From positions 1-61,174 of the forward strand of contig NZ_MPOB01000014.1 of the NCBI RefSeq assembly GCF_002148795.1: a stretch of 61,174 nucleotides of DNA, written 5' to 3'. Below, in pieces: positions 1 through 61,174 of this stretch. Below the pieces are notes generated by a model. That model made no database searches, was not told where the DNA came from, and saw only the letters and a list, made by a program, of their open reading frames with translations. A program made the position numbers and the translations under genes. The DNA is from Oceanibaculum nanhaiense. Its GTDB lineage: Bacteria > Pseudomonadota > Alphaproteobacteria > Oceanibaculales > Oceanibaculaceae. Every line of letters begins with the position of its first letter. The first letter of the stretch is position 1.

Positions 1-28
1 AGACGCGGGAGAGTAGGTCGCTGCCAGA
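1..28 (+). rRNA. 5S ribosomal RNA, 3' end only
   Basis: The first bases carry the conserved GGGAGAGTAGGTCGCTGCCAG block that ends bacterial 5S rRNA. The rest of the gene lies to the left of the window. The exact 3' end could be one to three bases either way. An initiator tRNA follows, the usual order at the end of alphaproteobacterial rrn operons. Confidence 0.85.
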
Positions 29-110
29 TCTTCCAAGCACGCTTCCGTACAGGAACATGCCGATCCCGGCCCAATACTGGGACCCGATACAGGGGCCAGC
101 AGCAGCAACA

Positions 111-150
111 GGCGCCGCATCGACCCTCTCACGAGGGTGATCGAGGCGCC
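111..150 (+). other. Hairpin in the 5S-tRNA spacer
   Basis: ACCCTC and GAGGGT pair around a TCAC loop, and two GGCGCC blocks pair outside them across an internal loop. It lies in the 264-base spacer between 5S rRNA and tRNA-fMet and could be a processing signal. Nothing else in that spacer (about 29-293) looks like a gene. Confidence 0.35.
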
Positions 151-293
151 GGCAGAACCTCCCACACACCATGTCCACTTCACGCTCCCGACGCTGCCTC
201 CAATACCCACACAGTTCCAGGCAGCAGACTGGGAACAGCCACAAAACTTCGCCGGCACGCAAAACCAGCATGCCCGGCCACCACCACACCCGG

Positions 294-371
<78 letters not shown>

Positions 372-375
372 CATT

Positions 376-405
376 AAGCCCGCAAGATCAATGTCTTGCG
401 GGCTT
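376..405 (+). terminator. Terminator after the rrn/tRNA-fMet operon
   Basis: A perfect 12-bp stem (AAGCCCGCAAGA with TCTTGCGGGCTT) around a 6-base loop starts six bases after the tRNA CCA end. There is no long T run beyond the two Ts in the stem. The 180 bases that follow, up to the next gene, show only an ATGGAAGC direct repeat near 439-460. Confidence 0.75.
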
Positions 406-585
406 CGTCATGTCCGGGGTTTGGCCCTGTTCTGCGGCCATGGAAGCGCCATGGAAGCACACGGAAGAGGAAAGGGGCGGGTGTGTCCGATGGGATGGTG
501 CTTTCCGGATTGCCGAGTTTGAGGGAGCGCCAAGGGCACGGCTGAAGCTGCGGGACAGGATCGGGCACCCCGCCCCGCAGATTTC

Positions 586-1422
586 TCAGCTGGTGATGAA
601 TCCCAGGATGTCGGCGTTCAGCACATCGGCGTTCACTGTCAGCATCCCGTGCGAAAGACCGGGATAGGTCTTCAGCGTGCCCTTCGGCAGCAGCTTGACC
701 GCTTTCTGAGCCGAGGCGGCGATCGGAACGACCTGGTCGTCCTCACCATGCAGCACCAAAGTCGGCACGGTGATCGCCTTGAGGTCCTCGGTCTGGTCGG
801 TTTCCGAGAAGGCCTTGATGCCGTCATAGTGCGCCTTGGCGCTGCCCATCATGCCCTGGCGCCACCAATTCTGGATCACGCCTTCATGGACCGTGGCACC
901 GTCGCGGTTGAAGCCATAGAACGGGCCCGCCGGGACGTCGCGGAAGAACTGTGCGCGGTTGCCGGCCAGTGCCGTCCGAAACCCGTCGAAGACCGCCATC
1001 GGCGTGCCCTCGGGGTTGTCGGCGGTCTTCAGCATCAGCGGCGGAATGGCGGCGACAAGAACGGCCTTGGCCACCCGGCCCGCGGGTTCGCCGTGTCGTG
1101 CCACATACCGCGCGACTTCGCCGCCGCCGGTGGAATGGCCGATGTGAACGGCGTTCCGTAGATCCAGCGCCTCGGCGACGGCAAAGGCGTCGGCCGCGTA
1201 GTGGTCGATGTCGTGACCGTCGGCGACCTGGCTCGAGCGTCCGTGGCCGCGCCGGTCATGGGCGACGACGCGATAGCCCTTCGACAGGAAGAACAGCATC
1301 TGCGCGTCCCAGTCGTCGGAGCTGAGCGGCCAGCCATGGTGGAATACGACGGGCTGGGCGTCCTTTGGGCCCCAATCCTTGTAGAAAATCTGTACGCCGT
1401 CGTTGGTCGTAACAAAGCCCAT
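586..1422 (-). CDS. Alpha/beta hydrolase, non-haem chloroperoxidase / arylesterase type
   Basis: A 278-residue cytoplasmic protein of the perhydrolase/arylesterase branch of the alpha/beta hydrolases; no signal peptide. The nucleophile elbow GHSTGG puts Ser at 97, the acid is probably Asp229 in GEDDQVVP, and His258 sits in LSHGM. The oxyanion-side HHGWPLSSDDWD motif is near residues 28-39. Length is normal for the family. The start is preceded by AAGGAG. Enzymes of this type hydrolyse esters and can make peracids in vitro; the natural substrate is unknown. Its upstream region carries a motif shared with the isochorismatase and pirin promoters, suggesting common control. Confidence 0.9.
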   Translation of the reverse strand: MGFVTTNDGVQIFYKDWGPKDAQPVVFHHGWPLSSDDWDAQMLFFLSKGYRVVAHDRRGHGRSSQVADGHDIDHYAADAFAVAEALDLRNAVHIGHSTGGGEVARYVARHGEPAGRVAKAVLVAAIPPLMLKTADNPEGTPMAVFDGFRTALAGNRAQFFRDVPAGPFYGFNRDGATVHEGVIQNWWRQGMMGSAKAHYDGIKAFSETDQTEDLKAITVPTLVLHGEDDQVVPIAASAQKAVKLLPKGTLKTYPGLSHGMLTVNADVLNADILGFITS

Positions 1423-1570
1423 GATGTGGTCTCCTTCTCGATTGTCGCGATTGTCGGCCCCTGCGGCATGAACAGCGCCCAGGGGAAAGCGAAGCGTGCG
1501 GCAGGTGCCGATTCTGTGATCAGGGCATCGCGGCAGCTTGAAGCGTAGATGTCACGTCGAGGCGCGAGGC

Positions 1571-1613
1571 GGTAGTACGTCTCGGCGGGAAGCTGTGTCG
1601 CTGAGCGCGGAAC
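1571..1613 (-). promoter_or_regulatory. Shared composite promoter/operator motif, copy A
   Basis: Read toward the hydrolase gene on the minus strand, the order is GTTCC, 7 bases, GCGACACAGC, 16 bases, CTACC. The same blocks with identical spacing occur at 4340-4382 and 5302-5344. GCGACA and TACTAC, 18 bases apart, could serve as -35 and -10. This copy ends about 150 bases upstream of the hydrolase start. The motif is seen directly; regulator binding is inferred. Confidence 0.6.
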
Positions 1614-1654
1614 GCCCGGTCCAACCCCCGGGACCGGGCAGATCATGCAGGCCG

Positions 1655-3439
1655 TCAGATTTGCTTTGCTGTCGACTTTGAAGCGGGCTCTCCGCTCAGC
1701 GGTTCCGGGGTGGGCTGGTTGCTGTGCAGCCGGTCGAGGCCCGACATGATGTCGCCCTGCACCTGCTCGGAAAGACGTTCGGTATCGCGCTGGCGGATGT
1801 CCGCGGCGGCCTCTTCGATATCGGCTTCGGCACAGCCCAGGGCGCGGAGGCCCTGCGCCCCCATCAGATAGGCGGATTCGACCGTCTCGCGGACTTCATA
1901 CGCGACGCCGGCGCGGATCAGGTCGATGGAATGGCCGCGGTCGTAGCTGCGCACCAGCAGCTTCGCCTGCGGAAACTCATGCTGTGTGAGTTCCACGATC
2001 TGCAATGCGGCCTTCGGATCATCAATGCAGACCATAATGGCATCGGCCGTGCCCGCACCGGAGTGGTGCAGTGTGTCGAGCCGGGTGCCGTCGCCGAAGA
2101 AGACCTTGAACCCGAATCGCCCGGCATCGCGAATCCGGTCCGGGTCCCGGTCGATCACGGAAAGGCTGACGCCCCGGGACAGCAGAAGCTGCGAGGCGAT
2201 CTGGCCGAAGCGGCCGAAGCCGATGAGCAGGATCCGCCCCTTCAGATCGTGGGCGGCATCGACGCCGTCCATGGAGGGCTCGGTACGCAGCAACCGGTCG
2301 GCTATGACCATGAAAAGCGGTGTCATCGCCATGGAGAGGATAACGACGGTGACGAACAGCGCATTTTCCCGCGCGTCGATCACGGCGCCCGAGGTCGCGG
2401 CGGCATAGAGCACAAAGGCGAATTCGCCACCCTGCAGGAACATGGATGTCCGGTGGAGTGCCTGATGGTTGGCACTGCCGAACAGGCGCGCGACCGCATA
2501 GACGACGGCGCCCTTGACGACAGTGAACGCGGCCAGCATGGACAGCAGAAGCTGCCAGTCGGTCGCAACGACAGAAAGATCGAGCGACATGCCAACGGCA
2601 AGGAAGAACAGCCCCATCAGCAGGCCGCGAAACGGTTCGATATCGCTTTCGATCTGGTGGCGGTAGCTCGAACTCGACAGCATGACGCCGGCAAGGAAGG
2701 CGCCCATCGCCATCGATAAACCGGCAGCGTCCATCAGCAGCGCCGCCCCGAGAACCACCAGTAGCGCGCCGGCAGTCAGCACCTCGCGTGTCCGCGTCCG
2801 CGCCAGCAGGGCGAAGAACGGGTTCAGGCCCCAGCGCGACACCCCCAGCAGCGCCAGCAGCGCTCCAACCGCCAGAAGGGCGTCCACCCATCCCGCCTGG
2901 CCCTGTGCCAGGGGCGACAGAAAGGCAACCACCGCCAACAGCGGGACGATCATCAAATCCTCAAACAGCAGGATCGAGACCGATTTCTGGCCTTCACTGC
3001 TGGCAATCTCACCCCTGTCCTGAAGCACCGACATGATGACAGCGGTCGATGAAAGAACGAAACCCGCCCCGGCAACGAACGCGACCGTAGTAGACAGGTT
3101 GAAGATCGCGACAGCCGTCAGTGCAAGTGCAGAGGTCGCGGCGGCCACCTGCACAAGGCCAAGGCCGAAGATCTGGCCGCGCATCGCCCACAGCTTTTGC
3201 GGGCGCAGTTCCAGTCCGATCACGAACAGGAACATCACCACCCCGAGCTCGGAGAAATGCAGGATGGACTGGGCATCGGTAAAGAGGCCCAGAACCGATG
3301 GGCCGACCAGCAGGCCGGCGGCGAAATAGCCCAGAACCGATCCAAGGCCGAGCCGCCGGAACAGTGGTACGGCAACGACGGCCGCCCCCATCAGGACGAC
3401 CGCCGGTCCGATCATTTGTCCCAGGCTCGCTTCAGCCAT
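1655..3439 (-). CDS. CPA2-family cation:proton antiporter, KefB/KefC-like, with TrkA-N domain
   Basis: A 594-residue inner-membrane protein. The first ~390 residues are a run of hydrophobic helices of the Na+/H+ exchanger fold (LRPQKLW near helix 4, acidic residues in SILLFEDLMIVP). From about residue 400 a Rossmann RCK/TrkA-N domain begins with GRILLIGFGRFG and an acidic VIDRD that should bind NAD or a nucleotide. Homologues extrude K+ or Na+ in exchange for H+, and Kef proteins answer to glutathione adducts of electrophiles. It lies 119 bases downstream of the isochorismatase-like gene on the same strand and is probably cotranscribed. A short acidic tail ends the protein. Ion specificity cannot be read from sequence. 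Confidence 0.9.
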   Translation of the reverse strand: MAEASLGQMIGPAVVLMGAAVVAVPLFRRLGLGSVLGYFAAGLLVGPSVLGLFTDAQSILHFSELGVVMFLFVIGLELRPQKLWAMRGQIFGLGLVQVAAATSALALTAVAIFNLSTTVAFVAGAGFVLSSTAVIMSVLQDRGEIASSEGQKSVSILLFEDLMIVPLLAVVAFLSPLAQGQAGWVDALLAVGALLALLGVSRWGLNPFFALLARTRTREVLTAGALLVVLGAALLMDAAGLSMAMGAFLAGVMLSSSSYRHQIESDIEPFRGLLMGLFFLAVGMSLDLSVVATDWQLLLSMLAAFTVVKGAVVYAVARLFGSANHQALHRTSMFLQGGEFAFVLYAAATSGAVIDARENALFVTVVILSMAMTPLFMVIADRLLRTEPSMDGVDAAHDLKGRILLIGFGRFGQIASQLLLSRGVSLSVIDRDPDRIRDAGRFGFKVFFGDGTRLDTLHHSGAGTADAIMVCIDDPKAALQIVELTQHEFPQAKLLVRSYDRGHSIDLIRAGVAYEVRETVESAYLMGAQGLRALGCAEADIEEAAADIRQRDTERLSEQVQGDIMSGLDRLHSNQPTPEPLSGEPASKSTAKQI

Positions 3440-3557
3440 CGAAAAGCCTTTCGGATGTTTTGCTTCAATGCACGCAAGTATCTTCGGAAAGAGCCGGCAC
3501 AGTCTATGGCCATGCCGGCAAGCTCCGCGACCGTGCGATTTTCCGCAATAGGCCGGA

Positions 3558-4208
3558 TCAGCCGTTGGCCGGTACCGGTGTGTTGAGCAACTGCTGCTCC
3601 CAGAGATAGGCGATGGCGCTGCCGCCGATGTGATGCCTGAGGGCGTCGTTCAGTTCGGTCGCGGTCTCGGCCCGGGCCCAATCGCGTTGCCATTCGGAAG
3701 CCAGGGCCAGCCAGGTCATCATGTTGATGCCGGCTGCGATCATGCGCTGAATCGCGACCTCGTGAGCCTCGAGCGACGTGCCGCCCGACGCATCGGTGAT
3801 CACGGTCACGTCCCAACCTTCGCCCGCCGCCTGGATCGCGGGCATAGCCACGCAGATCTCGGTCCACAGGCCGGCGATGATCAGCTGCTTGCGGCCCGTC
3901 GCCTTGACCGCATCGACGACCTTCTTGTCCTCCCAGGTATTGATGAAGGTCCGGTCGATGACCTCCTGATCGGGGAACACCTCGGTGACATGCGGGAAGA
4001 TGACGCCGCCGCGGGCGGCAACGACGCTGGTCAGAATGGTGGGAACGCCGAACACCTTGGCCACCTTGGCGAGCGCGGTCGTGTTGTTGACCACCATGTG
4101 CGGATCGTGGCTGTTCAGGTTCGCGAGCTGGTAAGGCTGGTGGTCGATCAGAACGAGGACTGAATCCTCGGGACGAAGAAGCGAATCAAGACCGTTACGA
4201 AAGGTCAT
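3558..4208 (-). CDS. Isochorismatase-like cysteine hydrolase, YcaC type
   Basis: A 216-residue cytosolic hydrolase. The family triad Asp-Lys-Cys is visible as Asp22 (LVLIDHQ), a Lys in WEDKK (95/96) and Cys119 (GLWTEICVA). YcaC-like proteins form large oligomers; their substrates are mostly unknown, and isochorismatase activity should not be assumed. I chose the ATG before TFRNGLD, preceded by AGGAAAGGAAG; a longer TTG-started frame has a non-conserved leader that covers the regulatory repeats. It is divergent from the LysR gene, with copy B of the shared motif and three 14-bp repeats between them. Confidence 0.9.
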   Translation of the reverse strand: MTFRNGLDSLLRPEDSVLVLIDHQPYQLANLNSHDPHMVVNNTTALAKVAKVFGVPTILTSVVAARGGVIFPHVTEVFPDQEVIDRTFINTWEDKKVVDAVKATGRKQLIIAGLWTEICVAMPAIQAAGEGWDVTVITDASGGTSLEAHEVAIQRMIAAGINMMTWLALASEWQRDWARAETATELNDALRHHIGGSAIAYLWEQQLLNTPVPANG

Positions 4209-4270
4209 TGTGGCTTCCTTTCCTGCTGTTGTGAGCGGAATTGGATTTTCCGGCGGCATTCGCCAGTCGG

Positions 4271-4308
4271 GACGTTGCCTCCGCGACGTTGCCTGCACGA
4301 CGTTGTCT
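4271..4308. repeat. Three 14-bp tandem repeats in a divergent promoter region
   Basis: GACGTTGCCT begins at 4271 and 4285, and GACGTTGTCT at 4299, an exact 14-base period with variable 4-base spacers. They lie 63-100 bases upstream of the isochorismatase-like start and about 80 bases from the LysR start. Iterated sites of this sort often bind a regulator, but the period is not a whole number of helix turns. Confidence 0.5.
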
Positions 4309-4339
4309 GGCCGCAATTTGCTGTTCCTTCAGCTGATGG

Positions 4340-4382
4340 GCTAGTGCCATAGTCAGGCAAGCTGTGTCGCGAAACGAGGAAC
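4340..4382 (-). promoter_or_regulatory. Shared composite promoter/operator motif, copy B
   Basis: Read toward the isochorismatase-like gene it has GTTCC, 7 bases, GCGACACAGC, 16 bases, CTAGC, the same spacing as copies A and C. Its far end is 7 bases from the ATG of the divergent LysR gene, so a protein bound here could activate the hydrolase and block its own gene, a common LysR arrangement. That role is inferred. Confidence 0.6.
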
Positions 4383-4388
4383 ACCGGA

Positions 4389-5282
4389 ATGGATGTCGAA
4401 GATCTGCAGACATTCGTCGCAGTGGCCGATGCCGGGGGCGTATCGGCCGCCGCACGCCGGCTCGGCCTCTCCAAGTCAATCGTCAGCCGGCGGCTTTTCC
4501 GCATCGAAGCGGAGCTGGGCGTTCAGCTTCTTGCACGAACGACCCGAGGTGCTGCGCTTACGGAAGCGGGGGTCACGTTCAGGGATCACGCGGCCCGCGC
4601 CAGTGCCGAGATCGACACGGCGAGGGAAACCATCCTCCCAACCGGTGATCTACGCGGCCGCCTGAGAATTGCCATGCCGCTTGCTTTCGGCCCGACTCAC
4701 TTCGCCCCGGTGCTTGCGGAAATGGCGCATCAGCATCCGCAGCTCCAGATCCATAGCTCCTACAGCGACCGCTTCGTTGATCTCATCGCGGAGGGTTTCG
4801 ACTGCGCGATCCGGGTCGGCTACCTTCAGGATTCAAACCTGATCGCGAAGCGCATCGGGCCGATCTATGGCAAGCTCGTTGCAAGTCCGGATTATATTAA
4901 GACGCACGGTTCGCCTGAGGCGCCAGATGAGATTATCACCCATCAGGCCCTCATGCAGGGGACGGAAACCTGGCAGTTCATGGATGGCGACAGGATCGTC
5001 ACGGTTCAGCCGCAGGGCAGGTTCAAGGCCGACAATGCTACGGCGCTTGCCGTCGCCGCAGTGGCAGGGCTGGGCATCGCCTGGATCCCCGATTGCATCA
5101 CCTATGACCATGTGGCCTCCGGCGCGCTCGTTCCGATTATGACACGCTATCCGCCCCCTCCGGCAGGCGCCTATGTCATCCGCCCGCCGGGTCAGCACCC
5201 CACGCGGAAAATACGGGTGCTTACCGAGATGCTGATCGAGCACGTCGCGCGAAACCCGGAGGTTTGGGGTGTCGACCGTTAA
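4389..5282 (+). CDS. LysR-family transcriptional regulator
   Basis: A 297-residue regulator. The N-terminal winged helix (about 1-60) shows the LysR pattern DLQTFVAVADAGGVSAAARR followed by LSKSIVSRRLFRIEAELG. The rest is a periplasmic-binding-protein-like effector domain, closest in style to the CrgA/AaeR/DsdC group (GRLRIAMP, AIRVGYLQDSNLIA, GLGIAWIPD). It is divergent from the isochorismatase-like gene and upstream of pirin. A motif repeated before the hydrolase, isochorismatase and pirin genes makes it the obvious candidate controller of all three. The effector is unknown. Confidence 0.92.
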   Translation: MDVEDLQTFVAVADAGGVSAAARRLGLSKSIVSRRLFRIEAELGVQLLARTTRGAALTEAGVTFRDHAARASAEIDTARETILPTGDLRGRLRIAMPLAFGPTHFAPVLAEMAHQHPQLQIHSSYSDRFVDLIAEGFDCAIRVGYLQDSNLIAKRIGPIYGKLVASPDYIKTHGSPEAPDEIITHQALMQGTETWQFMDGDRIVTVQPQGRFKADNATALAVAAVAGLGIAWIPDCITYDHVASGALVPIMTRYPPPPAGAYVIRPPGQHPTRKIRVLTEMLIEHVARNPEVWGVDR

Positions 5283-5301
5283 GATACGGCATTGTCCGCA
5301 C

Positions 5302-5344
5302 GTTCCACTTGCTGCGACACAGCGTGCCGTATCTCAGGACTAGC
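5302..5344 (+). promoter_or_regulatory. Shared composite promoter/operator motif, copy C
   Basis: GTTCC, 7 bases, GCGACACAGC, 16 bases, CTAGC, pointing toward the pirin gene 61 bases downstream. This copy also lies inside a 10-bp inverted repeat (AGATACGGCA at 5282, TGCCGTATCT at 5325) that begins at the LysR stop codon. GCGACA and GACTAG at 18-base spacing could be -35 and -10. Confidence 0.6.
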
Positions 5345-5404
5345 TAGGCAGACGGTCGCGCGCCAGATTGGGCCTTCCGGAAGCCCAAGTGAGGATGAAC
5401 GCGC

Positions 5405-6340
5405 ATGAGCTGGAACCCAGCAATCGAACCGGGGTGCCCCGATGCCGTTGGCGTCGATGCGATCGAAACCCTTATTGTTCCGCGCGCGCGGGACCTTGGC
5501 GGCTTTGAGGTTCGGCGCGCCCTGCCGGCGCCGAAGCGGCAGATGGTCGGGCCGTTCATCTTCTTCGATCAGGCCGGGCCGGCCGATCTGCTGACCGGAC
5601 AGGGCGTCGATGTCCGGCCACACCCGCATATCGGTATCGGTACCGTCACCTACCTCTATCGCGGCGATTTCCATCACCGTGACAGCACCGGTGTCGACCA
5701 GATCATCCGTCCGGGCGCGCTGAACTGGATGGTTGCCGGGCGCGGTGTGTCCCATTCGGAGCGCACCACCGCCGCCGCCCGGACCGGTCCGAACAGCCTG
5801 TTCGGCATCCAGACCTGGCTCGCCCTGCCCGAAAGCCATGAGGACATGGCGCCCACCTTCGAGCATCACGGCAAGGAAGCGCTGCCCATGATCGAGGATC
5901 GCGGCGTTTCGGTCCGCCTCATCCTCGGGGATGCCTATGGCAAACACGCCCCGGCGACGATGTTCTCGGAGACGTTCTATGCCGATGTGACGCTCGACGC
6001 CGGATGCCGGCTGCCGATGCCGGACGACCACGAAGACAGGGGACTCTATATCGTCGAAGGGTCGATCTCGGTTGCCGGCCAGGAATATCAGGCATCTCAG
6101 ATGATGGTCTTCAGGCCGGGCGACAGCATCACGGTCGCGGCCGGCGCCCAGGGCGCGCGTCTTATGATCCTCGGCGGCGCAACGCTCAGCGGACCGCGCT
6201 ATATCTGGTGGAACTTCGTCGCCTCCTCGAAGGAGCGCATCGAAGAAGCGAAGACCGAATGGCGCGCCGCGGACTGGGGCAAGGGACGGTTCGATCTCCC
6301 GATCAATGACCGGGACGAATACATTCCATTGCCAGAGTGA
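5405..6340 (+). CDS. Pirin family protein
   Basis: A 311-residue bicupin. The N-terminal cupin has the pirin metal-binding pattern RPHPHIGIGTVTYL with further ligands in GDFHHRDS and GVSHSERT; the C-terminal cupin (GLYIVEGSISVAG, about 215-245) lacks an obvious metal set, as is normal for pirins. Some bacterial pirins have quercetinase activity and others modulate enzymes; which applies here cannot be read. It follows the LysR gene and carries copy C of the shared motif. A 21-base gap to the next gene suggests cotranscription with the DUF5996 fusion. Confidence 0.92.
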   Translation: MSWNPAIEPGCPDAVGVDAIETLIVPRARDLGGFEVRRALPAPKRQMVGPFIFFDQAGPADLLTGQGVDVRPHPHIGIGTVTYLYRGDFHHRDSTGVDQIIRPGALNWMVAGRGVSHSERTTAAARTGPNSLFGIQTWLALPESHEDMAPTFEHHGKEALPMIEDRGVSVRLILGDAYGKHAPATMFSETFYADVTLDAGCRLPMPDDHEDRGLYIVEGSISVAGQEYQASQMMVFRPGDSITVAAGAQGARLMILGGATLSGPRYIWWNFVASSKERIEEAKTEWRAADWGKGRFDLPINDRDEYIPLPE

Positions 6341-6364
6341 CCGGACACGACCTGGAGAAACAAA

Positions 6365-7612
6365 ATGAACAAGTGGCCCCAGCTGGACTACCTCGACTGG
6401 CGCGAGACGTGCTCGGCCCTGCATCTCTATCTGCAGATCGCCGGTAAATACCGTCTTGCTCATACCCCGTGGCTCAACCATTCCTGGAACGCGACCTTCT
6501 ATGTCACGCCGCTCGGCCTGGCCTCCTCGCCGATCCCCGACGGTCCGGGCATCGAGATCCTCTTCGATTTTCGCGAGCACAGGGTGGTGGGCACCTGCGG
6601 CAACGGCCGCAAGGCGTCGTTCGATCTCGGGCCATCCACGGTCGCCAAATTTCACGCCAATTTCGTGCAACTGATTTCCGACCTTGGCGGCACGCCGAGC
6701 TTTAACGGCACGCCGAACGAGGTGCCCAACCCCGTACCGTTCATCGAAGATCATCGTGACCGGCCCTATGACCGGGACGCCGTCCAGCGCTTCCATCAGG
6801 CATCGGTGGCGATTGACAGGGTCTTCAACCGGTTCCGCACCTCCTTTCTTGGCAAGTCCAGTCCCGTTCACCTGTTCTGGGGCGCTCTCGACCTGGCTGT
6901 TACCCGCTTTTCGGGGCGGCGCGCGCCGCTCCATCCCGGCGGCATTCCTGCATTGCCCAACGATGTGGCGCAAGAAGCCTATGACCGCGAGGTCTCCTCG
7001 GCAGGGTTCTGGCCCGGCGGTGGCGGCATCGATTACCCCGCCTTCTATGCCTACGCTTATCCGGCGCCTGGCGGCTACCGCGCCGCGTCCGTGCAGCCCG
7101 AGGCCGCATTCTGGCACGAGGAATTGTCGGAATTCATGCTGCCCTACGAGGCCGTGCGGACGGCGGGCGATCCCGATGCGGCGCTCATGGGGTTTCTTGT
7201 TTCGACCTACGAGGCCGCTGCCGATCTTGGAGGATGGGACCGCGATCTGCTGGAATGTGTGCCAGGGCGACCGGGTCAGGTGCGGCCACCACACGCTGAA
7301 CTGCCGAAGACCGCCCCTTTATCGACCGATGAAGAGGTTGAACGGGAGGATGGCGCATCGAAGGGGCGCTACCGGCTTGTCATCGAGGGCGTCGAGGCGG
7401 AGATGACCTATAGCCGTGCCGGCGAAGGCCTGATCATCATCGACCACACGGAAGTGCCTGCGGCCTTGCGTGGCCGCAGGGTCGGGGAGCGGCTGGTGCG
7501 CCAGGCGATTGAGGATGCCCGTCGAGACGGCGTGGCCATCATTCCGCTCTGTCCGTTCGCCAAAGCGCAGATCGACCGCCATCCGGAATGGCAGGACGTG
7601 CTGCGTCGATGA
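6365..7612 (+). CDS. DUF5996 domain fused to a small GNAT-type N-acetyltransferase
   Basis: A 415-residue protein with two parts. Residues ~1-300 match my recollection of DUF5996 (starts WPQLDYLDWRETCSALHLYLQI, then HSWNATFYVT and HLFWGALDLAVTRFSGR), a family of unknown function. Residues ~333-415 look like the short YjdJ/YitI-type GNAT domain: acidic beta strands, HTEVPAALRGRRVGERLVRQA for the acetyl-CoA loop, then IIPLCPFAKAQIDRHPEW. The linker near 310-332 is Pro/Glu-rich. There is no signal peptide. It follows pirin closely. The reading frame is continuous across the junction, so the fusion is not a sequencing join visible here. Function unknown; acetyl transfer to a small molecule or protein is a guess. 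Confidence 0.75.
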   Translation: MNKWPQLDYLDWRETCSALHLYLQIAGKYRLAHTPWLNHSWNATFYVTPLGLASSPIPDGPGIEILFDFREHRVVGTCGNGRKASFDLGPSTVAKFHANFVQLISDLGGTPSFNGTPNEVPNPVPFIEDHRDRPYDRDAVQRFHQASVAIDRVFNRFRTSFLGKSSPVHLFWGALDLAVTRFSGRRAPLHPGGIPALPNDVAQEAYDREVSSAGFWPGGGGIDYPAFYAYAYPAPGGYRAASVQPEAAFWHEELSEFMLPYEAVRTAGDPDAALMGFLVSTYEAAADLGGWDRDLLECVPGRPGQVRPPHAELPKTAPLSTDEEVEREDGASKGRYRLVIEGVEAEMTYSRAGEGLIIIDHTEVPAALRGRRVGERLVRQAIEDARRDGVAIIPLCPFAKAQIDRHPEWQDVLRR

Positions 7613-7663
7613 TCGGAGGGGCGGCGGGGAGTAGCGCACCGGTCCAGCCCATCCGCCGCTGCC

Positions 7664-8575
7664 TTACCCCTCATGCAGCCTGCGGTTCAGGATGGCGACC
7701 AGCTCCTGCATGAACTTGTCGCGCAGCGGCTGCTTCTGCCGGCTGGTCCGGGTGATGATGAAAAAGCCGGTGTGCAGCGCCAGGTCGCTGCCGGACAGGT
7801 TGCGCATCTCGCCGACCTGCAGCCAGCGCCGGGCGTAGTGGTCGGGCAGGAAGCCGATGAAGCTGCCGCTCAGGATCAGGTGCGCGGCGGCTTCCATGCT
7901 GGACACGCGGGAGCCGACGAGGGCGTTCTTGATGATGCCCAGCTCCTCGTCGCCGCCATAGCTGCGCACCACCAGCGGATGCTGGCGTAGCACCGACAGT
8001 TTCGGTTCGTCGTCGGGATGCAGGAACAGCGGATGCCGGCGGCCGCAATAGAGCGAGTGCTTCTCGACGTAGAATTGCCGGTACTGCAGCCCCTCGCGGT
8101 GATAGATGATCGGCCCCAGCGCCAGGTGGAGGTTGTTGTTCGCCACCTCCGTCTCGAGATGCTCCGGGATATCCACCACCACCTCGATCTCCGCCTCCGG
8201 CATCTTCTTCAGGAAGGCCGAGATCGCCTCGGATATCGGGAAGTCGTAGTTGGAGACGGTGTTGTCCACCAGCCCGATGCGCAGCTTGCCGGTGACCCGG
8301 CGGCGCAGCTCGCTGAGGCTTTCCTCGAAACTGTCCAGCTCCGCCAGGATCAACCGGGCCTGGCGATAGACGACGGCGCCGCGGTCGGTCAGCTGGAAGC
8401 CGCGCCGGCCGCGCTGGCACAAGGTAAAGCCCAGCCGCTCCTCCAGTTTCTTCAGATGCAGGCTCAGCGCTGACTGGGTGAGACCGAGCGAGATTTCAGC
8501 GCCGGCAAAGCCGCCATGCTCAACGATGGCCTGGAAAACATGGAGCGCGCGGATGTCGGTATTGGCGAGGCGCAT
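7664..8575 (-). CDS. LysR-family transcriptional regulator of the DUF1989/Rieske operon
   Basis: A 303-residue LysR protein. The helix-turn-helix (residues ~6-60) reads IRALHVFQAIVEHGGFAGAE then LGLTQSALSLHLKKLEERLG; a substrate-binding domain follows from about residue 90 (GKLRIGLVDNTVSNYDFPIS). It is divergently arranged with the catabolic operon starting at 8746, the standard LysR layout, and probably controls it from a site in the 170-base gap. It converges on the DUF5996 fusion gene at its 3' end with 51 bases between them. No strong ribosome-binding site is visible before the ATG. Confidence 0.92.
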   Translation of the reverse strand: MRLANTDIRALHVFQAIVEHGGFAGAEISLGLTQSALSLHLKKLEERLGFTLCQRGRRGFQLTDRGAVVYRQARLILAELDSFEESLSELRRRVTGKLRIGLVDNTVSNYDFPISEAISAFLKKMPEAEIEVVVDIPEHLETEVANNNLHLALGPIIYHREGLQYRQFYVEKHSLYCGRRHPLFLHPDDEPKLSVLRQHPLVVRSYGGDEELGIIKNALVGSRVSSMEAAAHLILSGSFIGFLPDHYARRWLQVGEMRNLSGSDLALHTGFFIITRTSRQKQPLRDKFMQELVAILNRRLHEG

Positions 8576-8601
8576 GGCTACCCGGCAGGTTTGTTTGAGG
8601 A

Positions 8602-8618
8602 AAACTTATGTAAGGTTT
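8602..8618. promoter_or_regulatory. Candidate LysR operator, imperfect palindrome
   Basis: AAACTTATGTAAGGTTT is a near-palindrome (AAACTTA against TAAGGTTT) in the AT-rich part of the gap between the divergent LysR gene and the DUF1989/Rieske operon, 27 bases from the LysR start. Placement fits LysR control; no consensus was available to compare. Confidence 0.35.
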
Positions 8619-8745
8619 GAAAGAAATATATGTTCTTTAAGCGCATCCTGATGCGTCAATCTTGTCAATACAGAAAACAGAAACTTCGGGAAATCGCGGC
8701 TGGCGGCGTCACTCAACCCTTAGTAATCGTGGGGTTCACGCTGCA

Positions 8746-9438
8746 ATGTGCCAAATAGAAGAAACACAACTATTGAATAGTGAGTGGCTGGGGACTAACG
8801 CCACCCTCGATAATCCGATTTCTGGCGATGGTACGCCAGTATTGGGTCAGCGCTATACGGTGCCGGCACGCGAAGGGCGTGCTGTCAGGGTCGCCAGAGG
8901 GCAGACCATCCGCATCGTGAATACGCACGGCACGCAGGTCTGCGACACCTGGGCTTTCAGCCAGTCCAACCTCCACGAATTCATGTCCTGGGAACATGGC
9001 CGGGTGATGATCGGCCGGGTCAACCCGGTGGCGGGCGATCCGCTTGGCTCCAACCGGCGGCGGCCGATCCTGCAGTTCCTGGAAGACAGCTCGCCCGGCA
9101 TCCACGACACGATCTACGCGGCCTGCGACCTCTACCGCTACCGCATCCTGGACGTGACGGACTACCACGACAATTGCTCGGACAATCTGCGCATGGCGAT
9201 GGCAGCCATCGGGCTGACCGTGCCGGAAGTGCCGCAGCCGCTGAATCTGTGGATGAACATCCCGATCTCGGAAGGCGGGCGCACGGAATTCCTGCCGACC
9301 GTCTCCAAGGCCGGCGACCATGTGCTGCTGCGTGCCGAGATGGACGTGATCGTCGTCATGTCGGCCTGCCCGCAGGACATCATCCAGATCAATCACGGCA
9401 CCCCCGCCGACATTCACTTCATCGTCGAACCAGCCTGA
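8746..9438 (+). CDS. DUF1989 (urea carboxylase-associated / deiminase-like) protein, first copy
   Basis: A 230-residue protein of the DUF1989 family. Candidate metal ligands are His120 in GIHDT, Cys127 and Cys144 in NCSDN. The second copy in this operon keeps the same H-x6-C-x16-C spacing. Other conserved blocks are VNTHGTQVCDTWAF and VLLRAEMDVIVVMSACPQD. Family members CgdA/CgdB form carboxyguanidine deiminase in guanidine-assimilation operons; others are uncharacterised. I start at the ATG for MCQIEE. A longer TTG start at 8662 would add 28 unconserved residues, and neither start has a strong ribosome-binding site. First gene of the operon; substrate unknown. Confidence 0.85.
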   Translation: MCQIEETQLLNSEWLGTNATLDNPISGDGTPVLGQRYTVPAREGRAVRVARGQTIRIVNTHGTQVCDTWAFSQSNLHEFMSWEHGRVMIGRVNPVAGDPLGSNRRRPILQFLEDSSPGIHDTIYAACDLYRYRILDVTDYHDNCSDNLRMAMAAIGLTVPEVPQPLNLWMNIPISEGGRTEFLPTVSKAGDHVLLRAEMDVIVVMSACPQDIIQINHGTPADIHFIVEPA

Positions 9439-9502
9439 TCCCCAGCCTGATCCGAGGCGGGGGGAAAGTCCCGCGCGGCGCGCCAAAGCGAGGAGCAAAC
9501 GG

Positions 9503-10684
9503 ATGATCGAAGCGGCCACCCTGTCCAACTCCGCCATCGGCCTGTCGGAACCGGCCGATATGTTCTCCCCCGACCATTACAAGGCGATGCGCCGCCCGCT
9601 GGCCGAAGCGGAGACGCTGCCGGCCTGGTGCTACACCAGCGAACGCTTCTACAAGCGCGAGGTGGAGCGTATCTTCCTGAAGGTCTGGAACTTTCTCGGC
9701 CGTGCCGACCGCATCCCCAATCCGGGCGATTATTTCACCCTGACCTTCGCCGGTGTGCCGCTGATCATCGCGCGCGGCGATGACGGCAAGGTGCGCGCCT
9801 TCGCCAACAGCTGCCGGCATCGCGGCTCCATCGTGGCGTTGGGCAAGGGCAATTGCCGCGCCTTCAAATGCCCCTACCATTCCTGGGCCTTCGCGCTGGA
9901 CGGCACGCTGCTGGGCGCGCCCTCGATGGAGGAGACCGCTAATTTCGACCCTGCTGACTATGGGCTGATCGAGGTGCGGCTGGAAAGCTGGGGTGGCTTC
10001 ATCTTCGTGAATTTCGACCGGGATGCGCCGGACCTGCTGAGCTTCCTGGGCGACCTGCCGGAGCGGCTGGCCTCCTACAATTACGAGGAGATGGTCTGCG
10101 TCCGGCGTGTCGAATACGAACTGAACTGCAACTGGAAGATCTATGTCGAGAACGCCATGGAGGCGTACCACGTCCCCTATGTGCACAAATCGACCCTGCA
10201 GCGGCAGAAGGGGCCAACTGCCCAGCCCATTGAGACCAGGGGCGAATGGGTCGGGCTGTTCAAGGAACATACCGGCAGCCGCGCGCTGCTGGCGGGCGAA
10301 ACCGGCTTTCCGCCGATCCCCAGCCTGACCGGCCCGGCCGCCGCCGGCACGCATTATCCGCTGATCTATCCCAGCACCATGTTCGGCGCGACCATCGACT
10401 GTATGTGGTGGCTGGAAATCCACCCCATCGCCGCCGACCGCACGCGGCTGATCGTCGGTTCCGCCTTCCCGAAGGATGTGGTGGCGCGGCCGGATTTCGA
10501 GGAGATCGTCACCCGCTACTACCGGCGCTGGGACATCTCGATCCCCGAGGATAACGAGATTTCCGAACTGCAGCAGCGCGGGCTCAGCTCGCCGCTCTAC
10601 CGCGAGGGCCGCTTCTCCCATCTCGAACCCCTGGTGCACGCCATCGACAATTGGGTGCTGGACCAGGTGCTCGACCCGGCCTGA
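9503..10684 (+). CDS. Rieske non-haem iron oxygenase, alpha subunit, first copy
   Basis: A 393-residue Rieske oxygenase of the choline/stachydrine/glycine-betaine-monooxygenase-like group. Rieske ligands are Cys104-x-His106 (SCRHRG) and Cys123-x2-His126 (CPYHSW). The catalytic iron should be held by His223 and His228 in ENAMEAYHVPYVH plus Asp350 in PEDNEI, with bridging Glu220. All key residues are intact. AGGAG precedes the ATG. It is about two-thirds identical by eye to the second copy at 12750. Such enzymes hydroxylate or N-dealkylate their substrate using electrons from a reductase; no reductase or ferredoxin gene is in this operon, so one must be borrowed. Substrate unknown, probably an amino-acid-like nitrogen compound given the neighbours. 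Confidence 0.92.
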   Translation: MIEAATLSNSAIGLSEPADMFSPDHYKAMRRPLAEAETLPAWCYTSERFYKREVERIFLKVWNFLGRADRIPNPGDYFTLTFAGVPLIIARGDDGKVRAFANSCRHRGSIVALGKGNCRAFKCPYHSWAFALDGTLLGAPSMEETANFDPADYGLIEVRLESWGGFIFVNFDRDAPDLLSFLGDLPERLASYNYEEMVCVRRVEYELNCNWKIYVENAMEAYHVPYVHKSTLQRQKGPTAQPIETRGEWVGLFKEHTGSRALLAGETGFPPIPSLTGPAAAGTHYPLIYPSTMFGATIDCMWWLEIHPIAADRTRLIVGSAFPKDVVARPDFEEIVTRYYRRWDISIPEDNEISELQQRGLSSPLYREGRFSHLEPLVHAIDNWVLDQVLDPA

Positions 10685-10693
10685 GGACGGATC

Positions 10694-11359
10694 ATGGATT
10701 ATGTCTGGCATTTCGGGATCGTCTGGGATTATCGCGTCGTCTTCCTGCGGGGGGCCTGGATAACCGCGCTGCTCACCCTCTATTCGACGCTGATCGGTGT
10801 CTCGCTCGGCCTGCTGTTCGGCCTGTTCCGCTCCAGCAGCATCGTGATCCTGCGCTGGCCGGCGGCGGTCTATATCGAATTCTTCCGGGCGACGCCGGTG
10901 CTGGTCCAGCTGGTGTGGATCTACTATTCCCTGCCGATCCTGACTGGCCTGCAGATGAGCGGCATCGCCTCGGTCTCGGTCGGCCTCGGCCTGCACGCGG
11001 CAGCCTATTTCGCGGAAATCTTCCGTGCCGGCATCGCCTCCATCGACAAGGGCCAGTGGGATGCCGCGCGTTCCATCGGCATGGGCTATGGCCAGGCGAT
11101 GTGGCGCATCGTCCTGCCGCAGGCGGTGCGCCGCATGGTGCCGCCCTTCATCAACGAGTTCGCCACGCTGATCAAGCTGACCACGCTGGGCTCCGTGCTG
11201 GCCGTGTACGAGCTGCTGCACGAGGCGAACAATTTGATCAACAACACCTACCGTCCGCTGGAGGTCTACACGGTGCTGGCGCTCGCCTTTGCCGTGCTGA
11301 TCTACCCGATCATCCTGCTGTCGCAGCGGCTGGAGCGGTACTGGAAGACCAATTCGTGA
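10694..11359 (+). CDS. Amino-acid-type ABC transporter permease (HisM/GlnP family)
   Basis: A 221-residue inner-membrane protein with about five hydrophobic segments and the polar-amino-acid permease signature: [14 protein letters not shown] near residues 67-80 and the EAA loop [20 protein letters not shown] near 134-153 that docks the ATPase. It starts 10 bases after the Rieske stop. Only one permease gene is present, so it is likely a homodimer. It works with the ATPase immediately downstream and the binding protein at 14952. Confidence 0.93.
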
Positions 11360-11366
11360 GGGCGCG

Positions 11367-12122
11367 ATGATCGAGGTCAGGAACCTGCACAAATATTACG
11401 GACCGTTGCATGTGCTGCGCGGCATCGACGTGGATATCGCCAAGGGCGAGGTGTTCTCCGTGATCGGCCCGTCCGGGTCGGGCAAGAGCACCTTCCTGCG
11501 CTGCCTGAATTTCCTGGAGGAATATCAGGAGGGCGATGTGCGTTTCGACGGCCGGCTGGTGGGCTATCGCGAGACGGCGGGCAAGCGGCTGCGCGCCGGC
11601 GCCGGCTCGATCGCGGCGATGCGCACCCGCATGGGCATGGTGTTCCAGAGCTTCAATCTGTTCCCGCACAAGACCGTGCTGGAGAACGTCATGGAAGGCC
11701 CGGTCATCGTTCAGAAGAAGCCGCGCGCGGAAGTGCGGGCGATGGCGCTCGACCTGCTGGCCCAGGTCGGCCTGTCCGATAAGACGGACCAGTATCCCAG
11801 CAAGCTGTCCGGCGGCCAGCAGCAGCGCGTCGGCATCGCGCGGGCGCTCGCCATGCAGCCGGAGATGATGCTGTTCGATGAGCCGACCAGCGCGCTTGAC
11901 CCGGAACTAGTGGGCGAGGTGCTGGACGTGATGAAGAACCTCGCCACCGGCGGCATGACGATGGTGATCGTCACCCACGAGATGTCCTTCGCCCGCGAGG
12001 TCTCCGACCGGGTGATGATGATGGACGAGGGCGTGGTGGTAGAGATCGACAGCCCGGAGGTGATCTTCGGCAGTCCGCGTAACGCCCGCACCGCCGACTT
12101 TCTGCGCCGGGTGGTGCACTGA
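11367..12122 (+). CDS. Amino-acid-type ABC transporter ATP-binding protein (GlnQ/HisP family)
   Basis: A 251-residue ATPase. Walker A is GPSGSGKST (residues ~34-42), the Q loop is [18 protein letters not shown], the signature is [16 protein letters not shown], and Walker B with the D loop is [14 protein letters not shown], followed by the switch His in VTHEM. A 20-residue insertion ([19 protein letters not shown]) before the Q loop is typical of the polar amino acid group. It starts 7 bases after the permease stop, and the second DUF1989 gene starts one base after its own stop, so the importer is embedded in the catabolic operon. Confidence 0.95.
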
Positions 12123-12123
12123 C

Positions 12124-12753
12124 ATGGATCAACACGTGCATATCGACGAGGTGATTGCCCCGAAGGCCGGCTGGTCCTGCCGGCTGGATGCCGGGCAGCA
12201 CCTCAAGATTGTCGATCTGCAGGGCGCCCAGGCGGTGGACTTCCTGGCCTATGCCGCCGACCGGCCGGACGAGCGTTACAACGCGGCCGATACGATGAAG
12301 ATCGCCGGATCGATATTCCTCACGAAGGGCAGCAAGCTCTATTCCGACATGGGACGCGTGCTGCTGACCATCGTCGATGACAGTGTGGGGTGTCACGACA
12401 CCATCGGCGGCTGCTGCAGCCGGGAGAGCAACCTTGCCCGCTACGGCCAGCCGGGCGAGGCGAACTGCCGGGATAATTTCCTGGGCCAGCTCGCCCGCCA
12501 CGGTCTCGGCAAGCGCGATATCGTGGCCAACATCAATTTCTTCATGGCCGTGCCGGTGCTGCCGGACGGCACCATGGCGATTACCGACAGCCGCTCGAAT
12601 CCTGGCGATTACATCGTGCTGCGCGCCGAGACCGACGTGCTGGTCGTGCTGTCCAACTGCCCGCAGATGTTCAACCCGGCGGCCGGCTACGACCCGTCGC
12701 CGATCCGCTGCGTGGTCTATTCAAATTCCGACGAGAAGGAGATGGTCCGATGA
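12124..12753 (+). CDS. DUF1989 (urea carboxylase-associated / deiminase-like) protein, second copy
   Basis: A 209-residue DUF1989 protein. His91 (GCHDT), Cys98 (GGCCS) and Cys115 (NCRDN) keep the exact spacing found in the first copy, while the rest differs widely, as with the paired, non-identical CgdA and CgdB subunits. GSKLYSDMGRVLLTIVDD and VLRAETDVLVVLSNCPQ are the other recognisable blocks. The two copies may therefore form a hetero-oligomeric hydrolase; this is inference from pairing. Its stop overlaps the second Rieske start by 4 bases (ATGA), so the two should be translated together. No guanidine carboxylase or urea amidolyase gene is in the window. Confidence 0.87.
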   Translation: MDQHVHIDEVIAPKAGWSCRLDAGQHLKIVDLQGAQAVDFLAYAADRPDERYNAADTMKIAGSIFLTKGSKLYSDMGRVLLTIVDDSVGCHDTIGGCCSRESNLARYGQPGEANCRDNFLGQLARHGLGKRDIVANINFFMAVPVLPDGTMAITDSRSNPGDYIVLRAETDVLVVLSNCPQMFNPAAGYDPSPIRCVVYSNSDEKEMVR

Positions 12754-13901
12754 TCCTGAACCGGGAGCCGCAGGACCTGTTCGACCCCGCCCTCTACGCC
12801 AATGTGCGCAAGCCGCTGGCCGAGGCTGAGACACTGCCGCCCTGGTGCTATACCAGCGACCGCTTCTACCAGCGCGAGGTGGAGCGCATTTTCCTGAAGG
12901 TCTGGAACTTCATCGGCCGGGCCGACCGCATCCCCAATCCGGGTGATTATTTCACGCTGGAATTCACCGGCATCCCGCTGATCATCGTGCGGAGCGATGA
13001 CGGCAAGGTGCGGGCCTTCGCCAACAGCTGCCGCCATCGCGGCGCGCTGATCGCGATGGGGGAGGGGCGGTGCCGCGCCTTCAAGTGCCCTTATCATTCC
13101 TGGGCCTTCGGGCTGGACGGGCAGCTGCTGAGCGCGCCGTCGATGGAAAAGACCGCCAATTTCGATCCGGTCGAATATGGGTTGATCGAGGTGCGGCTGG
13201 AAAGCTGGGGCGGCTTCATCTTCGTGAATTTCGATCCGGATGCGCCGGGCCTCACGACCTATCTGGGCGATTTCACCGAGCGGGTCGCCCCCTACAATTT
13301 CGAGGATATGGTCTGTGTCCGCCGCACCGAATACACCATCGATTGCAACTGGAAGATCTATGTCGAGAACGCCAAGGAGGCGTACCACATCGGCACGGTC
13401 CACCGGAACACGATCAACCGCTACGCCTCGGCCAAGTCGGCGGGCTACCGGGTGCAGGACACGGCGGGCAATTACTGCTCCACCTTCTCCATGCATGACG
13501 GCTCGATGGCGCTGCTGAAGGGCGACAAGGGTTTCCCCGTCATTTCCACCCTGATGGGCGATCTGCGCGGCGGTACCACGGCGCCGCTGATCTATCCCAG
13601 CACCTATCTCGCCTGCACCATCGACTGCGCCTGGTATCTGGAGATCCATCCGCTGGGGCCGCGGCGGATGAAGCTGATCCATGGCGCGCTGTTCCCGAAG
13701 GACAATCTGGCGCGCAAGGATTTCGAGGAATCGGTCCGCAACTACTACCGCCGCTGGGACATCACCACCGAGGAGGACAATGTCGCCTGCGAACTGCAGC
13801 AGCGCGGGCTGGAAAGCCCCTTCGCGCTGCCCGGGCGGTTCTCCTACCGCGAGCCGCTGGTGCGCGACATCGACAACTGGGTTCTGGACCAGGTGCTGTG
13901 A
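12750..13901 (+). CDS. Rieske non-haem iron oxygenase, alpha subunit, second copy
   Basis: A 383-residue paralogue of the protein at 9503. Rieske ligands are Cys94/His96 and Cys113/His116; the mononuclear iron site is His213 and His218 in ENAKEAYHIGTVH with Glu210 as bridge and an Asp in EEDNVACE near the C terminus. The active-site helix differs from copy one (KEAYHIGTVH against MEAYHVPYVH), so substrate or position specificity may differ, or the two may mix in one trimer. It overlaps the DUF1989 stop by 4 bases and the dehydrogenase start by one. It is complete, with no sign of decay despite the duplication. Confidence 0.92.
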   Translation: MILNREPQDLFDPALYANVRKPLAEAETLPPWCYTSDRFYQREVERIFLKVWNFIGRADRIPNPGDYFTLEFTGIPLIIVRSDDGKVRAFANSCRHRGALIAMGEGRCRAFKCPYHSWAFGLDGQLLSAPSMEKTANFDPVEYGLIEVRLESWGGFIFVNFDPDAPGLTTYLGDFTERVAPYNFEDMVCVRRTEYTIDCNWKIYVENAKEAYHIGTVHRNTINRYASAKSAGYRVQDTAGNYCSTFSMHDGSMALLKGDKGFPVISTLMGDLRGGTTAPLIYPSTYLACTIDCAWYLEIHPLGPRRMKLIHGALFPKDNLARKDFEESVRNYYRRWDITTEEDNVACELQQRGLESPFALPGRFSYREPLVRDIDNWVLDQVL

Positions 13902-14911
13902 TGCCAAAGGCCAGGCCGCGCGAGGGAAAGATCAGGCTGTACGTCGAATCGCTGACGCGCCAGCCGGAGGTGTTCCACATCACGCCGGAACGTTATGCCC
14001 GCGTCGCAGCGCGCCTGCCGGAGATCGCGGCGAGGATCGACCCGGTGCTGAGCTTCGACGGCGCGAAGTTCGCGGAGAATGTCGAGACTGCCGACGTCAT
14101 GGTCGGCTGGGAGTTCGACCGCAAGGCCGTGCGCGAACGGGCGGAGAATCTGGCGCTGGTCCACATCACCGGGGCCGGACTGGACCATCTGCGCCCCTTC
14201 GACTGGCTGCCATCGGGCGCCAGGCTGACCAACAACAGCGGCGTGCATGGCGAGAAGGCCGGCGAGTTTGCCTTCATGGCGGTGCTGATGCTGAACAACC
14301 GCATGCCGCAGCTTATGAATGCGCAGGCGGGGCGCAAATGGGACCGCGCCTTCGCCTCGGTCAGCGCCGGCAAGACCCTGCTGGTGGTCGGCGTTGGCCA
14401 TATGGGGGCGGAGGTGGCGCGCTACGCCTACCGCAACGGGCTGACTGTGCTGGGCATCAGGCGCAGCGGCAAGGCCAACCGCTATGTCCACAAAATGGGC
14501 ACGCCCGACCGGCTGGCGGAATTCCTGCCACTGGCCGATTTCGTGGTCGTCACCGCCCCCGCCGTCGAGGAGACGAAGCACCTGATCGGCGCTGCGGAAC
14601 TGGCGCTGATGAAGGATACGGCCGGGCTGGTGAACATGGCCCGCGCCCATCTGGTCGATTATTCGGCGCTGAGCCGGGTGCTGGAATCCGGCCGGCTGTC
14701 GGGCGCCATCCTCGATGTTTTCTCGCCTGAGCCGCTGCCGGCGGACAGCCCGCTGTGGAGCGTGCCCAGGCTGATCCTGACCCCGCATTGCTCATCCGAC
14801 GATGCGGATCTCTACGCGGAAAAGACGCTGGAACTCGTCTTCCGCAACATCGACCGCCTGCTGGGCGGGCGGAAATTAAAAAACGTGGTCGATCTGACCA
14901 GGGGGTACTGA
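13901..14911 (+). CDS. D-isomer-specific 2-hydroxyacid dehydrogenase
   Basis: A 336-residue NAD(P)-dependent dehydrogenase. The nucleotide fold shows LLVVGVGHMGAEVARYAYRNG, and the catalytic Arg, Glu and His are seen in VNMARAHLVD, SPEPLPADSPLW and LTPHCSSDD. The ATG overlaps the Rieske stop (TGATG); a GTG one codon earlier is possible. Enzymes of this type interconvert 2-oxo and D-2-hydroxy acids. In this operon it may act on a 2-oxo or 2-hydroxy acid left after the nitrogen group is removed; that step is inference. The KANRYVHKM block replaces the usual acidic NAD-selecting residue region, so coenzyme preference is unclear. Confidence 0.88.
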   Translation: MPKARPREGKIRLYVESLTRQPEVFHITPERYARVAARLPEIAARIDPVLSFDGAKFAENVETADVMVGWEFDRKAVRERAENLALVHITGAGLDHLRPFDWLPSGARLTNNSGVHGEKAGEFAFMAVLMLNNRMPQLMNAQAGRKWDRAFASVSAGKTLLVVGVGHMGAEVARYAYRNGLTVLGIRRSGKANRYVHKMGTPDRLAEFLPLADFVVVTAPAVEETKHLIGAAELALMKDTAGLVNMARAHLVDYSALSRVLESGRLSGAILDVFSPEPLPADSPLWSVPRLILTPHCSSDDADLYAEKTLELVFRNIDRLLGGRKLKNVVDLTRGY

Positions 14912-14951
14912 CCATCGGCGGAATCCAATGCTCAAACGCACGGAGGCACCA

Positions 14952-15812
14952 ATGTTTCGGACGACATTTCGCAGATTAGCCCTGGCGACAGGGATGGTTG
15001 CCATCGCTCTGGCCGGCACGGCCGCCCTGGCGGACGCCAAGGCGCAGATGATGGATCGCATCCTGACGGACAAGAAGGTCAAGGTCGGCTACATCCCGTC
15101 GCCGCCCGGCACGATCAAGGACCCCGCCAGCGGCGAGGTCAAAGGCTTCTACGTCGAGGGTGTGCGCTACATGTTCGACCAGATCGGCGTCGAGATCGAA
15201 TTCGTCGAAACCACCTGGGCGAACTTCGCCGCCGGCCTGCAATCCGGCCAGTTCGATTTCTCGATGGCCGGTACTTTCGCTACCATCAAGCGCGCGGCGG
15301 CGGTCGAGTTCACCAACCCGATCCATTATCTGGGCTACAGCGCCGTGGTGAAGAAGGGCGACGAGCGCTTCAAGTCGCTGGCCGACTTCAACCAGGAAGG
15401 CATCAAGATCGCCGTGGTGCAGGGCGGCGCGGGCCAGGAATATGTCCGCGAGAACTTCCCCAAGGCGGAGATGGTGCAGCTGGCCACCGGCAACCTGACC
15501 GCGCCCTTCATCGAGGTGGCCTCCGGCCGCGCCGATGTCGGCATCGAGGATGCCTGGCAGGCCCGCCGCTTCGCCACCGCACAGCCGGGCGTAACCGACC
15601 TTTTCGGTGACCAGCCCTACAATGTGCTGCCCATCGCCTGGGCGGTGAAGCGCGGCAATGACGACATGCTGCGGTTCCTGAACACCTCCATCGATTTCAT
15701 GCTGCTGACCGGCCGCTGGGAGAGGATGGCGGCGCCGTACGGCGGCACCGGCCGCTATGTCGACAAGGTGGTGATGGTGCCGTTCGGCCCGGCCACCGAA
15801 GTGAAGAAATAA
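14952..15812 (+). CDS. Amino-acid-type ABC transporter substrate-binding protein (SBP_bac_3)
   Basis: A 286-residue periplasmic binding protein. A signal peptide is clear: MFRTTFRR, a hydrophobic stretch and an AALADAKA-type cleavage zone near residue 25. The mature part has the family-3 pattern VKVGYIPSPPG, GFYVEGVRYMFDQIGVEIEF and GQFDFSMAGTFATIKRA. I start at the ATG eight codons inside the longest frame because GGAGG lies six bases before it. It belongs with the permease and ATPase at 10694-12122. A GC-rich hairpin follows its stop, probably stabilising this part of the message. Confidence 0.92.
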   Translation: MFRTTFRRLALATGMVAIALAGTAALADAKAQMMDRILTDKKVKVGYIPSPPGTIKDPASGEVKGFYVEGVRYMFDQIGVEIEFVETTWANFAAGLQSGQFDFSMAGTFATIKRAAAVEFTNPIHYLGYSAVVKKGDERFKSLADFNQEGIKIAVVQGGAGQEYVRENFPKAEMVQLATGNLTAPFIEVASGRADVGIEDAWQARRFATAQPGVTDLFGDQPYNVLPIAWAVKRGNDDMLRFLNTSIDFMLLTGRWERMAAPYGGTGRYVDKVVMVPFGPATEVKK

Positions 15813-15828
15813 TCCCTGCCCCTGACTG

Positions 15829-15854
15829 CCGGCGCCGTCCTGGGGCGGCGCCGG
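15829..15854 (+). terminator. GC hairpin after the binding-protein gene
   Basis: CCGGCGCCG pairs perfectly with CGGCGCCGG around an 8-base loop, followed by ACTTTCTT. It lies between the binding protein and the M20 gene, both on the same strand, so it may be a partial terminator or an mRNA-protecting structure. Confidence 0.6.
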
Positions 15855-15905
15855 ACTTTCTTCCCGCATCGCCCCCCTCGAATTGACAGGAAAGGCACGC
15901 CTCCA

Positions 15906-17165
15906 ATGTCCGTTTCCACCGACGACGACAAACAGCAGCTTCTCGACTGGGTCGAGGCCGACCGCGACAAGCTGGTCGCCTTCCTGCGCGAATTCATCCG
16001 GCGGCGCAGCCCGAACCCGCCCGGCGACACGCTGGAAGCCGCCGCCCATGTGATGCAGGCGCTGACCGAGAACGGGCTGGACTACAAGATTATCGATCCG
16101 AACAAGGTGATGCCGAACATCATCGCCAGCGTCGAGGGCGGATCGCCCGGCCGGCACCTGGCGCTGAACGGCCATCTCGACGTGTTCCCGGTGGAAAGTG
16201 ATTATGGCTGGAGCGCCGATCCCTGGGGCGCGGAAATCCGCGACGGCAAGATTTATGGCCGGGGCGCTGCCGATATGAAATGCGGCACCACCGCGTCCCT
16301 GTTCACCTATATCTATCTCAACCGGATGCGCGAGAAGCTGAAGGGCAAGCTGACGCTGGTCGCGGTCTCCGACGAGGAGACCTTCGGCCCCTGGGGGGCG
16401 CGCTATCTCGCCGACCATCATCCCGAAGTGTTCGGCGATTGCTGCCTGAACGGCGAGCCGAGCGGCATGGGCTCGCTGCGGTTCGGCGAGAAGGGGCCGC
16501 TCTGGCTGGAATTCACGGTGAAGACCGCCGGCGCGCACGGTGCCTATACCCATGCCAGCCCCAGCGCCACCAAGATCGCCGTCGGCATCATTACCCAGCT
16601 GGAGGATCTCAGCGACATGGAGCCGGCGGACCTCGGCAATCTTGAGGCGCTGATCCGCGATGCTTCCTCGGTCATCGATCATGAATTCGGCGATGGCGCG
16701 GCGCGCATCGTGCGCCGCGTCACGGTCAATCCCGGTACCATCAGCGGCGGTGTGAAGGTGAACATGGTCGCCGCCGACTGCACCTTCCAGGTCGATATCC
16801 GGGTGCCGAACGGGCTGACCGACGCGGACATCCACAAGGAAGTGGCGCGCATCCTTGAGGCCTACCCGCAGGTGACCTACAAGACACTGGTCTATAACCC
16901 GCCGGCCTGGACCGACCCGGACACCGAGATGGCCCGGATCGTGCGCGCCAACGCCATGCTGGTCTCAGGAATCGATCCGGTGCCGGTGATCAGCCTGGGC
17001 GGCACCGATGCCCGGCTGTGGCGTTACAAGGAAGTCCCGGCCATCGTCTATGGCCCGGCCCCGCGCGGCATGGGCAGCGTCGATGAGCATGTGCCGATCG
17101 AGGAGTTCATCCACGTGGTGAAATGCCACGTGCTGTCGGCCTACGATTATCTGACGGCTGAATAG
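15906..17165 (+). CDS. M20-family metallo-deacylase (ArgE/DapE/carboxypeptidase G2-like)
   Basis: A 419-residue zinc hydrolase. The metal ligands follow the M20 pattern: His in NGHLDVFPV, bridging Asp in GRGAADMKCG, catalytic Glu in SDEETFG, and a late Asp/His in SLGGTDARLW. AGGAAAGG precedes the ATG. M20 members cleave N-acyl, N-carbamoyl or peptide bonds of amino-acid derivatives. As last gene of the operon it could remove an acyl or carbamoyl group from the imported compound or an intermediate. It is cytoplasmic, with no signal peptide. A perfect GC hairpin closes the operon 26 bases after its stop. Confidence 0.9.
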   Translation: MSVSTDDDKQQLLDWVEADRDKLVAFLREFIRRRSPNPPGDTLEAAAHVMQALTENGLDYKIIDPNKVMPNIIASVEGGSPGRHLALNGHLDVFPVESDYGWSADPWGAEIRDGKIYGRGAADMKCGTTASLFTYIYLNRMREKLKGKLTLVAVSDEETFGPWGARYLADHHPEVFGDCCLNGEPSGMGSLRFGEKGPLWLEFTVKTAGAHGAYTHASPSATKIAVGIITQLEDLSDMEPADLGNLEALIRDASSVIDHEFGDGAARIVRRVTVNPGTISGGVKVNMVAADCTFQVDIRVPNGLTDADIHKEVARILEAYPQVTYKTLVYNPPAWTDPDTEMARIVRANAMLVSGIDPVPVISLGGTDARLWRYKEVPAIVYGPAPRGMGSVDEHVPIEEFIHVVKCHVLSAYDYLTAE

Positions 17166-17191
17166 CGCATGTGGGGCTTGCCATGATTCAA

Positions 17192-17218
17192 GCCGGCGGC
17201 GCGAGTTGTGCCGCCGGC
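17192..17218 (+). terminator. Terminator of the DUF1989/Rieske operon
   Basis: GCCGGCGGC pairs perfectly with GCCGCCGGC around a 9-base loop just after the M20 stop codon. No T run follows, so it may act with Rho or as a stabilising end. Confidence 0.6.
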
Positions 17219-17235
17219 ACGGTCGCCTGAAAGGA

Positions 17236-17436
17236 GACCCGACAACCCGTGCGGCCCTTCATGCCTTCGTGGCCGAAAACGAGGCTCGCATGGCCGCCAT
17301 GTCCGCTGCATCGCGACAGATCGAGGAGGAGTTGGGCGTGCTCGAAGCCCTGGCCCGACGGATGCGGCAAGAGGCGATCACAGCCGAGATCATTGAAATC
17401 GCGGCGGGGGCGATGGCGGGCCGGCGACTGCGCTGA
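17236..17436 (+). pseudogene. Remnant resembling the C-terminus of an F-type ATPase gamma subunit
   Basis: About 65 residues look like the last helix of an F1 gamma subunit of the alternative (N-ATPase-like) kind: AFVAENEARMAAM, a charged helical stretch, then RQEAITAEIIEIAAGAMA, ending in a stop. The upstream two-thirds (rotor N-terminus and core) is missing; the sequence before it is the terminator hairpin. No other ATPase gene is nearby. There is no convincing start codon with a ribosome-binding site. I read it as a scar left when an ATPase operon was lost or displaced at this site, next to the arginine operon. Recognition is by motif only. Confidence 0.5.
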
Positions 17437-17454
17437 GGTATCTGGCTCGCTGGC

Positions 17455-17468
17455 TTGATCTGGATCAG
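17455..17468. promoter_or_regulatory. FNR/ANR-like box upstream of the arginine deiminase operon
   Basis: TTGATCTGGATCAG matches the FNR/ANR consensus TTGAT-N4-ATCAA at all but the last base. Its centre at 17461.5 would put a start site near 17503 for a class II promoter, with TAGCCT at 17491-17496 in the -10 place. Anaerobic control of arc operons by ANR is well known in Pseudomonas. This is the only clear regulatory element in the 93-base gap before the carrier gene. Confidence 0.65.
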
Positions 17469-17529
17469 TTCGCCCCCGCCCCATAAAGGCTAGCCTGATC
17501 CCAATAGGTCCGTTTCAGGGAGCAGCCCC

Positions 17530-18975
17530 ATGCCATCCGCCGAGAAACCGAGGTTCCGCTTCCCATCCGCCTTTACCATACTGTTCGCGCTGATCATCCT
17601 TGTGGCTGCACTGACCTGGATTATTCCGGCTGGGCAATATGAGCGCGTGGCCTCCGAGGCTTTGGGCAAGGATGTGCCGGTGGCGGGCAGCTATGCCCTC
17701 ACGGACGCCAATCCGCAGGGTTTTTTCGATGTGATCCTGGCTCCCATCGCAGGCTTCTATGATCCTGTCGCCTATACCGCGAATGCGATCGACGTGTCGC
17801 TTTTCGTGCTGATCATCGGCGGCTTCATCGGGGTGGTCACGGCGACCGGAGCGATAGATGCAGGCATTGCGCGGGCGATGATCCGGCTGAAGGGGCGCGA
17901 GAACTGGATGATCCCCTTTCTTATGGCGCTGTTCGCTTTGGGTGGCACCACCTACGGGATGGCGGAGGAGACGCTTGCCTTCTACGTCCTGCTTATCCCG
18001 GTCATGATCGCCGCCAAATATGACGCCCTGACGGCCGTGGCCGTGATCCTGCTGGGGGCCGGTGTCGGCGTCCTTGGATCCACCATCAACGCCTTCTCGA
18101 CCGTGATTGCATCGGATGCGGCGGGCGTGACCTTTGCGGATGGTCTGGTATTGCGGCTGGTGATTCTGGCTGTGTGCTGGGTGGTCACGGTGGCTTTCGT
18201 GATGCGCTATGCCGCCAGGGTCAGGGCTGATCCGGCCAAATCGCTGGTCTATGACAAGAAATCCGAGAACGAGGCGCATTTTCTGGCCGCAACCCCGGAT
18301 CACTCAGAGGCGGGCGCCGCGACATTCACCGGCCTGCACAAGATTGTCCTGGTGCTGTTCGCGCTGACTTTCGGCGTGATGATCTGGGGTGTATCCGTCG
18401 GCGGCTGGTGGATGGCGGAAATGAGCGGGTTGTTCCTCGCCGCCGCCATCGTGGTCGGCGTCATTGCCCGGCTGGGCGAGGGCAAGCTGGTGGACAGCTT
18501 CGTAAACGGCGCGCGCGATCTTCTGGGGGTTGCGCTGATCATCGGGCTTGCGCGCGGAATCGTCGTGGTGATGGATGCGGGTCTGATCACCGACACCATC
18601 CTGCATGCAGCGGAAACCAGCGTGGCGGGGCTGTCGCAGACCGCGTTCATTCTGGTGATCTACTGGATCGAGGTGGGGCTGTCGTTCTTTGTGCCCTCGA
18701 CCTCCGGTCTTGCGGTGCTGTCGATGCCCATTCTGGCGCCGGTGGCCGATTTCGCAGGTGTGAAGCGCGAACTGGTTGTGACGGCATTCGCCACAGCCAG
18801 CGGCATGGTCAACCTGATTACTCCCACTTCGGCCGTCGTCATGGGCGGGCTGGCAATTGGCCGGGTGCCCTATGAACGGTGGCTGCGCTTCGTCTGGCCG
18901 CTTCTCGTGGCGCTGACCCTTATCGTCATGGCAGCCCTTGCCATGGCCACCGTGTTTGGAGGCCCCCCGACATGA
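17530..18975 (+). CDS. YfcC/DcuC-family membrane carrier, likely arginine/ornithine transporter
   Basis: A 481-residue inner-membrane protein with about 11-12 hydrophobic helices, beginning [31 protein letters not shown], a pattern I recognise from YfcC proteins. A conserved [15 protein letters not shown] lies near residues 140-155. The C-terminal half has [19 protein letters not shown] and [18 protein letters not shown]. It heads an arcA-arcB-arcC operon, where the usual fourth partner is an arginine/ornithine antiporter (ArcD or ArcE), so that role is inferred from position. The stop overlaps the arcA start by 4 bases. An FNR-like box lies 61 bases upstream. Confidence 0.85.
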
Positions 18976-20195
18976 CCCTTGCATATGGCGTTCATTCCGA
19001 AGCCGGCATCCTGCGCCGCGTCATGGTTCACCGGCCCGGCTCGGAAATGGCGCGGCTAACGCCTGCCAATGCCGAAAGCCTGCTGTTCGACGATGTTCTG
19101 TGGGTGAAACAGGCCCGGATCGACCATATGGCCTTTGTCGATGTCCTGCGCGAACGCGGGGTCGAGGTCGTGATGCTGCGCGAGATGCTGGAGGAGGTTT
19201 TGGCCGATGAGTTCGCGCGCCGCTGGCTGCTGGAGGCGCGGATCAACGACAATTCGGTGGGTGTGGGCCTGTCCGCCGATCTGCTGGCCTGCCTGATGGA
19301 AATGCCCGCCGAGCCGCTGTCGAACATTCTGATTGGCGGGATGAGCCGGGCCGAACTGCCGATCCCCGAAGGCGGCGTCGTGGTGCCGATGCTGCGGGAC
19401 GAAGATTTTCTGCTGGCGCCGATGCCGAACCAGATATTCACCCGTGACAGTTCCTGCTGGATCTATGGCGGCGTCACGCTGAACCCGATGTTCTGGCCCG
19501 CGCGACGCCTGGAGACGCTGAACCTCGCCGCGATCTACCGCTTTCATCCCGATTTCAAGGATGCCGGTTTCCCGATCTGGTTCGGTGACCCGATGGTGGA
19601 TCACGGCCTTGCCACACTGGAAGGCGGCGATGTGATGCCGATCGGCAATGCAACCGTTCTGATCGGCATGGGCGAACGCACCACGCCGCAGGCGGTGGGG
19701 CAGGTGGCGCGCGCGCTCTTTGCCGGCGGTGCGGCGGAACGGGTGATCGCCTGCCAGTTTCCGCGCGCTCGGTCCTCCATGCATCTGGATACGGTTTTCA
19801 CCTTTTGCGACCGCGATCTGGTGACGGTCTTTGCCGAGGTGACGGATGCGATCCAGACCTATTCCCTGCGCCCCGATGACAAGGGCGGCGTGCAGGTTAC
19901 GACCGAAACGGCGCCGTTCCTTGAGGTGGTTGCCGGGGCCCTGGGCCTGAAGAAACTGCGCACGGTGTCAACCGGCGGCAATGCCTACGAGGCGCAGCGC
20001 GAACAATGGGACGATGCCAACAACCTGCTCTGCATCAGCCCCGGCGTCGTGGTGGGCTATGCCCGAAACACCCATTCCAACACCCTGCTGCGCAAGGCGG
20101 GGGTCGAGGTCATTACCATTTCCGGCGCCGAGCTGGGGCGCGGGCGCGGCGGGTCGCATTGCATGTCCTGCCCGCTGATCCGCGATGCGCTGTGA
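18972..20195 (+). CDS. arcA: Arginine deiminase
   Basis: A 407-residue enzyme hydrolysing arginine to citrulline and ammonia. All catalytic marks of the guanidine-modifying superfamily are there: FTRDSSCW, the acidic EGGDVMPIG, a histidine in [11 protein letters not shown], and the nucleophile Cys397 in [11 protein letters not shown]. Length is normal. I start at the ATG overlapping the carrier's stop (ATGA); upstream in-frame codons belong to the carrier in another frame. First step of the deiminase pathway with arcB and arcC downstream, yielding ATP without oxygen. Confidence 0.97.
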
Positions 20196-20225
20196 CGTGC
20201 CCGATACGCTTGAAAGGACCACCTC

Positions 20226-21227
20226 ATGCCGCAAAACCTGCACGGCCGCAGTTTCCTGAAACTGCTGGACTTCTCGCCTGACGAATTGCGCTTTCTTCTT
20301 CGCCTTGGGGCCAGCCTGAAAGAGGCGAAGGCCACGGGTACCGAACAGCGCCTGCTGGACGGCAAGAACATTGCCCTGATCTTTGAGAAGGACAGCACCC
20401 GCACCCGCAGCGCGTTTGAGGTCGCGGCCTTCGATCAGGGCGCGCATGTCACCTATCTGGGGCCATCGGGCAGCCATATCGGCACCAAGGAAACCATGAA
20501 GGACACGGCCCGTGTTCTGGGCCGGTTCTACGATGCGATCGAGTATCGCGGCTTCGGTCAGGCAGAGGCCGAAACGCTGGCCGAGTTCGCCGGTGTGCCG
20601 GTCTATAACGGGTTGACCGATGATTTCCACCCGACGCAGATTCTGGCTGATCTGATGACCATGCGTGAGTTCACCCATAAGCATCTGTCGGACATCGCCT
20701 TCTGCTTTGTCGGCGACACCGGCGGCAATATGGGGTCGTCGCTGATGGTGGGGGCGGCGCTGATTGGCATGGATATCCGGCTTTGCGGCCCGCAAAGCCT
20801 GTGGCCGGACGCAGCCCTGGTGGATCACTGCCGCAAGCTGGCGGAAACCAGCGGTGCCCGTATCACCCAGACCGAGAAGCTGGCTGAAGGTGTCGAGGGC
20901 TGCGACTTCATCTATACCGATGTCTGGGTGTCGATGGGCGAGCCTGATACCGTCTGGGCCGAGCGGATCGCGCTGCTGTCGCCCTATACCGTCACCCGGG
21001 AGGTGATGGAGCTGACCGGCAACCCGCACACCAAGTTCCTGCACTGCCTGCCCGCCTTCCATAACCGCGACACCAAGACCGGCGAGAAGGTGTTCCAGAC
21101 CTATGGCATCGATTGCATGGAGGTGACGGAAGAGGTGTTCGAATCCGCCGCCTCGGTGGTGTTCGATCAGGCGGAGAACCGGCTGCATTCGATCAAGGCG
21201 GTGCTTGTCGCAACCATCGGGGGCTGA
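20226..21227 (+). CDS. arcB: Ornithine carbamoyltransferase, catabolic
   Basis: A 333-residue transferase making ornithine and carbamoyl phosphate from citrulline in this context. The carbamoyl-phosphate loop STRTRSAFE is at residues 57-65, DVWVSMGE at 232-239 and HCLPAFH at 273-279, the last holding the active-site Cys274. Position between arcA and arcC marks it as the catabolic form; the anabolic argF would be elsewhere. GAAAGGA precedes the ATG in the 30-base gap after arcA. Confidence 0.97.
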
Positions 21228-21228
21228 G

Positions 21229-22170
21229 ATGCGCATCGTCGTCGCGCTGGGCGGCAACGCGCTTCTGAAACGCGGTGAGCTGATGACGGCCGAGGCGCAG
21301 CAGACCAATGTGCGTGTCGCCGCCGCGGCCTTGGCGGATCTCGCGCGCGATCACCAGATCATCGTGGCACATGGCAATGGCCCGCAGGTGGGGCTGATGG
21401 CACTGCAGGCGGCCAGCTTTGCGCCGGAAAACCCCTGGCCGCTGGATGTTCTGGGGGCCGAAACCGAAGGCATGATCGGCTATCTGATCGAGCAGGAGCT
21501 GATGAACGCCCTGCCGCCTGGTGTCGATTGCGCCACGCTGTTGACGCGGGTCGAGGTCGATCCGCTGGACCCGGCCTTCGATCAGCCAACAAAGCCCATC
21601 GGCCCGGTCTACACGGACGCGGAAGCGAAGCGGCTGCGCGCGGAACATCATTGGTCGATGGTGGCCGAGGCCGAAGGCAGGTTGCGGCGCGTCGTGCCTT
21701 CGCCCTTGCCGATCGCCCTTCTGGGCCTGGCGCCCATCCGCCTGCTGGTCGAGGCCGGGGTCTGTGTGATCTGCGCCGGCGGTGGCGGCATCCCCGTGGT
21801 GCGCGGCGAGGACGGCAAGATGCGTGGCGTCGAGGCGGTGATCGACAAGGACCGTACCTCGGCCCTGCTGGCCATGGCGCTGCAGGCCGACATTCTGCTG
21901 ATGCTGACCGATGTCGAGGCAGTGTTCCGCGACTGGGGCGGGCCGGATCAGGCGGCGATAGCGAAAATCAGCCCTGACGCGCTGGATGCGATGGACTTTG
22001 CGGCAGGGTCAATGGGGCCGAAAATCACCGCTGCCTGCAATTTCGTGCGGTCGGGCGGTTCGATGGCCGGCATCGGCAGGCTGCAGGATGCGCGCGCAAT
22101 CGTCGAGGGCCGGGCAGGCACGCAGGTGCGCATTGACCCGCTTTCCGTTATGTCCGCATTTATAAGTTAG
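21229..22170 (+). CDS. arcC: Carbamate kinase
   Basis: A 313-residue kinase that turns carbamoyl phosphate and ADP into ATP, CO2 and ammonia. The amino-acid-kinase fold starts MRIVVALGGNALLKRGE, with HGNGPQVG near residue 46, CAGGGGIPVV near 181 and VIDKDRTSALLA near 204. The ATG follows the arcB stop by one base, so translation is probably coupled. It ends the operon; the 100 bases to the convergent DadA-like gene hold only a weak GGTCC/GGACC hairpin at about 22186-22201. Confidence 0.97.
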   Translation: MRIVVALGGNALLKRGELMTAEAQQTNVRVAAAALADLARDHQIIVAHGNGPQVGLMALQAASFAPENPWPLDVLGAETEGMIGYLIEQELMNALPPGVDCATLLTRVEVDPLDPAFDQPTKPIGPVYTDAEAKRLRAEHHWSMVAEAEGRLRRVVPSPLPIALLGLAPIRLLVEAGVCVICAGGGGIPVVRGEDGKMRGVEAVIDKDRTSALLAMALQADILLMLTDVEAVFRDWGGPDQAAIAKISPDALDAMDFAAGSMGPKITAACNFVRSGGSMAGIGRLQDARAIVEGRAGTQVRIDPLSVMSAFIS

Positions 22171-22272
22171 TCCTGTTCATGCTGTGGTCCTCTCGGGGAC
22201 CGGCTGGTGAGAGGGCGTCGCCTTGTCACGACGGACTCCCTTTCAGAATGGAAACATTCCCGGGGGAACAGG

Positions 22273-23529
22273 TCAGCTGGCGGAAAACCGGGTAACATCA
22301 TAGGGTGTGATGTCGATGTTCGGCGTCTCTCCGATGGCCAGCTGCGTTGCAAGTTGACCCGTCATGGGCGCGGCAGTGAGCCCGAGATGGCCGTGACCAA
22401 AGGCGGCAATAAGACCCGGCGCGCCGGGAACCGGCCCGATCATCGGCAGGCTGTCGGGAAAGGACGGGCGCTGGCCGCTCCAGACCTGCCGGGACTCGGT
22501 ATTGAGTTTCGGCAGGACACGCTTGGCCGGCCCCGCAAGTACTTCCGAGCGCCGGTAATCGGGGGCGTGATCAAGCCCGGCGAATTCGGCCGTCCCGGCA
22601 CAGCGCACCCCTGTCTCCATGCTCGATGCCACGAACTTGGCATCCGTCACCATCAGCGAGTTGTTGATGGTCACGCCCGGATCGTCGAAGACGATGTGGT
22701 ATCCGCGCTCGGCCTCCAACGGCACCTTGACGCCGAATGAGGCGAGGAACTTCGCCGACCAGGGACCGGCCGTCAGGATGGCGCGGTCGAAATCATGAAG
22801 CCCCTGTTCGGATTGAATGCGGACCCTGCCATCTTCGCGCGGCGACACGGCCTCCACCTTTGCCTGCAGGATGTGACCGCCCATGTGCTGGAATTTTTCC
22901 GCGAGCACTTTTCCGATCGCGCCAGGGTCGAGTGCCCTGGCCTGATCGTGGATCAGGATTGCGGCCTCATACGCCGTTGAGACGTCGGGTTCGACATCGC
23001 GCAACGTGGCGGCGTCGATCTTCTCGAACGGAACGCCGCGGTCCCGGCGAATTCGCCATTCCAGGCTGTTGGTATCGGCTTTCGCCGCATCGCGGTACAG
23101 GAACACATACATCGAATCGCGCACCAGATGCTCGCCGCCCGTTCCCTGCAGCAAACGCCGGTACATTTCGACCGTCGGCCGGTTCAACTGCAGCATCGCA
23201 TCGGCAATCGCGGGAATGCGATCCGCCTGGCCTGCGGCGAAGAATTTCGTCATCCAGGGGAAGAACCGCGGCAGATAAGGCCAGCGCAGCGCAACCGGCC
23301 CCTCCGGATCGAGCAGCCATTTGGGCACATTCTTCCAGACGCCGGGCATTGATTGGGGAATACAGGACCAGGCCGAAATAACCCCGGCATTCCCGAAGGA
23401 TGCGGCCTCCGCCGGCGGGCTGGGGTCGATCAGCGTGACATCCAGTCCCCGCTCCCGCAGCGACAGCGCGGTGCAGATTCCAACGATCCCGGCGCCGATC
23501 ACACCGACAGTCTCAGGCTTGTTTCCCAT
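22273..23529 (-). CDS. FAD-dependent D-amino-acid dehydrogenase (DadA-like)
   Basis: A 418-residue flavoprotein. The FAD fold is at the N-terminus (VGVIGAGIVGICTALSLRERG, then TLIDP), and the DAO-family C-terminal block reads QVWSGQRPSFPDSLPMIGPVPG followed by FGHGHLGLTAAPMTG. Enzymes of this group oxidise D-amino acids to 2-oxo acids and pass electrons to the respiratory chain. GGAGAGC precedes the ATG. It is the last gene of a minus-strand operon after the TAXI binding protein and the TRAP permease, so the importer probably brings in its substrate. It converges on the arc operon. Confidence 0.9.
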   Translation of the reverse strand: MGNKPETVGVIGAGIVGICTALSLRERGLDVTLIDPSPPAEAASFGNAGVISAWSCIPQSMPGVWKNVPKWLLDPEGPVALRWPYLPRFFPWMTKFFAAGQADRIPAIADAMLQLNRPTVEMYRRLLQGTGGEHLVRDSMYVFLYRDAAKADTNSLEWRIRRDRGVPFEKIDAATLRDVEPDVSTAYEAAILIHDQARALDPGAIGKVLAEKFQHMGGHILQAKVEAVSPREDGRVRIQSEQGLHDFDRAILTAGPWSAKFLASFGVKVPLEAERGYHIVFDDPGVTINNSLMVTDAKFVASSMETGVRCAGTAEFAGLDHAPDYRRSEVLAGPAKRVLPKLNTESRQVWSGQRPSFPDSLPMIGPVPGAPGLIAAFGHGHLGLTAAPMTGQLATQLAIGETPNIDITPYDVTRFSAS

Positions 23530-23572
23530 ACCCTAGCTCTCCGTTGATGACGTCCCGGCCCGCCCGCCGGTG

Positions 23573-25660
23573 CTATGTTGCACCGGCTTCCGCCACCCGC
23601 GCACTGCGCCGGGCGAGAATCTGCTGCACCAGCGCCGGTGCGACAAAGGCCAGCGCCCACAGATCGCTTTCATAGCCGGGGGCGACCAGGAAAATGCCGG
23701 CTATGGCGCACAGCGCGCGGAACAGGGCAGGCATCGGCGCCAGGAAGAAGCCGCTGACACAAATCGCCAGCAGGAAGACGCCGATGGCGCAGGTGATGGT
23801 CGTCTCCAGAAACGCGGCCCAGGTGAAATATTCCGGGATCACGATCAGCATTGCCGGCGAATAGACGAACACCATCGGCACGATCAGCTTGCCGATACCG
23901 AGGGTAAAAGCGGCAACGCCGGTGCGGAACGGGTTGGCGTTGGCGATGCCCGCAGCTGCATAGGCCGAGGCGCAGACCGGCGGCGTGATTTCCGAGATGA
24001 CGCCGTAATAAAGCACGAACAGGTGCGAGGCCAGCGGCGGCACGCCGAGATTGCCGAGGGCCGGCTGCGCCACCGTCGCCAGCATGATGTACAGCGCGGT
24101 GGTTGGCAGGCCAGCGCCCATCAGGATGCAGGTCACGGCAATCAGCACCAGCGACACGAACAGCGTGATGTTCTGCACTGAAAATTCGGTGAACGGCACC
24201 AGGGCGACGACCGGATGCAGGCTCTCCGCCAGCGTCTGGGCACTGTTGGTGACCAGGAAGCCCAGGCGAAATCCAAGGCCGGTGGTATTCACGACACCGA
24301 CGACGATGCCGATGGCGGCGCAGACAGCACCGACGGCTAGGGCGTATTTGACACCGGTTACACAGCCATCGAACAGGTCACGCGGCGTCAGCCGGTGCAT
24401 CGGATTGACGAAACCGATGACGACCGCGCTGGTGATGCCCCAGAAGGCAGCCATATTCGGCGAATAGCCCGAGAACAGCACATAGATCAGCACGAACAGC
24501 GGTATTGCCGTCGGCCAGCCCCGCTTCAGGACGCTCAGCAGATGTGGAATGTCTTCGCGCGCCATGCCCTTCAGCCCGAGACGCCGGGCCTGGAAATGCA
24601 CGATGCACAGCACGCCGATGTAATGCATGGCCGCCGGCACAATGGCGGCGACGACGATGGTGGTGTAGGGCACCTCCAGGAATTCCGCCATGACGAAGGC
24701 GGCAGCGCCCATGATCGGCGGCGTGATCTGGCCGCCGGCACTCGCTGCGGCCTCGACCCCGCCGGCAAGATAGCCGGGATACCCCATCTTCTTCATGTTC
24801 GGAATCGTCAGCGATCCGGTCGAGACCGTATTCGCGATCGAAGAACCCGAGATGGTTCCGAAAAAGGCCGACGAAACCACGCTTACCTTGGCAAGCCCGC
24901 CGGTATAGCGCCCGGCAATGACGCTCGCGACATCCACGAAGAACTGGCCCAGGCCCATGCGCTGGGCCAGGACGCCGAACAGCACGAAGTGAAAGACGAC
25001 CGTGGAGACGATCCACAGCGTGACGCCGAAGATGCCCTCCGATGGAAAATACATGTTGTTGATGTACTGCTTCCAGCCGATCCCGGGATGTTTCAGGATA
25101 TCGATCGGAATATAGGGGCCGAAAAGCGCGTAGCAGGTAAAGATGATGATGATGATCGGCACGATGATGCCGAGTGTCCGGCGAACGGCCTCCAGCAGGA
25201 TGCCGATCAGCAACGTTCCCATGACGACGTCCAGGGTGGCGGGGTTGCCCTGGCGCATGACCTGGGTGGTCAGGTCGATCCCCAGCCACGGAATCGTCAG
25301 CCCGTGCCAGGTGACGCCCACATACATCGACGCGGTCACGCCGGTTACGATCAGAACCCAGTCGTAAAGCGGCACGTTGCCGTAAATGAACAGGCTGACC
25401 GGGCGTACCTTGCCCGCCTTTTGCGACGTCAGCAGCGGATATCCGACGAAAATCAGGAAAATGACGCCGGATAGATGAAACCCCATGTGCCAGAAATCCA
25501 CGGGCGTGCCAAAACCCGCGGTATAATAATGGTAAATTGCAAAACAAAATGAAAACCACAGGGCGAAGAACTTCAGATAAGGCCCCGTATTTCTGGTTTG
25601 AAGCCCTGAATCGTATTTTTTCTCCAGCTCTTCGGCTTTTTTATAATCGTAATCAGCCAT
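23573..25660 (-). CDS. TRAP transporter permease, fused small and large membrane subunits
   Basis: A 695-residue membrane protein typical of TAXI-type TRAP systems, in which the 4-helix DctQ-like and 12-helix DctM-like subunits are one chain. Residues ~30-180 form the small-subunit part; the rest carries DctM marks such as GTISGSSIANTVSTGSLTIP, GGQITPPIMGAAAFVMAEF and ILMGAGLPTTALYIMLATV. It uses an ion gradient rather than ATP. It sits between its binding protein and a DadA-like dehydrogenase. A soluble charged N-terminus (KKAEELEKKYDS) precedes the first helix. Confidence 0.93.
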   Translation of the reverse strand: MADYDYKKAEELEKKYDSGLQTRNTGPYLKFFALWFSFCFAIYHYYTAGFGTPVDFWHMGFHLSGVIFLIFVGYPLLTSQKAGKVRPVSLFIYGNVPLYDWVLIVTGVTASMYVGVTWHGLTIPWLGIDLTTQVMRQGNPATLDVVMGTLLIGILLEAVRRTLGIIVPIIIIIFTCYALFGPYIPIDILKHPGIGWKQYINNMYFPSEGIFGVTLWIVSTVVFHFVLFGVLAQRMGLGQFFVDVASVIAGRYTGGLAKVSVVSSAFFGTISGSSIANTVSTGSLTIPNMKKMGYPGYLAGGVEAAASAGGQITPPIMGAAAFVMAEFLEVPYTTIVVAAIVPAAMHYIGVLCIVHFQARRLGLKGMAREDIPHLLSVLKRGWPTAIPLFVLIYVLFSGYSPNMAAFWGITSAVVIGFVNPMHRLTPRDLFDGCVTGVKYALAVGAVCAAIGIVVGVVNTTGLGFRLGFLVTNSAQTLAESLHPVVALVPFTEFSVQNITLFVSLVLIAVTCILMGAGLPTTALYIMLATVAQPALGNLGVPPLASHLFVLYYGVISEITPPVCASAYAAAGIANANPFRTGVAAFTLGIGKLIVPMVFVYSPAMLIVIPEYFTWAAFLETTITCAIGVFLLAICVSGFFLAPMPALFRALCAIAGIFLVAPGYESDLWALAFVAPALVQQILARRSARVAEAGAT

Positions 25661-25734
25661 CCTGCGACCTGTTCTTTTAATTAATTTATTTGTCTTTTGT
25701 GTTTATGAGTGCGGTCCGCCAATCCGGAACTGAA

Positions 25735-25760
25735 CCGGCGGTCCGTTTCGGGACCGCCGG
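25735..25760 (-). terminator. Perfect hairpin between TAXI binding protein and TRAP permease
   Basis: CCGGCGGTCC pairs with GGACCGCCGG around a 6-base loop, 31 bases after the binding-protein stop codon on the minus strand. Probably an intercistronic stabiliser or partial terminator letting the binding protein outnumber the permease; no T run follows. Confidence 0.6.
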
Positions 25761-25790
25761 CACGTGTCGCTTCCGGACTGTCGCAGCCGG

Positions 25791-26798
25791 TTATTTCAGG
25801 AGGCCGGTTTCCTTGTAGTAACGCTCGGCACCCGGGTGCAGCGGAATCAGGATGCCTTTCAGGGCGTTCGCCTCAATGATGACCTTGCCCTTGGCATGGC
25901 CATTATCGAGAAGCTTGCGCGTACTGTCGTTCCACAGCGCCTTGGTGATCTCGTAAACCAGCTCCTCGGGCTGATCGATAGAGGTGATCAGCTGCGCGTT
26001 AACGGCGAGGGTCGGCACGTCGTAGGTGACATTCTCGTAAGTACCGGCCGGGATAGAACTCTCCACGTAGAACGGAATGAAGTCATTGATTTCCTTCCGT
26101 TCCTTTTCGGGGAACTTGTAGAGTTCGAAGCCCTTGGTGGAGCCAAGCTGCACCAGCGCGGAAGCTGGCGTGCCCATCGCGTAGAAATAGGCATCGAGCT
26201 GCCCGTCGGCGATACGCTGCGCGGACTGGGTATTGTTCAGCTCGGCGGCCTGCACCTCGACGCCGTAATGCTCAAGGATCATCTTCACGACGACCTGCGT
26301 GCCCGAACCGGCCTGGGCGATGCCAACGCGCTTGCCCTGCAGATCCTTCAGCGAGGTCATCGTCTGACCCTTCGGAAGGACCAGATGCAGATCCTCCGGG
26401 AACAGATTGGCGATGGCGCGAAGCTTTTCCTTCTTGTTATCGACGAAAGCGCCTTCGCCCTTGAAAGCCTGCACGACGTTCTGCCCGCCGGCGAGGCCGG
26501 CATCAAGCTGGCCGGCCTGAATCGAATTGATATTGGCAACGGTTGCGTTGGTCGAGACGGCGATCGCGACCAGCCCCGGTACACCGCAGCTGCCGCCCTT
26601 ATCGCAGGGCCGGGAACCGGGCGGGTTGGAGAGCGCATTTGCGAGCAACCCGCCGATAGGGAAGTAGGTACCGCCCGCAGCGCCGGTGCCGATACGCCAG
26701 AATTTCATGTCCTGGGCCTGGGCAACGCCGCCGGCGATACCTCCCAGGGCAACAGCGGTAACAGCTGCCGCAAGTGTCAATTTGATGAATTTTTTCAA
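25791..26798 (-). CDS. TAXI-family TRAP transporter solute-binding protein
   Basis: A 335-residue periplasmic protein. It most likely starts at TTG: an AGAGGAGG site lies just upstream and the protein then opens (M)KKFIKLTLAAAV, a clean signal peptide ending VAQAQD. Longer frames lack this. The mature part has the TAXI mark RIGTGAAGGTYFPIGGLLANAL and later GLAGGQNVVQAF and GKRVGIAQAGSGTQV. Known TAXI proteins bind glutamate or other carboxylates; here a DadA-like enzyme shares the operon, so an amino-acid-like ligand is plausible. A Cys pair (PCDKGGSCGVPG) near residue 60 may form a disulfide. Confidence 0.9.
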   Translation of the reverse strand: MKKFIKLTLAAAVTAVALGGIAGGVAQAQDMKFWRIGTGAAGGTYFPIGGLLANALSNPPGSRPCDKGGSCGVPGLVAIAVSTNATVANINSIQAGQLDAGLAGGQNVVQAFKGEGAFVDNKKEKLRAIANLFPEDLHLVLPKGQTMTSLKDLQGKRVGIAQAGSGTQVVVKMILEHYGVEVQAAELNNTQSAQRIADGQLDAYFYAMGTPASALVQLGSTKGFELYKFPEKERKEINDFIPFYVESSIPAGTYENVTYDVPTLAVNAQLITSIDQPEELVYEITKALWNDSTRKLLDNGHAKGKVIIEANALKGILIPLHPGAERYYKETGLLK

Positions 26799-26913
26799 AG
26801 TAGCCTCCTCTGACGGGTTCTGGATTGTTTTGTTGGGATGCACGCAAGGAAGCGTGCATCCGGCAATAGGCAGTTGCGCCCGAAACGGGCCGATTCCAAT
26901 CATTGTGACAAAA

Positions 26914-26940
26914 TGCTCATCCACCGGGGGCATTTGAGCA
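26914..26940. promoter_or_regulatory. Inverted repeat in the divergent TAXI-LysR promoter region
   Basis: TGCTCA at 26914 and TGAGCA at 26935 form an inverted repeat with a 15-base spacer between the TAXI gene and the divergent LysR gene. The size and place fit a LysR site; there is no sequence consensus to test it against. Confidence 0.3.
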
Positions 26941-27002
26941 AATCCTTATTTCTTTTAGGTTCATAAATTGTACTTATGGGTTCGCAGCATGAGGACTCCG
27001 AT

Positions 27003-27974
27003 ATGAATTTGTGGCAGCTCCAGGTATTCCGCGAGGTTATGCTGACCGGCTCCCTGACCAAGGCCGCGAAGAACCTTGGCCGGACGCAGCCGGCGATCAG
27101 CGCCGCCATTGCAAATCTTGAGCGCCATGTCGGCTATGAGCTGTTTGAACGGAAGAACAGCCGCCTGCACCCGGTTCCCGAAGCCCAGTTCCTGCTCAGC
27201 GAGGCCGAAGGCATTCTCGGCCGCATCTCGTCGCTTGAGCGGTCGATGCGGGAAGGCAGCGGCCTCGGCAGCGCCCAGGTCCGCGTCGCCTGCATGCCGA
27301 TACTGGCTGATTTCTTTATGCCCCGCGTTATCGGCCAATTCACGCGGCAGCATCCGAACACGCATTTCCTGATGATGGCGCCCAGCTCGTTCAATATTTA
27401 TGAGCGCATTGCCGCGCAGCAATTCGATGTCGGGCTTGCTGAACTTGGCTGGGAGTCGGACCTCGTCCATGTGGACAAGTTCGAGGTGAATTGCGTCTGC
27501 GCCCTCTCCAGCAAGGACCCATTGGCATCGCGTCCGTTCGTGACGCCGGGCGATCTCGATGGCCGGCCCTGCGCGACATTACTGCCGGAGCATGTGATTC
27601 CGCGCCGGTTACGGCAGATTTACGAGGAAGCCGGGGCACGCCTCAACGTTCAGTTCGAATTGCAGAACGCCGCCTCGCAATATCCCCTGATCGCCGAGAA
27701 CATCGCCTATGGCATTTTCTCCCCGCTCAGTGCCTGGATATACCGCACCACCCATCAGCGCCCGCAGGAAATCAGTTTCCTGCCGTTGCGCCCATCGGTC
27801 GTTTATCCGTTCGCGATCCTGACGCCGATGCACCGGCCCATGTCACGGCTTTCGCGGGAATTCATCGCCCTGTTGCTGGACGAAGTCCGAAAGCTGATCC
27901 TTGAGATGGATTCCATCTTCAATGCCGGCCCGGTCACCGATTACCGCACCGCCATATCGATCGCGAAAACATAA
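27003..27974 (+). CDS. LysR-family transcriptional regulator
   Basis: A 323-residue LysR protein starting MNLWQLQVFREVMLTGSLTKAAKN, with the recognition helix in GRTQPAISAAIANLERHVG. I chose this ATG over one nine codons upstream because LysR proteins normally begin four to six residues before the first helix and GAGG precedes it. The effector domain begins at VRVACMPILADFFMPRV. It is divergent from the TAXI-TRAP-DadA operon and 35 bases upstream of the three-subunit flavoenzyme operon, so it may control both. Confidence 0.92.
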   Translation: MNLWQLQVFREVMLTGSLTKAAKNLGRTQPAISAAIANLERHVGYELFERKNSRLHPVPEAQFLLSEAEGILGRISSLERSMREGSGLGSAQVRVACMPILADFFMPRVIGQFTRQHPNTHFLMMAPSSFNIYERIAAQQFDVGLAELGWESDLVHVDKFEVNCVCALSSKDPLASRPFVTPGDLDGRPCATLLPEHVIPRRLRQIYEEAGARLNVQFELQNAASQYPLIAENIAYGIFSPLSAWIYRTTHQRPQEISFLPLRPSVVYPFAILTPMHRPMSRLSREFIALLLDEVRKLILEMDSIFNAGPVTDYRTAISIAKT

Positions 27975-28009
27975 CTGTTTGACAGACGCCGTCGGCGCCT
28001 TCTTTCCTA

Positions 28010-29182
28010 ATGGCCCTTCACCTTGCGTCTCCAGGCGGGCCGATGCCGGTCAACTCTTCGGATAAAAACTACGATGTCGCCGTTATCGGCGGCGGCATGA
28101 TCGGGCCGGCGGTCGCCCTCGGCCTGCTTGAGCGTGGACTCGATGTCTGCATCCTCGACGAGGCGGACGATGTGCTGCGCGTGGCGCGTGGCAATTTTGG
28201 CCTGGTGTGGTTTCAGGGCAAGGGTTTCGGCATGCCGCGCTATGTCGAATGGACCCGCCGTTCGGCTTCCCTGTTCCCTGGCTTCGCGCAGGAACTGCGG
28301 GAATCGACGGGCGTCGATATAGGCCTTGCACAGCCGGGCGGGCTGGAGCTTCTGCTCGGCGACGAGGAAGAAGCGCGCCGGCGGCATTATCTGGGGCAGA
28401 TCTATCAGCAGGGTGGCGGCGCCCGCTATGAGGTCGAATTTCTCGACCGAAAGCAGGTTGAGGAGATGCTGCCGGGGGTCCGGCTTGGCGATGGCGTCAC
28501 GGCGGCGTCCTACAGCCCCCTCGACGGTCATGTGAACCCGTTGTTCCTGCTGCGGGCCATGCATACGCGCTTCCGCCAGCTGGGCGGCGCCTATCTGCCG
28601 CATCATCACGTGTCCGGCGTCACGCGGCGCGGCAGCGCCTATGAGCTGCAAACCGCCGGCGGTATCGTGAGCGCCGGCAAGATCGTGATCGCCGCCGGCC
28701 ACGGATTGCGCGATCTGGGGCCGCCGCTTGGCCTCGACGTGCCGATCCGCCCGCAACGCGGACATATCCTGGTGACGGAGCGGACCCAACCCTTCCTGCC
28801 GATGCCGATGAGTGCGTTCCGGCAGACCGTGGAGGGGTCGGTCATGCTCGGCGTGTCGGCCGAGGAAGTCGGCTATGACGACAGCATCAACACCGCGACG
28901 TTGCAGACCATTGCCGAACGGGCCGGTCGGATCATCCCGGCCTTGCGGCAACTGAACATTGTCCGCACCTGGTCGGCCCTGCGTGTCCTGACCCCCGACA
29001 AATGCCCGGTTTACACGGAATCCAGGACCCATCCCGGCATCTATGCCATCGCCTCGCACAGTGGCGTCACCCTTGCCGCCGCCAATGCGAAAGTCGCATC
29101 GGGATGGATTGCCGGCGATCCACCGCCGCCGGAGTTCGAAGCCTTCGGGCTGGAGAGGTTCGATGCTGAAGCGACGGCATAG
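28010..29182 (+). CDS. FAD-dependent oxidoreductase, HcnC / opine oxidase subunit B-like
   Basis: A 390-residue flavoprotein of the DAO family. YDVAVIGGGMIGPAVALGLLERG is the FAD fold; VIAAGHGLRDLGPPLGLDVPIRPQRGHILVTER and IYAIASHSGVTLAAANAKV are the later DAO blocks. The next two genes encode a small 2Fe-2S protein and a larger FAD/NAD protein with a BFD-like cluster; together this is the subunit set of hydrogen cyanide synthase HcnABC, opine oxidase and some L-proline or D-amino acid dehydrogenases. The internal ATG at 28043 (MPVNSSDKN) is as likely a start. This subunit should bind the amine substrate. Confidence 0.88.
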   Translation: MALHLASPGGPMPVNSSDKNYDVAVIGGGMIGPAVALGLLERGLDVCILDEADDVLRVARGNFGLVWFQGKGFGMPRYVEWTRRSASLFPGFAQELRESTGVDIGLAQPGGLELLLGDEEEARRRHYLGQIYQQGGGARYEVEFLDRKQVEEMLPGVRLGDGVTAASYSPLDGHVNPLFLLRAMHTRFRQLGGAYLPHHHVSGVTRRGSAYELQTAGGIVSAGKIVIAAGHGLRDLGPPLGLDVPIRPQRGHILVTERTQPFLPMPMSAFRQTVEGSVMLGVSAEEVGYDDSINTATLQTIAERAGRIIPALRQLNIVRTWSALRVLTPDKCPVYTESRTHPGIYAIASHSGVTLAAANAKVASGWIAGDPPPPEFEAFGLERFDAEATA

Positions 29183-29462
29183 CGCGGCGCCGGGGATCAT
29201 CATCGAGATCGACGGCGCGCAGGTCGAGGCCGCACAGGGCGACACCGTCGCCGCCGCCGTCCTCGCCCATAGCGACAGCGCGACGCGGGCGACGCCGGTA
29301 TCCGGCAGCGGCAGGGCGCCCTATTGCATGATGGGCGTCTGCTTCGAGTGCCTGATGGAGATCGACGGCATCCCGAACCGCCAGGCCTGCATGGTGACGG
29401 TCGCGCCGGGGATGCGGATCGCGCGTCAGCTGGGTTCCCGCAAGCTCGGGGACCGCACATGA
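29163..29462 (+). CDS. Small 2Fe-2S protein, HcnA / opine oxidase small subunit-like
   Basis: A 99-residue protein with the ferredoxin-like cluster binding pattern of sarcosine-oxidase and HcnA-type subunits: Cys in APYCMMGVCFECLMEIDG and a fourth Cys in RQACMVTV. GDTVAAAVLAH is the usual lead-in. The ATG lies inside the end of the upstream gene (about 20 bases overlap), and its stop overlaps the next start by 4 bases, so all three chains should be made together. Electron carrier between the two flavin subunits. Confidence 0.88.
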   Translation: MLKRRHSAAPGIIIEIDGAQVEAAQGDTVAAAVLAHSDSATRATPVSGSGRAPYCMMGVCFECLMEIDGIPNRQACMVTVAPGMRIARQLGSRKLGDRT

Positions 29463-30865
29463 CCGTTTTCGATTTCGACCTGGTCATCATTGGTGCCGGT
29501 GCCGCCGGCATGGCGGCTGCCGCGGCGGCATCGGCGCTCGGGCTCAGCACCGCCCTTGTAGATGAACAGCGGCAGCCGGGCGGGCAGATCTACCGCTCCA
29601 TTGAGGCGGTAGAAAAAGAACGGCCGCAAGACCTCCCCATGCTGGGCCGGGATTATGCCCATGGCAGTGATCTGGTACGGGCATTCAGGGCCGCCGACAC
29701 GGTGCGCTATCTTGCCGGGCAGGCGGCCTGGCAGGTCGAACGCGATGGCGGCGTCTGGTGCAGCGACGGCGCGCGCGCCAGCCGCCTGCGGGCGCGCCAC
29801 GTCCTGCTGGCGACTGGCGCCATGGAACGTGCTGTGCCGGTGCCGGGCTGGACCCTGCCCGGTGTGATGACGGCAGGGGCGGCGCAAATCCTGCTGAAGA
29901 GCAGCGGCATGGTCCCCGACGGGCCAGTCGCGCTGGCCGGCGGCGGCCCCCTGCTGCTGTTGATTGCCGATCAGCTGATTCAGGCAGGCGCGTCGATTTC
30001 GGTATTCGCCGAAACCACGTCCTGGCGCGACTATGTGCGCGCCGCCCGTCACCTGCCGAAAGCGTTGCGCGCGCCCGACTATCTGAAAAAAGGCATCGCC
30101 ATGCGGCGGCGGATCAGGGCGGCCGGCGTCGAGATCGTCAGCGGCATCTCCGGGCTGGAAATCGCTGGAACGCAGCGTGCGGCCGGTGTGGCCTTCGATG
30201 TTGCCGGCAGGCGCCGGGAAATCGCCGCCGATACCGTGTTGCTGCATCATGGCGTGGTGCCGAACACCCAGGCGACGCGGCAATTGCGCCTGCCCCATGA
30301 ATGGCAAGGGGCACAGCATTACTGGTATCCGAAGACCGACGATTTCGGGGCGACCGAGGCCGGGGCCATCTTCGTTGCCGGCGATGGTGCTGGAATCCTC
30401 GGCGCACGCGCGGCCGAGCTGTCCGGGCGGCTGGCGGTGCTGGAAATCGCCCACCGGCTTGGCCGGATCGATGCGGCAGAGCGCGACCGCCTGGCCGGGC
30501 CGTTGCGGCGTGACCGCGACCGCCAGGCGGCGGTACGGCCGATGCTTGACGCGCTCTTCCCGCCGCCAGCGGAAATCCTCAACCCGCCAAAGGACGAGAC
30601 CATCATCTGCCGCTGCGAGGAGGTGACGGCCGGCGAGGTCCGTCAGGCTGCGGACCTCGGGGTGCCGGGGCCCAATCAGTTGAAAGCGTTCCTGCGCGCC
30701 GGCATGGGGCCGTGCCAGGGGCGGCTGTGCGGCCTGTCGGTGACGGAGATCATCGCCGCCCGGCAGGAAAGGTCACCGCAAACGGTCGGCGCCTATCGCA
30801 TTCGCCCGCCGCTGAAGCCGCTGTCCGTCGCGGAACTGGCCGACATGCAGCCGGAAGCGGACTGA
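29459..30865 (+). CDS. FAD/NAD(P)-binding oxidoreductase with BFD-like 2Fe-2S domain, HcnB / opine oxidase subunit A-like
   Basis: A 468-residue protein. An N-terminal FAD fold (FDLVIIGAGAAGMAAAAAAS) is followed by GGQIYRS, LLATGAMERAVPVPGWTLPGV and a second Rossmann section. Near residue 380 a BFD-like region begins with ICRCEEVTAGEVRQA and ends GPCQGRLCG, giving four Cys for a 2Fe-2S cluster. This layout is that of HcnB/OoxA/SoxA-like subunits. It shares a 4-base overlap with the small 2Fe-2S gene. The complex would oxidise an amino acid, imino acid or opine; cyanide production is one known outcome of the family but cannot be claimed here. Confidence 0.9.
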   Translation: MTVFDFDLVIIGAGAAGMAAAAAASALGLSTALVDEQRQPGGQIYRSIEAVEKERPQDLPMLGRDYAHGSDLVRAFRAADTVRYLAGQAAWQVERDGGVWCSDGARASRLRARHVLLATGAMERAVPVPGWTLPGVMTAGAAQILLKSSGMVPDGPVALAGGGPLLLLIADQLIQAGASISVFAETTSWRDYVRAARHLPKALRAPDYLKKGIAMRRRIRAAGVEIVSGISGLEIAGTQRAAGVAFDVAGRRREIAADTVLLHHGVVPNTQATRQLRLPHEWQGAQHYWYPKTDDFGATEAGAIFVAGDGAGILGARAAELSGRLAVLEIAHRLGRIDAAERDRLAGPLRRDRDRQAAVRPMLDALFPPPAEILNPPKDETIICRCEEVTAGEVRQAADLGVPGPNQLKAFLRAGMGPCQGRLCGLSVTEIIAARQERSPQTVGAYRIRPPLKPLSVAELADMQPEAD

Positions 30866-30878
30866 CCCGACACACATT

Positions 30879-31075
30879 GGCTGTTTCATGGTGCCGGTCA
30901 GGCGGTCCTTCAGCTTGTACCAGTTCATCATCACCGGCAGGAACCAGGGCTTGCCGTGCGGTTCCGTCGCAATCATCTCGGAAATCACTGGCACCAGCTG
31001 GCGGCGCACGCCGCCATGATAGAGGTCGGAGCCGATCTCATCATGCAGGCTGGTCCCCTTCTCCAGCCTTCCGCG
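30879..31075 (-). pseudogene. Coding-like fragment of an unrecognised protein
   Basis: In the same frame as the GntR gene and starting right after its stop codon, about 65 codons run with strongly GC-biased third positions: EIGSDLYHGGVRRQ, then LVPVISEMIATEPHGKPW, then FLPVMMNWYKLKDRLTG. Such composition and residue mix look like real protein rather than an antisense shadow. No ATG begins it; a GTG at 31007-31009 is possible but has no clear ribosome-binding site, and the frame fades into the antisense of the neighbouring flavoprotein gene. I read it as a decayed 3' end of a lost gene. Family not recognised. Confidence 0.35.
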
Positions 31076-31999
31076 CTACTCGTCGAGGCTGGTGTAATCC
31101 GCCGCCTGGGTCAGATGCCGGCGCAGCAGCGCCTCCGCCCAGGCTAGGTCGCCGCTGTCGAGCGCCTCGATGATCGCCAGATGCTCGCGGCAGGACTGCA
31201 CGATACGCTCGCTCGCCATGCCGGTGAATTCGGCATATTCGCGCATCCGGCGCAGATTGTTCTGGTGCCGGATGGCCTGCTGGAAATAACGGTTGCCGGA
31301 GAATTCGGCGATCATTTCGTGGAACGCCGTGTTGGTCTGGAACCAGTGTTCGGAGGTTACCTGTTCCGGCGCCGCCAGGATTTCCTCATGCTGCTGGCGC
31401 ATGGTCTCCAGCTTCGCCCTGTCCACCGCGAAATGCCGGGCGCGCAGCGCGCCGCATTCCACGACAATGCGGAACTCGTAGGAATCCTCGTAGGCCCGGT
31501 CGTTCTCCAGCATCTCGACGAAGCCCCAGCCATGGCCGCGCAGCCGCTCGATCAGCCCTTCGCCGGTCAGTCGGGCGAGCACACGGGCCAGCAGCGCGCG
31601 CGACACGCCATAGCGCTCCGCCAGCTCCGCCTCGGTCACCTCATGGCCGATATGGCCCAGCGCGCGGTCGCGCAGCATGCGGTCATGGATGATTGAGAGG
31701 CGCGATTCAGGGAAATCCTGGGCTGCCTCGCCGGGTGCCGGCAGGCGCGCGACCAGGAAGCCGCGGCCCTTTTCCGAACGCAGGAAGCCCTGCGCCTCCA
31801 GAAACCGCATGGCGGTACGCACCGGCGAGCGGGACACTGACAGCTCCTTCGCCACGCGCTGTTCGGGCAGGCGGGAGCCCGGTTCCGGACGCTGCTCGGC
31901 CAGCATGGCAAGGATGCGTCCGGCGATCTCCGCCTGCAGGTCGCTGCGCGGCGCGTCGCCCTCCCGCGCCGAAACCGTGGCGCTCTCATCCTCCGTCAT
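31076..31999 (-). CDS. GntR-family regulator, FadR (FCD) subfamily
   Basis: A 307-residue regulator. An N-terminal winged helix (about 24-95: AGRILAMLAEQRPEPGSRLPEQRVAKELSVSRSPVRTAMRFLEAQGFL) is followed by a helical FCD effector domain. The middle (TEAELAERYGVSRALLARVLARLTGEGLIE) looks like a second helix-turn-helix, which is unusual for a plain FadR-type protein. FCD motifs include EFRIVVECGALRARHF and NTAFHEMIAEFSGN with likely metal-binding His. It is divergent from the C45 hydrolase and peptide importer operon and probably its regulator. Confidence 0.9.
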   Translation of the reverse strand: MTEDESATVSAREGDAPRSDLQAEIAGRILAMLAEQRPEPGSRLPEQRVAKELSVSRSPVRTAMRFLEAQGFLRSEKGRGFLVARLPAPGEAAQDFPESRLSIIHDRMLRDRALGHIGHEVTEAELAERYGVSRALLARVLARLTGEGLIERLRGHGWGFVEMLENDRAYEDSYEFRIVVECGALRARHFAVDRAKLETMRQQHEEILAAPEQVTSEHWFQTNTAFHEMIAEFSGNRYFQQAIRHQNNLRRMREYAEFTGMASERIVQSCREHLAIIEALDSGDLAWAEALLRRHLTQAADYTSLDE

Positions 32000-32061
32000 G
32001 CTCGATTCCTATTTGTATAATTTAATTTCATAGTTCGATTTTGACTCTAAAACCCCTGGAC

Positions 32062-32093
32062 TTTGTGTTTTTTTTGCAATCAAAATACACAAA
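32062..32093. promoter_or_regulatory. Inverted repeat in the GntR-C45 divergent promoter
   Basis: TTTGTGT and ACACAAA form a 7-bp inverted repeat, extended by T and A tracts to 11 of 12 positions, in the AT-rich gap between the two divergent genes. It ends 22 bases before the C45 start, so a bound repressor would block that promoter. A GntR operator is the natural guess. Confidence 0.4.
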
Positions 32094-32115
32094 TCTGTCA
32101 TTCAGGATAATCCCC

Positions 32116-33258
32116 ATGAGCTATCAGCCTTTCCCGCTAATCGAGATTTCCGGTACCCCCACGGAGCGCGGCCGTTCCTATGGCGCGCAGGCCACGGAGA
32201 GAATCCATAAGGGGGCGGGGCATTATGTCGAGCAGATTCGCAAGATGGGCCTGACGCAGGAGGATATGGGCCGGCTGATCGCCGCCTTCCTGCCGACGGT
32301 GAAGGAATTCGATCCCGCTTATGCCGAGGAGATGGCCGGCATCGCCGAGGGCGCGAAGATCGAGCTGGAGGCGATCCTGCTGCTGAACTGCCGCACCGAG
32401 ATCCTGCAGCTGGCCCGCCGCCATGCCGGCCTGCTGGACGAGCCGGATGGCTGCACCGGCGCGGTGATCCTGCCGGAGGCCAGCCTGAACGGCGAGCTGA
32501 TCCACGGCCAGAACTGGGACTGGAAGGCGGAATGCGTGGAAACCGCCGTTGTCCTGCGCATCCGGCGCGAGGATGGGCCGGACCTGATGACCTTCACCGA
32601 GGCGGGGGCGCTGGCCCGCGCCGGCTTCAACGCCACCGGTGTGGCGATCACCGCGAACTATCTGGAATCCGACCTCGACTATACGCAGGAAGGCATCCCG
32701 CTGCCGCTGATCCGCCGCAAGGTGCTGGAGTGCGAGCATCTGGCCGACGCCATCCGCGCGGTCGCCTGCACGCCGAAATCGGCCTCCAACAACATGATCC
32801 TCAGCGCCCGCGACGGTTTCGCCATCGATTTCGAATGCGCGCCGAACGAGGCCTTCGCGATCCGGCCGGAAAACGGGCTGATCGTCCATGCCAACCACTG
32901 GAACAGCCCGGTGGCGCTGTCCAAGGTGAAGGATGCCGGCATCCTCAGCACGCCGGAGAGCTATTACCGCGATTGGCGGGTGCGCCAGCATCTGGAGAAG
33001 AAGCTGGGCAAGCTGACCGTGGACGATCTGCGCGAGGCTTTCTTCGACGATTTCCTGACACCCTATTCGGTGTGCCGTCCGCCGCGCCCGTCGCATGCCG
33101 GCAATATCAGCTCGACCGTGGCGATGATCCTGATGCGCCCGGCGGCCGGCATCATGGAGGTGGCGCCGATGCCTTCGCGCAACCGGGAGTTCACCACCTA
33201 CACGCTGGAGACACGGGCCCGCAAAGGGCTGCCCGATACCCGCGAAGCGGCCGAGTAA
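32116..33258 (+). CDS. C45-family Ntn-hydrolase (acyl-CoA:6-aminopenicillanate acyltransferase-like)
   Basis: A 380-residue cytosolic Ntn-hydrolase. The expected autocleavage site is Gly112-Cys113 in DGCTGAVIL, so Cys113 would become the N-terminal nucleophile after processing. GTPTERGRSYGAQ near the start and HGQNWDWKAECVETAVVLR are the other family blocks. Start chosen at MSYQPFPLIE, where CAGGATAA precedes it and the family N-terminus begins; an earlier ATG adds 25 hydrophobic, unconserved residues. Relatives cleave or form amide bonds to acyl groups or peptides. It heads a dipeptide-type importer operon, so it probably cleaves what the importer brings in. Penicillin chemistry is not implied. 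Confidence 0.9.
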   Translation: MSYQPFPLIEISGTPTERGRSYGAQATERIHKGAGHYVEQIRKMGLTQEDMGRLIAAFLPTVKEFDPAYAEEMAGIAEGAKIELEAILLLNCRTEILQLARRHAGLLDEPDGCTGAVILPEASLNGELIHGQNWDWKAECVETAVVLRIRREDGPDLMTFTEAGALARAGFNATGVAITANYLESDLDYTQEGIPLPLIRRKVLECEHLADAIRAVACTPKSASNNMILSARDGFAIDFECAPNEAFAIRPENGLIVHANHWNSPVALSKVKDAGILSTPESYYRDWRVRQHLEKKLGKLTVDDLREAFFDDFLTPYSVCRPPRPSHAGNISSTVAMILMRPAAGIMEVAPMPSRNREFTTYTLETRARKGLPDTREAAE

Positions 33259-33309
33259 AAGCCGCGCGGACCAAAACAGAATAATCCTCGAACAGGCAGG
33301 ATCTGGGAC

Positions 33310-34866
33310 ATGACTTATGCGAAAAGGTTGACCGGGCTGGCGCTTGCGCTGGCCGTTGCCGGCGCGGCAGGCGCCGCACAGGCGGAAACCTCGGTTAAGG
33401 TGTCGCTGAACGCCGACATCCGTTCGACATATCCGGGAGTGAATCGCGACGCCAATACCGACGGCGTGGTGCACCACATCGTCGAAGGGCTGGTCGCCTT
33501 CAAGGAGAACAGCGAGGTCGCCCCGCTGCTGGCCGAGAAGATCGACCTGTCCGCCGACGGGCTGACCTACAGCTTCACCCTGCGCAAAGGGGTCAAGTTC
33601 CATAATGGCGCGCCGCTGACCGCCGACGACGTGCTGTTCACCTGGTCCAGATACATGGACAAGGACACCAAGTGGCGCTGCTTCTCCGATTTCTCCAAGG
33701 GCATCAGCAAGGTCGCCAAGGTGGAGAAGACCGGCGACATGAGCGTCGCCTTCACGCTGGAGCAGCCCAGCGCGCTGTTCCTGGGGCAGATGGCGCGCAT
33801 CGATTGTGGCGGCACCGGCATCCTCCATAAGGACAGCTTCGCCGCCGATGGCAGCTTCGTGAAGCCGGTCGGTACCGGCCCCTACAGCCTGGCTGAATGG
33901 AAGAAGGGAGAATATGTCGAGCTGGAGAAGTTCGCCGGTTACAGCCCGCGCACCGAGAAGCGCGACGGCTATGCGGGGGAGCGTGTCGCCCATATCGACA
34001 AGGTGCGCTTTGTCGTCATCCCTGACGGCTCGGCCGCCAAGGCGGCGCTGCTCAGCGGCTCCATCGATGTGCTGGCGGATCTCGATGTCAGCCATCTGAA
34101 AGAGGTGAAGGCCGCCAAGGGCGTTGTCGTCGATAGCGCGACCACCATGGGTCTCAGCGCCTTCCTGCTGCAGACCAAGGACCCGGTCTTCGCCGATGTC
34201 CGCATGCGCAAGGCACTGGCCCACGCCATCGACATGTCGGCCATCGTCGATGCGGTGACGCTGGGTACGGCCACGCCGAACAACTCGCCGATCCCGACGG
34301 TCAGCGCGTTCTATGGCAAGCCGCAGGGCGAGCAGATCAAGTACGATCCGGCGCTGGCGAAGAAGCTGGCCGCCGAGGCCGGCTACAAGGGCGAGCCGAT
34401 CAAGATGGTCACCAACAAGCGCTATGCCGCCTCCTTCGACTCGGCGGTGTTCGCGCAGGCGATGGCCAAGGATGCCGGCATCAATATCGAGCTGGAGGTG
34501 ATTGAGTGGGCGACCCAGCTGGATATGTACCTGAAGGGCAATTACCAGATGATGTCCTTCCTGTATTCGGCGCGCCTCGACCCGTCGCTCAGCTTCGACA
34601 TGTTCTCCGGCCCGAAGGAAACCCAGGCGCGCAAGGTGTGGGACAATCCGGAAGCGCAGAAGCTGATCGCGAAGTCGATGGCGATCTCCGACAAGGCCGA
34701 GCGGCAGAAGCTGTTCGATACGCTGGAAGCCATGTTCCGCGCCGACCTGCCGATGCTGGTTCTGTATAACGGCTCCGACATCGCGGCCTATTCGGACAGG
34801 CTGGAGGGCTATAAATCCTGGATGGCCGGCCAGCCACGGCTCTGGGGCGTGAAGGTCAAGGGCTGA
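33310..34866 (+). CDS. Peptide/nickel-type ABC transporter substrate-binding protein (SBP_bac_5)
   Basis: A 518-residue periplasmic protein. Signal peptide: MTYAKRLTG, a long Ala/Leu core and a GAAQAET cleavage zone near residue 25. Mature features of family 5 are HHIVEGLVAFKENSEVAPLLAEK, YSFTLRKGVKFHNGAPLTADDVLFTWSR and DVRMRKALAHAIDM. It supplies the DppBCDF-like proteins encoded next. Ligands of this family range from peptides to opines and heterocycles; the C45 partner suggests an amide-linked compound. Unlike other binding-protein genes in the window it is not followed by a clear hairpin. Confidence 0.93.
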   Translation: MTYAKRLTGLALALAVAGAAGAAQAETSVKVSLNADIRSTYPGVNRDANTDGVVHHIVEGLVAFKENSEVAPLLAEKIDLSADGLTYSFTLRKGVKFHNGAPLTADDVLFTWSRYMDKDTKWRCFSDFSKGISKVAKVEKTGDMSVAFTLEQPSALFLGQMARIDCGGTGILHKDSFAADGSFVKPVGTGPYSLAEWKKGEYVELEKFAGYSPRTEKRDGYAGERVAHIDKVRFVVIPDGSAAKAALLSGSIDVLADLDVSHLKEVKAAKGVVVDSATTMGLSAFLLQTKDPVFADVRMRKALAHAIDMSAIVDAVTLGTATPNNSPIPTVSAFYGKPQGEQIKYDPALAKKLAAEAGYKGEPIKMVTNKRYAASFDSAVFAQAMAKDAGINIELEVIEWATQLDMYLKGNYQMMSFLYSARLDPSLSFDMFSGPKETQARKVWDNPEAQKLIAKSMAISDKAERQKLFDTLEAMFRADLPMLVLYNGSDIAAYSDRLEGYKSWMAGQPRLWGVKVKG

Positions 34867-34916
34867 CAAAGCCGCCCTACCCATATCCAGAGTCCGAAGG
34901 GGAGAGCGGAACCGCC

Positions 34917-35861
34917 ATGCTGCGCTATCTGATCGGCCGGCTGCTGACCACGATTCCGACGCTGCTGCTGGTTTCGCTCTCCGTCTTCGTGCTGATCCGG
35001 CTGGTGCCGGGCGATCCCATCGCGCTGATGCTGGGCGACGCCGCCGATGCGGCGATGGTGCGCGACATCCGCGAGGCCTATGGCCTTGAAGAACCGCTCT
35101 ATGTGCAGTTCGGCCTGTGGCTGCTGAAGGCGGTCTCCGGCGATCTCGGACATTCGATCTCTAACGACGCCGCGGTTACGCCGCTGATCCTCGACCGCTT
35201 CCAGGTCAGCGCCTCGATCGTGCTGATCGCGGTTGCTGTGGCGGCCTTCGTCGCCGTGCCGCTCGGCATGATCGCCGCCTGGCGGCAGAACCGGCTGACC
35301 GACATTCTCATCATCGCCGGCGCCACGCTGCTGCTCTCCCTGCCCAGCTTCTGGCTCGGCCTTCTCCTGCTGCTGCTGTTCGGGCTGAAGCTCGGCTGGG
35401 TGCCGGTGATCGGCTATGTCTCCTTCGCCGAGGATTGGGCGGCGGCCCTTGCCTATATCGCACTGCCGACGCTGACCCTGATCCTGATCGAGATCGGCGT
35501 GCTGACCCGCATGGCGCGCGCCAGCACGGTGGAGGTGCTGCGCCTGGAATACATCACCCATGCCCGCGCCAAGGGTGTGTCGGAAGGGGCGGTCCTGCTG
35601 CGCCACGCGCTGCCCAACGCCTTCGCGCCGACCTGGACGCTGATCGGGCTGGTGCTGGGCAATCTGCTGGGCGGTATCGCGGTGGTAGAGACGGTATTCA
35701 CCCTGCCGGGGCTTGGCCGACTGCTGGTCGATGCGATCTTCGCGCGCGACTATCCGGTGATCCAGGGCTGCATGCTGTTCACCGCCGTCATCTATGTGGT
35801 GGTTAACCTGATCGTCGATCTCTGCTACCCGCTGTTCGACCCGAGGGTGATGTCCGAATGA
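34917..35861 (+). CDS. Dipeptide-type ABC transporter permease (DppB-like)
   Basis: A 314-residue inner-membrane permease with six predicted helices. It begins MLRYLIGRLLTTIPTLLLVSLSVFVLIRLVPGDP, the DppB/OppB hallmark, and ends VNLIVDLCYPLFDPRV. The ATPase-contact EAA loop is EYITHARAKGVSEGAVLLRHALPNA near residue 210. AGGGGAGAG precedes the ATG. It overlaps the next permease gene by 4 bases. Confidence 0.95.
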   Translation: MLRYLIGRLLTTIPTLLLVSLSVFVLIRLVPGDPIALMLGDAADAAMVRDIREAYGLEEPLYVQFGLWLLKAVSGDLGHSISNDAAVTPLILDRFQVSASIVLIAVAVAAFVAVPLGMIAAWRQNRLTDILIIAGATLLLSLPSFWLGLLLLLLFGLKLGWVPVIGYVSFAEDWAAALAYIALPTLTLILIEIGVLTRMARASTVEVLRLEYITHARAKGVSEGAVLLRHALPNAFAPTWTLIGLVLGNLLGGIAVVETVFTLPGLGRLLVDAIFARDYPVIQGCMLFTAVIYVVVNLIVDLCYPLFDPRVMSE

Positions 35862-36691
35862 TCGCCACCCTTTTCAGCTTCCGCAACAAGCGCGCCAATG
35901 CGCTGATCGGCGGCGCGCTGATGGCCGTGATCCTGGGGGCGGCCGCGCTGGCGCTGGTCTGGACGCCGTTCGATCCGCTGGGGATCAATCTGCGCGCGCG
36001 CTTTGCTCCTCCATCGTCCGCCCATCTGTTCGGCGCCGACGAGTTCGGCCGCGATGTGCTGAGCCGGGCGATGGCCGGCGCGCTCAGCAGCACCTCGATC
36101 TCCTTCCTCACGGTTTCCTTCGCAGTGATCTGCGGTACCGCGGTCGGCGTCGTCACCGGCTATGTAAGGGGCTGGACCGACCGCGCGATCATGACGGTGA
36201 ACGACACGCTGCTGGCGTTTCCCGGCATGCTGCTGGCGCTGGGGCTGATGGCGGTCATCGGGCCGAACCGCTATGGCATCATCCTGGCGCTGGGCATTGC
36301 CTATACGCCGTCGGTTGTGCGCGTGGTGCGCGGCACGGTGATGTCGATCCGCGAGCGCGAATATGTCGAGGCCTCGCGGGTGCTGGGCAATGGCGAGATC
36401 TACACCATGGCCCGCCATGTGTTGCCGAATGCCATCGCCCCGATCGCGGTACTGGCGACCAGCATGTTCGGCTGGGTGATCCTGTCGGAGAGCGCGCTGT
36501 CCTTCCTCGGCCTCGGCGTGCCGCCGCCGGCCCCGACCTGGGGCAACATGCTGGCGGGTGCCAGGCCCTATCTCGAAAGCGCGCCCTGGCTCGGCATCGC
36601 GCCTGGCCTGTGCATCGCGGTCACGCTGCTGGGCATCAATCTGCTGGGTGACGCGCTGCGCGACCGGCTTGATCCCCGGATGGCGCAATAG
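35858..36691 (+). CDS. Dipeptide-type ABC transporter permease (DppC-like)
   Basis: A 277-residue permease pairing with the DppB-like protein. Typical DppC marks are HLFGADEFGRDVLSRAMAGA in the N-terminal third and the EAA loop EYVEASRVLGNGEIYTMARHVLPNA near residue 170, ending LGINLLGDALRDRLDPRM. ATGA overlap with the upstream gene. Its stop region is followed by an 11-bp duplication that makes a tiny reading frame touching the next start. Confidence 0.95.
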   Translation: MIATLFSFRNKRANALIGGALMAVILGAAALALVWTPFDPLGINLRARFAPPSSAHLFGADEFGRDVLSRAMAGALSSTSISFLTVSFAVICGTAVGVVTGYVRGWTDRAIMTVNDTLLAFPGMLLALGLMAVIGPNRYGIILALGIAYTPSVVRVVRGTVMSIREREYVEASRVLGNGEIYTMARHVLPNAIAPIAVLATSMFGWVILSESALSFLGLGVPPPAPTWGNMLAGARPYLESAPWLGIAPGLCIAVTLLGINLLGDALRDRLDPRMAQ

Positions 36692-36704
36692 GAATGGCGC
36701 AATA

Positions 36705-38306
36705 ATGACGAGCGTTCTGGACATCACGAATCTGAAGATCGGCGTGCCGGGCGCCGGACTCGTCGTCGATGATGTGTCCTTCTCGGTCGGTGCCGGCGAG
36801 GTGGTGGCCGTGGTCGGCGAATCCGGCAGCGGCAAGACCATGGTCGCGCGCTCCGTGCTGGGCCTGTTGCCGCCGGGGCTGGTGCGCGTGGCGGGCGGCA
36901 TCGCGCTGTCCGGCGAGGCCATCGAGGACGCCCCCTGGCACCGCCTGCGGAAGTTGCGCGGCGGCGAGATCGGCATGGTGTTCCAGGAGCCCATGGTGTC
37001 GCTGAACCCGGCCTTGCGCATTGGCGCGCAGATGGAGGAGGGGCTGACGATCCACCGTCCCGGTATGGGCCGGGCGGAACGCCGCGCGCTCTGCGCCGAG
37101 ATGCTGCGCCGGGTTGGCATCGAGGATGCGGAACGCTGCTTGCTGGCATTCCCGCATGAATTCTCCGGCGGCATGCGCCAGCGCATGATGCTGGCCTCCG
37201 TCATGATGCTGAAGCCGCGCCTGCTGGTCGCCGACGAGCCGACCACGGCGCTGGACAGCCTGACCCAGCGCGAGGTGCTGGATCTGATGGTCGGGCTGAC
37301 CCGCGAGATGGGCACGGCGGTGCTGCTGATCACCCACGATCTCGGTGTGGTGGCGCGCTACAGCCAGCGTTGTGTCGTTCTGGAGAAGGGCAGGCTGGTG
37401 GAATCCGGCCCCACCGCGCAGGTGATCGGCGCGCCGCGAGAGCTCTACACGAGGCGGCTGGTCGAGGCGATTCCGCGCCCGCGGCCGCGCGACGGCGCAG
37501 AGCGTGCCGGCGAGGTGGTGCTGGCGGTGGAGAAGCTGCACGTCACCTTCCGGCGGCGCGGCGGGCTGTTCCAGCGCGCCACCGATATGCGGGCGGTAAA
37601 GGGTGTCGATCTGACGGTGCGGGCGGGCGAGACAGTGGCCGTGGTCGGCGGCAGCGGATCGGGCAAGACCACGCTGGGAAGGGCCATCCTGCGCCTGGTC
37701 AAACCCTCGGGCGGCACCATCCGCTTCAAAGGCATGCCGCTGCTGCAGGCGGGCCGGGCCGGGATGCACAGTTTCCGCATGGCCTGCCAACTGATTTCGC
37801 AGGATCCGTATTCCTCACTCGATCCGCGCATGCGTGTCGGCGACATCGTCGGCGAGCCGTTGCGCCTGCTGGACGGGATGAGCGCCAACGGCAAACACGC
37901 CCGCATCGAGGAGGCGCTGGTCGAGGTTGGGCTGGCCGATTACGGGCGGCGCTTTCCGCACCAGCTGTCCGGCGGGCAGCGCCAGCGCGTCGCCATCGCC
38001 CGGGCATTGATCCGGCGGCCGGAGCTGGTGATCGCCGACGAGCCGATCAGCGCGCTGGACATGACGATCCAGAAGCAGATCCTAGACCTGCTTGAGAGCC
38101 TGCAGCGCAGCCACGGCTTTTCCTGCCTGTTCATCAGCCATGACCTCGCCGCCGTGCGGCAGATCGCCAACCGGGTGATCGTCATGCAGGAGGGGTGCAT
38201 CGTCGAGCAGGGCGAGACCGAGGCGGTGTTCGAACGCTCCGACCATCCCTATACCCGCGCCCTGCTGGAGGCCTCGCCGGCGCTGGCCCTCAGCCGGGGG
38301 CGCTGA
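36705..38306 (+). CDS. Dipeptide-type ABC transporter ATPase, DppD-DppF fused in one chain
   Basis: A 533-residue protein with two complete nucleotide-binding domains. Domain 1 (about 1-250) has GESGSGKTM, FSGGMRQRMMLASVMM and LLVADEPTTALD; domain 2 (about 265-530) has GGSGSGKTTLGRAIL, LSGGQRQRVAIARALI and LVIADEPISALD. Fused two-domain ATPases of this length are common in alphaproteobacterial peptide importers (GsiA/YejF type). Start at MTSVLDITNLKIG, where TAATG couples it to a three-codon upstream frame. Last gene of the importer operon. Confidence 0.94.
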   Translation: MTSVLDITNLKIGVPGAGLVVDDVSFSVGAGEVVAVVGESGSGKTMVARSVLGLLPPGLVRVAGGIALSGEAIEDAPWHRLRKLRGGEIGMVFQEPMVSLNPALRIGAQMEEGLTIHRPGMGRAERRALCAEMLRRVGIEDAERCLLAFPHEFSGGMRQRMMLASVMMLKPRLLVADEPTTALDSLTQREVLDLMVGLTREMGTAVLLITHDLGVVARYSQRCVVLEKGRLVESGPTAQVIGAPRELYTRRLVEAIPRPRPRDGAERAGEVVLAVEKLHVTFRRRGGLFQRATDMRAVKGVDLTVRAGETVAVVGGSGSGKTTLGRAILRLVKPSGGTIRFKGMPLLQAGRAGMHSFRMACQLISQDPYSSLDPRMRVGDIVGEPLRLLDGMSANGKHARIEEALVEVGLADYGRRFPHQLSGGQRQRVAIARALIRRPELVIADEPISALDMTIQKQILDLLESLQRSHGFSCLFISHDLAAVRQIANRVIVMQEGCIVEQGETEAVFERSDHPYTRALLEASPALALSRGR

Positions 38307-38326
38307 ACCGGGGGCGCGCTCTGTCG

Positions 38327-38758
38327 TCAGGATGGCGTTTTCGGACGATAGAATCGTTGCTCCCGGTTGATGAGCTGGCAATGACGATGCGCGATGCCCA
38401 GTTCCAGGCTCTGCGCGATACGGGACGCCTTTTCCACGAACAGGCGGGCCGCGGCCGGCGGGCAGATTTCCGCCGCTGTTTCGGCGAAGATTTCGAGCCA
38501 GCGGTCGAAATGGTCTGCATCGATCGGCAGGGCGATGTGCTTTTGCATCGGATTGCCACTGTAGCGGCCGGTCATCAGCGTGACCGACGACCAGAAGGCA
38601 AACATGCGCTGCAGATGCGGTTCCCAGGCGTCGATGCGAGAGGCGAAGATCGGTCCCAGCAGTTCGTCGGCCCGGATATTCTCATAGAAGCGCCGGACCA
38701 GCCTCTCGATCATCGCCTCGTCGATACCGGTTTTGCTGGGGCTGTGGTAGTCGGACAC
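38327..38758 (-). CDS. Group III truncated haemoglobin
   Basis: A 143-residue haem protein. Marks of the group are LVRRFYENIRADELLGPIF (likely B10 Tyr25), MFAFWSSVTLMTGRYSGNP, proximal His74 in MQKH and Trp87 in HFDRWL. The Campylobacter Ctb protein of this group helps in oxygen and nitric oxide stress. Here an NsrR-like regulator is divergent and an NsrR-like operator lies between, which fits induction by nitric oxide. It converges closely on the peptide importer operon (20 bases). The C-terminal tail after residue 125 is basic and not conserved. Confidence 0.93.
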   Translation of the reverse strand: MSDYHSPSKTGIDEAMIERLVRRFYENIRADELLGPIFASRIDAWEPHLQRMFAFWSSVTLMTGRYSGNPMQKHIALPIDADHFDRWLEIFAETAAEICPPAAARLFVEKASRIAQSLELGIAHRHCQLINREQRFYRPKTPS

Positions 38759-38803
38759 GGCAATCTCATCGTGCTGAAAGCATGAATGGACGGTAATTCA
38801 AGA

Positions 38804-38826
38804 AAGATGTATTGTAAATATGTCTT
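38804..38826. promoter_or_regulatory. NsrR-like operator
   Basis: AAGATGTAT, five bases, ATATGTCTT makes a 23-bp imperfect dyad (7 of 9 positions per arm) close to the enterobacterial NsrR consensus with AAGATG and CATCTT ends. It lies 46 bases upstream of the truncated haemoglobin start and 109 from the regulator start. Confidence 0.6.
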
Positions 38827-38934
38827 TATTGAACAAAGTCGCTTTCCTGTCGGCTTTCCGTGCCGGGCGATAGGACATACTCTCGCCTGCAGAAGAGGAA
38901 TAACCATGCAGCCTGCCGGAGCCTGTGACGTGCC

Positions 38935-39381
38935 ATGCGCCTGACCGCATTTTCCGACTACGCATTACGGGTTCTGATGTATGCCGCGACGGTCGATGAC
39001 CGGCTCGTCACCATTGAGGAGACGGCGCGGGTCTATGGCATCTCTCGGGCGCATCTGATGAAGGTCGTGAATATCCTGATCCGGGCGGGCTATTTGCGCG
39101 GGGTACGCGGGCGCACCGGCGGCTTCGCCCTGGCCAGCCCGCCGGAGGAGATCAATCTGGGCGCTGTGGTCAGGGCAACCGAGCCTGATTTCGCCCTGGT
39201 CGAATGTTTCGTCGCGGAGGGTCGGTGTCTGGTTTCTGGCTGCTGCAAGCTTCCAGCGGTTCTGAACGAAGCGCTGGAAGCGTTCGTGACCACACTGGAC
39301 CGTTACACGCTGGCCGATATCGCTCTCACCCGGCGCGATTTCGACCTGGCAGCATCGGCTGGCACGGCCAGCGGTGACTGA
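38935..39381 (+). CDS. nsrR: Rrf2-family regulator, NsrR-like
   Basis: A 148-residue winged-helix protein beginning MRLTAFSDYALRVLMYAA, as NsrR does. Cluster ligands are probably Cys91, Cys98 and Cys103 or Cys104 (VECFVAEGRCLVSGCCKL); NsrR uses three Cys to hold an Fe-S cluster that reacts with nitric oxide. The double Cys at 103-104 is slightly unusual. Divergent from the truncated haemoglobin, with a matching operator between. IscR-like identity is less likely given the MRLTAFSDYA start and Cys spacing. Confidence 0.88.
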   Translation: MRLTAFSDYALRVLMYAATVDDRLVTIEETARVYGISRAHLMKVVNILIRAGYLRGVRGRTGGFALASPPEEINLGAVVRATEPDFALVECFVAEGRCLVSGCCKLPAVLNEALEAFVTTLDRYTLADIALTRRDFDLAASAGTASGD

Positions 39382-39513
39382 AACAACGGCTGGCAGCCTG
39401 CCAATTGATGTGAATATCCGCTTTCGAACTCGATAATCAATAAGCCGCCACGCTGTCCAAGACGGTGGGGACCATCTCTGATCAATAACAACCTTACCGT
39501 GGTGCCCGGGTCG

Positions 39514-41169
39514 TCAGAGGCGAAAGCGAACTCCAGGGCGGGCCAGCCCGCCGCTTTGCGCCATCACGGTGCCGTCCGCCCGCCAGCAGGCCGCCCCTGT
39601 CATCATCCCGTCTTCTTCGAAAGCGATGGCGTTCATGCCGCCGCCTACGGTCTTGACCAGGCGTACCTCCCGGCCCTGCTTCACAAGCGCTTCTTCCATA
39701 TCCGCGTAGGCCGGTTCCAGTTCGATATGGTGGCCTTCCGTCCAGAGCCGCGGTGCCTCGACGGCCTGCTGGAGGCTCATCCGGTGATCGATGAGGTTCA
39801 CAATGGCCTGCATCGCCGACGGGAAAATGCGCACCCCGCCCGGCAAACCCAGCGCGAAGACGGGGCGATCCTCCTTCAGGATGATCATTGGCGCCATCGC
39901 TGTCGGCACCCGTTTGCCAGGGGCGATCGACATCGCCTTACCGGGGCGCGGATCGTAGTTCAGCATGTAGTTATTGGGAATAATGCCGGTGCCGGGAACC
40001 ATGATGCGTGCGCCGAACAGACTGTTGATCGTATGTGTGGCGGCGACGATATTCCCGTCACGGTCGGCCGCTGTGACATGCGTGGTGTCGCGGCTTTCAT
40101 GAAGCGAAGGATGCGGCGCCGGCCTTTCCTTCATCCGCTGCAGGCAGGTGCGGGCATAGTCCTTCGAAATATAGCGTTCCACAGGCACATTGACGAAATC
40201 GGGGTCGCCAGATGCGGTGCGCCGGTCTTCGAAGGCAATGCGGATCACCTCGGCCAACAGGCCGAGAGACTCCACGCTGCCGAAACCCATGGCGGCGACG
40301 TCGAAACTCTCCAGCATGTTCAGCATTTGAACGATGTGCACGCCGGATGAGGCCGGTGGCGGCGGACCGGCGATGGTGTGTCCGCGATATGTGCCGAAGA
40401 CCGCCTCGCGTTCGATGGCGGTATAGGAAACAAGATCTTCCAGCGTCAGAACACCGGCGTCCGGACCGCCGGTCTGCAGCCGATCGATCAGGGCGCGCCC
40501 CAGCGCCTCGCCATACAGCGCCGATGCGCCTTCCGCCTGCACCTGTCGCAGGCTGTCGGCATAGTCACCCATCACCATGCGGCTGCCCGGTTCCGCCGGG
40601 GTGCCGCCCGGCAGCATCAGCCGTGCGATCTCTGCATCCGCCGCAAGATCAGCCTGATGCTCTTTGATCGCGCCATTCAGATAGTGACTGACGGTGAAGC
40701 CGCGTTTCGCGGCCTGTATCGCCGGTTCGACCACGTCGGCAAAGGGCAGTTTGCCGTATTTTTCCTGCATCAGGCACCAGCCGCGCAGATTTCCCGGAAC
40801 GGCGACGGCCGATGGTCCGACGAGATTGCGCCGATCAAGCGTGTCGCTGTATTGCTCGGGACGGTCGGAAACGGGTGTGAACATCGTCGGGTGCATTGCT
40901 GCCCCCGCAGTTGACAGCGCGTCGATCACCACATGGCGGCCGTCACTCAGCCTTATGTGCGAAATCCCGCCACCCGCGATCCCCACCATCATCGGCTCGA
41001 CAACGGTGAGTGTCAGCAGCGCCGCGACGGCGGCATCGATGGCATTCCCGCCAGCCGCCAGCATCTCGCTGCCCGCCGCTGTGCCGAGCGGAGAATTCGT
41101 CACGACAATGCCCAAATCACCTGAGGCCGAGCGCTTTTCGCAGGTGAAGGGCAGTTTTTTGCGGATCAA
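39514..41169 (-). CDS. ggt: Gamma-glutamyltransferase
   Basis: A 551-residue Ntn-hydrolase. The autocleavage and catalytic residue is Thr362 in SRDTTHVTAADRDGN; the N-terminal half has TNSPLGTAAGSEMLAAGGNAIDAAVA and the glycine-rich GPPPPASSGVHI. Ends PGGVRIFPSAMQAIVNLIDH then a short tail. It transfers or hydrolyses gamma-glutamyl groups of glutathione and similar amides. Most bacterial homologues are periplasmic; here the N-terminus (MIRKKLPFTCEKRSASG) has no signal peptide, so a cytoplasmic role is likely. Stands alone. Confidence 0.92.
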   Translation of the reverse strand: MIRKKLPFTCEKRSASGDLGIVVTNSPLGTAAGSEMLAAGGNAIDAAVAALLTLTVVEPMMVGIAGGGISHIRLSDGRHVVIDALSTAGAAMHPTMFTPVSDRPEQYSDTLDRRNLVGPSAVAVPGNLRGWCLMQEKYGKLPFADVVEPAIQAAKRGFTVSHYLNGAIKEHQADLAADAEIARLMLPGGTPAEPGSRMVMGDYADSLRQVQAEGASALYGEALGRALIDRLQTGGPDAGVLTLEDLVSYTAIEREAVFGTYRGHTIAGPPPPASSGVHIVQMLNMLESFDVAAMGFGSVESLGLLAEVIRIAFEDRRTASGDPDFVNVPVERYISKDYARTCLQRMKERPAPHPSLHESRDTTHVTAADRDGNIVAATHTINSLFGARIMVPGTGIIPNNYMLNYDPRPGKAMSIAPGKRVPTAMAPMIILKEDRPVFALGLPGGVRIFPSAMQAIVNLIDHRMSLQQAVEAPRLWTEGHHIELEPAYADMEEALVKQGREVRLVKTVGGGMNAIAFEEDGMMTGAACWRADGTVMAQSGGLARPGVRFRL

Positions 41170-41524
41170 CGGAATCTCCCGGTTTTCACGAGGATTGGAC
41201 CCATAGCGCCTTCGGTCGCGCCTGTAGGGAGCCGAAGCCCAGGAGCGAGGTTTTCAAGACAATGGCGTTCAAGGCCAAGACTTTAGAGCCTGGGAGTATC
41301 GCTGTCCGGTAGATAAATAATCAATGCTGCAATGCGCGTATCTTGTGATCCGTCTTTGGAATATCCCGCCCCGGTGTCGCGCAGCGGCATCATGCCTGTC
41401 CTCGCCATCCGCAACCTCTGCGGCGTGTCACCGGCTCCCTTAGGTTGCTGCCGGTTTGATGAGATCGCCGGCATCCATCTTTACAGCTGGATGCCGGCGT
41501 GGCCCGCCAGCGTGACCGGGCTTC
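41170..41524. other. Intergenic region between ggt and the Ugp-like operon
   Basis: About 355 bases. It should hold the ggt promoter (AT-rich stretch near 41310-41330) and the terminator of the minus-strand transporter operon at 41467-41498. No gene-like frame or repeat was seen elsewhere in it. Confidence 0.5.
41467..41498 (-). terminator. Terminator of the Ugp-like operon
   Basis: GCCGGCATCCA pairs perfectly with TGGATGCCGGC around a 10-base loop, 27 bases after the phosphodiesterase stop on the minus strand. A T run is lacking. Confidence 0.6.
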
Positions 41525-42370
41525 TTATTCCGCGGCGGAAAGTCGGGCTTCCTGCTCGTCCCAGAAGCCGTATTCCACGTCGCGCAGGTTGAACTTCCGG
41601 CTGTCGTCCAGGAAGTCGTGGAAATGGATGACAACCTGCTCCGGCTCGACCAGCACGATGGCGTAGGCCGGCGGTTCGTGGCTGCCGGGAACGCCTTCGA
41701 CATCGTCGTTGAAATCCAGCCAGACCTGGTGGCTCATGGCGCGCAGGGTGGAAAACGGCACGCCGCGCCAGGAGCCGGAGATCGGCCGGTGCACATGGCC
41801 GAAGAAGACGTGCCGGATGCGCGGCAGATGAGGCGTCATCCGGGCGTTGAACAGGTCGCGCTGCATCAGCCCGATGCGGTCCATCGCCGGCACGCCCAGC
41901 AGCAGCGGCGGATGATGCATGAACAGGAAGACCGGCGCGTCGCCGCTTTCCGCGAGCCGCGCTTCCAGCCAGTCCAGCCGGGCCTCGTCGTACCAGCCGG
42001 CATGAGTGCCGGCCTTGGTGGTGTCGAGGAAGATCAGCCGTCCGGCCTCGGTATCGCGCACGCTCTGCACCGCGCCGGTTTCGTCCACCGGCACGTCCGG
42101 GAAGAATTCGCGAAACGCCGCGTTGGTGTCGTGGTTGCCGACGATCAGCTGCACCGGCACGGTCAGCGCGTCCAGCGACTGGCGCAGCGCCTGGAACGCC
42201 TCGCGGTCGCCGAAATGCGTCAGATCGCCGGTGATGACGGCAAGGTCGGCGTCGCCATGATTGCGGTTGATGTCGGCGATGCAGGCATCCAGCCGTGCCT
42301 TGGGATCGAGACCGTAGAGCAGCTCGCCCGCGCGCACGAAGTGGGTATCGGTCAGATGGATCAGTTTCAT
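41525..42370 (-). CDS. Class III metallophosphoesterase, GpdQ-like phosphodiesterase
   Basis: A 281-residue cytosolic phosphodiesterase. The binuclear metal motifs are LTDTHF (residues ~5-10), ITGDLTHFGD, VGNHDT, FMHHPPLLLGVPAMD and FGHVHRP. The FLGDL-like and MHHPPL...MD pattern is that of GpdQ and related cAMP/glycerophosphodiester enzymes. Start at MKLIHLTDTHF; the Met one codon earlier is equally possible. It closes a Ugp-like importer operon, which suggests it hydrolyses the imported phosphodiester inside the cell. A second enzyme of this type ends the operon at 57553. Confidence 0.9.
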   Translation of the reverse strand: MKLIHLTDTHFVRAGELLYGLDPKARLDACIADINRNHGDADLAVITGDLTHFGDREAFQALRQSLDALTVPVQLIVGNHDTNAAFREFFPDVPVDETGAVQSVRDTEAGRLIFLDTTKAGTHAGWYDEARLDWLEARLAESGDAPVFLFMHHPPLLLGVPAMDRIGLMQRDLFNARMTPHLPRIRHVFFGHVHRPISGSWRGVPFSTLRAMSHQVWLDFNDDVEGVPGSHEPPAYAIVLVEPEQVVIHFHDFLDDSRKFNLRDVEYGFWDEQEARLSAAE

Positions 42371-42391
42371 CATCAGCTCTTTCAGCAAAGC

Positions 42392-42415
42392 GGGGCCGGC
42401 CTCGCGGCCGGCCCC
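42392..42415 (-). terminator. Perfect hairpin between the UgpB-like gene and the phosphodiesterase
   Basis: GGGGCCGGCC pairs with GGCCGGCCCC around TCGC, 20 bases after the binding-protein stop. Likely an intercistronic stabiliser or attenuator. Confidence 0.6.
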
Positions 42416-42434
42416 GGCAGGTCGAGGCGAGGGG

Positions 42435-43706
42435 TCAGCTGGCCTTCTTCGGCAGCAGCTTCTGGACGTCGCGGGTCATGCCCTCCAGCACCTTCTCCGG
42501 CTCGCTGGAGCGGCTGCGGGTGACGATGGAGTTCATGTGGTCCTTGATCACGTCGGTGATCTTCAGGCCGTTCTCACCCGGGAAGGCGTACCATTTGGTG
42601 AGGATCGGCAGCTGCTTCACGGCGGTGTAGTTGTTCGGATTCTGGACGTAGAAATCCTTCAGATACACGTCGTTGGCGACCTTGTTCGGCGGCATGTAGC
42701 CGGTGGTCTTCGCCATGATCGACGCGCCCAGCGGGCCGGTGGCGAACTTGATGAACTCCCAGGCGGCCTTCTGCTTCGCCTTGTCGGTGGAGACGATCAT
42801 GGCGACGTTGCCGCCGGCCGGCAGGCGGCCGCTGCCCGGCTTCACGTCCGGGAAGACATGGGTCTTCAGCTTGAACTTGCCGCCGATCATGCCGGTGGTC
42901 TTGGCAAGGTCGGAGGTCGAGGTGATGTGCACGCCGGTCTTGCCGGCGGCGAAGGTGGCGCGGGCGTCGGCCTGCGACAGGTTCGGCATGTTCGCCTCAG
43001 TGACGAAGCGGGCCAGCGTCTTCATCGCGAACTGGCCTTCCGGACCGTCGAAGGCGACCTTGCTCTCATCGGCGTTCAGCATGGTGCCGCCCTGGGCAAA
43101 GACCGGGGCCTGCCACAGCCAGTTGCCGGTGATGTCCCAGACATAGGTGATGCCGTTGATGTCCGGGCCCAGCGCGTCGATCTTCTTGGCCAGCGCGATG
43201 ACGCCGTCCCAGGTCGTCGGCAGGTTGGCGGGGTCGCCGCCGGCCTGCTTCACCAGATCGAGGTTCCAGTAGGTGATCGGCAGCGAGATGGCGAAGGGCA
43301 GGGCATAGACCTTGCCGTTCTGGGTGCCGATATCGAACATCGCCTGGTGGAAGCCTTCCTTCTCGAAGTCCTTCTCGGCCTTGATGAAATCATCCATCGG
43401 CACGGCGATGTCGCGGTCCACCAGGATGCGCACCCGGTTCAGGCCCTGGAAGGTGACGTCGGGCAGCTGGTTGGTCACCGCCTCGCGCAGGATCTTCTGG
43501 GTGCCTTCCTCGTAGGAATCATAGGCAGTGCGGAAGGTGACCTTGACGTCCGGGTTCTTCTTGGCGAATTCCGCCGCGATCTGCTTGTGGGTCTCATTGA
43601 ACAGTTCGCCATAGGGATACTGCACGACGATCTCGGTGGCGGCTTGCGCTGCACCGGCGGCCATGACGCCGGCGATGGCGACGCTGGCAAGAAGGTTCTT
43701 CAGCAT
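42435..43706 (-). CDS. Family 1 ABC transporter substrate-binding protein, UgpB-like
   Basis: A 423-residue periplasmic protein. Signal peptide MLKNLLASVAIAGVMAAGAAQA. The mature chain opens TEIVVQYPYGELFNETHKQIAAEFAKKNPDVKV, and later LPFAISLPITYWNLDLVKQAGG and MGPLGASIMAKTTGYMP-type helices are normal for family 1. AAAGGAGT precedes the ATG. The adjoining permeases, MalK-type ATPase and phosphodiesterase resemble the glycerol-3-phosphate (Ugp) system; a glycerophosphodiester ligand is inferred. Confidence 0.9.
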   Translation of the reverse strand: MLKNLLASVAIAGVMAAGAAQAATEIVVQYPYGELFNETHKQIAAEFAKKNPDVKVTFRTAYDSYEEGTQKILREAVTNQLPDVTFQGLNRVRILVDRDIAVPMDDFIKAEKDFEKEGFHQAMFDIGTQNGKVYALPFAISLPITYWNLDLVKQAGGDPANLPTTWDGVIALAKKIDALGPDINGITYVWDITGNWLWQAPVFAQGGTMLNADESKVAFDGPEGQFAMKTLARFVTEANMPNLSQADARATFAAGKTGVHITSTSDLAKTTGMIGGKFKLKTHVFPDVKPGSGRLPAGGNVAMIVSTDKAKQKAAWEFIKFATGPLGASIMAKTTGYMPPNKVANDVYLKDFYVQNPNNYTAVKQLPILTKWYAFPGENGLKITDVIKDHMNSIVTRSRSSEPEKVLEGMTRDVQKLLPKKAS

Positions 43707-43732
43707 GAGCGTTACTCCTTTCAGGGGTGGGA

Positions 43733-44578
43733 CTACTTCATGCCCGTCAGCGCGATGCCTTCGATGAACCGGCGCTGGGCCATCAGGAAGGCGATCACGA
43801 GAGGGGCGATGACAATGGTGGCCGCGGCCATCAGCGGGCCGAAATCCGTGCCGGCTTCCTGATTGCGGAAGGCGGCGACGCCGAGCGGCGGCGTCAGCAG
43901 ATGCTCGCTGTTGATGGCGATGAGCGGCCAGAAATAATCGTTCCAGTGGGCGACCACGGAGAAGATGCCGAAGGCGGTCAGCGCCGGGATGGCGGTCGGC
44001 AGCATGACGCGCCAGACGATGCCGAATTCCGAGATGCCGTCCATCCGCGCGGCGTCGATCAGATCATCCGGCACGGTCATGAAGAACTGCCGCATCAGGA
44101 AGATGCCGAACACCGAGATGGTGAAGGGCACCACCAGGGCTGCGTAGCTGTCGAGGATGCCGATCTGGTGAAACAGCAGGAACAGCGGCACCGAGATGGC
44201 GTGCGGCGGGATCAGCAGGCACAGCAGCACCACCGCGAACAGCGTCTGCTTGCCCCTGAAGCGCAGCTTCGACAGCGCATAGGCGCAGGGCAGGGCCACC
44301 AGCACCTGCAGCGCGAAGATCGAGATGGTGACGATCGCCCCGTTCAGCAGGAACCACAGCAGCGGCGCCTTGGTGAAGGCGGCGGTGTAATTCTCCACCA
44401 CTGCCAGCTGGTCGGGCCACAGGCGGATATGGTCGAGGAAGATTTCCGTCGACGGCTTCAGCGAGGTGGAGAGCATCCACACGAACGGGGCCAGCATGAA
44501 GGCGGCACCGGCCAGCAGCAGCGCATGGCGCAGAACGGCGAAGCCAAGGGTCGGGCCAAGGGTGGAGCGGGCACTCAT
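43733..44578 (-). CDS. Sugar-type ABC transporter permease, UgpE-like
   Basis: A 281-residue permease with six helices. Marks: FMLAPFVWMLSTSLKPSTEIF near the start and the EAA loop IDAARMDGISEFGIVWRVMLPTAIPAL near residues 174-200. Start at MSARSTLGP, whose ATG overlaps the stop of the other permease by 4 bases; a longer open frame upstream is the antisense-free shadow of that gene. It lies 26 bases before the UgpB-like gene. Confidence 0.93.
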   Translation of the reverse strand: MSARSTLGPTLGFAVLRHALLLAGAAFMLAPFVWMLSTSLKPSTEIFLDHIRLWPDQLAVVENYTAAFTKAPLLWFLLNGAIVTISIFALQVLVALPCAYALSKLRFRGKQTLFAVVLLCLLIPPHAISVPLFLLFHQIGILDSYAALVVPFTISVFGIFLMRQFFMTVPDDLIDAARMDGISEFGIVWRVMLPTAIPALTAFGIFSVVAHWNDYFWPLIAINSEHLLTPPLGVAAFRNQEAGTDFGPLMAAATIVIAPLVIAFLMAQRRFIEGIALTGMK

Positions 44579-45537
44579 TGGTAATGCACCTTCTTGTCGA
44601 TCAGCTGGGTTTTCACCACCGTGAGCAGCAGCACGAAGGCCAGGAAGACGACGGTGATGGCGGCGGCATAGCCGGAGCGGAAGAATTCGAAGCCTTCCGC
44701 GTACATGGTGTAGAGCAGCACCTCGGTCGCCTTGTTCGGGCCACCCTTGGTCAGCACATGCACGGTGTCGAACACCTGGAAGGAGCGGATCGAGGTGATG
44801 ACCACCACGAACAACGTCACCGGCCCCAGCATCGGCCAGGTCACCAGGCGGAAGCGCTCCCAGGCGCTGGGCACGCCGTCCATCTCGGCGGCGTCGTAGA
44901 GGAAGCGCGGGATCGAGACGATGCCGGCCAGAAACAGCACCATGTTGAAGCCGACCGCCTGCCAGATGCCGATGGTCGCCAGTACGTAGAGCGCCAGATC
45001 GCCATCGGTCAGCCAGTTCTGCGGCGTCATGCCGACCAGCTTCAGCAGCAAATTCACCAGCCCGAATTGCGGGTGCAGCATGAATTCCCAGACGATGGCC
45101 ATGGCGATCAGCGTCGCCATCACCGGCAGGAAAAACACCGCGCGGTAGAAGGTCTTGCCGCTGTCGCCGGCCTCGATCAGCAGGGCGACACCGAGGCCCA
45201 GCAGCACCGAGCCCGGCACGACGAGGGCGACATAGATCATCGTGTTGGTCAGCGAGATCCAGAACACCCGGTCGCCGAACATGTCGGCATAGTTTTCCAG
45301 ACCGATGAAGGCGAGACTCTTCGCGCCCAGCTGATAATCGGTCAGCGACAGCGCCATCACCGCCAGGATCGGTCCGACCAGCAGTGCAATCATCAGCACC
45401 ACCGCCGGCGTGCAGAGCGCATAGGCGGCCATCGCCTGGCGCAGCCGGACCCAACGCCCGATCCCGGCCGGCACGGCCCGTGGCAGGGCAAGCGGCCCGT
45501 TATCGCCGAGTTGCCGGTCGAGCGCGTGGTCAGCCAT
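44575..45537 (-). CDS. Sugar-type ABC transporter permease, UgpA-like
   Basis: A 320-residue permease. A soluble N-terminus of about 40 residues leads into AYALCTPAVVLMIALLVGPILAVMALSLTDY; the EAA loop is YDAAEMDGVPSAWERFRLVTWPMLGP near residue 230. Start at MADHALDRQ, which overlaps the ATPase stop by 8 bases. Partner of the UgpE-like protein. Confidence 0.93.
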   Translation of the reverse strand: MADHALDRQLGDNGPLALPRAVPAGIGRWVRLRQAMAAYALCTPAVVLMIALLVGPILAVMALSLTDYQLGAKSLAFIGLENYADMFGDRVFWISLTNTMIYVALVVPGSVLLGLGVALLIEAGDSGKTFYRAVFFLPVMATLIAMAIVWEFMLHPQFGLVNLLLKLVGMTPQNWLTDGDLALYVLATIGIWQAVGFNMVLFLAGIVSIPRFLYDAAEMDGVPSAWERFRLVTWPMLGPVTLFVVVITSIRSFQVFDTVHVLTKGGPNKATEVLLYTMYAEGFEFFRSGYAAAITVVFLAFVLLLTVVKTQLIDKKVHYQ

Positions 45538-46693
45538 GCGCCGTCTCCCGCGTGGTCGCCGGGGCAGCCGGGGCCACGTCGATGCGCTTGCCGTCCTGTC
45601 CAAACAGCAGCGGCAGCCGGCCGGCAAGGTCGATACCCACATTCTCACCGATGCGGGGACGGAGTATGCCGGGTTCGCTGCGCACTACCAGCGGATGTTC
45701 CTCCTCGCCGGCCAGGATATGGACCAGCAGGTCGGACCCGAGATTTTCCAGATGCGCGACCCGGCCCAGCAGTGCGGCGCTTTCCGGCGCGGCGAGCGCC
45801 GCATGTTCCGGGCGGAAGGCCAGCCGTACCAGTTCGCCGGTGCGGGCGGCGGGGGCCAGGCGGATCGTGCGGTCCTCGACCGCCAGCGCGCCATCCTCCG
45901 TGACCGTCGCGGGCAGCACGTTGATCTTCGGGCTGCCGATGAATTCTGCGACGCGGATATCCCTCGGGTCGTTATAGACGGTCTCCGGTGCGGCCACCTG
46001 CAGCACCGCGCCATCCATCATCACGGCGATCCGGTCCGACATGGTCATCGCCTCGGCCTGATCGTGCGTGACATAGATGAAGGTGGTACCCAGCCGGCGG
46101 TGCAGCTGCGCGATCTCTGCGCGCATATGGACACGCAGCTTGGCATCCAGGTTGGACAGCGGCTCGTCCATCAGGAAGGCCTTGGGATGGCGTACCATGG
46201 CGCGGCCCAGCGCCACGCGCTGGCGCTGCCCGCCCGACAGCTGCCCCGGCTTGCGGTCCAGCAGATGGCCGATATCCAGCATGGCAGCGACGCTCTGGAC
46301 CTCCGCCGCGATAGCGCTTTCCAGCGATCCGGTGCCCGGCATCAGCTTGCCGACCAGCGGCCAGCGCTGATGGCCCTTCAGCTGACGCATGCGCAGGGGA
46401 ACGGCGATGTTCTCCGCCACCGTCAGATGCGGATAGAGCGCATAGGACTGGAACACCATGGCGAGGTCGCGGTCGCGCGGCCGCAGCCCGTCCACCGCCG
46501 TCTCGGCAATGCGCACGGAGCCGCTGGACTGCATCTCCAGTCCGGCGACGATGCGCAGCAGCGTGGACTTGCCGCAGCCTGACGGGCCGACCAGCGTCAT
46601 GAATTCGCCCGGCCGAATGTCGAGATCGACCCGGCGCAGCACCTCGGTGCGGCCGAAATTCTTGGTGACGCCGTCAATGTCGATACCAGCCAT
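45530..46693 (-). CDS. Sugar-type ABC transporter ATPase, UgpC/MalK-like
   Basis: A 387-residue ATPase. Walker A GPSGCGKST, signature LSGGQRQRVALGRAMV, Walker B AFLMDEPLSNLDAKL, then a C-terminal OB-fold regulatory domain from about residue 250 (NVLPATVTEDGAL, RLAFRPEHAAL). A 25-residue insertion (QRWPLVGKLMPGTGSLESAIAAEV) before the signature is longer than in most MalK proteins. First gene of the operon, so the binding protein is unusually fourth. Confidence 0.93.
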   Translation of the reverse strand: MAGIDIDGVTKNFGRTEVLRRVDLDIRPGEFMTLVGPSGCGKSTLLRIVAGLEMQSSGSVRIAETAVDGLRPRDRDLAMVFQSYALYPHLTVAENIAVPLRMRQLKGHQRWPLVGKLMPGTGSLESAIAAEVQSVAAMLDIGHLLDRKPGQLSGGQRQRVALGRAMVRHPKAFLMDEPLSNLDAKLRVHMRAEIAQLHRRLGTTFIYVTHDQAEAMTMSDRIAVMMDGAVLQVAAPETVYNDPRDIRVAEFIGSPKINVLPATVTEDGALAVEDRTIRLAPAARTGELVRLAFRPEHAALAAPESAALLGRVAHLENLGSDLLVHILAGEEEHPLVVRSEPGILRPRIGENVGIDLAGRLPLLFGQDGKRIDVAPAAPATTRETAHG

Positions 46694-46868
46694 CGGGAAC
46701 CCTGTCCTTTGTGCAGAAGACAGGAGGACCCTAGGCCAGGTATGCGGTTCCTTTTTTGACCGTGGCTTGAATATTGGGCAACAAGAGGTACCGGATGACG
46801 GGACGGATGATCCGGCCGGCCCGCCGGAAGCGCGCCCGGATCGGCGATTGTGCGGGTGCGAGAAGCTT

Positions 46869-46882
46869 GGTACTTTCGTACC
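46869..46882. promoter_or_regulatory. GGTAC-TTTC-GTACC palindrome upstream of the LuxR-type regulator
   Basis: A 5-bp perfect dyad with a 4-base spacer lies 30 bases before the response-regulator start in the divergent gap with the Ugp-like operon; GGTACC also occurs at about 46786 and GTACCGG follows. Possibly a regulator site. Confidence 0.25.
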
Positions 46883-46911
46883 GTACCGGTTCCGTCATAC
46901 GGTGATATGCG

Positions 46912-47547
46912 ATGCCGAAGGCCCTGATCGCCGACGACCACGCCCTGATCCGCCGCGGCCTGCGCGAGATGCTGGAAGGCTGCGCGCCCGATATGGCCGT
47001 GCTGGAGGTCGAGACCCTGCCGCAGGTGGTGGATTGCCTGACACGCGACCCGGATATCGGGCTGGCGCTGCTGGATCTCGTCATTCCCGGCGCGCGCGGG
47101 CTGGAGGGGCTGGAGTTGCTGAGGCGGCACTTCCCGGCGGTCGCCGTTGTGGTGGTCTCGGCGGACGAGACCCCGGCGCTGATCCGCCGCGCACTGGCGG
47201 CGGGGGCGGCGGGCTATCTGCCGAAATCGACCCGGCCGGAGGTGATGGCCGGCGCGCTCAGGCTGGTGCTGGCCGGCGGCGTCTATGTGCCGCCCTCGAT
47301 GATCGACCGCGAGGAAGAGCCGGAGCCCGGCCTGCCGGCGCTGGACCCCGCGACGCTTGGCCTTACGGAGCGGCAGGCCGACATATTGATGCTGCTGGGG
47401 GAGGGGTTGTCCAACCGCGCCATCGGCGGCCGGCTGGGGCTGGCCGAGCAGACGGTGAAGAATCAGGTCTCGCAGACCTTGCGCCGGCTGGGCGTGGCCT
47501 CGCGCATCGAGGCTGCCGTGCTGGCCCGGCGTTACCGCAAGGTTTAG
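46912..47547 (+). CDS. LuxR/NarL-family response regulator
   Basis: A 211-residue protein. The receiver domain (1-120) has phospho-acceptor Asp55 in LALLDLVIPG, with DD at residues 8-9 and Lys in GYLPKST. The C-terminal LuxR helix-turn-helix reads LTERQADILMLLGEGLSNRAIGGRLGL then EQTVKNQVSQTLRRLGV. It converges on the hybrid histidine kinase with a 4-base overlap of the two 3' ends, and is likely its partner. Divergent from the Ugp-like ATPase, whose operon is a possible target. Confidence 0.92.
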   Translation: MPKALIADDHALIRRGLREMLEGCAPDMAVLEVETLPQVVDCLTRDPDIGLALLDLVIPGARGLEGLELLRRHFPAVAVVVVSADETPALIRRALAAGAAGYLPKSTRPEVMAGALRLVLAGGVYVPPSMIDREEEPEPGLPALDPATLGLTERQADILMLLGEGLSNRAIGGRLGLAEQTVKNQVSQTLRRLGVASRIEAAVLARRYRKV

Positions 47548-49082
47548 GCTAAGAGATGCTGCAAGATGGCGCGCAGCCGCATCGCCTGCAGCGGTTTGTG
47601 CAGCACCGGGAAGCCCAGATCCTGCACTTTCTGCAGCAGTTCCGGCGCGGTTTCGCCGGTCACCATGACGGTCGGTACCGGCGCGCCCAGCTTCTCGGCA
47701 ATGCGGGCGGCGACCCGGTCGCCGGTACGGCCACGCTGCAGGTGATAATCGACGATCAGGACTTCCGGCGCGCCATCCAGCTGCTCCAGAGCCGCCGCGA
47801 CGTCGTCCAGCCCGGCGGCGGCCGCTGCCTGGCAGCCCCAGGCCTCGAACAGCAGCAGGGCGGCACGGCGGATTTCCGGGTCGTCATCGACCAGCAGCAG
47901 CCGGCGCCCGGCGAGCAGTCGGTTCGGCGCAAGAGGCACGGCAGCTGGTACGGCTGTCGCCTCGGCGGCTTCGGCGGAGAGTGAGAAGCGCGAACCGAAG
48001 CCGGGCCGCGTCGCCACTTCCAGCCGGTGCCCCAGCAGGCGCGCCAGCCGGTCGGCGATGGACAGGCCCAGCCCGATGCCCTGCTGTGCCGCCGTGCCCT
48101 CCAGCCGGTGAAATTCCCGGAACACCGCGTCGGCTTCCGCCGGGTCGAAGCCTGTCCCGGTGTCGATCACATCGAGCCGCAGCCCATCGGCGCGGCGGCG
48201 TACGCCCACCAGCACGCGGCCGGTCTCGGTATATTTGATCGCGTTCGACAGGAAGTTGCGCAGGATACGGCCCAGCATCGCCGGGTCGCTGCGCACGGCG
48301 AGCCCGCTGTCGAGAATGGTGAGGGCGACACCCTTGCGCTCGGCCAGCGGCGCGAATTCCCGGCGCAGCGCCTTCAGCAGCGGCCCCAGCGGCACCGCCG
48401 CGAAGGCTGGCGTGACCACGCCGGCATCCAGCTTGGAGATGTCGAGCAGCGCATCGAACAGGCCGGAGACGGTTTCCAGGCATTCGCCGATCTGCGCCGC
48501 GATCTCCTTCTGCCGGTCGTCTTCCAGCCGGGCCGCCAGCGCCGAAACGAGAATGCCGACGGCGTGCAGCGGCTGGCGCAGATCGTGGCTGGCGGCGGCC
48601 AGGAAGCGCGACTTGGCGAGGTTTGCCTCCTCCGCCGCCCGCTTGGCGGCATCCAGCGCCTCCTCGGCGCGCTTGCGCTCGGTGATGTCGGTATAGACGC
48701 CGACGATGCCGCCCTCGCGGGTGCGCCGTTCGCAGGATTGCAGCCAGCGCCCGTCGCGCAGCTGGATGAAGGTGTCGCGGGCCAGATTATGGCAGTTCAT
48801 CCGTGCGCGGCGGTACTGGTCCGGGTCCCAGCCGGCGGGCAGCAGGCTGATCTCGGCGACGCTGGTATAGGCGATGTTCATCTCCACCAGCGCATCGAAG
48901 CGCACGCCGGGGCACACTTTTTCCGGTTCGGCGAAGAAGCTCTTGTAGCGGGAGTTGCAGAACACCAGGCGGTCCTGCGCATCCCAGATGACGAAGGCCT
49001 CGGACGCGCTTTCGATGGCATCGATCAGGCCATATTCCTGCGTGCCCTTCACAGGGCATTTTTCCTGGTCCCGCGCCCGCAT
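47544..49082 (-). CDS. PAS-domain hybrid histidine kinase with C-terminal receiver
   Basis: A 512-residue soluble kinase. Order: PAS domain (about 16-135, IESASEAFVIWDAQDRLVFCN to GVYTDITERKRAEE), a short coiled coil, HisKA with the phospho-His in AASHDLRQPLHAVG near 175, ATPase (NFLSNAIKYTETG, GIGLGLSIADRLA), and a receiver with Asp in LIVDYHLQRG near 445. No membrane helix, so the signal is cytoplasmic. The PAS type (WDAQDRLVFCNSRYKSFF) is a variant seen in many alphaproteobacterial kinases. Convergent with the LuxR-type regulator. Confidence 0.9.
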   Translation of the reverse strand: MRARDQEKCPVKGTQEYGLIDAIESASEAFVIWDAQDRLVFCNSRYKSFFAEPEKVCPGVRFDALVEMNIAYTSVAEISLLPAGWDPDQYRRARMNCHNLARDTFIQLRDGRWLQSCERRTREGGIVGVYTDITERKRAEEALDAAKRAAEEANLAKSRFLAAASHDLRQPLHAVGILVSALAARLEDDRQKEIAAQIGECLETVSGLFDALLDISKLDAGVVTPAFAAVPLGPLLKALRREFAPLAERKGVALTILDSGLAVRSDPAMLGRILRNFLSNAIKYTETGRVLVGVRRRADGLRLDVIDTGTGFDPAEADAVFREFHRLEGTAAQQGIGLGLSIADRLARLLGHRLEVATRPGFGSRFSLSAEAAEATAVPAAVPLAPNRLLAGRRLLLVDDDPEIRRAALLLFEAWGCQAAAAAGLDDVAAALEQLDGAPEVLIVDYHLQRGRTGDRVAARIAEKLGAPVPTVMVTGETAPELLQKVQDLGFPVLHKPLQAMRLRAILQHLLA

Positions 49083-49255
49083 GGCCTTGCCCCGGTGCTA
49101 CCGATAAGGCGGCCAGTCTAGGCTGCGGGAGATCGCAGATTATTTCGGTTTCATGAATTTTCAGAGCGCTCCCGGGAGGGATCGCAGCGCAATTCCCGCT
49201 GGGCCCCTCTGGCTTTCACACTGCAAACGCTGTCCTCTTCCGGCTGCACGCAGGC

Positions 49256-50674
49256 TTACCGTGCCTTTGGCAGCATCACCGTTACCAGCAGGCCGCCGGC
49301 CGGTGCGTCCCCTAGCTCTATGACACCGCCATGCGCCAGGATCACATCGCTGGCGATGGTCAGGCCAAGGCCGGTGCCGCCGGTCTCGCGGTTGCGTGAG
49401 GTCTCCAGCCGCGTGAAGGGGCGGAACGCCTCCTCGCGCTGCGCCGCCGGGATGCCCGGCCCGTCATCGGCGATGGTGATGGCGATGATGTCCCGCCCGT
49501 CGCGCAGCGTCACCCGGACCTCGCTGCCGAACTTGCAGCCATTATCGATCAGATTGGCGAAGACCCGGCGGATCGCCACCGGCCGGCAGGTCAGGCCGGC
49601 ATGATCGGGGCCGTCATAGACGACGCGACAACCGGCATCGGCGGCGGTGTCGCACAGGCTGATCAGCAGCGAGCCAAGATCGACGGCGCTGCGTGCCTCA
49701 TCTTTCAACTGATTGCTGGCGTAGGTCAGCGTCGCGCTCACCATCGCCTCCATCTCATTGATGTCCGACAGCACCTGGCGCCGCTGCTCCGGGTCCGGCA
49801 CATATTCGGCGAACAGCCGCAGCCGGGTGAGCGGGGTGCGCAGATCATGGCTGATCGCGGCGATCATCTGCAGGCGGTCATCGACGAACTGCTTCAGCCG
49901 CAGCTGCATCTCGTTGAAGGAATGGCCGATGGCCCGCAACTCCGGCGCGTTGAAATCGCCGACCAGGCTGAGCTCGCGGTTGCGGCCCAGCTTTTCCGCC
50001 GCCGCCGCCAGATCGTCCAGCGGCCTGACGATGCCGCGCGCCACCCAGATCGACAACAGGCCGATTATCAGAACCACGGAGATCGGCAGCAGCACGTTGC
50101 GGATCATCCGCACGGTTTCCTGCCCGTCGCTCCTGGGCATCACCAGCAGCCATCCCCCGGAACCGATGCGGAAGGCGATGCGCAGATCGCTGCTGAGCAT
50201 ATTGCTGCGCCTATCATCAAGCACATCCGTCATCACCGTCGGTAGCGGCGGCAGGATGACGACCAGGGGGCGCGGCGAATATTCCGGATCGTCCAGATCA
50301 TCCGCCATCAGCAACACATCCTGCGGTGCCAGGCCGAGCGTATCGGCGATCTGCAGATGCAATTCGGCAAAAGCGCCGGTCCGAGAGGTGTGAGGGAACT
50401 CCGGTCGCGTATTCAAAGGCTCGATATCGAGCCAACGCCGGACCGGCAGGTCTTGCAGCGCGACCGACCGTTCAGCGGCTGGCACGGCGACGCTGCGGTC
50501 GCGTATATCGTGCAGATTGTCGAGCAGCCAGTCGCGGTCGAAGAACATGATTTGGGGCGGGCGAATTACCAGCGGCATCACCTCATCGACAGCTTTCACC
50601 GCCAGCAGGCCGCCGACGATGACCAGCGCAATGCGCGGCGCGAGCCGCAGCCGCGACCAGAGCGGAATCCTCAC
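49256..50674 (-). CDS. Membrane sensor histidine kinase, EnvZ/OmpR-partner class
   Basis: A 472-residue kinase. Helix 1 is IALVIVGGLLAVKAVDEVM near residue 15; a periplasmic domain of about 150 residues follows, then helix 2 ISVVLIIGLLSIWVA near 200, HAMP, HisKA with His in AAISHDLRTPLTRLR near 275, and ATPase (NLIDNGCKFG, DDGPGIP, GGTGLGLTIA). The N-terminal DRDWLLDNLHDIRDRSVA is outside the membrane. It overlaps the OmpR-type gene by 4 bases and is downstream of it. Signal unknown; a divergent outer-membrane protein gene may be a target. Confidence 0.93.
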   Translation of the reverse strand: MRIPLWSRLRLAPRIALVIVGGLLAVKAVDEVMPLVIRPPQIMFFDRDWLLDNLHDIRDRSVAVPAAERSVALQDLPVRRWLDIEPLNTRPEFPHTSRTGAFAELHLQIADTLGLAPQDVLLMADDLDDPEYSPRPLVVILPPLPTVMTDVLDDRRSNMLSSDLRIAFRIGSGGWLLVMPRSDGQETVRMIRNVLLPISVVLIIGLLSIWVARGIVRPLDDLAAAAEKLGRNRELSLVGDFNAPELRAIGHSFNEMQLRLKQFVDDRLQMIAAISHDLRTPLTRLRLFAEYVPDPEQRRQVLSDINEMEAMVSATLTYASNQLKDEARSAVDLGSLLISLCDTAADAGCRVVYDGPDHAGLTCRPVAIRRVFANLIDNGCKFGSEVRVTLRDGRDIIAITIADDGPGIPAAQREEAFRPFTRLETSRNRETGGTGLGLTIASDVILAHGGVIELGDAPAGGLLVTVMLPKAR

Positions 50675-51423
50675 ACCTTTATCCTCATGGCCAAATCCTG
50701 CTGCAGCGTGACCGGTATGGCGAAAAAATAGCCTTCGTTGCGGATGGTCTTGATGAAGGCCGGGTCTTGCGGATCGGCCTCGATCTTGCGGCGCAGCCGG
50801 CTGATCTGCACATCGATGCTGCGGTCGATGGCCTCGCTCATGCGGCCATGCGCCAGATCCAGGAGCTGGTCGCGCGTCAGCACGCGCTGCGGAAACTCCA
50901 GGAAGGTCGCCAGCAGATCGAATTCGCCGCTTGTCAGGTCGGTCAGCGCGCCGGCCGGCGAGGTGAGGGTGCGCCGGCTGGAATTGAGCAGCCAGCCGGC
51001 AAATTCGTAGATTGTCGCGACGGGGCGCTCAGCATTGATGCTGGCGGCACCCAGCCGGCGGGTGACGGCGCGGATACGGGCCAGCAGCTCGCGCGGATTG
51101 AAGGGCTTGACCACATAATCGTCGGCGCCGATCTCCAGACCGATGATCCGGTCGGTGTCGCCGCTCATCGCGGTCAGCAGGATGATCGGCACGCTGCTCT
51201 GCCCCCGCATGCGGGGCCAGAGCGACAGGCCGTCCTCGCCCGGCATCATGATATCCAGTACGATGACGTCTATGCGCGCCGTCTCGCACACGGAGAACAT
51301 GGCCCGGCCATCGCCGGCCTGGCTGACCTTCAGCCCGTGATCGGTCAGGAAGCGCGCCAGCATGGCGCGGATGCGGTGATCGTCATCGACGATCAGGACG
51401 TGGGTGGTGGGTTTGATGCTCAC
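50671..51423 (-). CDS. OmpR-family response regulator
   Basis: A 250-residue protein. Receiver (about 7-125): VDDDHRIRAML, phospho-acceptor Asp in IVLDIMMPGEDG near residue 56, TAMSG, and Lys in VVKPFNPRELLARI. The winged-helix effector domain (about 150-245) ends VDVQISRLRRKIEADP then FIKTIRNEGYFFAIPV. Paired with the kinase just downstream. Divergent from the MipA-like gene. Confidence 0.94.
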   Translation of the reverse strand: MSIKPTTHVLIVDDDHRIRAMLARFLTDHGLKVSQAGDGRAMFSVCETARIDVIVLDIMMPGEDGLSLWPRMRGQSSVPIILLTAMSGDTDRIIGLEIGADDYVVKPFNPRELLARIRAVTRRLGAASINAERPVATIYEFAGWLLNSSRRTLTSPAGALTDLTSGEFDLLATFLEFPQRVLTRDQLLDLAHGRMSEAIDRSIDVQISRLRRKIEADPQDPAFIKTIRNEGYFFAIPVTLQQDLAMRIKV

Positions 51424-51588
51424 ATCTGCCTCTGGTGCCTTGGGCTGAAGCCACTATATCACCTGGCTCAAACCCGGCGCAGGCGCCGCAACATTCTGAA
51501 ACATATCGACATGGAACCGACACCCGCCCAGCCGCCCGGCGGATTAGGATGCCCCCATCTTTACTTCCCCAGCAAAGGGCCTTCCCCG

Positions 51589-52422
51589 ATGAAAAGCACG
51601 ATCCTTCCCAGTCTGCCGCGTATCCTGCTTGCCGCCGCGGCGCTGTCCGCACTGCCCTTTGCCGCCCTGGCGCAGCAGCCGGGCCAGAAACCGGACGATA
51701 AAACGGGAAAAAGCGACTGGGAGGTCATGCTGGGTGCCGGCGGCCTGTTCCAGCCGGACTACGAAGGCAGCGACGATTACGAGGTCACTCCGCTGCCCCT
51801 GCTGATGGTGAATTACCGCGACCTCGTCTTCCTGCGCGGCCCGACGCTCGGCGCCAATGCCATCACCCTGCAAGGCCCGAATCCGGGAGACAAGCTGCAG
51901 ATCGGCCCGCTGGTCCGCTACGAATTCGGCCGCGACCAGAGTGATAATGACGATCTGCGCGGCTTGGGCGATATCGATGGCGGTGTCGAAATCGGCGGCT
52001 TCATCAGCTACAGCACCGGCCCCTGGTCGGCCGACCTCACCCTGTTCCGCGATGTCAGCGACGCGCATGACGGGCTGACGGCGGAACTCTCGGCCGGACA
52101 CCGGCTGTCGCTGGGGCCGAAGCTGATGCTGCGCAGCGAAATTTCCACCACCTGGGCGGACGATAATTACACCCAGACCTTCTATGGCGTCACCGCCACG
52201 CAGTCGGCACGCAGCGGCATGCAGCAATACACTGCGGAAAGCGGCTTCAAGGATGCCGGCATTACCTTCGATCTCGACTACCGGCTGACGGAAAACTGGA
52301 GCGTCACCGGCCGGGTTGGCTACAAGCGCATGCTGGGCGACGCCGCCGACAGCCCGCTGGTGTCGGTTCGCGGCTCCGAGGATCAGTTCAGCACCGGCGT
52401 TTTCGTCAGCTACAGATTCTGA
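51589..52422 (+). CDS. MipA/OmpV-family outer-membrane protein
   Basis: A 277-residue beta-barrel protein. Signal peptide MKSTILPSLPRILLAAAALSALPFAALAQQ. The mature chain starts with SDWEVMLGAGGLFQPDYEGSDDYEVTPLPL, the family hallmark, shows alternating aromatic strands, and ends in GVFVSYRF with the terminal Phe needed for barrel assembly. MipA was linked to murein hydrolase scaffolding; many relatives are of unknown role. Divergent from the OmpR/EnvZ-type pair, suggesting control by it. A strong hairpin follows. Confidence 0.9.
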   Translation: MKSTILPSLPRILLAAAALSALPFAALAQQPGQKPDDKTGKSDWEVMLGAGGLFQPDYEGSDDYEVTPLPLLMVNYRDLVFLRGPTLGANAITLQGPNPGDKLQIGPLVRYEFGRDQSDNDDLRGLGDIDGGVEIGGFISYSTGPWSADLTLFRDVSDAHDGLTAELSAGHRLSLGPKLMLRSEISTTWADDNYTQTFYGVTATQSARSGMQQYTAESGFKDAGITFDLDYRLTENWSVTGRVGYKRMLGDAADSPLVSVRGSEDQFSTGVFVSYRF

Positions 52423-52479
52423 TCGACCCGGTTTCCACCAGCAGAGGCTCGGCCCGCAGAGGTTTACGGGCGGATCGGC

Positions 52480-52518
52480 GAACCGGATCATGGGCGTTCC
52501 CCTGCCATGATCCGGTTC
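52480..52518 (+). terminator. Terminator after the MipA-like gene
   Basis: GAACCGGATCATGG pairs perfectly with CCATGATCCGGTTC around an 11-base loop, a 14-bp stem 57 bases after the stop codon. No T run. The rest of the 286-base gap holds the LacI-type operator and a coding-like stretch on the minus strand that I did not call. Confidence 0.65.
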
Positions 52519-52631
52519 ACCGCGCTGGCCGCTATCTGTCCGGGAAGGCGGGGCCACATCACGTCGAAGCGGTTGCGGATGTTCAGGCCGAAGCGCATCG
52601 CCTGCCATACCGGGCGTGATTGTATGAAAAC

Positions 52632-52649
52632 GTTTACATCGCTGTAACC
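52632..52649. promoter_or_regulatory. LacI-type operator upstream of the LacI gene
   Basis: GTTTACATCGCTGTAACC is a near-perfect dyad (GTTTACA against TGTAACC, one mismatch) 59 bases before the LacI start codon. Family operators are of this size and usually sit over the promoter, so self-control of the LacI-transporter operon is likely. Confidence 0.5.
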
Positions 52650-52708
52650 GTGGCGTCACACGGCGCTGTCATGGTGTCCCGGTCATTGATCGGAGACCGG
52701 ACAAACCC

Positions 52709-53773
52709 ATGCGCAAGACGCCGACCATCCGTGATGTTGCCCGTGTGGCCGGTGTGTCCATCGCCACCGTGTCGCGGGTCATCAACGGCACCGGGCCGGT
52801 GGCCGTGGATCGGGCCGAGGCGGTGCGCGCGGCGATGGTGGAGATCGGCTTCCGGCCGAACGCCATTGGCCGGCAGCTGAAGACCAGCAGCAGCCGCACC
52901 ATAGGCATTCTGGTGCCGTCGCTGTTCAACCCGGTCTTCGCCGATTCCGTTCAGGGCTGCCAGGAGGCGGCGGGCGCCGCCGGCTATGCCACGCTGCTGG
53001 CCGCCACCGATTACGATCCGGGCCGCGAGCGCAGCGCCGTCGAGGCGCTGCTGGCCAACCGCGTCGAAGGGCTGGTGCTCACTGTCGCCGATGCGGCGGA
53101 GAATGAGACGCTGGACATGCTGGATGCCGAGGGCGTGCCCTATGTGCTGGTCTATAACCAGCCGGATGAAGGCGGCCGCCCGGCCGTGACCATCGACAAC
53201 CGCCGCGCCATGGCCGATCTGGTGCGCTACCTGATCGGCCTCGGCCACCGGCGCTTCGCCATGATCGCCGGCTCCTTCACCGCCTCCGACCGGTCGCGCC
53301 TGCGCTTCGAAGGTTTTGCCGATGCGCTGCGCGAAGCCGCCCTGCCGCCCGGTCTGCTGCTGGAAGTGCGCTTCGACGATACCGAGATGGCGCCGCTGCT
53401 GGCCGGCCTGTTCAGCGGGCGTCCAGCACCTACGGCGCTGGTCTGCACAACCGATCTGCTGGCGCTGGCGGCGATCCGTTCCTGCCGTGCGCTGGGGCTG
53501 GCGGTGCCACGTGACGTCACCGTCACCGGCTTCGACGGTATCGCCCTCAGCGCGCTCACCAGCCCCAGCCTTACCTCGCTGGTCCAGCCCAGCCATGTGA
53601 TGGGCCAGCAGGCGGTCGGGCATCTGCTTGGCCGTCTTGGCACCGGCGCCATGCCGCGCCAGGTGATCCTGCCGCACCAGATCCGGCCCGGTGAGTCGGC
53701 GGCGAAGCCGTCGCCTCGCCTGGCGGATGTCATCCCGCTCCGTCCAACTGCCACAGAAGGAGATTTTTCATGA
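52709..53773 (+). CDS. LacI-family transcriptional regulator
   Basis: A 354-residue repressor-type protein. The helix-turn-helix and hinge read TIRDVARVAGVSIATVSRVIN then IGRQLKTSSSRTIGILVPSLFNPVF; a sugar-binding-like domain follows (VPRDVTVTGFDGIALSALTSPSLTSLVQPS). Its stop overlaps the start of the binding-protein gene by 4 bases, so the regulator is cotranscribed with the importer it probably controls. The C-terminal tail after residue 330 is unusual in being Pro/Arg-rich. Confidence 0.94.
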   Translation: MRKTPTIRDVARVAGVSIATVSRVINGTGPVAVDRAEAVRAAMVEIGFRPNAIGRQLKTSSSRTIGILVPSLFNPVFADSVQGCQEAAGAAGYATLLAATDYDPGRERSAVEALLANRVEGLVLTVADAAENETLDMLDAEGVPYVLVYNQPDEGGRPAVTIDNRRAMADLVRYLIGLGHRRFAMIAGSFTASDRSRLRFEGFADALREAALPPGLLLEVRFDDTEMAPLLAGLFSGRPAPTALVCTTDLLALAAIRSCRALGLAVPRDVTVTGFDGIALSALTSPSLTSLVQPSHVMGQQAVGHLLGRLGTGAMPRQVILPHQIRPGESAAKPSPRLADVIPLRPTATEGDFS

Positions 53774-54792
53774 GCACCCGCCATCTTCTGGCCGCCGCCG
53801 CGCTGGCCGTCACCGCGATTACCGGGGCCGCCGCCTGGCAGCCCGCCGCCGCCGAAGGCAATGCGATCTGCTACAACTGCCCGCCGGAATGGGCCGACTG
53901 GGCCTCGCAGCTGAAGGCGATCAAGGAAAACACCGGCATTGCCGTGCCGCACGACAACAAGAATTCCGGCCAGACCCTGTCGCAGCTGCTGGCCGAGAAG
54001 GCCAATCCGGTTGCTGATGTCGCCTATTACGGCGTTTCCTTCGGTATCCAGGCCGCCAAGGAAGGCGTGGTGCAGCCTTACAAGCCAGCCGGCTTCGACG
54101 AAATTCCCGAAGGTCTGAAGGACCCGGCGGGCAACTGGTTCACCATCCATTCCGGCACGCTGGGCCTGATGGTGAATGTCGATGCGCTGGGCGGCAAGCC
54201 GGTCCCCACCTCCTGGAAGGACCTGCTGAAGCCGGAATATAAGGGGATGGTCGGCTATCTCGACCCGTCGAGCGCCTTTGTCGGCTATGCCGGCGCCGTC
54301 GCCATCAACGGCGCGATGGGCGGTAGCCTGGAGGATTTCACCCCCGGCATCGCCTTCTTCAAGGAACTGATGAAGAACGATCCGATCGTGCCGAAGCAGA
54401 CCTCCTACGCCCGCGTGCTGTCCGGCGAGATTCCGATCCTGATCGACTATGACTTCAACGCCTACCGCGCCAAGTACAAGGACAAGGCCAATGTCGCCTT
54501 CGTCATCCCGGCGGAAGGCTCGGTGGTCGTGCCCTACGTCATGAGCCTGGTGAAGGGCGCGCCGCATGAGGCGAACGGCAAGAAGGTGCTGGACTTCGTG
54601 ATGTCCGACAAGGGCCAGGCACTCTGGGCCAATGCCTTCCTGCGGCCGGTGCGCGCCAGCGCCATGTCGGCGGAAGCAGCGTCCAAGTTCCTGCCGGCGG
54701 CCGACTATGCCCGCGCCAAGCCGGTGAACTACGCCAAGATGGCCGAGGTGCAGAAGGGCTTCGGCGCGCGCTATCTGGCGGAAGTCCGTTAA
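53770..54792 (+). CDS. ABC transporter substrate-binding protein, Fe/putrescine/phosphonate type
   Basis: A 340-residue periplasmic protein. Signal peptide MSTRHLLAAAALAVTAITGAAA with cleavage near AAAEG. Family-1-like features: NSGQTLSQLLAEKANPVADVAYYGVSFGIQAAK, WKDLLKPEYKGMVGYLDPSSAF and SGEIPILIDYDFNAYRAKYK. A CYNCPPEW stretch right after the signal peptide has a Cys pair. With the permeases and ATPase downstream it resembles importers of 2-aminoethylphosphonate or polyamines; the GpdQ-like enzyme at the operon end points to a phosphodiester ligand. Confidence 0.88.
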   Translation: MSTRHLLAAAALAVTAITGAAAWQPAAAEGNAICYNCPPEWADWASQLKAIKENTGIAVPHDNKNSGQTLSQLLAEKANPVADVAYYGVSFGIQAAKEGVVQPYKPAGFDEIPEGLKDPAGNWFTIHSGTLGLMVNVDALGGKPVPTSWKDLLKPEYKGMVGYLDPSSAFVGYAGAVAINGAMGGSLEDFTPGIAFFKELMKNDPIVPKQTSYARVLSGEIPILIDYDFNAYRAKYKDKANVAFVIPAEGSVVVPYVMSLVKGAPHEANGKKVLDFVMSDKGQALWANAFLRPVRASAMSAEAASKFLPAADYARAKPVNYAKMAEVQKGFGARYLAEVR

Positions 54793-54807
54793 CCCAACTG
54801 TGTTGAA

Positions 54808-54836
54808 GGCGGCGGGGTCGCTCCAGCCCCGCCGCC
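54808..54836 (+). terminator. Perfect hairpin after the second importer's binding-protein gene
   Basis: GGCGGCGGGG pairs with CCCCGCCGCC around a 9-base loop 15 bases after the stop codon, followed by CTTTTCC. Probably a partial terminator or mRNA stabiliser between the binding protein and the permeases. Confidence 0.6.
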
Positions 54837-54865
54837 ATCGCCTTTTCCGTCCGGAACCGGTTTCT

Positions 54866-55690
54866 ATGTCCGACAAACGCGACAATTTCCTGCTGGCGAT
54901 GCTGCTGGCCCCGGCCCTGCTGGTGTTCTGCGCCTTCTTCCTGCTGCCCATCGGCCGGCTGGCGCTGGCCGCCGGCAGCGGCCCGGACGGGATCATGGCC
55001 TATGCGGCGATCCTGACCGATGCGCGCTATCGCGAAAGCCTGATCGCCACCGTGCTGCTGTCGGCCGGGGTGACGCTGGCGACGCTGGTTCTGTGCGCGG
55101 TGTGCGGCCTGTTCCTGGAACGCAACCGCTTCCCCGGCCGTGCCGTGCTGATCGGCATCATGACGCTGCCGCTGTCCTTTCCCGGCGTGGTGGTCGGTTT
55201 CCTGGTCATCATGCTGGCCGGACGGCAGGGGCTGATCGGCGCGCTGACCGAGACGATGACCGGCTCGAAGCTGGTCTTCGCCTATTCCATGGCCGGGCTG
55301 TTCGTCGGCTATCTCTATTTCTCCATTCCGCGCGTCATCCTGACCGTCATGGCTTCCGCCGAGAAGCTGGATAGAAGGCTGGAGGAGGCGGCGCGGTCGC
55401 TGGGGGCCTCCACCTTCGCCGTCACCCGCGACGTCATCCTGCCCGGCCTGCTGCCGGCGCTGCTGTCCTCCGGCGCGATCTGCTTCGCGACCTCGATGGG
55501 CGCCTTCGGCACCGCCTTCACCCTGGCGACCAATATCGATGTGCTGCCGATGGTCATCTACACGGAGTTCACGCTGCACGCGAACATCGCCATGGCGGCG
55601 GCACTGAGCCTGATCCTCGGCCTCATCACCTGGGCGGTGCTGGCGCTGGCCCGGACGGCGGCCGGCAATTCTGTCGCGGCGGCGGGGTGA
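54866..55690 (+). CDS. ABC transporter permease, PotB/PhnU-like
   Basis: A 274-residue permease with six helices. It begins NFLLAMLLAPALLVFCAFFLLPIGRLAL; the EAA loop is LEEAARSLGASTFAVTRDVILPGLLPAL near residues 172-199. I start at MSDKRDN; a longer frame runs back through the hairpin. The upstream GGAACCGG is a weak ribosome-binding site. Overlaps the signals of the next permease. Confidence 0.92.
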   Translation: MSDKRDNFLLAMLLAPALLVFCAFFLLPIGRLALAAGSGPDGIMAYAAILTDARYRESLIATVLLSAGVTLATLVLCAVCGLFLERNRFPGRAVLIGIMTLPLSFPGVVVGFLVIMLAGRQGLIGALTETMTGSKLVFAYSMAGLFVGYLYFSIPRVILTVMASAEKLDRRLEEAARSLGASTFAVTRDVILPGLLPALLSSGAICFATSMGAFGTAFTLATNIDVLPMVIYTEFTLHANIAMAAALSLILGLITWAVLALARTAAGNSVAAAG

Positions 55691-55695
55691 GGGCG

Positions 55696-56487
55696 ATGAA
55701 CCGTCCCTTCCTGTTTGCCGCACAACTGGCGCTGACCCTGCTGGTCGCCGCCTTTCTGGTGATCCCGGTGCTGATGTCGATGCTGGCCGGCGTCACGGTG
55801 AATTTCTTTCAAGGCATCAGCAGTGGCCTGACGCTGCGCTGGGTGTGGCGGGTGCTCGACCTCTATGCCGACACGCTGGCCCTGTCGCTCGGGCTGGCGC
55901 TGGCCTGCCTCGCCTGTACCCTCGTCCTCGGCGTGCCGGCGGCCTATGCGCTGGCCAAGCGACCGTCGCGACTGACGCGGCTGATCGAGGAAATGCTGGT
56001 GGTGCCGGTCGCCGTGCCCGGCCTGGCGACTGCTCTGGCATTGCTGATCGCCTATGGCGGCTTCCGCGAGTTCCGCACCAGCGCCGCCTTCATCCTGGTC
56101 GGCCATGTGCTGTTCACTTTGCCTTTCATGATCCGCGCCGTGCTGGCGGTCTTGTCCTCGATTGACCTTAAGACGCTGGAGGAGGGCGCGCGCAGCCTGG
56201 GCGCCAGCTTTCCGCAGCGCTTCTTTGGCGTGATCCTGCCGAATTGCCGGTCGGGCATCCTGGCCGGCTCGCTGATGGTGGTGACGCTCTCGATCGGCGA
56301 ATTCAACCTGACCTGGATGCTGCACACGCCCCTGACCAAGACGCTGCCGGTCGGGCTTGCCGACAGCTACGCCTCGATGCGCCTCGAGATCGGCAGCGCC
56401 TACACGCTGATCTTCTTCGTGATGATCCTGCCGCTGCTGATGGCGATGCAGGCCCTGTCGCGCCCGCGCCGGCGCAAGGAAACCTGA
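55696..56487 (+). CDS. ABC transporter permease, PotC/PhnV-like
   Basis: A 263-residue permease with six helices: FLFAAQLALTLLVAAFLVIPVLMSML at the N-terminus and the EAA loop LEEGARSLGASFPQRFFGVILPN near residue 165. An in-frame GTG nine bases earlier overlaps the upstream stop; the ATG has GTGAGGG at good spacing, so I prefer it. Partner of the permease before it. Confidence 0.92.
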   Translation: MNRPFLFAAQLALTLLVAAFLVIPVLMSMLAGVTVNFFQGISSGLTLRWVWRVLDLYADTLALSLGLALACLACTLVLGVPAAYALAKRPSRLTRLIEEMLVVPVAVPGLATALALLIAYGGFREFRTSAAFILVGHVLFTLPFMIRAVLAVLSSIDLKTLEEGARSLGASFPQRFFGVILPNCRSGILAGSLMVVTLSIGEFNLTWMLHTPLTKTLPVGLADSYASMRLEIGSAYTLIFFVMILPLLMAMQALSRPRRRKET

Positions 56488-56490
56488 GAC

Positions 56491-57531
56491 ATGACCACGC
56501 CTGGAACCCGTATCCGCCTGGCCGGCTGCGCCAAGATTTTCCCCGATGGCACGCGCGCGCTGGAACCACTCGATCTTGAGGTCAATGCCGGCGAGACGCT
56601 GGTGTTCCTCGGCCCCTCCGGCTGCGGCAAGACGACGACGCTGCGGCTGATCGCCGGGCTGGAAATGCCGGATGCGGGCGGGCGCATCCTGTTCGACGAT
56701 GAGGATGTCACCGCGCTGCCCATCGAGAAGCGCAATGTCGGCATGGTGTTCCAGTCCTACGCGCTGTTCCCGAATATGAGCGTCGCCGGCAACATCGCCT
56801 ATGGGCTGAAGATCCGCCGCGTGCCGGAATCCCAACGCCGCCGCCGCGTCGCCGAGATGCTGGACATGATGCGCATCACGGAACTGGCCGACCGGTCCAT
56901 CGACCAGCTGTCCGGCGGCCAGCGGCAGCGCGTGGCGCTGGCCCGGGCGCTGGCCGTGGAACCGCGCGTGCTGCTGCTGGACGAGCCGCTGACGGCGCTG
57001 GACGCGAAGCTGCGCGAGGATCTGCGGTTGGAGATCGACCGGCTGCTGCGGCGCCTCGGTATCACCGCGATCTATGTGACGCACGACCAGGCCGAGGCGA
57101 TGGCGCTGGGTGACCGCATCGTGGTGATGAGCAAGGGCAAGGTGGCGCAGATCGGCCGGCCGCGCGACATCTACCTGAAGCCGGCTGATCGCTTCGTCGC
57201 TGATTTCATCGGCTCCATGAACCGGCTGTCCGGCACGGTGCGCAACGGCCTGCTGGAACTGCCCGGCGGCAGCCTGCCCTGGGCCGGTCCGGACGGGCCG
57301 GTCGAGGCGGCGCTGCGTCCGGAATCGCTCCGGCCGGCGGAAGAGGGCATGCCTGCCCTGACCGGCACGGTAATCTCCGCCTTCTTCCTTGGCGACCGCC
57401 AGCGGCTTATTGTCGGGGGCATCGCGCCGGAACCGCTGATTGCCGATGTGCCCAACCGCATCGAGATCGCATCCGGCGATACGGTACGCCTGACCTTCGA
57501 TGCCGACGCCCTGATCCAGCTTTCCAGTTAA
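56491..57531 (+). CDS. ABC transporter ATPase, PotA/MalK-like with TOBE domain
   Basis: A 346-residue ATPase. GPSGCGKTTT (Walker A), VFQSYALFPNMSV (Q loop), LSGGQRQRVALARALA (signature), VLLLDEPLTALDAKLRE (Walker B), VTHDQAEA (switch His), and a C-terminal TOBE domain from about residue 235 (FIGSMNRLSGTV, GDTVRLTFDADAL). It starts 3 bases after the permease stop. Confidence 0.95.
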   Translation: MTTPGTRIRLAGCAKIFPDGTRALEPLDLEVNAGETLVFLGPSGCGKTTTLRLIAGLEMPDAGGRILFDDEDVTALPIEKRNVGMVFQSYALFPNMSVAGNIAYGLKIRRVPESQRRRRVAEMLDMMRITELADRSIDQLSGGQRQRVALARALAVEPRVLLLDEPLTALDAKLREDLRLEIDRLLRRLGITAIYVTHDQAEAMALGDRIVVMSKGKVAQIGRPRDIYLKPADRFVADFIGSMNRLSGTVRNGLLELPGGSLPWAGPDGPVEAALRPESLRPAEEGMPALTGTVISAFFLGDRQRLIVGGIAPEPLIADVPNRIEIASGDTVRLTFDADALIQLSS

Positions 57532-57552
57532 ATTGCCAGCCAGGACCGAATC

Positions 57553-58368
57553 ATGCTGATTGCCCAGATCACCGACACCCACATCACCCGCGAGCGCAAG
57601 CCGGCCTATAACCGGGTCGATACCGCCGCCTATCTGGAACGCGCGGTGGCGCATGTGAATGCGCTCGATCCGCGCCCCGACATCGTCGTCATGACCGGCG
57701 ATCTGGTGGATGAGGGCAGTGCCGGCGAATATGCCATTCTGCGCGACATCCTGGCGCCGCTCGCCATGCCGGTCTATCTGATGCCGGGCAATCATGACGC
57801 GCGCGGCGCGCTGCGCGCCGGCTTCCCCGATCATCCTTATTTGGCTCAGGGCGGGGAGTGGATCCAGTTCGCCATCGAGGAATACCCGCTGCGCCTGCTG
57901 GCGCTGGACACGGTGACGCCGGGCCGCGGCCATGGCGAGCTGTGCGAGGGCCGGCTGGGCTGGCTTTCCGACCGGCTGGCCGAACAGCCGGAGCGCCCGA
58001 CGCTGGTCATGCTGCATCACCCGCCTTTCCCGACGGGCATCGCCCATATGGACAAGATCGGCCTGCTGCAGGGCGCGGAGGCGCTGGGCGGCATCCTCAG
58101 CCGGCACAGGCAGGTGCAGCGCGTGATTTGCGGCCATCTGCACCGGCCGATCCAGGCGGTCTGGCATGGCACGCCGGTCAGCGTGGCGCCCAGCCCGGCG
58201 CATCAGGTGGCGCTGGATCTGCGGCCCGGCGGCCCGTCGGCCTTCATGATGGAGCCGCCGGCGATTCATCTGCACAGCTGGACTCCGGCCGGCCTGGTCA
58301 CCCATCAGAGCTATATCGGGGCGTTCGACGGCCCCTACCTGTTCAAGGATGGCTCGCCGGCAGGTTAG
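57553..58368 (+). CDS. GpdQ-like class III phosphodiesterase, second copy
   Basis: A 271-residue phosphodiesterase. Metal motifs are ITDTHI (residues 6-11), MTGDLVDEG, MPGNHDARGAL, MLHHPPFPTGIAHMD and CGHLHRP. YLMPGNHD and the C-terminal GAFDGPYLFKDG resemble GpdQ of Enterobacter closely, more than the enzyme at 41525 does. It is the last gene of the LacI-controlled importer operon (21-base gap), implying hydrolysis of the imported compound, perhaps glycerophosphodiesters, in the cytoplasm. Confidence 0.92.
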   Translation: MLIAQITDTHITRERKPAYNRVDTAAYLERAVAHVNALDPRPDIVVMTGDLVDEGSAGEYAILRDILAPLAMPVYLMPGNHDARGALRAGFPDHPYLAQGGEWIQFAIEEYPLRLLALDTVTPGRGHGELCEGRLGWLSDRLAEQPERPTLVMLHHPPFPTGIAHMDKIGLLQGAEALGGILSRHRQVQRVICGHLHRPIQAVWHGTPVSVAPSPAHQVALDLRPGGPSAFMMEPPAIHLHSWTPAGLVTHQSYIGAFDGPYLFKDGSPAG

Positions 58369-58376
58369 AGTGCGAT

Positions 58377-58492
58377 CGCTTTAAATGCGATCACCCAAGT
58401 GATGCATTTAAAGCGTGAATCGCCCTCTATCTTTTTGATTAGAGGCGGATTCACGTTTCAGGGTGAACCAGATATCTGATTCACCCTGAAAC
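58377..58492. repeat. Three back-to-back hairpins between convergent genes
   Basis: Hairpin 1 (58377-58415): CGCTTTAAATGC plus ATCAC pairs with GTGAT plus GCATTTAAAGCG, one bulged G, loop CCAA. Hairpin 2 (58414-58455): CGTGAATC...CTCTA pairs with TAGAGG...GATTCACG, 14 of 16 positions. Hairpin 3 (58455-58492): GTTTCAGGGTGAA with TTCACCCTGAAAC around AGATATCT. Neighbours share end bases, so the cluster fills the gap between the two convergent genes. It may be a double-sided terminator or a copy of an interspersed palindromic element. Confidence 0.75.
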
Positions 58493-58501
58493 GATCCGGC
58501 T

Positions 58502-58795
58502 CTAGAGCTTCTCGGCCTGCTGCCTGCGCGCGTCACCATGCCGGGGCGGGAGGGCCGCCAGCAGCCATCCCGCCAGCGGAACCGCGGCCAGCCACATAAC
58601 GAAGGCGGCGGACTGGCCGGCGATCAGCAGGGCGATGCCGGGTGCGAAGATCAGCACACTGGCCAGCGCGGCGGGGCGCCGCCTGGCTTCCGGCAGGCCG
58701 GACACGCGGCGGCGCTTCGGGTCGGTCGCGGTCAGCACGATGATGCCGGCGAGCGAGAGCAGGATCGCCGCCAGGGTCACTGTCACGGTCGTCAT
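58502..58795 (-). CDS. Small membrane protein of a PepSY/iron operon (DUF3325-like)
   Basis: A 97-residue protein with three hydrophobic helices (VTVTLAAILLSLAGIIVLTA, ASVLIFAPGIALLIAG, AAFVMWLAAVPLAGWLLAAL) and basic loops. Small proteins like this (DUF3325) often follow PepSY membrane proteins in siderophore-related operons; I assign it by place and shape more than by motif. It overlaps the PepSY gene's stop by 4 bases. Confidence 0.7.
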   Translation of the reverse strand: MTTVTVTLAAILLSLAGIIVLTATDPKRRRVSGLPEARRRPAALASVLIFAPGIALLIAGQSAAFVMWLAAVPLAGWLLAALPPRHGDARRQQAEKL

Positions 58796-60372
58796 TCGGC
58801 GGCCACCGGGCGCTTGGCGCCGCTCCAGCGGGCTTCCGGGCGGCGGGAAAAGGCAGCGTAGAGATAGCCGATCCCGCCGGTCGCGAGGGCCAGGTCGAGC
58901 AGCACCACCATGTCGTTACCGCTCGCCATCAGCGGGCCCCAGCCGGTGCCGTCGATCAGCCAGCGCAACACCGGCAGGGCGATCAGCACGGCGCCCAGCA
59001 ACCCCCGGTAAAGCCGGGTAAGCAGCACCTCGTCGCGCAGGATGCAGCCGATGACGATGGCGAGGCCAGAGGCGATCAGGAAGCTGGCGGGCGTCCAGAA
59101 CAGCACGGTCCCGACGGGCAGCGCCAGCAGGTAGCCGATGCCGCTGGCCGCCAGCGCAATGGGCAGGCCATAGCCGACCACCGGCACGGACCGCCCGAGC
59201 CGGCGCCACAGTGGGCTGTCCGCGCGTCGGCGCAGCCAGAGCTGCAGGCCGGTCAGCGTGACGTAGCACATGGCGAGCCCCAGCGCGAACCAGATCACCC
59301 GCGACAGCAGGCCGGCGAAAGTGCCGAAATGCAGCACGCTGACCAGGGTGAAGGCGGTATCGCCGGCCGAGGGTGTGGTGCCGATGGTCGGCTTCGGCCC
59401 GAGATAGGAACCGTCGCTGCCCTTGAAGACATGCTGCTGGCTCTGCAACTCGCCTTCACCGGCAAGATGGAAGGCGAAGACCCGCGCATCGGCGCGGCCA
59501 TAATGCATGATCGAGACGAAGGCCGGGGCGGAGTGCGACTTGTCGGCGGACTGCCGCAGCATCGCGTCCAGATTGGCCAGCGGGGCCGGGGTGGCATCCT
59601 CGCCCTCGGGCGTGCCGATGATGGTTTCGATCAGTTTTTCCTGGTCGCCGCCGAACGCCACCATGCTGATCGTCATCAGCCCGATGGAGCCGGCGAAGCT
59701 GAGGAACGCGCCGGTGAAAGCCAGCACGAAGGCGAAGGGCAGGCCCCAGCTGCCCGCCAGGATATGGCGGTCGCGGGCGTTCAGCAGCCGGCTCGACAGG
59801 CGCGGTGCGACGAACAGATCCTTGATGAGATGCCGGTGCAGCAGGAAGCCGGACACCGCCGCCGCCAGCATGGCGAAGCCCAGTATGCCGGTAAGGTAGA
59901 GCCCCACCGGGTTGGGCGCGTGCAGGTTCACATGCAGTTCGACCAGGAAATGCTCCAGCGCGCTGACCGGATCGTCGAATTCGTCGGCATAACCTTCCTG
60001 GCGCGTCAGGGTCTCCCCGGTCACCGGATCGAAGGTGAAGCGCACGCCCTTTTCCATCGGATGGCCGTCCTCCTTCACGCCATGCGTGTGGAAGAAGGCG
60101 CTGATATGGCCCGCCGGATTGTGGAACAGGTTGATGTCGTCCAGATATTCCGGATCGACCTGTCCGGCCAGTTCGCGGATTTTCGCATCCATCGGCGCCG
60201 CGAGCGGCTGCTGCGCCCGGCTGCCGCTGACCGACCAGGTGCCGATCTCATGCGCGAACACCACCACGGCACCGGTCAGGATAACGACATAGAGCGCCAG
60301 GCCCAGCACCGTGCCGGCCCAGCCATGCACCGCCAGCAGTCTTTTGCTGCGCGCCTGGGAGAGTTCGATCAT
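58792..60372 (-). CDS. PepSY-associated membrane protein (iron-uptake type)
   Basis: A 526-residue inner-membrane protein. It starts SKRLLAVHGWAGTVLGLALYVVILTGAVVVF, the PepSY_TM hallmark; large periplasmic PepSY-like portions (GVRFTFDPVTGETLT near 110) alternate with helices, and HFGTFAGLLSRVIWFALGLAMCYVTLTGLQLWLRRR is the second conserved block. The C-terminal third has four more helices. Relatives such as FsrB/FegB-like proteins are thought to reduce ferric siderophores in the periplasm. It lies between two small membrane-protein genes; no TonB receptor is in the window. Start at MIELSQARSKR. Confidence 0.85.
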   Translation of the reverse strand: MIELSQARSKRLLAVHGWAGTVLGLALYVVILTGAVVVFAHEIGTWSVSGSRAQQPLAAPMDAKIRELAGQVDPEYLDDINLFHNPAGHISAFFHTHGVKEDGHPMEKGVRFTFDPVTGETLTRQEGYADEFDDPVSALEHFLVELHVNLHAPNPVGLYLTGILGFAMLAAAVSGFLLHRHLIKDLFVAPRLSSRLLNARDRHILAGSWGLPFAFVLAFTGAFLSFAGSIGLMTISMVAFGGDQEKLIETIIGTPEGEDATPAPLANLDAMLRQSADKSHSAPAFVSIMHYGRADARVFAFHLAGEGELQSQQHVFKGSDGSYLGPKPTIGTTPSAGDTAFTLVSVLHFGTFAGLLSRVIWFALGLAMCYVTLTGLQLWLRRRADSPLWRRLGRSVPVVGYGLPIALAASGIGYLLALPVGTVLFWTPASFLIASGLAIVIGCILRDEVLLTRLYRGLLGAVLIALPVLRWLIDGTGWGPLMASGNDMVVLLDLALATGGIGYLYAAFSRRPEARWSGAKRPVAAE

Positions 60373-60385
60373 CGCATCCGGTCTT

Positions 60386-60697
60386 TCAGGAAATGGTCCA
60401 GAGCACGGCGATGCCCGCCGCGTTGACAATGGCCAGGCCGGTCAGGAGCAGCGCGGCGCGGCGCAGATTCTCCGCCAGGATGGCGTAGAAGAAGGGGGCG
60501 GCCCACAATGCTGGAAACAGGATCAGCGGGAAGATCAGATGATCGACACCGGCGGCGCCGGCCGGGAACCATAACGGCATCGCCCCCATCGCCAATATGG
60601 CGATCAGCACGGCCATTGGCCCGCCCAGCAGCCATCGTGCCTGCCGCGCCGTTAACCAGCGCCTGCCCGTCTCGCCTGCCATGCTCCGCGTCTCCAA
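60386..60697 (-). CDS. Small membrane protein upstream of the PepSY gene (DUF3649-like)
   Basis: A 103-residue protein with three hydrophobic helices (GGPMAVLIAILAMGAMPLWF, HLIFPLILFPALWAAPFFYAIL, AALLLTGLAIVNAAGIAVLW). In known iron operons a DUF3649 protein occupies this slot before the PepSY protein; here the match is by context. It starts METRSMAGE and ends 13 bases before the PepSY start. First gene of the operon in this window. Confidence 0.7.
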   Translation of the reverse strand: METRSMAGETGRRWLTARQARWLLGGPMAVLIAILAMGAMPLWFPAGAAGVDHLIFPLILFPALWAAPFFYAILAENLRRAALLLTGLAIVNAAGIAVLWTIS

Positions 60698-60784
60698 ACT
60701 CGCCCTCCGATAGGGTGCAAACCATACCGCGAGTGCGAATAAGTGGCAATCCTAGCTTTGGGTGGTTTGAAATGCATAGCCGTC

Positions 60785-60826
60785 AGAGGCGGGGCCCCAG
60801 AGGCAGGGCCCCGGAGGCAGGGGGGC
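60785..60826. repeat. Three copies of a 14-bp G/C-rich tandem repeat
   Basis: AGAGGCGGGGCCCC, AGAGGCAGGGCCCC and GGAGGCAGGGGGGC follow each other directly, about 90 bases upstream of the first gene of the PepSY operon. Function unknown; may arise by slippage. Confidence 0.55.
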
Positions 60827-60840
60827 GATTCGGCGATTTC

Positions 60841-60863
60841 CAATTTCCAATCATTGGAAATTG
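60841..60863. promoter_or_regulatory. Perfect 23-bp palindrome, candidate operator
   Basis: CAATTTCCAAT, a central C, ATTGGAAATTG: eleven of eleven positions match. It lies 144 bases upstream of the PepSY operon start. It does not fit the Fur, Irr (ICE) or RirA boxes I know, so the binding protein is open. Confidence 0.5.
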
Positions 60864-61098
60864 CAGATTGCCGCCTATAAAGCGATCGCGGAAAAACGCG
60901 CCGGATTTCTTCCGTAGAAAAACGGAGAATTGCAAAAAGAGTATGAAAACTGAACGGCTTCCGGATTGTTAAAAATATAATCAGGAAGAATAAATGGTCT
61001 GGAAAATATACATAAGATTAAGTTGAATAATTGGAATTTTCGTCTTTTTTGGAAATGGCCTTCCTTTATCCCATGAATACCTCACAAGTCGGCTCTAA

Positions 61099-61174
61099 GA
61101 GTCTGTCCGGAGACTTTATGATTGATTGCAGAGCTTTCTGATCATGAGGCGGATGGAGGCGAGTTTCAAGAAGG
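61099..61174 (-). mobile_element. IS5-family insertion sequence, right-hand end, partial
   Basis: GAGTCTGTCCGGAGACTTT looks like a terminal inverted repeat, and CTAA at 61095-61098 just outside it matches the 4-bp target duplication often seen for IS5 elements. Immediately inside is the transposase end on the minus strand. The rest of the element lies beyond the window. Confidence 0.65.
61116..61174 (-). CDS. IS5-family transposase, C-terminal fragment
   Basis: Eighteen codons ending FLKLASIRLMIRKLCNQS and a TAA stop. The FLxLASIRLMxR pattern is the usual C-terminus of IS5/IS427-group DDE transposases. The gene runs off the right edge, so only the extreme C-terminus is visible and the catalytic residues cannot be checked. 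Confidence 0.65.
   Translation of the reverse strand, partial: FLKLASIRLMIRKLCNQS

Follow-up and report, generated by a model that had tools for sequence, protein, structure and literature searches.

Between two convergent genes of Oceanibaculum nanhaiense, the stretch of DNA analysed here (the window; 61,174 nucleotides of contig NZ_MPOB01000014.1, assembly GCF_002148795.1) carries a hairpin cluster. The cluster is one of many copies of a mobile double-palindrome repeat that is widespread and belongs to the known CIR/RIME kind. The new part is a link to IS630. The repeat is likely to be a non-autonomous, MITE-like double palindrome that has no gene and depends on IS630-type transposases acting in trans, a link for which we present strong circumstantial evidence. 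Double-palindrome repeats of the Alphaproteobacteria have been catalogued since the 1990s, and the literature surveyed names no mover for them; the spacing-exact match of the outer ends to those of IS630-family elements supplies a concrete and testable one. If true, an IS630 mover would explain how arms can be specific to a genome while the feet are common to all, and would offer an alternative reading of the GANTC sites, because of which CIR repeats have been tied to cell-cycle methylation. Our literature search found no title or abstract opening stating an IS630 link for such repeats; subscription papers lay largely outside this search, and novelty is unproven.

The first-pass annotation had described three long stems filling the whole gap between the convergent genes at 58377-58492. 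The hairpins are real (58377-58415, 58415-58454 and 58454-58493): the window copy folds with z = -11 on both strands, with minimum free energies of -70.4 and -72.5 kcal/mol for the two strands versus about -30 after shuffling, and none of 200 shuffles reaches either value. The proposed extent was too short, because an outer TAGAG/CTCTA-GATC stem closes the cluster and makes the unit 58366-58504. This span includes both flanking TA dinucleotides around a 135-bp body, GAG...CTC, at 58368-58502, the boundaries of the window copy being set by analogy with the empty sites of other copies. Nor is there a free gap, since the element ends are the TAG stops of both neighbours. The left end contains the stop (58366-58368, plus strand) of a calcineurin-like metallophosphoesterase gene (PF00149; 57553-58368, plus strand), and the right end contains the stop (58502-58504, minus strand) of a convergent 97-aa gene with no Pfam match (58502-58795, minus strand), so that both genes take their stop codons from the element. 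The stops of both genes differ in the genus relatives G003 and G001. These genes are separated by about 40 kb in G003 and by about 26 kb in G001, with their relative orientation kept; the element therefore sits at a synteny breakpoint (window positions 58363-58545), and the window copy lacks a simple empty site. Beside the 97-aa gene, a 545-aa open frame occupies 58792-60429 on the minus strand.

The element is laid out as TA-GAGTGCGATCG-(arm-loop-arm)-GTGAATCGCCCTCTA, a 10-nt linker, and TAGAGGCGGATTCAC-(arm-loop-arm)-GATCCGGCTC-TA. Its first half, rod A (58366-58429), is a palindromic unit of the form TAGAG-nGCGATC-arm-loop-arm-GTGAATCGC-n-CTCTA that matches its own reverse strand at 79% (query 2-65). 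The linker, TCTTTTTGAT at 58430-58439, is a variable stretch in an alignment of copies (A2), and beyond it rod B (58440-58504) is a like unit in inverted orientation, with an 85% match to its own reverse strand (query 76-140). Inspection by eye shows that the feet of rod A recur in the reverse complement of rod B, with TAGAG-n-GATC on one side and GTGAATC-n-CTCTA on the other, and the element is therefore two versions of one unit, inverted. The same bases allow two alternative folds, either two long rods or a three-hairpin junction. The minimum-energy fold of the window copy is the junction, and the consensus fold of 28 copies is the pair of rods, each of which bulges on its inner side by 3 nt (TGA or TCA). 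In the window copy these bulges fall at 58416-58418 (TGA, rod A), where the inner-end spacing is lengthened, and at 58451-58453 (TCA, rod B; both read on the plus strand).

The suggestion that the cluster is an interspersed palindromic element was borne out by its many copies, by empty sites in relatives and by strong compensatory change. Far from being single-copy and unconserved, it recurs within its own genome and is present across the class. By blastn, the own genome (3.84 Mb) holds four full copies, with 84-100% identity to the window copy, as well as several shortened forms and one solo rod. The genus relative G003 has three full copies, and none was found in the relatives G001 and G002. 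In a class-wide sample scored with a covariance model (at most eight candidates per genome), the element occurs in 33 of 385 genomes and 29 of 276 genera. The proposed search seed fared less well: the paired-arm pattern is found at a single place in the genome, the window copy itself. The arms vary and the feet are conserved, and an arm seed is therefore not diagnostic. A first sequence pattern had no matches. A looser framework pattern retrieved 67 stretches in named genomes, from Rhodospirillaceae, Magnetovibrio, Rhodovibrionaceae, Pelagibius, Xanthobacter, Aquabacter and Rhizobiales records, and from two MAGs labelled Alphaproteobacteria or Proteobacteria only. Because the framework pattern fixes the letters GTGAATC/ATTCAC, their conservation in A2 is imposed; as a check we inspected copies found by the covariance model, itself built from A2. 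Searches of phage and plasmid collections with the window copy, and of the plasmid collection with the copy from ECT2AJA, returned no similar DNA.

Across genomes, it is the palindrome rather than its sequence that is kept. An analysis of 28 copies, drawn from 11 genomes, shows pairing in 94.4% of cells and changes on both sides in 30 of 49 pairs. Cells with a double change number 233, versus 62 after shuffling and at most 54 after sliding, and the covariation score is 0.449, versus 0.142 and at most 0.096, respectively. The arms are thus genome-specific yet still complementary. One could read the very stable folds as a sign of selection on RNA structure, either in a functional RNA or in a bidirectional 3'-end element that acts as a terminator or mRNA stabiliser. 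The gene context could be taken the same way, as 28 of 60 copies lie between convergent genes, 27 between tandem genes and 5 between divergent ones (contexts rest on rough longest-ORF calls, which gave the window copy the wrong left neighbour, and the long ORFs within which two copies were flagged are possibly spurious frames). However, avoidance of the promoter side is expected of any tolerated insertion, and at tandem sites the two orientations of the element are equally common (14 and 13). The window copy also lacks the T run that follows the GC-rich stem of an intrinsic terminator; predictions over 58200-58700 gave neither terminator-like nor promoter-like sites, and a search of the same interval against Rfam at E up to 5 gave eight matches, all under gathering scores.

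The mismatches within the arms bear on this question directly, since selection on one RNA strand would give more G-U than A-C mismatches. In 79 distinct rods from 48 well-cut copies there are 34 GU and 69 AC mismatches. Bin_26_3, whose copies have shared mismatches, accounts for 9 and 42 of these, and without it the counts are 25 and 27. A wider and less clean count over 104 rods, badly cut copies included, gives 56 GU and 85 AC (13 copies without parsable ends were dropped and 63 kept, of which at least 10 are cut too long or too short). The lack of a G-U excess favours a DNA palindrome, and maintenance at the level of DNA rather than RNA is well supported. Together with the presence and absence of the element at orthologous sites, described below, these observations make selection for an RNA structure quite improbable. 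The palindrome is probably kept through hairpin-templated (template-switch) correction of the DNA, or through descent of the copies in each genome from one founder.

Comparison of filled and empty sites gives good support for mobility of the element. We searched the flanks of ten copies within the genus and recovered five clean empty sites, which place the insertion at YTAR. In the filled sites a TA flanks each end of the body, which starts with GAG and finishes with CTC. The empty sites read CTAG (L070 filled, L200 empty), TTAA (L071 against L204; TTTAG against L206 and L207), CTAG (L072 against L196 and L199), TTAG (L055 against L197) and CTAA (L002 against L227), and one of the two TA copies has decayed in L055 (to TG) and in L072 (to CA). 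In L071 the left outer base is T and the right copy is still CTAG, so the duplication is of TA and not of a four-base target. Clean empty sites were not recovered for L003, L004, L005 and L007, and only one end of L006 was informative.

These insertion sites also bear on an affiliation with REP/BIME elements, in which the two rods would be inverted REPs mobilised by a Y1 (RAYT) single-strand transposase. The window family does resemble them in being made of interspersed palindromes in inverted pairs, and a pair of inverted palindromes with an asymmetric bulge looks much like a REP doublet. However, TA on both sides of a two-ended GAG...CTC body is unlike single-strand insertion. PMC3733652 defines REPs by a GTAG or CGTC foot and a hairpin of 20-40 bp; by contrast, the units here are about 65 bp long and their ends are TAGAG/CTCTA, with neither foot. 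Of the 12 genomes searched for the REP-type transposase that the first-pass annotation had proposed to look for (PF01797), a single one has it, G065 from Pelagibius. The transposase is absent from the four genomes of the window's genus and from G031, and the 11 genomes that lack it include a one-contig genome with 12 pattern-matching copies. We therefore regard a REP-type origin as very unlikely.

The position of the target within stop codons has a consequence for the host genes. The first base of the body is G. When the target is the TA of a stop codon, TAG or TAA, the gene therefore still ends in TAG, and insertions at the 3' ends of genes can thus be silent. Two cases are seen at the base level in aligned letters, L070 and L002, in which the element entered a TAG and a TAA stop, respectively, and left a TAG stop. 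More broadly, the support is statistical: the longest upstream frame stops at the TAG of the element at 35 of 57 ends, where one third is expected (p 1.3e-5), or at 33 of 55 without two ties (p 4.6e-5). The 57 ends are those of 104 with an upstream frame open for at least 150 codons, and copies from the same genome among them are not independent. Insertion that preserves stop codons would explain why elements lie flush against gene ends, as in the window.

The link to IS630 comes from the ends. IS630-family insertion sequences (ISs; PF13358) of about 1,050 bp in members of the class have the ends YTA-GAGY, with TA on either side; the NCBIfam IS630 assignment was confirmed for all three tested (L269, L295 and L265). 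These ISs and the outer ends of the element have in common GAGY-N15-(T/G)GAATCG, which amounts to two short blocks only. To count the second block, which was chosen by eye beforehand, we took from 60 IS630 loci those with TAGAG[CT] at both ends, 1,030-1,085 bp apart. Nineteen ISs qualified, further copies of the same IS being left out, and 18 remained once L309, which is nearly a duplicate of L308, was excluded; the other loci have different ends, a single end, or are cut by a contig end. At a spacing of N15, the second block (at least 5 of 7 positions) is present at 22 of 36 IS ends, with 17 of the 18 ISs having at least one such end, and at 36 of 49 outer element ends (27 A and 22 B ends, parsed from 29 of 31 representative copies). 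Shuffling yields about one match for IS ends and element ends alike. At the inner ends of the element (27 of each), the block is found in 2 of 54 at N15 and in 16 of 53 at N18, although some ends, mostly inner ones, were cut a few bases off, which lowers their scores. In the window copy, outer end B (58477-58502, minus strand), GAGC-N15-TGAATCA, fits the second block at six of seven positions, and outer end A (58368-58393, plus strand), GAGT-N15-GCGATCA, is a weak match at four of seven. The inner ends score 5 of 7 (B) and only 2 of 7 (A) at N18.

IS630 co-occurs with the element, in 18 of 33 element-bearing genomes versus 74 of 352 others (Fisher p 6.7e-5), an association for which genome size and IS load are confounders. 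The partner is multicopy in G031, and a search for PF13358 found none in 15 of the 33 carriers, including G060 and G063. We also considered whether the N15 spacer was inherited from resident ISs. This idea was unsupported, as 11 ends from five genomes show no resemblance, with the exception of end A of G285, which matches a resident IS at 11 of 15 positions.

A different transposase could in principle account for the same target. The element might be a MITE moved by an IS5-family enzyme of the IS427/IS711 type, which likewise inserts at YTAR and duplicates TA. Consistent with this, PF13586-type ISs in G031, G059, G062 and G063 lie within TA...TA sites, mostly YTA...TAR, and IS711 is described in PMC2266754 as using YTAR and favouring Bru-RS palindromes. 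However, the terminal repeats of these ISs begin with GG rather than GAGY where they were found (none was found for about half of 30 loci), G000, G001, G003 and G060 have no PF13586 match, and in L252 the IS5-type IS is a passenger at the end of an element copy. We thus consider an IS5-family mover unlikely, and return to IS630.

We propose that an IS630-family (Tc1/mariner-type DDE) transposase supplied by a separate IS would bind the outer ends of the element, recognising two blocks 15 nt apart, TA-GAGY and (T/G)GAATCG. Tc1/mariner transposases have paired helix-turn-helix parts, and helix-turn-helix families match the first ORF of L269; bipartite recognition of the ends would suit such an enzyme. 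This transposase would presumably also be responsible for the observed insertion at YTAR with duplication of TA. The 15-nt spacer would not be read by the transposase and would be free to drift. In most rods, the inner 3-nt bulge may serve to shift the inner second block to N18; with the inner block at N18, only the outer pair would be usable and the double unit would move whole. We infer this role for the 3-nt offset; a role of GANTC as part of the second block is likewise an inference.

GANTC sites could instead point to a chromosomal role, with the element serving as a structure-specific DNA site (a cruciform, or a site linked to methylation) whose spread is secondary. GANTC is present at 2.9 per copy versus 0.56 after shuffling (eight representatives), and PMC2229807 describes CIR repeats as CcrM-associated. 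The enrichment is partly circular, because the pattern that fetched the eight copies fixes GAATC and ATTC. Moreover, the diverged copy L175 keeps the TGA bulge and loses the GANTC of the foot, and GANTC lies within the second-block window at only 16 of 49 outer ends. We give a primary chromosomal role very little credence, and place the element among known repeats as follows.

The RIME repeats of Rhizobium/Sinorhizobium, reportedly described by Osteras in 1995, have a two-palindrome layout. In 600 kb of S. meliloti pSymB we located four double palindromes, each about 103-117 bp long, that have the build of the window element and end in TAGAG or a similar sequence (L343:16747-16850, L339:34494-34599, L346:26162-26264 and L349:25544-25660). 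Two were found by the covariance model (E 0.0042 and 5.6e-9) and the others by paired ends and blastn. By eye, GAGN-N15-(T/G)GAA is present in rod A of three of them; the second block was not seen at the other ends of these three, nor in the fourth copy. They are probably RIME-type repeats. The Bru-RS1/2 repeats of Brucella were reportedly first described by Halling and Bricker in 1994. PMC2267715 presents them as palindromic intergenic repeats of 103-105 bp and PMC2266754 as insertion hot spots of the YTAR-targeting IS711. At L252:807-950 (in G031, apparently the ECT2AJA chromosome), an IS5-family IS of 834 bp, whose TIR is GGCCATAC, lies precisely at the TA that terminates a copy of the element, which echoes the preference of IS711, Bru-RS being compared here by description.

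RUP, of pneumococcus, is a single inverted-repeat unit. In contrast, the window family pairs two palindromic units in inverted orientation, and it shares no more than two short blocks with the IS. PMC2229807 describes RUP as a gene-less, IS630-associated MITE with a TA target and ends common to IS630-family ISs. The same paper (Delihas 2008) treats CIR, the Caulobacter CcrM-associated intergenic repeats (Chen and Shapiro 2003), as elements of Caulobacter and Brucella that have two arms joined by a linker, a terminal TA and GANTC motifs, and its passages on CIR report no known mover; PMC10969869 mentions CIR briefly. CIR and the window family are alike in being alphaproteobacterial and intergenic, with two long inverted-repeat arms and a linker, a terminal 5'-TA-3' and GANTC, and both the linked palindromic arms and the terminal TA are seen in the window family. 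The GANTC of CIR is conserved at a hairpin apex; in the window family, 16 of 49 outer ends have GANTC in the second-block window. CIR is about 110 bp long versus 135-139 for the element, and the two are likened by description alone, not by sequence. We can suggest, tentatively, that the window family, CIR, RIME and perhaps Bru-RS may form one superfamily of IS630-driven miniature transposons, in which the 3-base inner offset would set the usable ends, the spacer would be a freely evolving palindrome specific to each genome, insertion at the TA within a stop codon would be self-repairing, and GANTC would be part of the second transposase-binding block.

In its own genome the window family looks old and is probably immobile. 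Identity among parsed copies averages 97.7% within ECT2AJA and is 92.7% within Bin_26_3, 86.1% within the own genome (three copies) and 80.3% within G003, versus an average of 74.6% between genomes (eight genomes, one copy each). Only one IS630 copy with GAGY (GAGT) at both ends was found in the own genome; its reading is split among three frames, versus two in L269 and L295. It therefore looks broken, and the window family may be stranded. The longer IS630 of this genome, on C16 (L259), has no GAGY ends. On C4 of the own genome, the shortened forms L005 and L055 are missing hairpin 3, or both of the outer hairpins so that GGATCGTTCGATCC is left, as though the hairpins had been lost singly. 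Elsewhere, at about 209-362 of L139 and at the right end of L320, element copies abut the start of the next copy and have a CTAG in common.
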